Shown: positions 1 to 33,253 of the stretch, piece by piece
How the letters are laid out: each line of letters starts with the position of its first letter
How positions within the stretch are numbered: position 1 is the stretch's first letter
Source of the DNA: Phycisphaerales bacterium
Lineage (GTDB): Bacteria; Planctomycetota; Phycisphaerae; Phycisphaerales; UBA1924
DNA: 33,253 nucleotides
Direction: 5' to 3'
NCBI GenBank assembly: GCA_007693765.1
Contig: RECZ01000066.1
Span: 1-33,253, forward strand
The notes under the pieces: model-generated
The model's database searches: none
The model's input: the letters and a program-made list of their open reading frames with translations, nothing else
What the model was told of the DNA's origin: nothing
Made by a program: the position numbers and the translations under genes

Positions 1-2
1 CA

Positions 3-1136
3 CCCCGCCCCAGAAACGACGCCCCGGCCCAACAAGGGGGCTCCGGGGGATCCGGGGCTTCCGGGGGGGGGCTCACCTACGCCCAGTCCGGCGTCTCCAT
101 CGAGGAGGGCGACCGCTTCGTCGACCTCATCCAGTCGCACATGCGCCGCACGCACACGCCCCGCGTCATCGACACCATGGGCGGCTTCGCGGGCATGTTC
201 CGCCTCGACTACAACGAAAAACTCTTCCAGCGCAACTACAAGGACCCCGTCCTCGTCGCCTGCACCGACGGTGTCGGCACCAAGATCAAGCTCCCGCCCC
301 TCGTGGGCCGCTACGACACCATCGGCGTCGACCTCGTCGCCATGAACGTCAACGACCTCATCGTGCAGGGCGCCGAGCCGCTCTTCTTCCTCGACTACAT
401 CGCCGTCAACAAGGTGATCCCCGAACAACTCGAACAGGTCGTCCGCGGCGTGGCCGAGGGCTGCCGCCAGTCCGGCGCCGCCCTGCTCGGGGGCGAGACC
501 GCCGAGATGCCCGGCGTCTACAGCGAGGGCGAGATGGACCTCGCCGGCTTCGCCGTCGGCGTCGTCGAACTCAAACGCGCAAGCGACCCCACCCGCGTCG
601 AACCCGGAGACGTCGTCCTCGCCCTCGAGTCCGACGGCGTCCACAGCAACGGCTACTCCCTCGTCCGCCGCATTGTCGAGCACGCCGGCCTCGACTACGC
701 CCGCGTCTACCCCGAACTCGACGCCCAGCGCACGCTCGGCGACGTCCTGCTCACCCCCACGCGCATCTACGCCCGCCCGATCGTCAACACCCAGCGCGGC
801 TACACGGTCAAGAAGGTCATCACCGGCATGGCCCACATCACCGGCAGCGGCCTCGCCGACAACCTCGAACGCGCCCTGCACGAGGGCGTCGATGCGCAGA
901 TCGAATGGGGCGCCTGGCCCGTCCCGCCCGTGTTCACCTTCCTCCAGAAGCACGGCGGCGTCGCGGAGGACGAGATGCGCCGCGTCTTCAACATGGGCGT
1001 GGGCTACTGCCTCATCGTCCGCCCCACCTTCGCGCCGGCCGTCGAGCGGCGCCTCAAGAAGGAGGGCGAACGCGTGCACACCATCGGGCGCATCGTCAAG
1101 GGCAAGGGCCGCGTGCAGGTCAGAGAGCAGCGCTGA
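3..1136 (+). CDS. purM: Phosphoribosylformylglycinamidine cyclo-ligase (AIR synthetase), 5' end outside window
   Basis: PurM catalyses the ATP-dependent closure of formylglycinamidine ribonucleotide to aminoimidazole ribonucleotide, the fifth step of cytosolic purine synthesis. Family landmarks are in order: LTYAQSGVSIEEGDR (from base 72), the phosphate loop TDGVGTKIKL, LLGGETAEMPGVY, HSNGYSLVR, ITGSGLADNL and MGVGYCLIV. The first ATG in frame is at 141, but conserved PurM sequence starts about 23 codons earlier at 72. The frame has no stop back to the window edge and no ATG or GTG between 3 and 140, so the true start is upstream of the window. Bases 3-71 encode a polar Gly/Ser-rich leader (GGSGGSGASGGG just before the core) not found in the compact PurM of other bacteria. 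The next gene is convergent, 67 nt away. The family call is very secure; only the N-terminus is uncertain. Confidence 0.95.
   Translation, partial: PRPRNDAPAQQGGSGGSGASGGGLTYAQSGVSIEEGDRFVDLIQSHMRRTHTPRVIDTMGGFAGMFRLDYNEKLFQRNYKDPVLVACTDGVGTKIKLPPLVGRYDTIGVDLVAMNVNDLIVQGAEPLFFLDYIAVNKVIPEQLEQVVRGVAEGCRQSGAALLGGETAEMPGVYSEGEMDLAGFAVGVVELKRASDPTRVEPGDVVLALESDGVHSNGYSLVRRIVEHAGLDYARVYPELDAQRTLGDVLLTPTRIYARPIVNTQRGYTVKKVITGMAHITGSGLADNLERALHEGVDAQIEWGAWPVPPVFTFLQKHGGVAEDEMRRVFNMGVGYCLIVRPTFAPAVERRLKKEGERVHTIGRIVKGKGRVQVREQR
36..71 (+). other. Four G-tracts in the purM leader (possible G-quadruplex)
   Basis: G-runs of 5, 5, 4 and 9 lie at 36-40, 45-49, 54-57 and 63-71, separated by 4-, 4- and 5-nt spacers. 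This fits the usual G-quadruplex pattern in the coding strand and hence in the mRNA. In the purM frame it encodes the Gly/Ser leader. Folding is inferred from pattern only. Confidence 0.5.
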
Positions 1137-1203
1137 CGCCGGGCCACGCCCCCGAGCCGAGGGCAAAAGCCCGCGCACAGCGCGATGCGCAACCGCACAG
1201 CGC

Positions 1204-1596
1204 TCACCCCGCCAGCGAGTCCGCGATCTGTTCTCGATCCGGGTTCGGGTCCAGCACGCCGAGCGATTCGCGCCGCTCGGCCGACGCGGCCTCCACGCGC
1301 TCAAAGATCTCTTCCCGCAGCACCTGCGCGATGTCCCGCGCCGATTCGAGGCTCGTCAGCGTATAGCGCGCCGCGGCCATCGTCAGCTGCAGCACGTCGC
1401 GCGGCGTGGGCATCTCCCGAGCGTGCTCAGCGATCTTCGTCAGCAACTCCTCTGACCGAACGCCCGCCATCATCACGGAGGGGTCGAAGCCGACATCCTT
1501 TACAGGCGCCGGCATAGCACGCCGCGTTTCAGGCGCCCCTTGCGTTGACGCTACTCCACGATCAAGCGCCACATTGTTGTTCTGTACACCGTCCAT
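1204..1596 (-). CDS. Hypothetical small helical protein
   Basis: A 130-residue protein that I do not recognise. The start at 1596 is well supported by GGAG seven bases before the ATG on the minus strand. The first 30 residues are polar and probably disordered (MDGVQNNNVALDRG...). The rest, from about residue 40, is predicted helical and charged, with regularly spaced Leu/Ile/Val (LLTKIAEHAREM, VLREEIFERVEAA). There is no signal peptide, membrane segment or cysteine, so it is probably cytosolic. The early codons are less GC-rich than those of its neighbours. It is convergent with purM and separated by 177 nt from the TPR gene behind it. The open frame, ribosome site and protein-like composition make it a likely gene of unknown function. 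Confidence 0.6.
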   Translation of the reverse strand: MDGVQNNNVALDRGVASTQGAPETRRAMPAPVKDVGFDPSVMMAGVRSEELLTKIAEHAREMPTPRDVLQLTMAAARYTLTSLESARDIAQVLREEIFERVEAASAERRESLGVLDPNPDREQIADSLAG

Positions 1597-1773
1597 AGCA
1601 TCGCTCCCACGCCCTCCATGGCGTTCAACGGGCGCACGCTGCGCCGCTCACATGGAAGCGTGGCATTCACGCGGCCGGCACGCCAGCCGTTTCCCCGTGA
1701 AATATGCGTTGAGCGGCCGCGCACGCCGCGCCGACCACCCAGCTCGCGCAACCCCAACGTCCCATATCGGCGA

Positions 1774-4362
1774 TCACTTCGTCATGTCGCGCGGCCCGGG
1801 GACGACCTCCTCGAAATCACTGTCGATCGCTTCTTGGGGCATCCCCTCAGAGACAAGCTCGCGCGTGAGCCGCGCCATCTCCGCCACCGTCGCGTCGGCG
1901 GCGTTCATCGCGGTTCGGTAGAGGCCATCCGTCGGGGGCGGCACACGCCCGATGAGCATCGCGGCGATCACCACCGGGTGCGTGTCGCCCTCCAGCGCCT
2001 CATCGATCGGGCCGCGTTCGGTGATCGAGAGCGTCGTCCCCACGAGCATCAGCGCCAGCGCGCGCTCCGCCGCCGACATCGTGGCCACCCGCTCCGCCAC
2101 CGCCCGCATCAGGATCAACGCGTCGGCCCGCATCTGCGCCCGCGCCTCGCCCTCCACCTGCTGGCTCGAAAGGATCAGGCCGCGGGTGTGGAACAGTGAG
2201 TTGATCAGCATCGAGCCCTGTGCTTCCTGCATCGCCTGCGCCACCGCGCCGGCGCCGCCCGCCAGAGGCCGCAGGCTCGATCGCGTCATCAGGTCCGAAT
2301 CCGCCGAGAGCGAGTTCGGCCCTTGCACATAGTGACCCTGCTGGTTGTATCGGAAGCCCTGCAGCGCGCGCCACCGCATCGTGAGCGAGAAGTGCGCCAC
2401 CGAGTCCACGAGCAGCCCCACAGCGCCCTGCCCGACCCACACGTTCGCCTCGATCGCCTCGCCGGGCATGAGCCGCAGCCGGCGGTTCAGGTCCACCACC
2501 TCGGGCAGCATGTAGCCCCGGTACTCCTGCCCATCCAGGCTCGCCTGCGGCGAGAGCAGGATCCGCGACTCGATCGGCTTCTCCGGCCCCAACGCGAGCG
2601 GCAGCCGCCCCACGTTGCGCAGCCGCACACGCACGAACAGCCCGTCGACAGGCTCCGTCCGCGGGGGAACGTGCGCGATCGACAGCGAGATGAACGAACG
2701 CGGGTCGTAGGTCATCTCATCGAGCCACCGCGGCGTGCGCTCGATGTAGCGCTCCAGCGCCGTCGCCGTCGGCGTCGGGCGCAGCGACTCGCCCAGCAGC
2801 GACTCGATCCGCCCGCGGGCGAACGCGCCCGTCATCAACCCGGATTGGCGCATCGCCACCTGCGCGTACCGGCGCACGGCCTCCTGCTGCGCGCCCTCAC
2901 GCTCGGCCAGCACCGCCAGCCCCAGCAGCGCCTGCGGGTCGCTCTCCGCCAGCGGCTCGAGCAGCCCGCGGGCCACATCGTGCTCGCCGCGACGTATCGC
3001 CATCCACCCGCGGAAGCGCTGCAGTGCGCTGCGACGCAGCACGCCCTTTTCAGCCATTTCTTCGAGCTTCGAGGCCGCCTCGTCGAGGTTCTCGCCGCTC
3101 CACACGCTCAGCCAGATCAGGCGCAGCGTGGTGTGGCGGATCGACTCTTCGATCGATTCCGGCGTCAGCCCCCGCGCCAGCAGTTCCGCGGGCGGGTTGC
3201 GGAGGGTCGTCAACACCTGCTCCGTCGAGGCTCGCAGCGAGCGCATCGACGCCGCGGCAGCCTCGCGCCGGCCAACCGAGAGGTGCGCCGCAAGCCGCAG
3301 CATCTCGAGGTCCGGCTGCAGCCGGTGTTGCTCGAGGGGCGCGCCGGTGGGCTGGCCGGCGGCCTCGGCCATCGCGATCTGTTGAGCGCGCATGCTGCGC
3401 TGCGACGACTCGATCTGCTCGATCGTCTCCAGCAGCGAATCGACCCCGTCCTTCTGCCACAGACCGATCAACGCTTCCTGACGGATCTCGTCCGATAGCC
3501 CGCCGGCGGTGCGGAACAGCAGCCCCATCCCCAACTCTTGGAACCGCATAGCGCCCGCGAACGCCCCGTGTGAACGCAACTCGCGCGCCAGGTTCAGGTG
3601 CGACGAGGCGTCGAGCGGATCGGCCATCACCACGTTGAGCAACATCTCGACGCGCCCGAGCGCATCGTCCGAGCGATCCAGCACGTGCGACGCCGCCAGC
3701 ACCGCGGCGTCCTTGTTGCTCGGGTCGAGCTGCGTCGCCAACGTGAGCCGTTCGAGGTACCCGTCCTGATCGCCGCGCTCGCGCAGCAGCAGGGCGCTGT
3801 CCAGCGCCAGCCGGCTGCGGACCGAGGCGTCCAGCGACCCGCCCCCGGAGCTCAGAAATCGGTCGTACAGCGCTAGCCGCGATTCCGCGTCCTGCTTAGC
3901 ATCGAGCCGCGACGAGATCAGCCGCAACTGCGCGACCGTGTCGCGCGGGTCCAGCGCGATCACGTCGCGCGTCGCCGCCAGCGTCCGATCCTTGTTCCGC
4001 GCCGCCGTCCACGCCTCCACGCGAAGACGCGCCAGCTCGATGCTCTCGGGGTGGACCGCGTTGGCCACGTCCAGCGTCAGGCCCACCAGCGTATGTTCCC
4101 GCTCGCCCGGGTCCTCGACGGAACGCAGCCGGAAAATCGCGTTGCGGGCGAGCTGCAGCGAGAGGGCACGACGGATCGCCGATGGCGTTGACCGCATCGA
4201 CTCCCGCACCGTTATCCCGGACGCCCCCCCGGACGCTGACCCGTCGCCCGGCGCCGATTGCGCGCCCGCCTGCGTTCCCGTCGCCAGGAGAATCAACCCC
4301 AGCGCAAGGCGAACGCCGAACCGCGAAGACCCCGCCAGACACCCGGCACTCATTCGATGCAT
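1774..4362 (-). CDS. Secreted TPR-like repeat protein of unknown function
   Basis: An 862-residue exported protein. I chose the ATG at 4362, 2 nt after the stop of the upstream membrane-protein gene; a GGAG lies 13 bases before it, and another ATG follows at 4353. The frame stays open further upstream, but that stretch runs through the neighbouring gene and reads as Arg/Gly-rich shadow. Residues 1-36 form a signal peptide (FGVRLALGLILLATGTQAGAQS) with likely cleavage after AGA. Residues 60-600 are helical with TPR-like spacing and typical turns (VIALDPRDTVAQL, LATQLDPSNKDAAVL, VVMADPLDASSHLNLAREL). The last 250 residues are more beta-rich (LFVRVRLRNVGRLPLALGP resembles an Ig-like or CARDB-type strand pattern) and then helical. 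It probably acts in the periplasm or at the outer surface. No catalytic motif is evident. Confidence 0.8.
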   Translation of the reverse strand: MHRMSAGCLAGSSRFGVRLALGLILLATGTQAGAQSAPGDGSASGGASGITVRESMRSTPSAIRRALSLQLARNAIFRLRSVEDPGEREHTLVGLTLDVANAVHPESIELARLRVEAWTAARNKDRTLAATRDVIALDPRDTVAQLRLISSRLDAKQDAESRLALYDRFLSSGGGSLDASVRSRLALDSALLLRERGDQDGYLERLTLATQLDPSNKDAAVLAASHVLDRSDDALGRVEMLLNVVMADPLDASSHLNLARELRSHGAFAGAMRFQELGMGLLFRTAGGLSDEIRQEALIGLWQKDGVDSLLETIEQIESSQRSMRAQQIAMAEAAGQPTGAPLEQHRLQPDLEMLRLAAHLSVGRREAAAASMRSLRASTEQVLTTLRNPPAELLARGLTPESIEESIRHTTLRLIWLSVWSGENLDEAASKLEEMAEKGVLRRSALQRFRGWMAIRRGEHDVARGLLEPLAESDPQALLGLAVLAEREGAQQEAVRRYAQVAMRQSGLMTGAFARGRIESLLGESLRPTPTATALERYIERTPRWLDEMTYDPRSFISLSIAHVPPRTEPVDGLFVRVRLRNVGRLPLALGPEKPIESRILLSPQASLDGQEYRGYMLPEVVDLNRRLRLMPGEAIEANVWVGQGAVGLLVDSVAHFSLTMRWRALQGFRYNQQGHYVQGPNSLSADSDLMTRSSLRPLAGGAGAVAQAMQEAQGSMLINSLFHTRGLILSSQQVEGEARAQMRADALILMRAVAERVATMSAAERALALMLVGTTLSITERGPIDEALEGDTHPVVIAAMLIGRVPPPTDGLYRTAMNAADATVAEMARLTRELVSEGMPQEAIDSDFEEVVPGPRDMTK

Positions 4363-4364
4363 GT

Positions 4365-4676
4365 TCAAGACGTGGCTCCGAATACCAGCGACATCGCGGT
4401 CATCGCCGCGCCGATCACAAAGAGCGAACCGAACCCGAGTTCCGCCACCATCACGCTCACACGCGATGCGCCCGGGAAGAGGCGGTCTCCGACCACCACC
4501 AGAAAGACGAACTGCCCCGCCGCGATCGCCGTCAGCCCGCCGGCCAGCCCGGCCCGCGCCGAGGCCCCCGAGGCGAACCACCCATACGAGGCCAGCGCGT
4601 ACCCGCCGACCACCAGCAGGCCCGCCCAGACGGTGCCCAAAGCCACCAGCGCCAGTAGATTTACCCAACGCAGCAT
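4365..4676 (-). CDS. Small integral membrane protein, four predicted TM segments
   Basis: A roughly 103-residue very hydrophobic protein. Predicted membrane spans lie near residues 5-27 (LLALVALGTVWAGLLVVGGY), 42-55, 56-66 and 80-100 (ELGFGSLFVIGAAMTAMSLV). An in-frame GTG lies at 4685, but the best ribosome site (GGGAGG) ends 1 nt before it and 10 nt before the ATG at 4676, so I prefer the ATG. Its stop is 2 nt before the start of the secreted TPR gene, so the two are almost certainly co-transcribed and translationally coupled. I do not recognise a family. The pairing suggests a shared role at the cell envelope. Confidence 0.65.
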   Translation of the reverse strand: MLRWVNLLALVALGTVWAGLLVVGGYALASYGWFASGASARAGLAGGLTAIAAGQFVFLVVVGDRLFPGASRVSVMVAELGFGSLFVIGAAMTAMSLVFGATS

Positions 4677-4777
4677 CCGACGCACGCCTCCCTGCGCCTT
4701 TCATGAGGCGATGCGCAGAATACGTCCACGCTCGCTCCCGGGCCAGTTCCACCGGCCAACGACCATACGCGAAACTC

Positions 4778-4806
4778 TTGACGCTCCATCGGCCCATTGG
4801 TACCGT
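4778..4806 (+). promoter_or_regulatory. Weak candidate promoter for the HEAT-like gene
   Basis: TTGACG at 4778-4783 and TACCGT at 4801-4806 are 17 nt apart, in the space between divergent genes. The -35 box is good and the -10 box poor (three of six bases). The predicted leader to the ATG at 4969 is about 155 nt, with no further structure noticed in it. Confidence 0.25.
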
Positions 4807-4968
4807 CCCGACGCATTTCTCGGCCTCCGATCGCCCACCAACGCGCCGTCGAACCGTCGCGCGGCCCGATGGCCGAAGGGGCGCCACCCCCGTCAGACGG
4901 CGCCCGGGTCCCATCGGTTCGTCCCGACTCGCGCCAACCGCGACGCAACATCATCCGAACAGGGGCAC

Positions 4969-6057
4969 ATGATCGTCCGCACAATCGCCGTTATCGCCCT
5001 CTGCTCGATCCTGAGCATCCCCGCCGCCCCGACCGCGTGGGCGCAACTCCCACAGGGCATCACCGCGCGCCAGACCATGAGCGCCGAAGACCAGCGCGCC
5101 GTCCGCGATTTCGCGGGCCAGCACCTCCCCGCGCTCGGCGCCGACGACACCCGCCAACGCCAGCGCGCCCGCGACGCCCTCCTCGCCCCCCTCGCCGGGG
5201 AAAACGTCTCCGTCGCCTTCCGCCTCGAACTCTCCTCCGCGCTCGCCCCCGGCCTCCGCAGCATCACCACCGGCTCCGCAGACGAGCACGCCGTCTTCAA
5301 CGCCTGCCGTATCGCCGCGGCCCTCGCCACCGACGCCGGCGTGAGCATCCTCCGCACCGCCCTCACCGACGAACGCGACGCCGTCCGCTACGCCGGCGCC
5401 TACGGCATGCGGCGCGTCATGCTCGCCGCCGCCATCGGGCGCGCCCCGCTCGGCGGCGATCAGGAGGCCGTCATCCTCGGCGCCCTCGCCGACGCCATGC
5501 GCGCCGAGACCGAGCACGGCGTCTTCGACGGCCTCGTCAGCGCCTTCGAGGCCGTCGGCGCCGACGAGCAGGGCCGGCTCCGCGCCATGGCTCGCATGTG
5601 CGACGCCGCCAGCGCCCGCGCCCGCACGCTCGAAAGCCAGACCATCGCCGACAACGCCGAGGGCTGGGCCCGATCCCTCCTCCGCGCCGTCCGCGGCGCC
5701 CAGTCCACCCTCATCGATCAGATCCGACGCGGCACGCCCAACCGCGACTTCGCCATCGCCTGCGCGCACTTCAGCGGCCACGCCCTCGCCCACACCCTGC
5801 GCCGCGTCGAGTCCGCTGCGCAGCTCAGCGACGGCGAGTCCTCCAGCCTCGGCGAACTCGTCCGCACCGCCGAGGTCACGCTGCTCTTCTCCGACAACGC
5901 GGTCCGCGGCCTCAACCAGCAGGAGCAGCCCCTCGCCGCCGCCTGGCCCGACGCCGCCCGCACCCGCTCCGAGGCACTGAAGTGGATCGGCCCCCAGGGC
6001 GTCCTCACCCGCTCGCCCTACACCTTCACCGCCGACACCTTCCTCCCCGCTCGCTGA
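4969..6057 (+). CDS. Secreted HEAT-like repeat protein
   Basis: A 362-residue exported protein. Start is the ATG at 4969, preceded by AGGGG three bases away. The frame is open far upstream, but that part overlaps the divergent genes and has no protein-like character. Residues 1-25 form a clear signal peptide (MIVRTIAVIALCSILSIP...) with AWA before the cleavage site. The mature part is alpha-helical with repeated Ala/Leu-rich helix pairs and a HEAT-like turn (LTDERDAVRYAGAYGMRRV, about residues 127-145). There is no cysteine pair, lipobox or catalytic motif. It sits alone between divergent genes and the peptide transporter, 124 nt from the latter. HEAT-type scaffolds usually mediate protein contacts; a specific role cannot be given. 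Confidence 0.75.
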   Translation: MIVRTIAVIALCSILSIPAAPTAWAQLPQGITARQTMSAEDQRAVRDFAGQHLPALGADDTRQRQRARDALLAPLAGENVSVAFRLELSSALAPGLRSITTGSADEHAVFNACRIAAALATDAGVSILRTALTDERDAVRYAGAYGMRRVMLAAAIGRAPLGGDQEAVILGALADAMRAETEHGVFDGLVSAFEAVGADEQGRLRAMARMCDAASARARTLESQTIADNAEGWARSLLRAVRGAQSTLIDQIRRGTPNRDFAIACAHFSGHALAHTLRRVESAAQLSDGESSSLGELVRTAEVTLLFSDNAVRGLNQQEQPLAAAWPDAARTRSEALKWIGPQGVLTRSPYTFTADTFLPAR

Positions 6058-6181
6058 CCCGCACCGCACCGTCGCGCACCGGGCGGCACGATCGGGCGGC
6101 TGCGACGTCACTCGCAGGTTTGCTTGCGCGCTCAGCCCCGCACGCCCCCAACGCGACGGGGAATCCGACTACCCTGTCAGC

Positions 6182-8158
6182 ATGCTCAGGCTCCTCGCGC
6201 CGATCCTGCTCCTCGCCGGCGCCGTCGCGCTGGCGATCATCGGCGACCGCCCCCAGCCGCCGGCGTCGTACACCTTCCTGAGCTCCGCCGACGCCTTCAC
6301 CCTCGACCCCCAGCGCATGTCCTACGACCAGGACATGCGCATCGCCCACGCCATCTACGACGGCCTCGTCCGCTGGGACCCGTACACCTTCGACATCATC
6401 CCCGGCGTCGCCGAGCGCTGGGACGTCTCCCCCGACGGCCTCGTCTACACCTTCCATCTGCGCGACAACGCCCGCTGGTCCAACGGCGACCCCGTCACCG
6501 CGCAGGACTTCCGCTACTCGTGGCGCCGCGCCCTCATGCCCGACACCGCGGCGAACTACACCAGCCTCTTCTTCGTCATTGATGGCGCCCGCGAGTTCTT
6601 CGATTGGCGATCGCAACAACTCGCCGAGCACGCCGCCAGACCCGCCGCGGAGAGAACCCGCGCCGCGGCCCAGCGGCTCCGCCTCGACGCCGAGGAGCGC
6701 TTCCGCGAGACCGTCGCCATCGATACCCCCGATGCGCGCACGCTCACCGTCACGCTCTCGCGGCCCGCGGCGTACTTCCTCGACCTGTGCGCCTTCCCCA
6801 TCTTCTTCGCCGTCCACCGCGAAAGCGTCGAAGCATGGGCCGACGTCGACCCCGTCACCGGGCGCATCGACCAGCGCCACGGCTGGACAAAGCCCCCGCA
6901 TCTCATCAGCAGCGGCGCCTACAAGGTCGTCTCCTGGCGGTTCAAGCGCGACATGCGCCTCGAGCGCAACGAGCACTATTGGGATAGCGCCAGCGTCCGC
7001 AGCGACTCCGTGCGCATGGTCGTCATCGAAGACCCCAGCACCCGCGTCCTCGCCTTCGAGACGGGCGCCGCCGACTGGAACACCGACGTCGCCGTCGATT
7101 ACCTCGGCGACATGCTCGACGCCCGCGCCCGCGGCGAGCGCCACGACGTCCACCCCATCTCCCGCTTCGGCACCTACTTCTGGCACTTCAACTGCATGCC
7201 CACCCTCACCGGCGGGCGCCCCAACCCCTTCCACGACGCCCGCGTCCGCCGCGCCTTCACCATGTCGATGAACAAGCACGACATCGTCGGCAAGGTCCGT
7301 CGTGGCGGCGAGGATATCGCCACTACGTTCGTCCCCCCCGGCAGCATCCCCGGCTTCGACCCCGAGGGCTCCATCGTCGGCCTGCCCTACGACCCGCCCG
7401 CCGCCCGCGCCCTGCTCGAAGACGCCGGCTGGACGCGCAACGAGAGCGGCGCGCTCACCGACCGCGCCGGCACGCCGTTCCCAGTCGTCGAACTCCTCGC
7501 CTCCACCGGCGCCTACCACGACCGCGTCGCACTCGCCATGGGCGCCATGTGGGAGACAGAACTCGGCGTCCGCACCCGCGTCGTCCGCAAGGAGACGAAA
7601 ACCTACCGCGACGACCTCCTCCGGCGCGACTACATGCTCGCCCGCGGCGGATGGCTCGGCGACTACGGCGACCCCACAACGTTCCTCAACCTCCACCGCA
7701 CAGGCGACGGCAACAACCACCGCGGCTTCTCCAACCCCAACTTCGACGACCTGCTCGATCGCGCCGACCGCGAGACCGATCCCCAGAAGCGCATGCGCTA
7801 CCTCGAAGAGGCGGAGCGCATGACCATGGAAGTCGAACTCCCCATCCTCCCGATCTGGCACTACGCCACCAGCTACCAGTTCCACCCCGACCAACTCAAG
7901 GGCCTCAGCACCCACCCGCGCCTCACCCAATACCTCCACTACATCTACAAGGTCGATCCCGCCAAGGCCGATCCAAACCCCTCTTCTCCTCCTACCAAAC
8001 CTAGTGGGACGGGCGTCCCGCCCGTCTCCTCCAAAACCTCTGATTTCTCGGCCCCGGTCTCGAAGGGGCAGTCTCCACAAACGCCGCCTGAGAGCGACGC
8101 GAGCAGCGCAATGCAGTCATCGGAGCCGACGCCGAGCGCAGAGGGCGCACACCCATGA
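6182..8158 (+). CDS. Peptide ABC transporter substrate-binding protein (OppA/DppA-like, SBP_bac_5)
   Basis: A 658-residue extracytoplasmic binding protein for peptide or similar uptake. The N-terminus (MLRLLAPILLLAGAVALAII) is a signal peptide or anchor without a lipobox cysteine, unusual for this family. Family landmarks include the opening strand TFLSSADAFTLDPQRMSYD, AERWDVSPDGLVYTFHLRDN (about residues 76-95), WSNGDPVTAQDFRYSWRRAL, LISSGAYKV, RNEHYWD, VRRAFTMSMNKHDIV and the late WLGDYGDPTTFLNL. The globular part ends near residue 600. The last 55 or so residues are a low-complexity Pro/Ser/Thr tail partly encoded by a 30-bp palindromic repeat (8001-8030). The stop overlaps the permease start (ATGA). 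There is no evident Shine-Dalgarno; a TACCCT box at 6170-6175 ends 6 nt before the ATG, so the mRNA may be leaderless. Confidence 0.92.
   Translation: MLRLLAPILLLAGAVALAIIGDRPQPPASYTFLSSADAFTLDPQRMSYDQDMRIAHAIYDGLVRWDPYTFDIIPGVAERWDVSPDGLVYTFHLRDNARWSNGDPVTAQDFRYSWRRALMPDTAANYTSLFFVIDGAREFFDWRSQQLAEHAARPAAERTRAAAQRLRLDAEERFRETVAIDTPDARTLTVTLSRPAAYFLDLCAFPIFFAVHRESVEAWADVDPVTGRIDQRHGWTKPPHLISSGAYKVVSWRFKRDMRLERNEHYWDSASVRSDSVRMVVIEDPSTRVLAFETGAADWNTDVAVDYLGDMLDARARGERHDVHPISRFGTYFWHFNCMPTLTGGRPNPFHDARVRRAFTMSMNKHDIVGKVRRGGEDIATTFVPPGSIPGFDPEGSIVGLPYDPPAARALLEDAGWTRNESGALTDRAGTPFPVVELLASTGAYHDRVALAMGAMWETELGVRTRVVRKETKTYRDDLLRRDYMLARGGWLGDYGDPTTFLNLHRTGDGNNHRGFSNPNFDDLLDRADRETDPQKRMRYLEEAERMTMEVELPILPIWHYATSYQFHPDQLKGLSTHPRLTQYLHYIYKVDPAKADPNPSSPPTKPSGTGVPPVSSKTSDFSAPVSKGQSPQTPPESDASSAMQSSEPTPSAEGAHP
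8001..8030. repeat. Interspersed 30-bp palindromic repeat, copy 1 (in frame in the binding-protein gene)
   Basis: These 30 bases are identical to 11453-11482. The core is an inverted repeat, GACGGGC and GCCCGTC around GTCCC, extendable to a 9-bp stem with one G-T pair. It encodes the GTGVPPV stretch of the binding protein's tail. Such strings recur in many planctomycete genomes, to my knowledge; I cannot count copies from one window. Confidence 0.8.
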
Positions 8159-9078
8159 CCGGGCTCATCCTCCGCCGGCTCATCCAGGCGCCCCTCATCC
8201 TGCTGGTGATCTACACCATCACCTTCCTGCTCGCGTGGGCGCTGCCCGGCAGCGCCGTGCTCTCAGACGAGGGCCGCCAGCCGCCGCCCGAAGTCCTCGC
8301 CGCGATGGAGGCGCAGTACAACCTCGACAACCCCGTCGCGTTCTACTTCGGCTACCTCAAGGGCGTCGTCACCGCGCTCGATTTCGGCCCCTCGTTCCGG
8401 TACCCGGACTGGACGGTCAACGACATCGTCGCCAGTGCGCTGCCGGTCTCCGTCGCGCTGGGCCTCAGCGCCATCCTGATCGCGCTGATGATCGGCGTCG
8501 CCGCGGGAGTGGTGGGGGCGGTGCGCCCAAACTCTTTCGCCGACATCGCCACACTGGTCATCGCGCTCATCGGCATCAGCATGCCGGCCTTCGTGATCGG
8601 CTCGGTGCTGCTGATCGTCTTCCCCGTCTGGCTCGGCATCGGCAGCGTCGGCGCGTGGGGGACGATCCCCGACATGATCCTCCCCGCGATCACCCTCAGC
8701 CTGCCCTTCGCGGCCTACATCGCGCGCCTCACCCGCATGGGCATGATCGAATCACTCGGCGCCGACTACATCCGCACCGCCCGCGCCAAGGGCGTCGCCG
8801 AACGCGTCGTGATTCTGCGTCACGCCCTCAAGAACGCCTTCCTCCCCGTGCTGAGCTTCCTCGGCCCCGCCGCGGCCCAGGCCATGACCGGCTCCTTCGT
8901 CGTCGAGAAGGTCTTCAACGTCCCCGGACTCGGCCAGCACTTCGTCAACGGCGTGCTCAACAAGGACCTCTTCCTCATCATGGGCGTCGTGCTGATCTAC
9001 GCGAGCATGCTCATCGCCTTCAATCTCATCGTCGACATCCTCTACCACTGGGTCGACCCGCGGATCGAGCAGGCGTAA
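8155..9078 (+). CDS. Peptide ABC transporter permease, OppB/DppB family
   Basis: A 307-residue inner-membrane permease. The ATG at 8155 overlaps the stop of the binding-protein gene by four bases, so the two are translationally coupled. The N-terminal signature MTGLILRRLIQAPLILLVIY is the usual first membrane span of DppB-type subunits, followed by an extracytoplasmic loop (AQYNLDNPVAFYFGYLKGVV) and five more spans. The cytoplasmic EAA loop that contacts the ATPase is present near residues 203-230 (YIRTARAKGVAERVVILRHA), then VEKVFNVPGLGQHFVNGV. Oligopeptide importers need a second permease (OppC) and ATPases (OppD/OppF); none follow, since the next gene is an unrelated secreted protein with its own promoter. 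The missing partners must be elsewhere. Confidence 0.95.
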   Translation: MTGLILRRLIQAPLILLVIYTITFLLAWALPGSAVLSDEGRQPPPEVLAAMEAQYNLDNPVAFYFGYLKGVVTALDFGPSFRYPDWTVNDIVASALPVSVALGLSAILIALMIGVAAGVVGAVRPNSFADIATLVIALIGISMPAFVIGSVLLIVFPVWLGIGSVGAWGTIPDMILPAITLSLPFAAYIARLTRMGMIESLGADYIRTARAKGVAERVVILRHALKNAFLPVLSFLGPAAAQAMTGSFVVEKVFNVPGLGQHFVNGVLNKDLFLIMGVVLIYASMLIAFNLIVDILYHWVDPRIEQA

Positions 9079-9161
9079 CGCGCAGCACGCCGCCATCGCC
9101 CCTCGCGGCGGCAAAAACGCGAAAAAATCGCAAAGTATCTCGCCGCCCGCCGCCGCGACCG

Positions 9162-9170
9162 TGGTATGCT
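9162..9170 (+). promoter_or_regulatory. Candidate extended -10 promoter of the beta-helix gene
   Basis: TG-G-TATGCT at 9162-9170 is a good extended -10 element with no recognisable -35. A-tracts at 9113-9117, 9122-9127 and 9132-9134 are roughly in phase with the helix and sit where an UP element or curved DNA would help such a promoter. The leader to the ATG at 9275 is about 98 nt and includes an A8 run at 9239-9246. Confidence 0.4.
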
Positions 9171-9274
9171 GGGCCGCATCGTCGGGGAGCGCAGCGCGCA
9201 CGCGCCCTGCACACGTTCCCGAGAACGCCAGTACGCGCAAAAAAAATCGCGATACAACAACGAGGAGGAGAGCC

Positions 9275-10342
9275 ATGACCGACGTTCGCACCGGAGACAC
9301 CCGTGACAGCCACGCCCACCGCCGCGCGATGCTCGCCGGTATCGGCGGGCTCGCCGCGGGCGCGTTCCTCACCGGCAACCGCGCCGCCCACGCCGGCCCG
9401 CTCAACCCGCCCGCCGGGCCGATCACCGGCACGGGCAAGACGCTGACGGAGGTCGAGCCGCGCACCGCCATCAACGCGGCCAACACGCCGGGCGACAGCG
9501 ACAGCACCTTCAGGATCGCCGAGCCGGGCAGCTACTACCTCACCGGCAACGTCACGGGGTCCAACGGCAGGAACGGCATCAAGATCGATTCCGACAACGT
9601 CACGATCGATCTCAACGGCTTCTCGCTCCTCGGGGTGGGGGGGTCGCTCAACGGGATCGACATCCCATCTCCCCGCCGACACATCGCCGTCCACAACGGC
9701 ATGATCCGAGGTTGGGGCAATGACGGCGTAAACGGGAATGTCCGGTTCGGCAGGTTCGAGCGCCTGACGTCCACCGACAACGCGGCCGCCGGCATCGATC
9801 TGGTAGTGGGCGCCGATTGCGAGTTCGTGTCCTGCATCGTCGCCGAGAACGGAGCTCGCGGAATCCGGTGCGGGTCAAGATCATTGGTCTCGGACTGCAT
9901 CGCACGAGGCAACGACGGCAGAGGCATCGACGCCAACAACACGAGCATCGTGCGCGCCTGCACATCGTCGAACAATACGTCGGACGGCGTCTGGGTGAGC
10001 TCGAATTCGCTCGTCGTCGAGTGCGTGTCGCAGGGCAACGGCAACCACGGTGTACGGCTCAGCCCGGGATGCGCCGCGATCAACAACACCCTGACCAACA
10101 ACTCCGCCGCCGGCGTGTTCTCGTTCACCTTCTTCGTCGGCGGGGTGCGGATCGAGGGCAACAACTGCGTCGGCAATGCCCAGGGCGTGTCCGCCCCCGA
10201 CCCCGGCAACCTCATCATCCGCAACAGCGCGTATCAGAACACCACGAACTACAGCATCGGGGCTGGCAACACCGCCGGCCCGATCGTCACCTCCGCGAAC
10301 ATCGCCTCGAACTCCAACCCCCACGCGAACTACTCCTACTAA
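9275..10342 (+). CDS. Exported right-handed beta-helix repeat protein
   Basis: A 355-residue exported protein. Start ATG at 9275 has a strong ribosome site (GAGGAGGAG, 4-5 nt before). The N-terminus is Tat-like: HAHRRAMLAGIGGLAAGAFL, with likely cleavage after AHA near residue 43. The mature part has many short strand-turn units rich in Asn, Gly and Val (GIKIDSDNVTIDLNGFSL, ENGARGIRC, GNDGRGIDANNTSIV, NNTSDGVWVSSNSLV, GNGNHGVRLSPG), which is the parallel beta-helix (PbH1) pattern of pectate-lyase-like and surface carbohydrate-binding proteins. No polysaccharide-lyase active-site signature is recognisable, so the ligand is unknown. It is monocistronic, bounded by its own promoter and terminator. 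Paralogues with this fold are frequent in Phycisphaerae. Confidence 0.85.
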   Translation: MTDVRTGDTRDSHAHRRAMLAGIGGLAAGAFLTGNRAAHAGPLNPPAGPITGTGKTLTEVEPRTAINAANTPGDSDSTFRIAEPGSYYLTGNVTGSNGRNGIKIDSDNVTIDLNGFSLLGVGGSLNGIDIPSPRRHIAVHNGMIRGWGNDGVNGNVRFGRFERLTSTDNAAAGIDLVVGADCEFVSCIVAENGARGIRCGSRSLVSDCIARGNDGRGIDANNTSIVRACTSSNNTSDGVWVSSNSLVVECVSQGNGNHGVRLSPGCAAINNTLTNNSAAGVFSFTFFVGGVRIEGNNCVGNAQGVSAPDPGNLIIRNSAYQNTTNYSIGAGNTAGPIVTSANIASNSNPHANYSY

Positions 10343-10369
10343 CGCTCACCCCCCGCAACACCTTCCCAC

Positions 10370-10402
10370 GCGGCCCCGCCACCACGCCGGGGCCGCTGTT
10401 TT
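10370..10402 (+). terminator. Intrinsic terminator after the beta-helix gene
   Basis: A perfect 9-bp GC-rich stem, GCGGCCCCG (10370-10378) with CGGGGCCGC (10388-10396) and a 9-nt loop, is followed by TGTTTT. It lies 28 nt after the stop. This is the only clear Rho-independent terminator I found in the window. Confidence 0.75.
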
Positions 10403-10501
10403 GCGCACGGCGATGACGGCGTCCGCGCCCGTCCAACACCGCGGCCCACACGCCGCCCGCGCCGCATGACATCCCTCCACCCGTCCGCTACGCTCCGCGC
10501 C

Positions 10502-11155
10502 ATGACAGCACGAAGCGCAGCCGCGGCCTGCATCGCCGCGTTCAGCACCACGCTCGCCCCCGCCGCCACAGACGCGGCCTCCCTCGCCTTCGACGCCGAC
10601 TCCACGCGCATCGCGCTGCACACCCGGCAAGACGCCCCCAACCCCGCCGACGCACCCGCGCCCCCGCCCGTCTTCGGCGCCAAGGGCACGTGGTGGGGCA
10701 GCGTCCACGCCGGCTACGCCCGCGAACTCACCCAGCCCGCCGAAGCCAACGACGTCAACCTCGCCTTCACCTTCTCCACGTTCCTCGAGACCGACTTCGA
10801 GCTCATGCTCCAACTCGGCGCGTGGTATTTCGATCAGGAGGGCGACAACGCCGGCGGCCTCAACTTCATGCTCGGCTTCCGCTGGCACTTCCACAACGAG
10901 GGCCCGCGATCGCTCTTCCTCGACGGCGGCGTCGGCCTCCTCGCCTCGACAGACCTCGTCCCCGACGAGGGCACGGGCTTCAACTTCATGCCCTTCGTCG
11001 GCGCCGGCTTCACCCACGCCATCGGCGACGACGGCCTCCGCTTCCTCGCCGGCGTCCGCTGGCACCACATCTCCAACGCCCGCATCAAGGGCGAGGAGCG
11101 CAACCCATCGCGCGACGGCGTCATGGTCTACGCCGGCGTGCAGTTCCCGTTCTGA
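10502..11155 (+). CDS. Outer-membrane beta-barrel, acyloxyacyl hydrolase / PagL-like
   Basis: A 217-residue secreted protein. The ATG at 10502 is preferred: it begins a signal peptide (MTARSAAAACIAAFSTTLAPAATDAAS), and a TACGCT box 7 nt upstream suggests a leaderless transcript. An in-frame ATG at 10466 would add 12 residues of no signal character. From about residue 55 the sequence alternates polar and hydrophobic residues (WWGSVHAGYARELT, LELMLQLGAWYF-like strands, GLNFMLGFRWHFHN) and ends in a barrel strand with terminal Phe (VMVYAGVQFPF). WHHISNARI near residues 186-194 matches the H-x-S-N active-site motif of PagL lipid A 3-O-deacylases. The catalytic Glu that PagL has about 12 residues after the Ser is not obvious here. 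The family is likely; activity is uncertain. Confidence 0.65.
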   Translation: MTARSAAAACIAAFSTTLAPAATDAASLAFDADSTRIALHTRQDAPNPADAPAPPPVFGAKGTWWGSVHAGYARELTQPAEANDVNLAFTFSTFLETDFELMLQLGAWYFDQEGDNAGGLNFMLGFRWHFHNEGPRSLFLDGGVGLLASTDLVPDEGTGFNFMPFVGAGFTHAIGDDGLRFLAGVRWHHISNARIKGEERNPSRDGVMVYAGVQFPF

Positions 11156-11195
11156 CGCCCGGCGTCCGCAAGGGCGCACTCCCACGAACATTATC

Positions 11196-11456
11196 ATGGC
11201 CTACATCCCCCTAATCCTCGGCTGGATCGGCATGGCGTGCATCGTCTACGCCTACGCACGCCGCCTCACCCTCGCCCCACGCGCCTACGCCCTGTTCAAC
11301 CTCGCCGGCGGCGCCCTGCTCGGCGTTGTCTGCTACGTGCAGGAGGCCTGGCCGCCCTTCGTGCTGCAGATCATCTGGGTGTGCATCGCCAGTCGCGACC
11401 TCATCTACAGCGCCCGAACCCCGAAACCGCCCGACTCCAAGCCCTACAAAAACTAG
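11196..11456 (+). CDS. Small membrane protein, CBU_0592-like
   Basis: An 86-residue membrane protein with three hydrophobic spans: residues 3-22 (YIPLILGWIGMACIVYAYA), about 32-47 and 54-68 (FVLQIIWVCIASRDLIY). The pattern of a Gly-Trp-Ile-Gly start, a middle FNLAGGALLGV and an AWPPFVLQIIW third span matches the CBU_0592-like domain family of bacterial inner-membrane proteins, whose function is unknown. It begins 40 nt after the PagL-like gene on the same strand and may be co-transcribed. No clear ribosome site is visible. Its TAG stop is supplied by the first bases of a 30-bp interspersed repeat, so the C-terminal tail (PDSKPYKN) may be recent. Confidence 0.75.
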   Translation: MAYIPLILGWIGMACIVYAYARRLTLAPRAYALFNLAGGALLGVVCYVQEAWPPFVLQIIWVCIASRDLIYSARTPKPPDSKPYKN

Positions 11457-11482
11457 TGGGACGGGCGTCCCGCCCGTCTCCT
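11453..11482. repeat. Interspersed 30-bp palindromic repeat, copy 2
   Basis: Identical over 30 bases to 8001-8030. The 9 bases before each copy also agree at 7 positions. It lies between two convergent genes and overlaps the stop codon of the upstream one (TAG within CTAGTGGG). The inverted repeat could fold in either transcript and may act as a bidirectional transcript end, though it lacks a U-tract. Confidence 0.8.
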
Positions 11483-11540
11483 ACCCCACCTCCGCTTCAC
11501 GCCAGTCGATCACACGGCCACCCACAAGCTGAACATTCGA

Positions 11541-11588
11541 CAATCTGCAATTCGGCCATTTGCCATTTGCTATTTCGCCATCTGCCAC
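11541..11588. repeat. Short degenerate array of about 7-bp units at the galE 3' end
   Basis: Units resembling ATTTGCC recur five to six times (ATTCGGCC, ATTTGCC, ATTTGCT, ATTTCGCC, ATCTGCC), and the stretch is much more AT-rich than its surroundings. It runs into the galE 3' end, so the final residues WQMAK and the TAG stop of GalE are encoded by repeat units. Confidence 0.55.
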
Positions 11589-12595
11589 CGCGCCACCGTC
11601 TCCACGATCGCCCCCATCTCCGACGACCGCGCCTCCCACCCCAGCTCCCGCGCGATCAATGAGGCGTCCGCCACCAGCGACGGCGCATCGCCGGGGCGTC
11701 GACCGACGCGCTCCAGCCGCACGCCCCTTCCCAGCACGCGCTCCACGGCCCGCGCCGCCTCCAGCACGCTCACGCCCTCGCCCGTGCCCACGTTGTACGT
11801 GCGCAGGTCGTGCCGCGCGGGCTCGAGCGCGCCCAGCGTCAGCACGTGCGCCTCGACGAGGTCATCCACGTGCACGAAGTCGCGCACACACGTGCCGTCG
11901 CGGGTCTCGTAGTCGTCGCCGTACACCTTGAGCGCGGCCTCCCCCGCCAGCGCCGACCGCACCAGATTGGGGATCAGCCGCCGGCACCCCTCCAGCCGCT
12001 CGCCCAGCACGCCCTCGTGGTCGCACCCCGCCACGTTGAAGTACCGCAACGCCGCGAACGCGAACGCCCGCCCCTCGCGCTGCGCGCCCACCAGCGCATC
12101 CGTCCCCACGCGCTCCGCGTACAGCTTGGACCACCCGTAGGGCGTGATCGGCGCGCAGGGCGTCCGCTCCGTCACCGGCGCATCCCCCGGCGCCCCGTAC
12201 ACCGCGCACGTCGACGACAGCACGAACCGCTCCACCCCCGTCCCCGCGCACGCCCGCAGCAGCGCCAGCGCGCCCCACGCGTTGTTCTCGTGGTACTCCA
12301 GGGGCCGCTCGATCGATTCATCCACGTACGCGAACGCCGCGAAGTGCATGACCGCCTCGACCGCCCGCTCGCGCAGCAGCGCCCCCAGACGCGCCTCCTC
12401 CTGCACCCGCGCCCGCTCGAACCACAAGCGTTCGCCGCACCCCGATTCCGCCGCCCACCCGCGCAGCGTCTCCACGGCGTCGCCCGTCCCCCGCGAAAGA
12501 TCGTCGACGATCAGCACCTCGTGCCCGAGCGACAGCAACCGCTTCGCCGCGTGCGAACCGATGTACCCCGCGCCGCCAGTGACCAGAACTCGCAT
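11570..12595 (-). CDS. galE: UDP-glucose 4-epimerase
   Basis: A 341-residue cytosolic epimerase of the extended short-chain dehydrogenase family that interconverts UDP-glucose and UDP-galactose (or the N-acetyl forms) with bound NAD. The NAD site GGAGYIGS is at residues 7-14, the acidic strand end at DDLS (31-34), MHFAA near 83, the catalytic Ser/Thr in SSTCAVYG (127-134) and the Tyr-Lys pair in YGWSK (Y153, K157). RYFNVAG and the late VRDFVHVDDL and YNVGTGEGVSVLE are also family landmarks. Start ATG at 12595 has GAGG seven bases upstream. It is divergent from the PopT gene across 202 nt. It could supply Gal or GalNAc for the envelope glycans implied by the neighbours. The sugar specificity (Glc or GlcNAc) cannot be set by eye. 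Confidence 0.95.
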   Translation of the reverse strand: MRVLVTGGAGYIGSHAAKRLLSLGHEVLIVDDLSRGTGDAVETLRGWAAESGCGERLWFERARVQEEARLGALLRERAVEAVMHFAAFAYVDESIERPLEYHENNAWGALALLRACAGTGVERFVLSSTCAVYGAPGDAPVTERTPCAPITPYGWSKLYAERVGTDALVGAQREGRAFAFAALRYFNVAGCDHEGVLGERLEGCRRLIPNLVRSALAGEAALKVYGDDYETRDGTCVRDFVHVDDLVEAHVLTLGALEPARHDLRTYNVGTGEGVSVLEAARAVERVLGRGVRLERVGRRPGDAPSLVADASLIARELGWEARSSEMGAIVETVARWQMAK

Positions 12596-12797
12596 CGGTA
12601 GCCCTCATCGGCGGAATCGTGCCCGCCCATCCCGTGTGTACCGGCGCCGCCGCGCCCGCCCGCGCGATCCCCGGCCGGCCACGCACCCTTTTTCATCACC
12701 ACGCACACCTCATCCGCCGATCCACTCCATCGGCGAGCCGGCCGCCATCATCCCACCCTACCCTTCACGCCCCGACCGGAAAACGCAGGACCACCCC

Positions 12798-13880
12798 GTG
12801 ACCACCCGCCCCGACGCCACGCCAAAGCCCCGCCCCCGGACCCGCACCCGCGACCTCGCGCCCGTCGGCGTGATCCCCGACGCCTCGTACCCCTCGCTCG
12901 TCATCCGCGGCGGCGTCGGCGGCGCCCTCATGGGTCTGGCCAACATCGTCCCCGGCGTCAGCGGCGGCACCATGCTGCTGGCCGCGGGCGTCTACCCCCG
13001 CTTCGTCAACGCCGTCGCCGAACTCACCACGCTCCGCTTCCGTCCCCGCTCGATCGTCGCCCTGGCCACCATCGCGCTCGCGGCGATGCTCGCCATCGTC
13101 CTGCTCGCCGGCCCCATGCGCGACCTCGTCGTCGACCACCGCTGGGTCATGTACAGCGTCTTCATCGGCCTCACCCTCGGCGGCGCGCCCCTCGTCTGGA
13201 AACTCGCACAGCCCGTCAAGCCCAGCGTGTACATCGGCGCTGTGTGCGGCTTCGCGATCATGCTCGCCATGGCCCTCATCGGCCCGCCCGACGCCGGCGA
13301 CCCCGCCTCGCGCAACTACGCGATGCTCGTCCTCGCGGGCCTCGCCGGCGCCAGCGCGATGATCCTCCCCGGCGTCAGCGGCGCCTACCTCCTGCTGCTG
13401 CTGGGCCAGTACGTCCCCATCCTCAGCGCCGTCGATCAGATGAAGACCGGTCTGCTCGGCGACAGCGACGCCGGGACCGGGCGCGACCTCGCCCTCGTCC
13501 TCGACGCCATGCACGTCGTGATCCCCGTGGGCGTCGGCGTGCTGGTGGGCATCGTCGGCGTGAGCAACCTCATCAAATGGCTGCTGACGCGCTACGAGAA
13601 GCCCACGCTCGGGGTGCTGCTGGGCCTCCTGCTCGGCGCCGTCGCCGGCCTCTGGCCCTTCCGCGCACCCGCCGCGCCCCAACCCGGCGATGTGATCAAG
13701 GGCCGCGTCCTGACCCCCGAAACCATCGCCGCCCTCGACCGCGCCGACTGGCCCATGCAGGCCTTCACGCCGACCCCCGCCCAAGCCCTCATCGCTCTCG
13801 CCTGCATCGCAGCCGGCTTCAGCGCCACGCTGCTGCTTGGCCGACTGGGGCGCGACCGCAGCACAGAGAAAACGTCCTGA
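12798..13880 (+). CDS. popT: DUF368 membrane protein, PopT-type undecaprenyl-phosphate translocase
   Basis: A 360-residue polytopic protein. I chose GTG at 12798, with AGGA seven bases upstream; there is no ATG before residue 45 or so, and the frame upstream reads into the galE promoter region. The two inverted-repeat signature loops of DUF368 are present: ANIVPGVSGGTMLLAAGVY near residues 47-65 and MILPGVSGAYLLLLLGQYV near 188-206. About eight to ten hydrophobic spans follow the polar 30-residue N-terminus. DUF368 proteins have been shown in other bacteria to return undecaprenyl phosphate to the cytosolic face so that it can be reused as lipid carrier for peptidoglycan and surface glycans. 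This fits the surrounding glycan genes. The family is secure; the transport role is transferred from homologues. Confidence 0.88.
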   Translation: MTTRPDATPKPRPRTRTRDLAPVGVIPDASYPSLVIRGGVGGALMGLANIVPGVSGGTMLLAAGVYPRFVNAVAELTTLRFRPRSIVALATIALAAMLAIVLLAGPMRDLVVDHRWVMYSVFIGLTLGGAPLVWKLAQPVKPSVYIGAVCGFAIMLAMALIGPPDAGDPASRNYAMLVLAGLAGASAMILPGVSGAYLLLLLGQYVPILSAVDQMKTGLLGDSDAGTGRDLALVLDAMHVVIPVGVGVLVGIVGVSNLIKWLLTRYEKPTLGVLLGLLLGAVAGLWPFRAPAAPQPGDVIKGRVLTPETIAALDRADWPMQAFTPTPAQALIALACIAAGFSATLLLGRLGRDRSTEKTS

Positions 13881-13898
13881 GCACAGCAGCGGGCCGGT

Positions 13899-14174
13899 TC
13901 AGACCTTCGTCTTGAACCCCATCGCCCGCACCGCGCACCAGCCGTTCATCGCCTCGAAGACGCCGAACGCGCCGACCACGATGAGCACGCCCCCGATCCA
14001 GCCGATCGGCGCGGGCACATCGCCCATCAGGTTCGTCACGAGCATGATCACCCCCAGCACGATCGACGAAGCACCCATCACCATCCGCGCCTTGCGGCCG
14101 CGTTGATCGATGTTGCACGTCAGCCCCAGTGCCGACTTGCCACCCGAAGTTGAATCCGATGTTGCTTTGTTCAT
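13899..14174 (-). CDS. DUF2892 / YgaP-like small membrane protein
   Basis: A 91-residue inner-membrane protein. Start ATG at 14174 has a GGAGG nine bases upstream. After a polar N-terminus (MNKATSDSTSGGKSALGLT) comes CNIDQRGRKARMVMGA, then two hydrophobic spans (SSIVLGVIMLVTNLM and IGWIGGVLIVVGAFGVFEAM) and the tail GWCAVRAMGFKTK. This arrangement (an N-x-I/G-x-x-x-R entry, two spans, then a Cys near the end) matches the DUF2892 family, which is often fused to rhodanese in other bacteria. It follows the NTF2-like gene by 39 nt on the same strand and is probably in its operon. It is convergent with the PopT gene, 18 nt away. The function of the isolated domain is not known. Confidence 0.8.
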   Translation of the reverse strand: MNKATSDSTSGGKSALGLTCNIDQRGRKARMVMGASSIVLGVIMLVTNLMGDVPAPIGWIGGVLIVVGAFGVFEAMNGWCAVRAMGFKTKV

Positions 14175-14213
14175 AGTTCGGTGCCTCCAGAAAGGCGCAG
14201 CGTCGACGAGACT

Positions 14214-14915
14214 TCACCGCGCTAGCATGCGCAGCCGCTCCGCAACGCCGCCCGCCGGCCGGCGCCCGTTCATGAGCAGCAGTTCGAGATCGTACGCCCG
14301 CCACTCGCCGTCGCGGTCGCGTCGCCACTCCATCTTCCACCACGAGATCGACTGCCCCGCCCGCGCCTCGCGCGTCGAGACGCGGAACTGCGTGTACCCC
14401 ACGCCCTCGCGGTCGATCGTCGCCTGCATGCCGCCGAGCCCGAACCGCTCGAACTCCATCCCCGCGCCCACGAGCTCGACCGCGCCCAGCACCCAGTCAC
14501 GATCCAGCCCGGAGCCCGTGTCGCCCATCCGCACCGTCAGTCGATCCGACAGCAGCGCCGCGGCCTGATCACGATCGCCCTCCTCCACGGCGCGCACGAA
14601 GCCCTCCGTGCCGCGGATCAGTCGCTCGCGATCCGTTGTCACCACCGTGCCCAGCACGAACATCGCCACGCCCAGCGCCAGCACGCCGCCCCCGGCGATC
14701 GCGCCCTGCTTGACCTGCGTCCGCCGCGCGAACACGAAAAAGAGCAGCGCCCCCAGAGCCGCGAGGGCCACGCCGACCGTGAGCGGGCGCTCCAGCAGCC
14801 AGTGCGTCGCCTGCGGCGGACCGGGCAGACGCGGCGGGGCCATCTGAAACGCCGGCCCCACCTCAAAAACCCGCCAAAGAAGGTCCAGAGCCAGAAGGGA
14901 ATGTCCGATATCCAC
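14214..14915 (-). CDS. Membrane-anchored NTF2-like domain protein
   Basis: A 233-residue protein. I chose GTG at 14915 because a GGAGG lies eight bases before it and a TACACT -10 box sits 42 nt further up; the open frame continues far upstream only as a shadow of the opposite gene. Two hydrophobic spans lie near residues 46-63 (LTVGVALAALGALLFFVFA) and 70-91 (AIAGGGVLALGVAMFVLGTVV). The C-terminal 140 residues (FVRAVEEGDRDQAAALLSDRLTVRM..., then strands ending in WWKMEWRRDRDGEWRAYDLEL) have the helix-then-sheet pattern of the NTF2/SnoaL-like fold, here probably a non-catalytic binding domain. It is divergent from the Maf-fusion gene and followed by the DUF2892 gene. Function unknown. Confidence 0.78.
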   Translation of the reverse strand: MDIGHSLLALDLLWRVFEVGPAFQMAPPRLPGPPQATHWLLERPLTVGVALAALGALLFFVFARRTQVKQGAIAGGGVLALGVAMFVLGTVVTTDRERLIRGTEGFVRAVEEGDRDQAAALLSDRLTVRMGDTGSGLDRDWVLGAVELVGAGMEFERFGLGGMQATIDREGVGYTQFRVSTREARAGQSISWWKMEWRRDRDGEWRAYDLELLLMNGRRPAGGVAERLRMLAR

Positions 14916-14957
14916 GTAGGAGCCCTCCGTGCGCGTGCGCCGTATCCACGCCCGCGC

Positions 14958-14963
14958 AGTGTA
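14958..14963 (-). promoter_or_regulatory. Candidate -10 box for the NTF2-like operon
   Basis: On the minus strand this reads TACACT, identical to the -10 box proposed for rplK. A TTCGGT at 14983-14988 could be a weak -35 (19-nt spacing). The transcript would start near 14951 and give a leader of about 35 nt before GTG 14915. Confidence 0.35.
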
Positions 14964-15029
14964 CGGCGCCCGTCGCAGCCCCACCGAACCCACCGCCCCC
15001 CGGCACACGCCCGTCCGCATACACCAAGC

Positions 15030-18000
15030 ATGCCCAATTCCCTCGCCAGCGACACGCCCGCGACCGCACCGGCGCCCGCGCGCACTCCGGGCGCGCCCTC
15101 CGACGCCGTGCTCGACGCCAACCTTCGCGCCCTCGCCCGCCTCTCGCCCGACGCGGCCGAGGCGATCCGGCGCGCCGGACCGTGCGCCGACGCCGAGTTC
15201 TTCCCCACCGACGACGGCGCCCTCGGCGCGCGCCTCGGCGGCCGCCTGCTCGCCAGCGCCCGGCGCCCGCGTGAGGAAGCGCAGCGCTTTTGCGAGGGCG
15301 TCGACGTGCGCGACGCCGCGGGCATCGTCGTCGCCGGCTTCGGCCTGGGCCTGCACGTCGAGGAACTCGCCCGCAGCGCCGGGCGCACGGTGCTGCTGAT
15401 CGTCTACGAGCCCGACGTCGAGTTGCTCCGCGCCGTGCTCGAGCGCGTGGACATGAGCGCCGCGCTGCACGGCTCCAACGTGCTGCTGCTGACCGATCCC
15501 GACGACGCCGCGGCCATCAGCGCCGGCCTCACCGGGATGGAGGCCTTCATCGCCATGGGCGTGGAGATCGTCGAGCACCCGCCCAGCGTCCCGCGCCTCG
15601 GCGACAGCGCCGCCCGGTTCGGGCGCACCCTCGCCCGCGTCGTCGCGGCGGTGCGCACCAACGTCGTCACGACGATGATGCAGACCGAGACCACCACGCG
15701 CAACACCCTCATGAACGTCGCGTGGTACGCCGGGCGCGAGGGCGTCGAGCCCCTGCGGGGCGCGTGCGCGGGCCTGCCCGCCGTCGTCGTCAGCGCCGGG
15801 CCCAGCCTCGAACGCAACATGCGCCTGCTCGCGGCCCCCGGGGTGCGCGAGCGCTGCGTGATCGTCGCCGTGCAGACCGCGCTCAAGCCGCTGCTCAACG
15901 CCGGCGTGCGCCCGCACTTCGTCACCGCGCTCGACTATCACGAGATCAGCGCCCGCTTCTACGAGGGCCTCACCCCGGCCGACGTCGCGGGCGTCACGCT
16001 CATCGCAGAGCCCAAGGCCAACCCCGCCATCCTCGACGCCTTCCCCGGCGCTGTGCGCTGCCCGCGCGACGAGTTCCTCGACGCCGCCCTCGGCGACGAC
16101 CTCGCCGGCGAGCACGGCGCCGTGCCCTCGGGCGCCACCGTCGCCCACCTCTCGTACTACTTCGCCCGCTGGCTCGGATGCGACCCCGTCGCCCTCATCG
16201 GGCAGGACCTCGGCTTCACCGACGGCCAGTACTACGCCGGCGGCGCCGCCATCCACGACGTGTGGGCGCCCGAACTCAACATGTTCCGCACGCTCGAGAT
16301 GATGGAGTGGGAGCGCATCGTGCGCTCGCGCGCCATCCTCCGGCGCGCCGAAGACCACCTCGGCCGCCCCGTCTACACCGACGAGCAGATGGCCACCTAC
16401 CTCGCCCAGTTCGAGCGCGACTTCCGCGCCGACGCCGCCCGCGGCCTGCGCATCGTCGACGCCACCGAGGGCGGCGTGCGCAAGACGCACGCTGAGACCG
16501 CCACCCTCGCCGACTTCCTGCGCCGGCACGCGCACGACGACGCCCCGCGCCTGCCCGACCTCGACCCGCCCGCGGCCTACGCCGAGCCGTCCCGGCGCGC
16601 CGACGTGCGCGACCGCCTGCGCGACGTGCGCCAGGGCGTGTGGCGCATCGGCGAGTGCGCCCGCAAGGCCGACCGACTGCTGGAGGAGATGCTCACACAC
16701 CACGACGACCAGCCGCGCGTCAACCGCCTCATCGGCGCCGTGGACCGCGTGCGCGACGAGGCCGTGGCGACGCAGCCCGCGTACGAACTCGTGCACCGCT
16801 TCAACCAGGCCGGCTCCTTCAACCGCGCCCGCGCCGACCGGGCCATCGCGCTGGAGCGCGATCTGCCCCCGCTCGAGCGCCAACGCCGCCAGATCGAGCG
16901 CGACGCCCAGAACGTGCGCTGGATGGGCGACGCGGCCGACGCGCTCGGCGCCCTCCTCGACGAGGCCCTGCGCGTCTACGACGGCGCCGTCAAGCCCACC
17001 CGCGACAGCGCCCCGCGCCGCACGCCCGCGCCCACGCTCGCCGGCGAGCGGGCGCCCACCAAGGCCAAACAACCCACCCGCGTCGACGCCGTCGTGCACG
17101 TCCCCGGCGACAGCCGCGCGCTGCGCGAGACGTTCGCTGGCCGGATGCGCCTCCTCTCGACGCTCGACAGGCTGACGCGCTGCGCGCGCATCGACCGCGT
17201 CTTCCTGCTCACCGATGATGTCGAAGGCGTGCGCGAAGCCGTCTCCGGCGCCGGGGCGCGGGTGTTCCACGTGGAACAGGCCGACGGCGCAGCGCTGCGG
17301 ATGCGCACCGATCGTGCGCACGCGCTGCGACGCTTCGCGCCCGACTCCTGGCGCGGCGCCCCGGGCGGGCTCACCGTCTTCGACGAGGCGCTCGCGCCCG
17401 AGGCGCTGCTGCCGCTGATGCAGCGCGAGGGCATGAACGCCGCGCTGCTGGTGGGCGCCGACTGGGCGCTCGTCGACCCGGCGCTGTGCGACGCCGTCAT
17501 CGATCGCCACCTCGAACACCCCGAGCGGCACCCGCTGGCGTTCACACAGGCCGCGCCCGGGCTGTGCGGCGTGGTGATCGATCGGCGCATCGTCGAAGAA
17601 ATGGCCCGCGCCGGCGACAAGGCGGGCGCCTTCGGCACGCTCGGAGGGTTGCTCAGCTACCTGCCCGTCCGCCCCAAGGCGGACCCCATCGCCCAGCCGG
17701 TGTGCGTGCGCATCGACGCCGAGGTGCGCGACGCGGGCGTGCGCTGCATCCCCGACACACGCTCCGGCGCACGGGCGATGGAGGCCGCGCTGGGTGGCGC
17801 CGACGCCGCCACGATCGACGCTCTCTCCCTCGTGCGCACGCTCCGAGCGCACCGGGGTAACGGCGAAGCGGCGCCACGCGAACTGTTCGTCGAACTTTGC
17901 GACACGCCGACCACCGCGCGCCGGCGCATCGGCGCCGGCGCGCGCCAGGACGGCGCCGGCGCGACGGCGAGCCTCGCATCGTTCGCGCGACTGCTCGAGG

Positions 18001-18650
18001 CGTACGCGTCCGTTCGTGACGACCTCGTCGTCTCGTTCGAGGGCCGCGGCGACACGCTGGCGCACCCCGCGTGGGCCGACTTCGTCGCCTGCGCCCGAGA
18101 GCGGGGCTCGGGCGCGATCCACGTCCGCACAGACCTTCGCTGCGCCCCCGAGAGCGTGGATGCGCTGCTCGCGGCCGCGCCGGACACGGTGAGCGTCGAC
18201 CTGCTCGCCGAGACGCCCGAGACGTACCACGCGCTGACCGGGTTCGACGACTTCGCCCGCGTGCAGGCCAACGTCGAGCGCCTGCTCGAGTTGCGCCCCG
18301 GCGCGGGATGGATGCCCGGCCCGTGGCTGGGCGTGCGCATCACGCGCTGCGACGCGACGTACACCGAGGTCGAGACCTTCTACGACCGCTGGCTGCTGCG
18401 GACGGGCGGCGTGGGCGGGGCCATCATCGACCCGCTGCTGCGCCCCATCGAGGGCGAGCGGATCGCGCCGCTGCCGGCGCCGCGACTGTTGCGCGAGCGC
18501 GTGGCGGGCGAGCGGATGTTCCTGCGCTGCGACGGCGCGGCGGCGCTCGACGAACACTTCGAGCACGCGGTCGCTCACGACGCCGCGGCCGATCCCGCGG
18601 GCGCGTGGCGCGCCGTGCGCGAGGCCCGCGCGGGCGGGGGTGGGGCGTGA
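15030..18650 (+). CDS. Tripartite fusion: Maf/MptE-like glycosyltransferase, SpsF-like transferase, radical-SAM-like domain
   Basis: A 1206-residue cytosolic protein. The start at ATG 15030 lacks a clear ribosome site, but the upstream frame overlaps the divergent gene. Residues about 40-560 are the MAF_flag10/MptE-like region: AVVVSAGPSLERNMRLL near 250-266, VRPHFVTALDYHEI near 290 and VALIGQDLGFTDGQYY near 388-403. Helices to about 650 and an Ala/Pro/Lys/Arg linker follow. Residues 683-920 start VDAVVHVPGDSRALRETFAGRMRLL, like SpsF/cytidylyltransferase-type proteins. Residues 949-1206 resemble the radical SAM barrel (HPAWADFVACARERG, TVSVDLLAETPETYHAL, then TEVETFYDRWL) but have no CxxxCxxC. 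Maf proteins transfer nonulosonic acids to flagellin in other bacteria. Its stop overlaps neuA, so it is probably the transferase of this pathway. Domain calls 2 and 3 are less sure than the first. Confidence 0.82.
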   Translation: MPNSLASDTPATAPAPARTPGAPSDAVLDANLRALARLSPDAAEAIRRAGPCADAEFFPTDDGALGARLGGRLLASARRPREEAQRFCEGVDVRDAAGIVVAGFGLGLHVEELARSAGRTVLLIVYEPDVELLRAVLERVDMSAALHGSNVLLLTDPDDAAAISAGLTGMEAFIAMGVEIVEHPPSVPRLGDSAARFGRTLARVVAAVRTNVVTTMMQTETTTRNTLMNVAWYAGREGVEPLRGACAGLPAVVVSAGPSLERNMRLLAAPGVRERCVIVAVQTALKPLLNAGVRPHFVTALDYHEISARFYEGLTPADVAGVTLIAEPKANPAILDAFPGAVRCPRDEFLDAALGDDLAGEHGAVPSGATVAHLSYYFARWLGCDPVALIGQDLGFTDGQYYAGGAAIHDVWAPELNMFRTLEMMEWERIVRSRAILRRAEDHLGRPVYTDEQMATYLAQFERDFRADAARGLRIVDATEGGVRKTHAETATLADFLRRHAHDDAPRLPDLDPPAAYAEPSRRADVRDRLRDVRQGVWRIGECARKADRLLEEMLTHHDDQPRVNRLIGAVDRVRDEAVATQPAYELVHRFNQAGSFNRARADRAIALERDLPPLERQRRQIERDAQNVRWMGDAADALGALLDEALRVYDGAVKPTRDSAPRRTPAPTLAGERAPTKAKQPTRVDAVVHVPGDSRALRETFAGRMRLLSTLDRLTRCARIDRVFLLTDDVEGVREAVSGAGARVFHVEQADGAALRMRTDRAHALRRFAPDSWRGAPGGLTVFDEALAPEALLPLMQREGMNAALLVGADWALVDPALCDAVIDRHLEHPERHPLAFTQAAPGLCGVVIDRRIVEEMARAGDKAGAFGTLGGLLSYLPVRPKADPIAQPVCVRIDAEVRDAGVRCIPDTRSGARAMEAALGGADAATIDALSLVRTLRAHRGNGEAAPRELFVELCDTPTTARRRIGAGARQDGAGATASLASFARLLEAYASVRDDLVVSFEGRGDTLAHPAWADFVACARERGSGAIHVRTDLRCAPESVDALLAAAPDTVSVDLLAETPETYHALTGFDDFARVQANVERLLELRPGAGWMPGPWLGVRITRCDATYTEVETFYDRWLLRTGGVGGAIIDPLLRPIEGERIAPLPAPRLLRERVAGERMFLRCDGAAALDEHFEHAVAHDAAADPAGAWRAVREARAGGGGA

Positions 18651-19393
18651 GCGCGGCGGCGATCATCTTGGCAAGAGCGGGCAGCAAGGGCGTGCCGGGC
18701 AAGAACCGGGCGCCGGTGGGGGGGCGCCCGTGCGTGCTGTGGACCATCGACGACGCCCGCGCCGCGCGGGAGGTGTCGCGGGTCGTCGTCTCGACGGACG
18801 ACGCCGAGGTGGCGCACATCGCCGGCGCCGAGGGCGTGGAGGTGATCGCGCGTCCTGCGGCGCTGGCCCACGACACGGCGACGGTGGACGCCGCCGCCCG
18901 CCACGCACTGGAGACAATGGGCGACGAATCTCTCGACGCTTTCGTCATTCTCTACGCCAACGCGCCGGTGCGGCCCGAGGGGCTGATCGATCGCGCCCTC
19001 GCGCTGCTGCGCAGCACGGGCGCGGATTCGGTGCAGAGCGTGCAACCCGTGGGCAAGCATCACCCGTGGTGGACGGCGCGGATCGACGAGGCCACCGGCG
19101 CGATGGCGCCGTGGGAGGGCGAGACGCTCAACAACAACGTGTTCCGCAGGCAGGACCTGCCCGCGGCGTACATCCCCGACGGGGGCGTGCTATGCGTGAC
19201 GCGCGATGCGCTCACGCTCCGCGTACCGGGCGCCGGGGAGGGGCCGCACGCGTTCCTGGGGCGCGACCGGCGTGCGGTCGTGAACCTCGAGGGCTCGGTG
19301 ATCGACATCGATGCGCCCATAGACCTGCTCGTGGCGGACGCGACCCTGCGCGCCCGCGCTGGGCTCGGCGTGGGCGCGGAGCGCACCGCATGA
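18647..19393 (+). CDS. neuA: CMP-nonulosonic acid (N-acylneuraminate) cytidylyltransferase
   Basis: A 248-residue cytosolic enzyme that activates a nonulosonate with CTP to give the CMP-sugar donor. GTG start at 18647 overlaps the previous stop (GTGA). The CTP-binding signature ARAGSKGVPGKN is at residues 9-20, with the expected Arg, Ser-Lys-Gly and Lys-Asn. Other landmarks are VVVSTDDAEVAHIA, the nucleotide/sugar region YANAPVRPEGLIDRALAL (where many homologues have PTSPLR), SVQPVGKHHPWW, and the late metal-binding DIDAPIDLLVAD. It is full length for single-domain NeuA. Its stop overlaps the neuB start by four bases. The alternative is a CMP-legionaminate or pseudaminate synthetase of the same family; the presence of neuC favours the Neu5Ac-type or another ManNAc-derived route. 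Confidence 0.93.
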   Translation: MSAAAIILARAGSKGVPGKNRAPVGGRPCVLWTIDDARAAREVSRVVVSTDDAEVAHIAGAEGVEVIARPAALAHDTATVDAAARHALETMGDESLDAFVILYANAPVRPEGLIDRALALLRSTGADSVQSVQPVGKHHPWWTARIDEATGAMAPWEGETLNNNVFRRQDLPAAYIPDGGVLCVTRDALTLRVPGAGEGPHAFLGRDRRAVVNLEGSVIDIDAPIDLLVADATLRARAGLGVGAERTA

Positions 19394-20427
19394 AGATCGC
19401 CGGACGCGAGATCGGCCCCGACGCCCCGCCCTACGTGATCGCCGAACTGGGCGTGAACCACGACGGCTCGCTGGACCGGGCGCTGGAACTGGTGGATGCC
19501 GCCGCGGAAGCGGGCGCGGACGCGGTGAAGGTGCAGGTTTTCCGGGCGGAGGCGCTGATGGGCCGGGCCGCGCGGCTGGCGGCGTACCAGCGGGCGAGCG
19601 GCGAGGCGGACCCGGTGCAGATGCTGCGCCGTCTGGAGATGCCCGCGGAGCGGCTGCGTCTCATCGCCGAGCACGCGCACCGGCGTCGCCTGCACGCGAT
19701 CGCCACGATCTTCAGCGTCGAACTCATGGACGAAGCACAGGCGCTGGGCTTCGACGCGTACAAGAGCGCCTCGCCCGACATCGTACACAGGCCGCTGCTG
19801 GAGGCGATGGCGGGCGCCGGGTCGCCGCTGATCGTCAGCACCGGCGCCGCGACGCTCGACGAGGTGCTGCGGGCGTGCGCGTGGCTGCGCGGCGCCGCGG
19901 AGTCGTCGCGTCTGGCGCTGCTGCAGTGCGTGAGCGCGTACCCCGCGCCCGACGAGGACGCCGCGCTCGGCGCCATCAACACACTGGCGATGGAGACGCG
20001 CCTGCCCGTCGGCTACAGCGACCACACCGCCGGCGTGGACACGGGCGGTCTGGCCGTGGCCGCAGGCGCGTGCCTGCTGGAGAAACACCTGACGCACGAC
20101 CGCCGCGCCAAGGGGCCGGATCACGCGGCGTCGCTGGAGCCGGAGGAGTTCGAGCGGTACGTGCGGCTGGCGCACCGGGCGCAGCGCATGATGGGGGGCA
20201 CGGAGAAAAGGGTGCGCGAGGCGGAGCGCGATGTGCGCGAGGCGTCGCGGCAGTCGATCGTCGCGGCCCGCGCGCTGGCGCCGGGGGTGGCGATCGGCGC
20301 GGCGGATATCGCCTACAAGCGCCCGGGCGTGGGCCTGGAGCCGTGGCGCGTGGGGGACGTGCTCGGGCGCACGCTGGTGCGCTTCGTGGATGAGGGCGCG
20401 CCGATCACGCCGGAAGACATCGCATGA
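19390..20427 (+). CDS. neuB: N-acetylneuraminate (nonulosonate) synthase
   Basis: A 345-residue enzyme that condenses phosphoenolpyruvate with an N-acylmannosamine-type sugar to form a nine-carbon acid. ATG at 19390 overlaps the neuA stop (ATGA); GGAG lies eight bases upstream. The TIM-barrel domain begins YVIAELGVNHDGSLDRAL (residues 15-32) and AGADAVKVQVF, then has YKSASPDI, IVSTGAATLDEV, LLQCVSAYP, LPVGYSDHTAG (near 205-215) and CLLEKHLTHDRRAKGPDHAASL. The C-terminal SAF (antifreeze-like) domain runs from about residue 285 (RQSIVAARALAPGVAI, KRPGVGLEPW) and closes the active site of the partner subunit. Length and motifs are normal for NeuB. The product could be Neu5Ac or a related nonulosonate. 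Confidence 0.95.
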   Translation: MKIAGREIGPDAPPYVIAELGVNHDGSLDRALELVDAAAEAGADAVKVQVFRAEALMGRAARLAAYQRASGEADPVQMLRRLEMPAERLRLIAEHAHRRRLHAIATIFSVELMDEAQALGFDAYKSASPDIVHRPLLEAMAGAGSPLIVSTGAATLDEVLRACAWLRGAAESSRLALLQCVSAYPAPDEDAALGAINTLAMETRLPVGYSDHTAGVDTGGLAVAAGACLLEKHLTHDRRAKGPDHAASLEPEEFERYVRLAHRAQRMMGGTEKRVREAERDVREASRQSIVAARALAPGVAIGAADIAYKRPGVGLEPWRVGDVLGRTLVRFVDEGAPITPEDIA

Positions 20428-21569
20428 GCGGTGCGCCCCAGCCGTTGCGGGTCGCGGTCGTGACCGGCACGCGGGCCGAGTTCGGCCTGCTCGCGCCCGT
20501 GATGCGCGCCGTGCGGGCGCACGAGGGGCTCACGCTGCAGACCATCGTCTGCGGCGCCCACCTGCTGCCCCCGACGGAGACGTGGCGCGAGGTGGAGCGC
20601 GCGTTCGGCATCGATGCGCGGGTCGAGATGCAGCGCCCCGGCGAGATCGGGCGGCTGCACGATGCCCGGGCGCTGGGGCGCGGCGTCGCGGGCATGGCCG
20701 ACGCGATCGAGCGGCTGCGCCCGGACTGGGTGGTGGTGCTGGGCGACCGCGTCGAGGCGCTGGCGGGCGCCGCCGCGGCGAGCGTGGGGGGGGTGGCGAC
20801 GGCGCACATCCACGGCGGCGACGTGGCCGAGGGCGTGGCGGACGAGGCGATGCGCCACGCCATCACGAAACTGTCGCATTTGCATCTGGCCGCGAGCGAG
20901 CAGTCGGCGCGGCGGATCACGCGGATGGGCGAGCGACCCGAGCACGTGCGCATCACCGGATCGCCCGCCCTCGACGGTCTCTACAGCGTCGTGCCGATGG
21001 ACGACGACGCCTACGCGCGTCTGGGCTCGCCGCGGGCGCTGGTGCTGATGCACCCGATCGGTCGCGACGACGCGGCGGAGCAGCGCGACACTCGGGCGGT
21101 GCTGGAGGGGGTGGCGTCGATGCAGCTCGCATCGCTGGCGCTGCACCCGAACTACGACGCGGGGCGCGACGGCGTGCTGCGCGCGATCGAACTCTCGGGC
21201 GTGCGGGCGATCGGCCACCTGCCGCGGCCGGCGTTCCTGTCGCTGCTGTCGCGGCTGGCGCGCGACGAGGGGGTGCTGGTGGGCAACAGTTCGTGTGCGC
21301 TGATCGAGGCGGGGGCGATGCGTCCGGCGCTGGCGGCGGTGGATATCGGGCCCCGGCAGGCGGGCCGGGAGCGGGCGAGCAACGTGGTGCACGCGTCGGA
21401 CGTGAGCGCGAAGGCGGTCGCGTCGGCGATCAACGCCGCCCACGCCATCGACCTTTCACGGGTCAAGAGCCCCTACGGGGACGGGCGCGCGGGGGAGCGG
21501 ATCGCGGCCGCCCTGGCCGCGGTGGACCCGCGCGACCCGAAGCTGCTGCGGAAGCGGCACGCCGACTGA
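20424..21569 (+). CDS. neuC: UDP-N-acetylglucosamine 2-epimerase, hydrolysing
   Basis: A 381-residue enzyme that converts UDP-GlcNAc to ManNAc and UDP, the entry step of sialic-type acid synthesis. ATG at 20424 overlaps the neuB stop (ATGA). Landmarks are TGTRAEFGLLAPVMRAV near residues 14-30, VVVLGDRVEALAGAAAA near 106-122, then HIHGGDVAEG followed by DEAMRHAITKLSHLHLA, the ITGSPALDGL strand, LMHPIGRDD and the substrate-contact VGNSSCALIEAGAM. HIHGGD...ITKLSHLH is characteristic of NeuC rather than of non-hydrolysing WecB. It ends the operon, with 120 nt before the HDOD gene. No gene for 6-deoxy or diamino modification (LegB, LegC, PseB, PseC) is nearby, which argues for a simple N-acyl mannosamine precursor. 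Confidence 0.94.
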   Translation: MSGAPQPLRVAVVTGTRAEFGLLAPVMRAVRAHEGLTLQTIVCGAHLLPPTETWREVERAFGIDARVEMQRPGEIGRLHDARALGRGVAGMADAIERLRPDWVVVLGDRVEALAGAAAASVGGVATAHIHGGDVAEGVADEAMRHAITKLSHLHLAASEQSARRITRMGERPEHVRITGSPALDGLYSVVPMDDDAYARLGSPRALVLMHPIGRDDAAEQRDTRAVLEGVASMQLASLALHPNYDAGRDGVLRAIELSGVRAIGHLPRPAFLSLLSRLARDEGVLVGNSSCALIEAGAMRPALAAVDIGPRQAGRERASNVVHASDVSAKAVASAINAAHAIDLSRVKSPYGDGRAGERIAAALAAVDPRDPKLLRKRHAD

Positions 21570-21689
21570 GCGCGGATCGGAACGGGTGTGCGGGCTGTGG
21601 CGGTTGTGATTCGTGCCGGGTCCGCAAGTCCACCGGCGGGGTGGTCGATGCTTTTCCGAGCCCCAGAATCACCCACGGAGCGCAGGACC

Positions 21690-22574
21690 ATGAGCCTTCA
21701 CGCCGCAGAGTCGGAAAAGGTAGTTTCCGCCGCGATCCACGAGATCAATCACATCGCGACGTTGCCCGAGGTGACGCTGCGCATCGTGGAGCTCGTGGAG
21801 GATCCCACGGCGACCGCGCAGGACCTGCACCGCGTGATCGCCAACGACCCCGCCCTGTGCAGCCGCATCCTCAAGGTGGTGAACTCGGCGTTCTACGGGT
21901 TGCCGGGGCAGATCGGCTCCATCGAGCGGGCCATCGTGCTGCTGGGGCTGAACGCGGTGAAGAACATCGCGATCGCGGCGAGCCTGCTGAAGCTCTACCG
22001 CGCCGGCGACATGGGGCCGCACTTCAAGGCGCGCGACCTGTGGGCGCACTCGGTTGCGGCGGGCGCGGCGGGGAAGATGATCACCGACGCCATCCGCACC
22101 GGCATGGCCGACGAGGCCTTCCTCGCGGGGCTGATGCACGACATCGGGGTGATCGTGGAGCTGCAGTACGACCGCGATCGCTTCGCGCAGCTCATCGACG
22201 AGCTTTCGATCGACGAGGACGGCGTCCCCGGGCGCGACATGATGGAGCTTGAGACGCGTATCTTCGGCGCCACGCACCAGAGCTTCGGGCGTGCGCTGTG
22301 CGAGAAGTGGAAGTTCCCGCACAGCCTCGCGGTCTCGACGGGCTGGCACCACAACCCGCTCGACCTGCCCGAGGAGGGACGGATGCTGGCGTGCATCGTG
22401 CACATCGCGGACAAGCTCGCGGGCGATCTGGGCGTCGGCTTCCGATTGGATCAGACCGACCTTGAGATCTCCGACGATGTGCTCGACGTGCTCGCCCTGC
22501 CACGCGAGAAGCTGCAGGAGATCGCTGAAGCGCTCCCCGAGATGCAGTCCGAGGTGCGGACGCTGCTGAGTTGA
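21690..22574 (+). CDS. HDOD domain signalling protein
   Basis: A 294-residue cytosolic protein. I start at ATG 21690 (AGGA and GGAG just upstream); the frame is open to 21588, but those residues are not protein-like. The HDOD domain covers about residues 15-215: LPEVTLRIVELVEDPTAT, LHRVIANDPALCSRIL, KVVNSAFYGLPGQIGSIERAI and LGLNAVKNIAIAAS are near-canonical. The metal-site remnant appears as LMHDIGVIVE near residue 148, with CEKWKFPHSLAVSTGWHHNP following. HDOD proteins share the HD-hydrolase fold but are mostly non-catalytic and act in signalling, motility, biofilm or competence control. There is no response-receiver or GGDEF domain attached. It is probably monocistronic; its partner is unknown. 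Confidence 0.92.
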   Translation: MSLHAAESEKVVSAAIHEINHIATLPEVTLRIVELVEDPTATAQDLHRVIANDPALCSRILKVVNSAFYGLPGQIGSIERAIVLLGLNAVKNIAIAASLLKLYRAGDMGPHFKARDLWAHSVAAGAAGKMITDAIRTGMADEAFLAGLMHDIGVIVELQYDRDRFAQLIDELSIDEDGVPGRDMMELETRIFGATHQSFGRALCEKWKFPHSLAVSTGWHHNPLDLPEEGRMLACIVHIADKLAGDLGVGFRLDQTDLEISDDVLDVLALPREKLQEIAEALPEMQSEVRTLLS

Positions 22575-22620
22575 CCCGCGTGCGCACCCCGGGCACGCCG
22601 GTGGCGCCGGGGATGTCGGC

Positions 22621-22667
22621 GGGGCCGGGGGGTACTTCCGGGGGGGCATCCGGGGGGGTGTCTGGGG
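22621..22667 (+). other. Intergenic G-tract array (possible G-quadruplex)
   Basis: Five G-runs of 4-7 bases (22621-22624, 22627-22632, 22640-22646, 22652-22658, 22664-22667) have spacers of 2, 7, 5 and 5 nt. The spacers CTTCC/CATCC resemble those at 36-71. The array lies between the HDOD stop and a candidate -10 box. Confidence 0.5.
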
Positions 22668-22679
22668 CGAATGGCTGGG

Positions 22680-22685
22680 TAGAAT
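22680..22685 (+). promoter_or_regulatory. Candidate -10 box for the zinc-ribbon membrane gene
   Basis: TAGAAT matches the -10 consensus at five of six bases and sits 34 nt before the GTG at 22719. No convincing -35 is seen; the G-tract array lies just upstream. Confidence 0.3.
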
Positions 22686-22718
22686 CGACCCGGCCGCATC
22701 CGCCGCAGAGAACCCCGC

Positions 22719-23096
22719 GTGATCGTCTTTGTTTTTTATCCGTGTGTGATCTGGCTGGTGGCGTTCAGCTACCGACGGCGGTGGGTCTCGTTCGCGGTGT
22801 CGCTGGCGAGCGTGGGGCCCGTGGCGCTGGTGGTGTTGCTGGCGCAGCACTTTCTGGCGCGGGGCGCGCAGGGGCTGTTCCCGACGGTCTGGGTGGCGCC
22901 GGGGCTGTACGCCCTAGTGGTGTGCGCGGTGGGGCTGCTGATCTCGATCCAGCCGCGTCGGGCGCGCGAGGACGAGTGCCGGGTCTGCCGGTACGACCTG
23001 ACGGGGAACCGCTCGGGCGTCTGCCCCGAGTGCGGCGACGCGTCTGTCCCGCCGCGTGAGGGCTCGGGCAGCGATCGAACGCGCAACGCGGCGTGA
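22719..23096 (+). CDS. Membrane protein with C-terminal zinc ribbon of planctomycete type
   Basis: A 125-residue protein. GTG at 22719 is the only start that includes the first hydrophobic span; no good ribosome site is visible. Membrane spans lie near residues 3-16, 22-45 (FAVSLASVGPVALVVLLAQHFL) and 57-76 (APGLYALVVCAVGLLISI). A cytoplasmic or extracytoplasmic zinc ribbon follows at about residues 86-106: ECRVCRYDLTGNRS then CPECG, four cysteines in two CxxC knuckles. Domains of this kind, CxxCxYDLxG...CPECG, are very common behind transmembrane segments in Planctomycetota, and I use it as a lineage marker. Its job is unknown. It is convergent with the LON-domain gene, 40 nt away. Confidence 0.75.
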   Translation: MIVFVFYPCVIWLVAFSYRRRWVSFAVSLASVGPVALVVLLAQHFLARGAQGLFPTVWVAPGLYALVVCAVGLLISIQPRRAREDECRVCRYDLTGNRSGVCPECGDASVPPREGSGSDRTRNAA

Positions 23097-23136
23097 GTGG
23101 CCCGCGTCAGTTCGGAGCGCGTTCGCCGGGGAGCCC

Positions 23137-23871
23137 TTAATTCCAGTTGACGCCCTTGGGGGCGTCGGGATCGATCTGCAATTCGGCGCGCTGCAGGAGC
23201 GAGCGCAGGTGGTCGAGTTCGCGCTCGATGATGCGCGCGCGCTGTGCGGGGTCCGCCTCGGCGAGCAGCGCGTAGCGGACGGCGCCGGCCTTGATGAGGT
23301 ACTGGCCGATGAGGTCGATGGCGACGCTGGTGGAGACCTCGTCGGGGTCGCGGTCGAGGTAGGCGGCAAGGCCCTCGCAGAGCGAGCCGCCCTGATGATC
23401 GACGAAGCGCGTGAGCGGATCGGCGCGCAGCGTCTCGCCGAGTCGGAAGCGGACGTCGGGCATCTCTTCTTCGTCGTCTTCGGGATCGCCGACAGGCGCG
23501 AGGATGACGGCGCGGTAGAGGCGGTCGGCGTCGGGATCGACTTCCTCCTCGATACGTGCGCGGCAGACGCCCTGAAGCAGGATGTTGAAGCGGCCGTCGG
23601 GCAGCCGCTCGTGCTGGACGATCTGCGCGATGCACACGGCGGGGCGGAGCGGCGGGCGCCCGTGGTACTCCTGCTTCCAGCGGTCGCCCTCGAACGCGGC
23701 GACGGCGATCTGGCCGGGGCCGTCGAGGGCCTCGCCGATCATCTGCTGGTAGCGGGGCTCGAAGATGTGCAGCGGCGCAACGGCGTTGGGCAGCAGGGCG
23801 ACCTCGTCGAGCGGGAAGACGGGCATCGGCCGGCCGAAGTTCACGCGGATGGCTTGGGATTCCTCTTCCAT
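23137..23871 (-). CDS. Stand-alone LON substrate-binding domain protein
   Basis: A 244-residue protein. ATG at 23871 begins MEEESQAIRVNFGRPMPVFPL; the frame is open upstream through the next gene, but that part is shadow. There is no strong ribosome site. A TACCAT box (23882-23887, minus strand) would start transcription only about four bases before the ATG. The LON N-terminal (PUA-like) fold runs from residue 14: MPVFPLDEVALLPNAVAPLHIFEPRYQQMI, then IAVAAFEGDR, PAVCIAQIVQHERLPDGRFNILLQGVCRARI. A helical half follows. It lacks the AAA+ and Ser-Lys protease domains of Lon, so it is not a protease. Such short LON-domain proteins are widespread; their substrates are unknown. It ends TAA at 23137. 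Confidence 0.88.
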   Translation of the reverse strand: MEEESQAIRVNFGRPMPVFPLDEVALLPNAVAPLHIFEPRYQQMIGEALDGPGQIAVAAFEGDRWKQEYHGRPPLRPAVCIAQIVQHERLPDGRFNILLQGVCRARIEEEVDPDADRLYRAVILAPVGDPEDDEEEMPDVRFRLGETLRADPLTRFVDHQGGSLCEGLAAYLDRDPDEVSTSVAIDLIGQYLIKAGAVRYALLAEADPAQRARIIERELDHLRSLLQRAELQIDPDAPKGVNWN

Positions 23872-23948
23872 GTCGTGCAGAATGGTAGGAGGGCGCCCCC
23901 GGACAAGCCCCCCGGAAGTTCCCACAGCCCCACAAGAAGCACCGGGCG

Positions 23949-24623
23949 TCAGGGCGACGTGGGAGACTCGCCGCTGGGGGCGAGGGCGGGCGCGTCGACG
24001 GGGCGGGCCTCGCGCCGGGCGAGGAGACCCGAGATCGTGCGGGCGACGGCCTGAGCGGCGTCGTCGTCGCGGGTGGCGTTGATGCGCCCGGAGAGTTCGA
24101 CGGGGCCGAGTCGGTCGGAGAAGGCGATGGAGGCCTCGGTCAGTCGGAGCGTGGCGCGACGGATGCGCCCTCCGAACGAACGGCCCTCCGGCGACCCGGA
24201 TGGCAGCAGGAACCCGCCGCCGCCGTAGACGCCCATGGCGCCGGGCGCGAGCACGATGTGGCGGATGGTGATGTTGCTGGCGTCGAAGTCGATGGGGGTT
24301 TGTCCGGCGCGCGGCCGGATGAACATGCGCACGTGGAGGATGTTGCCGGCGACGGCGTCGAGCGACTCGGGCGCGGTCGTCGTGATCGCGTCGAGCGAGA
24401 GGTCGCTGAGGTAGATGTTGGCGCTGTTGGGGTCGTCGCTGGTGAAGACGGCGGTGCGCCAACCGGGAGAAAGCACAGCGCCGGTCTCGAAGGCGCGGAG
24501 TTCGACGGAGCCGGCGCCGCCGAAGCCGATCGCGGCGCAGCCGCTGAGCGAGACCACGGCCGCGAGGCACAGCGCGGCGAGTGCGCCGGCGGCGGATCGA
24601 TGACGCGTGGTGATGCCGCTCAT
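23949..24623 (-). CDS. Predicted lipoprotein of unknown function
   Basis: A 224-residue lipoprotein. The N-terminus has a basic start, a hydrophobic core (AGALAALCLAAVVSLSGC) and a lipobox LSGC, so the mature protein would be lipidated at Cys near residue 28. The remaining sequence is beta-rich (SVELRAFETGAVLSPGWRTAVF, NILHVRMFIRPRAG, NITIRHIVLAPGAMGVYGGGGFLLPSG, VELSGRINATRDD) without a family I recognise; the C-terminal 30 residues are Pro/Ala-rich and probably disordered. ATG at 24623 overlaps the stop of the amidohydrolase-like gene by four bases (ATGA), which indicates translational coupling. The LON-domain gene follows 77 nt later on the same strand. Confidence 0.78.
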   Translation of the reverse strand: MSGITTRHRSAAGALAALCLAAVVSLSGCAAIGFGGAGSVELRAFETGAVLSPGWRTAVFTSDDPNSANIYLSDLSLDAITTTAPESLDAVAGNILHVRMFIRPRAGQTPIDFDASNITIRHIVLAPGAMGVYGGGGFLLPSGSPEGRSFGGRIRRATLRLTEASIAFSDRLGPVELSGRINATRDDDAAQAVARTISGLLARREARPVDAPALAPSGESPTSP

Positions 24624-25546
24624 TCGTTGGCGGGATTGGTCGCCATGGCGGCGGGGGCGGGCGCCGCGGCGCGGTCGTCGCGTGCTACGGTGGCGCCCTG
24701 CGGGAGGGGCTCGATGCCGAGGGCGTGGAGGGTGTCGCGTTCGATGATGGCGCGGAGCGTCTCGCGAGGGACGCCGGGGAGGGACGAGGCGCCGCGGATG
24801 GCGTTGACGGTGTAGATGTTCTCGATCGCGTGCTCGGGCGTGCAGTAGGGGAAGCCGGAGGCGAAGAGGAGCTTGTTGGTCGCGCCGCGCTCATAGGCGT
24901 AGGTGAGCGTGGAATACAGGGCCCAGGGGCGTGCGACGACGCTGCTGATCTCGACGAAGACGCGCTCGTGACGGAGGGCCATGAGGATGGCCTCGTCCGC
25001 CCAGGCGTAGCCGATGTCGCCGAGGATGAGCGTGAGGTCGGGGAGAGTGCGTGCGGCCTCGTCGAGGAGGACGGGGCGGGCGAAGTCGAGCACGCTGTCG
25101 GTGGAGGCGAGGCAGGGGTTGGAGACGAGCACCGGCAGGTTCTTCGAGGCGGCCTTCTCGAGGACGGCCAGCGCGCGGTCGTCGGTGGGGCGGCACCCCT
25201 GATCGGCGGGCGCGTACGTCAGGCCGGAGAGGCCGAGGTCGAGCGCGGCGTCGATGTCGTCGAGCGCGGTGTCGCTGGTGGGGTCGATGGGGGCGAAGCC
25301 GAGGAGTCGCTCGGGCGCTTCGTGGACGAGCGCCGCGATGCTCTCGGCGGCGATGTGCACATTGCAGCGGTCGGCGCGCCAGCCGACGAGGACGGCGGCG
25401 TCGACGATGGCGGTGGCGCGGTGGTAGGTGCTGCGGGAGGCGTCCGGCTCGGCGGGGGTTGGGGCGGAACGTGCGCGGGCGGGGAAACAGACCGGCGTGA
25501 GAGGATCCTTGCCGGTCCAGCTGCGAGTGCGAATATCAACGATCAT
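24620..25546 (-). CDS. Amidohydrolase-fold protein lacking the metal-binding residues
   Basis: A 308-residue TIM-barrel protein resembling the amidohydrolase_2 (ACMSD-like) family. Overall order is right: a short first strand MIVDIRTRSW, a helix-rich start, ERLLGFAPIDPTSDTALDDI, GLSGLTYAPADQGCRPTDDRAL, LPVLVSN, LTLILGDIGYAWADEAI, VFVEISSV, NKLLFASGFPYCTPEHAIENI. Where active members carry HxH in strand 1 this has RTR; the GH of the middle strand is GD; and the SDxP near the end is SGFP. So the usual divalent-metal ligands are all replaced and it is probably not a hydrolase. ATG 25546 has a distant GGAG. It is coupled by a 4-nt overlap to the lipoprotein gene, and the first of a three-gene minus-strand group. 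Confidence 0.75.
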   Translation of the reverse strand: MIVDIRTRSWTGKDPLTPVCFPARARSAPTPAEPDASRSTYHRATAIVDAAVLVGWRADRCNVHIAAESIAALVHEAPERLLGFAPIDPTSDTALDDIDAALDLGLSGLTYAPADQGCRPTDDRALAVLEKAASKNLPVLVSNPCLASTDSVLDFARPVLLDEAARTLPDLTLILGDIGYAWADEAILMALRHERVFVEISSVVARPWALYSTLTYAYERGATNKLLFASGFPYCTPEHAIENIYTVNAIRGASSLPGVPRETLRAIIERDTLHALGIEPLPQGATVARDDRAAAPAPAAMATNPANE

Positions 25547-25770
25547 TGGGGGAGGTGCTCCGTCGCTTCTCGCGGGCTGCTTCGTGGGCCGCGGGGAAGC
25601 GGGCTGCGTGACGAGGGGCTCGGGGGCCGGGTCCGTCCGTAGACACGGGGAGCCCGAGGGCTTCGTTCGGATGACATACTACCACTCTCAAGGCTGGGAG
25701 GGGGGTTAGCGGGGGCGGCCGGCGCGGCCCGGGCGTGAGGGAGGGCGGAAAAGGGCCCGCCAAGGGGGGC
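25547..25770. other. Gene-free spacer between the amidohydrolase-like gene and the rplK promoter
   Basis: Part of a 383-nt divergent spacer. It holds the start region of the minus-strand group; a possible extended -10 on that strand (TGGTAGTAT, near 25677-25685) has no -35. I see no tRNA, small gene or secE/nusG remnant in it. Confidence 0.4.
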
Positions 25771-25798
25771 TTGTCAGACGCGGGGGGTTTGCTACACT
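25771..25798 (+). promoter_or_regulatory. Promoter of the rplK-rplA-rplJ-rplL operon
   Basis: TTGTCA at 25771-25776 (five of six consensus bases) and TACACT at 25793-25798 (four of six) are separated by 16 nt. Transcription would begin near 25805 and leave a leader of about 125 nt before rplK. It is the best vegetative sigma-factor promoter in the window. Confidence 0.65.
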
Positions 25799-25929
25799 GT
25801 TCGGCTCGCCTCGGATCGCCGGGGCGATTCATCACACGCAAGAACCGTACGAACCACCGAGCCCGCCGCACGCCTTGGCCGGATGCGGCACGCTCGACCC
25901 CGAGAGGGCCGGTGGGAGGTGGAGCACCA

Positions 25930-26361
25930 ATGGCCAAGAAAGAAATCGTCAACACGTTCAAGGTGATGGCGCCCGGCGGCACCGCGACGCCCGCGCCCCC
26001 GCTCGGCCCCGCGCTGGGCGGCAACGGCGTCAACCCCGGCCAGTTCATCCAGCAGTTCAACGCCGCCACGGCGGAGCTGCGGGGCAAGGTCGTGGGCTGC
26101 GTCATCACGGTCTACAACGACCGCTCGTTCACCTTCGAGATCAAGTCCTCGCCGGCGTCCGTGCTGATCAAGGACGCCGCGAAGATCGAGAAGGGCTCCG
26201 GCGTCCCCAACAAGGACAAGGTCGGCTCCATCACGAAGGAGCAGGTCCGGGCGATCGCCGCGGAGAAGAAGGCCGACCTCAACGCGGCGAGCGAAGAGGC
26301 GGCGATGCGGATCATCGAAGGCACCGCCCGGTCGATGGGCGTGAACGTGGTGGAGGGCTGA
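25930..26361 (+). CDS. rplK: 50S ribosomal protein L11
   Basis: A 143-residue ribosomal protein of the GTPase-associated centre, binding 23S rRNA and needed for factor-dependent GTP hydrolysis and the stringent response. Start ATG 25930 has GGAG five bases upstream; an upstream open frame without ribosome-protein sequence is not used. Typical motifs are [23 protein letters not shown] near residues 20-42 and the C-terminal rRNA-binding domain with [27 protein letters not shown] and [11 protein letters not shown]. Length is standard. It opens the operon, and rplA follows after three bases. secE and nusG, which precede rplK in most bacteria, are absent from the window. Confidence 0.98.
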
Positions 26362-26364
26362 TCC

Positions 26365-27078
26365 GTGGCAACCAAGGAACTCTCAAAGAACATGCCCAAG
26401 CGCGCCCGTGAGAACGAGGCGATGCGCCCCGCCGAACCGCTGCCCATCGAGGAAGCGGTGTCGACGCTCAAGAAGTTCAAGGGCCCCAAGTTCGACCAGA
26501 CGGTGAACGTGTGCCTGCACCTGGGCATCGACACCAAGCAGGCCGATCAGGCGATCCGCGGCTCCATCGCGCTGCCCAAGGGCATCGGCAAGAGCAAGCG
26601 GGTCGTCGCGTTCTGCGGCTCCGACAAGGTCAAGGACGCGCTGGCCGCCGGCGCCGTGAAGGCCGGCGGCGAGGAGCTCATCGCCGAGGTCGACGGCGGC
26701 TGGATGGACTTCGACGTCGCTGTGGCGACGCCGGACATGATGCGCGTCGTGTCGCGTCTCGGTCGCGTGCTGGGCCCTAAGGGCCTGATGCCCTCGCCCA
26801 AGGCGGGCACCGTGACGCCCGACGTCGAGACGGCTGTGCGGGAGTACAGCGCCGGCAAGATCGAGTACCGCAACGACAAGGGCGGCAACGTCCACGCCGT
26901 GGTCGGCAAGATGAGCTTCAGCGAGGCCGACCTGCAGGAGAACCTGCGTCACTTCATCGACGCGATCGAGCGCGCCCGGCCACAGGCGGCCAAGGGCGTC
27001 TTCATCAAGCGGATCACCATCAGCGGGACCATGACGCCCGGCGTGCAGGTCAAGCACGTCGCCGCGGCCATCGCCTGA
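26365..27078 (+). CDS. rplA: 50S ribosomal protein L1
   Basis: A 237-residue protein of the L1 stalk on the large subunit, which moves with the E-site tRNA. GTG start at 26365 is served by GGAGG in the last codons of rplK (eight-base spacing); only three bases separate the genes. Family signatures include VNVCLHLGIDTKQADQAIRGS, LPKGIGKSKRVVAFC, and the L1 signature GRVLGPKGLMPSPKAGTV near residues 132-149, then NVHAVVGKMSF and the closing GVFIKRITISGTMTPGVQV. In other bacteria L1 also represses this operon by binding a leader that mimics its rRNA site; I did not find a convincing mimic here. Confidence 0.98.
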   Translation: MATKELSKNMPKRARENEAMRPAEPLPIEEAVSTLKKFKGPKFDQTVNVCLHLGIDTKQADQAIRGSIALPKGIGKSKRVVAFCGSDKVKDALAAGAVKAGGEELIAEVDGGWMDFDVAVATPDMMRVVSRLGRVLGPKGLMPSPKAGTVTPDVETAVREYSAGKIEYRNDKGGNVHAVVGKMSFSEADLQENLRHFIDAIERARPQAAKGVFIKRITISGTMTPGVQVKHVAAAIA

Positions 27079-27103
27079 GGCAGCGAGACATCGAGGAACG
27101 ACC

Positions 27104-27649
27104 ATGAGCGCCCACACCAAAAAATACATCATCCGCGACTACACGCAGCGCCTCGAGGGCTTGGACGATGCGCTGGTGATCTCGATCCGCGGCGTCAACG
27201 CGATCGACAACAACGCCATGCGCAACGCGCTGGCCGAGAAGCAGATCAAGGTGACCGTGGTGCGCAACAACCTGGCGCGCCACGCCTTCAAGGAGTCGCT
27301 GCTGGGCAACGCCTCGCCGCTGCTCAAGGGCCCCTCGGCGTTCGCCTACGGCGGGCAGTCGGTGGTGGACGTCGCCCGTGAACTGATCAAGTGGGCCGAG
27401 AAGCTCGAGCACCTCGAGCTCAAGGGCGCCGTGCTCGACGGGCAGATCTTCGAGGGCAAGGCCGGCGTCGAGAAGCTGAGCAAGATGCCCACCCGCGAAG
27501 AGGCCCTCTCGCAGGCGGTCACGCTCATCCTCAGCCCCGGCGGCAAGCTCGTCAGCCAGCTCAAGGGCCCCGGCTCCACGCTGGCCTCCATCCTCAAGAG
27601 CATCGAAGAGAAGCTGGAGAAGGGCGAGACGATCGCCAAGTCCGCCTGA
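27104..27649 (+). CDS. rplJ: 50S ribosomal protein L10
   Basis: A 181-residue protein that anchors the L7/L12 stalk to 23S rRNA. ATG at 27104 has GAGGA seven bases upstream. N-terminal rRNA-binding part: YTQRLEGLDDALVISIRGVNAIDNNAMRNAL, KQIKVTVVRNNLARHAF and LLKGPSAFAYGGQS. The C-terminal helix that binds L12 dimers is seen in STLASILKSIEEKLEKGE. A 25-nt gap separates it from rplA. The spacer that follows, before rplL, is unusually long (170 nt) and structured, so L10 and L12 amounts may be set separately here. Confidence 0.97.
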   Translation: MSAHTKKYIIRDYTQRLEGLDDALVISIRGVNAIDNNAMRNALAEKQIKVTVVRNNLARHAFKESLLGNASPLLKGPSAFAYGGQSVVDVARELIKWAEKLEHLELKGAVLDGQIFEGKAGVEKLSKMPTREEALSQAVTLILSPGGKLVSQLKGPGSTLASILKSIEEKLEKGETIAKSA

Positions 27650-27712
27650 GCGTCGCTTCCCGAACAGATACACACCCGTCGCGGCCGCGCGGCGGATCGA
27701 ACCAGAGACCTT

Positions 27713-27765
27713 TGTTCAGACTGGCCCCCGGGTTAAAGGCCGAGCGTTCGGCCCCTCTCTGAACA
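27713..27765 (+). ncRNA. Nested hairpin in the rplJ-rplL spacer (cis-regulatory candidate)
   Basis: An outer stem pairs TGTTCAGA (27713-27720) with TCTGAACA (27758-27765), all 8 bp perfect. Inside it, GGCCGA (27738-27743) pairs with TCGGCC (27748-27753) around a GCGT loop. No U-tract follows, so it is not a simple terminator. It lies 55 nt before rplL and could be a processing or L10/L12-related control element. Confidence 0.45.
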
Positions 27766-27819
27766 CCGTCACGCGTCGGCGTCCGCAGGGCCCGGCGCGG
27801 AGCAAGAAAGCAGGATCCC

Positions 27820-28224
27820 ATGTCCGAGACCGCAACCGTTGAATTCAGCGCGAAGATCTCCAAGCTGGGCGATGAGCTCGCCGGCCTGACGCTCAAAGAG
27901 GCCGTGGACCTCGGCGAGTACATGAAGGAGACGTACGGCATCGAGCCCGCCGCGGGCGGCGCCGTGATGATGGCCGGCCCCGCCGCCGCTGGCGCCGAGG
28001 CCGCCGAGGAGAAGTCCACATTCGACGTGGTGCTCACCGGCGCCGGCGACAAGAAGATCCAGGTGATCAAGGTCGTGCGCGAGCTGACCGGCCTGGGCCT
28101 GAAGGAAGCCAAGGACCTCGTCGACGGCGCCCCCAAGCCCGTCAAGGAGGGGGTCTCGAAGGAAGACGCCGACAAGATGAAGGCGCAGCTGGAAGAGGTC
28201 GGCGCCTCGGTCGAGCTGAAGTAA
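27820..28224 (+). CDS. rplL: 50S ribosomal protein L7/L12
   Basis: A 134-residue acidic stalk protein, present in several copies per ribosome, that recruits the translational GTPases. ATG 27820 has AGGA five bases upstream. N-terminal dimerisation helices ([24 protein letters not shown]) lead to an Ala/Gly hinge near residues 45-62. The C-terminal domain starts [21 protein letters not shown] and ends [11 protein letters not shown], with the factor-binding surface around [20 protein letters not shown]. It is slightly longer than the 120-residue E. coli protein because of the N-terminus and hinge. A perfect hairpin follows its stop. Confidence 0.98.
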
Positions 28225-28235
28225 CGCACCGCGCG

Positions 28236-28267
28236 CTCGTCGGGGGAGGCCCGCCTCCCCCGACGAG
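28236..28267 (+). other. Perfect 14-bp hairpin between rplL and rpoB
   Basis: CTCGTCGGGGGAGG (28236-28249) pairs with its exact complement at 28254-28267 around a CCCG loop. It starts 11 nt after the rplL stop. There is no U-tract (ATGCTTGCG follows), so a role as partial attenuator, RNase III site or 3'-end stabiliser is more likely than full intrinsic termination. Enteric bacteria also have an attenuator and an RNase III site in this interval. Confidence 0.6.
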
Positions 28268-28368
28268 ATGCTTGCGCAGCGTGGGCCGGCGACGCGCCGG
28301 CCTCGTCTGTGCGGCATTTGTTCGGATCAGGACTCGGTAGATTTCATGAAAACGTTTTGCTCTGCAGG

Positions 28369-28398
28369 TTGCTCCGCCGTTGTGCGGGGTGCTAGAGT
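28369..28398 (+). promoter_or_regulatory. Candidate internal promoter for rpoBC
   Basis: TTGCTC (28369-28374) and TAGAGT (28393-28398) are 18 nt apart, and TGC directly before TAGAGT makes an extended -10. The surrounding stretch from 28315 to 28370 is the most AT-rich part of the operon. The leader to rpoB would be about 113 nt. Confidence 0.4.
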
Positions 28399-28517
28399 GC
28401 AGGGCTTGACGCGACTCGGGTGCGACACGCTCACGAACTCACTCATCACAATTCTCGGCAGGCGCATGGCGATGTCACGCGAAGCCGGGATTTGTGCACA
28501 CCATCGCGAGGTCATCG

Positions 28518-32324
<3,807 letters not shown>

Positions 32325-32406
32325 CGCGCACGGGTTTGATCGGCGACACCGGCGCACGTGCGATGACCTCTGACGAACACGCCTCCTGCAGGGAGCGGAT
32401 AGACCA

Positions 32407-33253
32407 ATGGCAGAAACGATTTACGACCGGATCAACGACTACGGCTCCGTGAAGATCACCCTCGCTTCGCCCAACGACATCCGGTCGTGGTCGTTCGGCG
32501 AGGTGAAGAAGCCCGAGACGATCAACTACCGCACCTACCGCCCCGAGAAGGACGGTCTGTTCTGCGAGCGGATCTTCGGGCCCGAGCGCGACTACGAGTG
32601 CGCGTGCGGCAAGTACAAGGGCACGAAGTACAAGGGCATCATCTGCGACCGCTGCGGCGTGAAGGTGACGCACTCGCGCGTGCGGCGCAAGCGGATGGGG
32701 CACATCAACCTCGCCGCGCCGATCGTGCACATCTGGTTCTTCAAGGCGCTGCCGAGCCGCCTGGGCACGCTGCTGGGCGTGAAGACGACGGACCTCGAGA
32801 AGATCGTTTACTTCCAGGACTACATCGTCGTCGAGCCCGGCGACACGGAGATGAAGTTCAAGCAGCTGCTCACCGAGGACGAGTACCGCGCCCAGATGGA
32901 GAAGCACGGCAACGCCTTCCGCGCGCTCATGGGCGCCGAGGCGATCCGCGAGCTGCTCGAGCGCATCGACCTCGACCAGGTGGCGATGGAGCTCCGCGAG
33001 GAGCTGCGCAACACCCGCAGCAAGCAGAAGACCAAGGACCTCGCCAAGCGCCTCAAGCTCGTCGAGCAGCTCCGCAACTCCGAGAACGACCCCTCGTGGC
33101 TGGTGATGGACGTCATCCCCGTCATCCCGCCCGACCTGCGCCCGCTGGTGCTGCTGGAGTCGGGCAACTTCGCCACGAGCGACCTCAACGACCTGTACCG
33201 GCGCATCATCAACCGCAACAACCGCCTCAAGAAGCTGATGGACCTCAACGCCC
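32407..33253 (+). CDS. rpoC: DNA-directed RNA polymerase subunit beta', 3' end outside window
   Basis: The first 282 codons of beta', cut by the right edge with no stop. ATG 32407 starts [59 protein letters not shown] is the standard N-terminal signature. The zinc ribbon has its four cysteines at residues 65, 67, 80 and 83 ([17 protein letters not shown]), followed by [28 protein letters not shown]. The segment [43 protein letters not shown] is the entry to the lid and rudder region. A GGAG lies about 12 bases upstream of the ATG. The catalytic NADFDGD lies beyond the window. Confidence 0.98.

Follow-up and report, generated by a model that had tools for sequence, protein, structure and literature searches.

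The window analysed here, a stretch of 33,253 nucleotides, raises the question of why a Maf glycosyltransferase should carry two further enzyme-like domains at its C-terminus, and onto what it transfers its sugar. An initial sequence-only reading had described a complete one-operon set that would both synthesise and attach a nonulosonic acid, in which the added domains could tune donor, acceptor or sugar and the acceptor might be something other than flagellin. The features concerned are collected in Table 1; we refer to the added half of the fused protein as the module. Scanning the window against Rfam and for tRNA genes returned no hits.

Table 1. Features of the fused gene and of the three genes downstream of it.
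Feature	Position	Strand	Remarks
Three-domain protein: Maf, pseudo-cytidylyltransferase, pseudo-radical-SAM/SPASM	15030..18650	+	1206 aa
Maf glycosyltransferase part	15111..16979	+	about residues 28-650
MptE-like PF01973 core inside the Maf part	15702-16223	+	residues 225-398
Linker between Maf and the added half	16980..17075	+	about residues 651-682; pLDDT <50 at 664-677
Cytidylyltransferase (SpsF/KdsB/NeuA) fold	17076..17801	+	about residues 683-924; nucleotide-binding signature lost
Radical-SAM barrel and SPASM remnant	17859..18647	+	about residues 944-1206; without CxxxCxxC and without SPASM cysteines
Former [4Fe-4S] loop	17901..17960	+	residues 958-977; low confidence in the predicted model
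neuA, CMP-nonulosonate cytidylyltransferase	18647..19393	+	signature intact (RAGSKGVPGK)
neuB, nonulosonate synthase	19390..20427	+	sole PF03102 match in the genome
neuC, UDP-GlcNAc 2-epimerase	20424..21569	+	TIGR03568 above cut-off

We examined first whether the fused gene is real. It is a single open reading frame with zero internal stops, and its three parts have GC3 values of 0.965, 0.90 and 0.947, so that it looks coding along its full length. Among 68 other loci examined, the same fused frame recurs in 41, so the linker, near residue 660, is not the product of a frameshift or an assembly error; in the non-fused loci, Maf and module are mostly adjacent genes. The uninterrupted frame with three segments, as originally read, is thus borne out by the ORF itself, by its GC3 and by profile and fold matches. 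In the full-length predicted model (pTM 0.89), the module appears to sit on Maf in a defined arrangement.

The identity of the N-terminal segment as Maf was confirmed in two ways. PF01973 matches it with an E-value of 1.9e-31 (109.6 bits against a cut-off of 34.6), and a Foldseek search with the full-length model returned a Maf crystal structure, 5mu5, as the top match (E 6.4e-19; TM 0.47 by target length, 718 alignment columns). Profile and model together suggest that this part is probably a flagellin glycosyltransferase for a sialic-acid-like sugar.

The three downstream genes follow with 4-nt start/stop overlaps at all three junctions (GTGA at 18647, ATGA at 19390, ATGA at 20424), as had been noticed from the sequence, and match CTP_transf_3, NeuB and Epimerase_2, each above the Pfam cut-off. 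Assignment at the level of NCBIfam is uneven: the NeuC equivalog scores 279.6 bits (cut-off 235.9), NeuB_NnaB reaches 307.6 bits, below its cut-off of 399.65, and the best match of NeuA is PseF with 84.8 bits, below 205.7. At the end of contig C65, a dehydratase resembling PseB scores 147.9 bits, below its cut-off of 407.75. Judged by such matches, legionaminic acid is a possible product beside a Neu5Ac-type sugar. The genome holds one Maf and one NeuB. Where module loci were surveyed, neuA was present in 36 of 39, neuB in 30 and neuC in 30, and the gene order Maf-module-neuA was kept. Profile, fold and neighbour-gene evidence therefore backs the proposal of a single operon that would make and attach a nonulosonic acid.

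Upon inspection of the module, the predicted similarity of residues 683-1206 to SpsF and radical SAM proteins turned out to be present by fold. Residues 683-924 superimpose on the Leptospira cytidylyltransferase 6oew with Z 20.2 (218 residues, 2.9 A), while Pfam and NCBIfam gave zero matches to this part, CTP_transf_3 of Pfam did not match the fused protein, and hhalign of the module's nucleotidyltransferase domain to the active SpsF-like profile was modest (probability 60%, E 8.6e-5). The nucleotidyltransferase signature (R..S..LPGK type) occurs in 0 of 69 module homologues; in the controls, the signature loop was recognised in 37 of 40 neuA genes and in 12 of the 14 active nucleotidyltransferases next to the spirochaete homologues. 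The fold of the SpsF-like segment thus stands, and an active SpsF is rejected on the absence of the signature in 69/69.

The same holds for the last domain. Residues 944-1206 match SuiB (5v1s, Z 19.3 over 250 residues) and MoaA (2fb2, Z 19.2 over 242), and PF04055 recognises this part weakly (E 0.016, 15.8 bits, cut-off 29.5). The barrel is retained, but CxxxCxxC is absent from the window protein and from all 69 module homologues in its phylum, and an active radical SAM enzyme is rejected on this ground; 16 of the 69 have a former [4Fe-4S] loop of no more than 12 residues. None of the four SPASM auxiliary-cluster cysteines is found in the window protein. All four survive in 15 of the 19 unfused modules encoded beside Maf against 1 of 42 fused forms; these 15 have lost CxxxCxxC, as have 7 of 8 unfused homologues without Maf nearby and 3 of 20 from spirochaetes, which likewise keep the four SPASM cysteines. 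Within one family, then, the radical-SAM cluster goes first and the auxiliary cluster next while the fold persists, an unusual pseudoenzyme series. Judging from these motifs, both added domains look catalytically dead. Of the suggested tuning of donor, acceptor or sugar, modification of the sugar by radical chemistry is unlikely, since both signature motifs are missing in 69/69.

Predicted alone, the module folds with pLDDT 91.2 and pTM 0.92, and it is still under selection: in one close pair, dN/dS is 0.07 for Maf, 0.18 for one added domain and 0.175 for the other. Six positions (R100, D118, W145, F171, G177 and P484 in A1 numbering) are invariant in 47 of 47 aligned module sequences. Examination at the sequence level covered the 57 relatives with a match except eight (G001, G016, G018, G019, G021, G027, G047 and G059). 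The tree contains two independent Maf-module fusions. A gene of about 200 aa before maf in two loci, L140 and L144, matched neither Pfam nor NCBIfam. Our literature search found no published description of this domain arrangement.

The module has relatives in spirochaetes. The window protein matches TIGR04321 (spiro-SPASM) at E 2.3e-8 with 33.2 bits, far under the cut-off of 250; its C-terminal part alone scores 35.8 bits and the best relative (L032) 133.3. With an E-value limit of 0.01, the TIGR04321 profile picks up 35 of the 47 module sequences, the best at 1e-38, and the two are alignable end to end; by sequence, the module is homologous to this family. In 14 of 20 spirochaete loci the next gene is an intact nucleotidyltransferase, and no Maf was found beside the homologue among the called ORFs of the 20 loci. 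Five of the genes that come after this nucleotidyltransferase were scanned for a likeness to PseG, and one gave a hit (E 2e-4, 21.1 bits, cut-off 153.55), too weak for an assignment. A literature search on TIGR04321 gave no relevant paper among the matches listed. A fusion that has arisen at least twice ties this spirochaete family of unknown role to nonulosonic-acid glycosylation.

Next, we looked for the acceptor. Three strong Flagellin_N genes, plus a fourth match, lie on another contig (C100) of this genome. Of 56 flagellin-positive relatives, 55 have the module or cassette. Across the wider phylum, flagellin is present in 29 of 30 module genomes versus 132 of the 264 that lack the module (p 2.1e-7, the co-occurrence p-values ignoring shared ancestry); one genome, G332, has the module and no flagellin match. 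In a distant relative (L140), fliD and fliS are located directly upstream of the cassette, and in G038 flagellins lie 6.5 kb upstream of it. Flagellin genes in the same genome, their co-occurrence with the module and the position of fliD and fliS make flagellin the likely acceptor, and the first two speak against the original suggestion of a different one. The 132 flagellin-bearing genomes without the module count against this link, as do G332 and two flagellin-less relatives (G042 and G054) that keep a module fusion.

How, then, could such a module serve Maf? Our preferred reading, to which we assign a probability of about 0.45, is a flagellin-glycosylation cassette, in a flagellated bacterium that is probably a planctomycete, whose Maf bears a non-catalytic module docking the CMP-sugar synthetase or its product. 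Sequence identifies NeuC, NeuB and NeuA as the enzymes that make and CMP-activate a nonulosonic acid, and Maf, from what is known of the pathway, would move the sugar from CMP onto flagellin Ser/Thr in the cytoplasm. The C-terminal half would act as a scaffold on the donor side, which is the uncertain step: it may bind active NeuA, pairing with it as an inactive subunit, or else the CMP-sugar that NeuA makes, and in either case supply Maf with its donor. A nucleotidyltransferase would have been the original partner of the module protein, as its place in the spirochaete loci suggests; in the planctomycete lineage the module would then have become a partner of Maf, first as an adjacent gene and later fused. 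The planctomycete label is a probable one: PSD2 (PF07624), a domain typical of Planctomycetes, was found in 12 of 40 members of the phylum, with up to 22 copies, and in 0 of 14 controls, but not in the genome of the window. A fixed NeuA partner is disfavoured by two distant loci (L142 and L144), where neuB directly follows the module and no neuA was found, and by L047, with a gap of about 2 kb between module and neuA. Nor does the module always have Maf for a neighbour: none was found in the stretch examined around it in 8 of 69 loci, nor among the called ORFs of the 20 spirochaete loci.

A bolder version is doubtful, namely that Maf has an obligate dead nucleotidyltransferase-radical-SAM/SPASM partner coupling CMP-sugar synthesis to flagellin glycosylation, with the active TIGR04321 protein of spirochaetes taken, by homology, as a radical-SAM enzyme that belongs to a nucleotide-sugar pathway. 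If this version were true, the unfused forms with SPASM cysteines only would be iron-sulphur proteins with an auxiliary cluster and without SAM chemistry.

Somewhat less likely still, the module may dock flagellin instead of the synthetase or its product, the pseudo-radical-SAM/SPASM domain, once a peptide-binding fold, then recognising flagellin and bringing its Ser/Thr sites into place for Maf. Peptide-modifying SPASM enzymes (SuiB, SkfB, anSME, PqqE) are among its fold neighbours, module and flagellin co-occur, and elsewhere flagellin is engaged by Maf-1 via a C-terminal TPR domain and by Maf-2 via the co-encoded GlfM (Unay et al. 2024, as reported in PMC13317340). Against this, the Maf core already has, according to PMC11339370, a helical domain at its C-terminus that weakly resembles FliS and flagellin, and in spirochaetes a nucleotidyltransferase comes after the homologue in 14 of 20 loci, while no Maf turned up next to it.

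That the half is a slowly decaying remnant needed solely for folding or stability of Maf is unlikely: cysteines are lost stepwise from unfused to fused forms and the added domains change faster than Maf, but dN/dS stays at 0.18, the fold is predicted with high confidence and the module is retained in module loci of many families. Chemistry of its own without the classical motifs, such as hydrolysing, transferring or editing CMP-sugars, could account for the six invariant residues and for the nucleotide or nucleotide-sugar enzymes among the fold neighbours (DesII, BlsE, viperin), yet we consider it improbable given that both motifs are absent throughout and the former cluster loop is short in 16 of 69 and of low confidence in the model. 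Least probable is an acceptor other than flagellin, be it another surface protein or a glycan: it would fit a window without flagellin and the aberrant short-Maf fusions to the module in flagellin-less G042 and G054, though no neuA, neuB or neuC was found in their loci, and it is opposed by the flagellins of this genome, by the module-flagellin co-occurrence and by the neighbourhoods in G038 and L140.

The conserved arrangement of Maf and pseudoenzyme hints at a helper of flagellar glycosylation that has so far gone unrecognised, and offers a natural test of how Maf gets its donor or acceptor, at a time when the helper needs of Maf are only now being described. With Maf flagellin glycosyltransferases (PF01973; 5mu5 of Magnetospirillum magneticum) the window protein shares the MptE-like core, the overall fold, the nonulosonic-acid genes and a flagellated host. 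Whereas 5mu5 terminates in its helical domain, as stated in PMC11339370, about 540 residues with two degenerate enzyme folds are added here. Residues 683-924 have the fold of SpsF/KdsB-type cytidylyltransferases (6oew) but not their signature loop, and residues 944-1206 share the barrel of radical SAM/SPASM enzymes (SuiB, MoaA, BlsE, DesII) without the [4Fe-4S] cysteine motif or the SPASM cysteines. Spiro-SPASM likewise joins a pseudo-nucleotidyltransferase to a radical-SAM/SPASM domain; its spirochaete loci, unlike the window protein, have CxxxCxxC in 17 of 20 and the four SPASM cysteines in 20 of 20. Maf-1 and Maf-2, as described in PMC13317340, also need an extra domain or partner; by that description Maf-1 relies on a TPR domain and Maf-2 on GlfM, whereas here the helper would be a pseudoenzyme module.

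The sequence-only reading had described a single 1206-codon frame overlapping neuA-neuB-neuC, and it was right: the frame is open throughout and overlaps of 4 nt occur at all three junctions of the cassette. GC3 over three parts of the frame is 0.965, 0.90 and 0.947. All three neu genes have Pfam matches over the cut-off; in the fused protein, further matches to Maf_flag10_N and Radical_SAM (Pfam) and to PseD (NCBIfam) stay below threshold. As is established for these families, NeuC, NeuB and NeuA make and activate a nonulosonic acid, which is then transferred by Maf.

Features located in the window, in the fused protein and in related loci
Feature	Position	Strand	Remarks
Peptide-type ABC transporter solute-binding protein and permease	window 6182-9078		unrelated to the cassette
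Fused maf-module gene	window 15030-18650	+	1206 codons, uninterrupted
MptE-like (Pfam PF01973)	fused protein, residues 225-398		E 1.9e-31
'spiro-SPASM protein' (NCBIfam TIGR04321)	fused protein, residues 974-1122		E 2.3e-8; 33.2 bits versus cut-off 250
Ribosomal protein L1 (Pfam) and following ORFs	window 26365-33253		ORFs after L1 resemble L10, L7/L12, rpoB, rpoC, judged only by starts and sizes
~200-aa protein directly before maf	L140:3771-4385		no Pfam or NCBIfam match
~200-aa protein directly before maf	L144:11364-12011		no Pfam or NCBIfam match
~200-aa protein directly before maf	L146:10404-11003		

The domain calls of that reading hold by fold. An AlphaFold2 prediction of the module, i.e. 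the two domains added C-terminally to Maf (residues 668-1206), was built on 47 homologues and has a mean pLDDT of 91.2 and pTM of 0.92. Its Foldseek matches are radical SAM enzymes and cytidylyltransferases; by VIA-align the first domain superposes on the Leptospira cytidylyltransferase 6oew (Z 20.2, 218 residues) and the second on SuiB (Z 19.3) and MoaA (Z 19.2). With pLDDT 90.5 and pTM 0.89, the computed model of residues 21-1206 predicts a well-defined position of the module relative to Maf, and its top Foldseek match is the Maf crystal structure 5mu5 (E 6.4e-19).

Matches to the protein were found in 57 of 61 genomes (the window's own and 60 relatives). Of the 57, 49 were examined for the module, together with 20 loci from 19 more distant genomes of the phylum, which gives 69 module loci in all. 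Maf and module share one open frame in 42 (including the window and two aberrant short-Maf forms), 19 have a separate module gene with Maf elsewhere in the locus, and the fetched stretch contains no Maf in eight, some near a contig end. Within the window's order, the split form occurs in two families, f5 and f6, and in a single genome of f1 (locus L042). When 89 modules were placed in a quick maximum-likelihood tree, rooted only at the midpoint and weakly supported at many forks, 41 of the 42 fused forms fell into a single clade (SH-aLRT 98), which also includes the unfused L042. The remaining fused form, L154, lies far off, next to an unfused paralogue from its own genome. This topology argues that the fusion arose at least twice. 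In L042 (genome G032) Maf and module are two overlapping frames, reflecting a secondary split or an assembly frameshift. In L146 the module gene has a Maf-like gene on each side.

neuA accompanies the module in 36 of 39 flanked loci, neuB and neuC in 30 each (phmmer with the window's proteins, at a threshold scoring diverged copies and contig-end losses as absent); a fortieth fetched locus, L049, holds Maf only. Those without neuA are L050 and the two aberrant forms. Among distant genomes, L138 has Maf-module-neuA-neuB-neuC with extra genes between, and L140 has Maf-module-neuA immediately preceded by FliD and FliS (Pfam). The ~200-aa proteins preceding maf in three distant genomes (L140, L144 and L146) have a similar start (MxIIxDG/MRIVINGR).

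Which protein, then, is glycosylated? Flagellin_N was detected in 56 of the 61 genomes. The window's own has three strong copies on contig C100, where FlgK-like and CsrA-like ORFs were recognised by eye, and a fourth match; relative G038 carries three flagellin genes ~6.5 kb upstream of its cassette. The fused protein is matched in 55 of the 56 flagellin-positive relatives, the exception (G005) being 87% complete. Three of the five flagellin-negative relatives lack it and two, G042 and G054, carry the aberrant short-Maf form. Fisher's test, ignoring shared ancestry, gives p = 0.0011 with these two scored present and 1.0e-6 with them scored absent. Across 294 genomes of the phylum, flagellin occurs in 29 of 30 with a full-length module (our own reading of the match list, G263 being added after inspection) versus 132 of 264 others (p = 2.1e-7, shared ancestry again ignored). 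Since the window's genome has one MptE-like gene and one NeuB, the simplest reading would be one sugar and one Maf, with flagellin as acceptor. In the flagellin-less G054 and G042 (loci L039 and L040) the module is fused to a shortened Maf (832 and 964 aa), and neuA, neuB and neuC were not found in the fetched 13 kb; this form is possibly re-used or decaying.

The sequence-only reading saw in the module two extra domains joined to Maf. These are two degenerate enzymes, signature motifs being absent from all 69 modules. CxxxCxxC occurs in none, and the former cluster loop, of low confidence in the AlphaFold2 model, is at most 12 residues long in 16. A nucleotidyltransferase signature, which we wrote from invariant columns of alignment A3 and the known form of the motif, is likewise missing from all 69 and from 20 spirochaete homologues; the same signature recovers 12 of the 14 active neighbours in spirochaetes and 37 of 40 neuA genes. 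Simple decay is disfavoured because dN/dS in one close pair (L030, L031) is 0.18 for the pseudo-nucleotidyltransferase and 0.175 for the pseudo-radical-SAM domain (Maf, 0.07); in a second pair synonymous sites were near saturation. Of the 19 unfused modules encoded next to Maf, 15 have all four SPASM cysteines, scored with a tolerance of two columns; so do 7 of the 8 modules with no Maf close by, and one of the 42 fused forms.

TIGR04321, the spiro-SPASM family of spirochaetes, gives hits at E <=0.01 (best 1e-38) to 35 of the 47 modules in alignment A1 and exceeds its cut-off in 21 of 26 spirochaete genomes, gathered via a 16S pattern. In 20 fetched spirochaete loci, CxxxCxxC is kept in 17 and the four SPASM cysteines in all. 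The three motif-less forms (L121, L123, L124) branch from within the intact spirochaete clade; CxxxCxxC was therefore lost there separately from the window's phylum. Taken together, the sequences point to stepwise loss: most spirochaetes have both sets intact, most unfused relatives have lost the radical-SAM motif but still carry the SPASM cysteines, and the window's fused lineage has neither. The gene following spiro-SPASM is an intact SpsF-like nucleotidyltransferase, related to 6oew (E 1.7e-44), in 14 of the 20 loci; among the other six, L124 stops at the contig edge. Maf was not found among the called ORFs of the 20 loci, and two to five MptE-like genes lie elsewhere in each of 21 spirochaete genomes searched. 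In many of loci L106-L118 the gene directly before spiro-SPASM codes for an exported protein of peptidyl-prolyl isomerase/SurA-like type (by Pfam and NCBIfam for the L107 copy), and a ~300-aa protein with a GxGHxQR start comes after the nucleotidyltransferase.

We favour a role of the module as donor-side scaffold for Maf, because it has a nucleotidyltransferase fold, because most loci place it between Maf and neuA, and because its neighbour in spirochaetes is a nucleotidyltransferase, not Maf. The main rival is that the module would act on the acceptor side. In 5mu5 the Maf core comprises a degenerate Rossmann N-terminal domain, a central domain resembling the sialyltransferase Cst-II and a helical C-terminal domain weakly similar to FliS and flagellin (PMC11339370). 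For flagellin binding, some Mafs reportedly depend on an additional TPR domain or on the factor GlfM (PMC13317340, citing other work); FlmG of Caulobacter is covered in PMC7591256. A strict dock for NeuA is disfavoured because neuB follows the module in two distant genomes (L142 and L144, Maf-module-neuB-neuC) and neuA lies ~2 kb away in L047.

We found neither a description of the Maf-module fusion nor a function for spiro-SPASM in the open-access papers searched, which is weak evidence of absence, most subscription papers lying outside the search. The novelty is not in additional enzymes, as had been proposed; it is in a pair of degenerate enzymes that Maf retains as one module, with a link to spiro-SPASM. 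The window's module and TIGR04321 are homologous, yet most spirochaete proteins keep both cysteine sets, whereas the window's fused lineage keeps neither.
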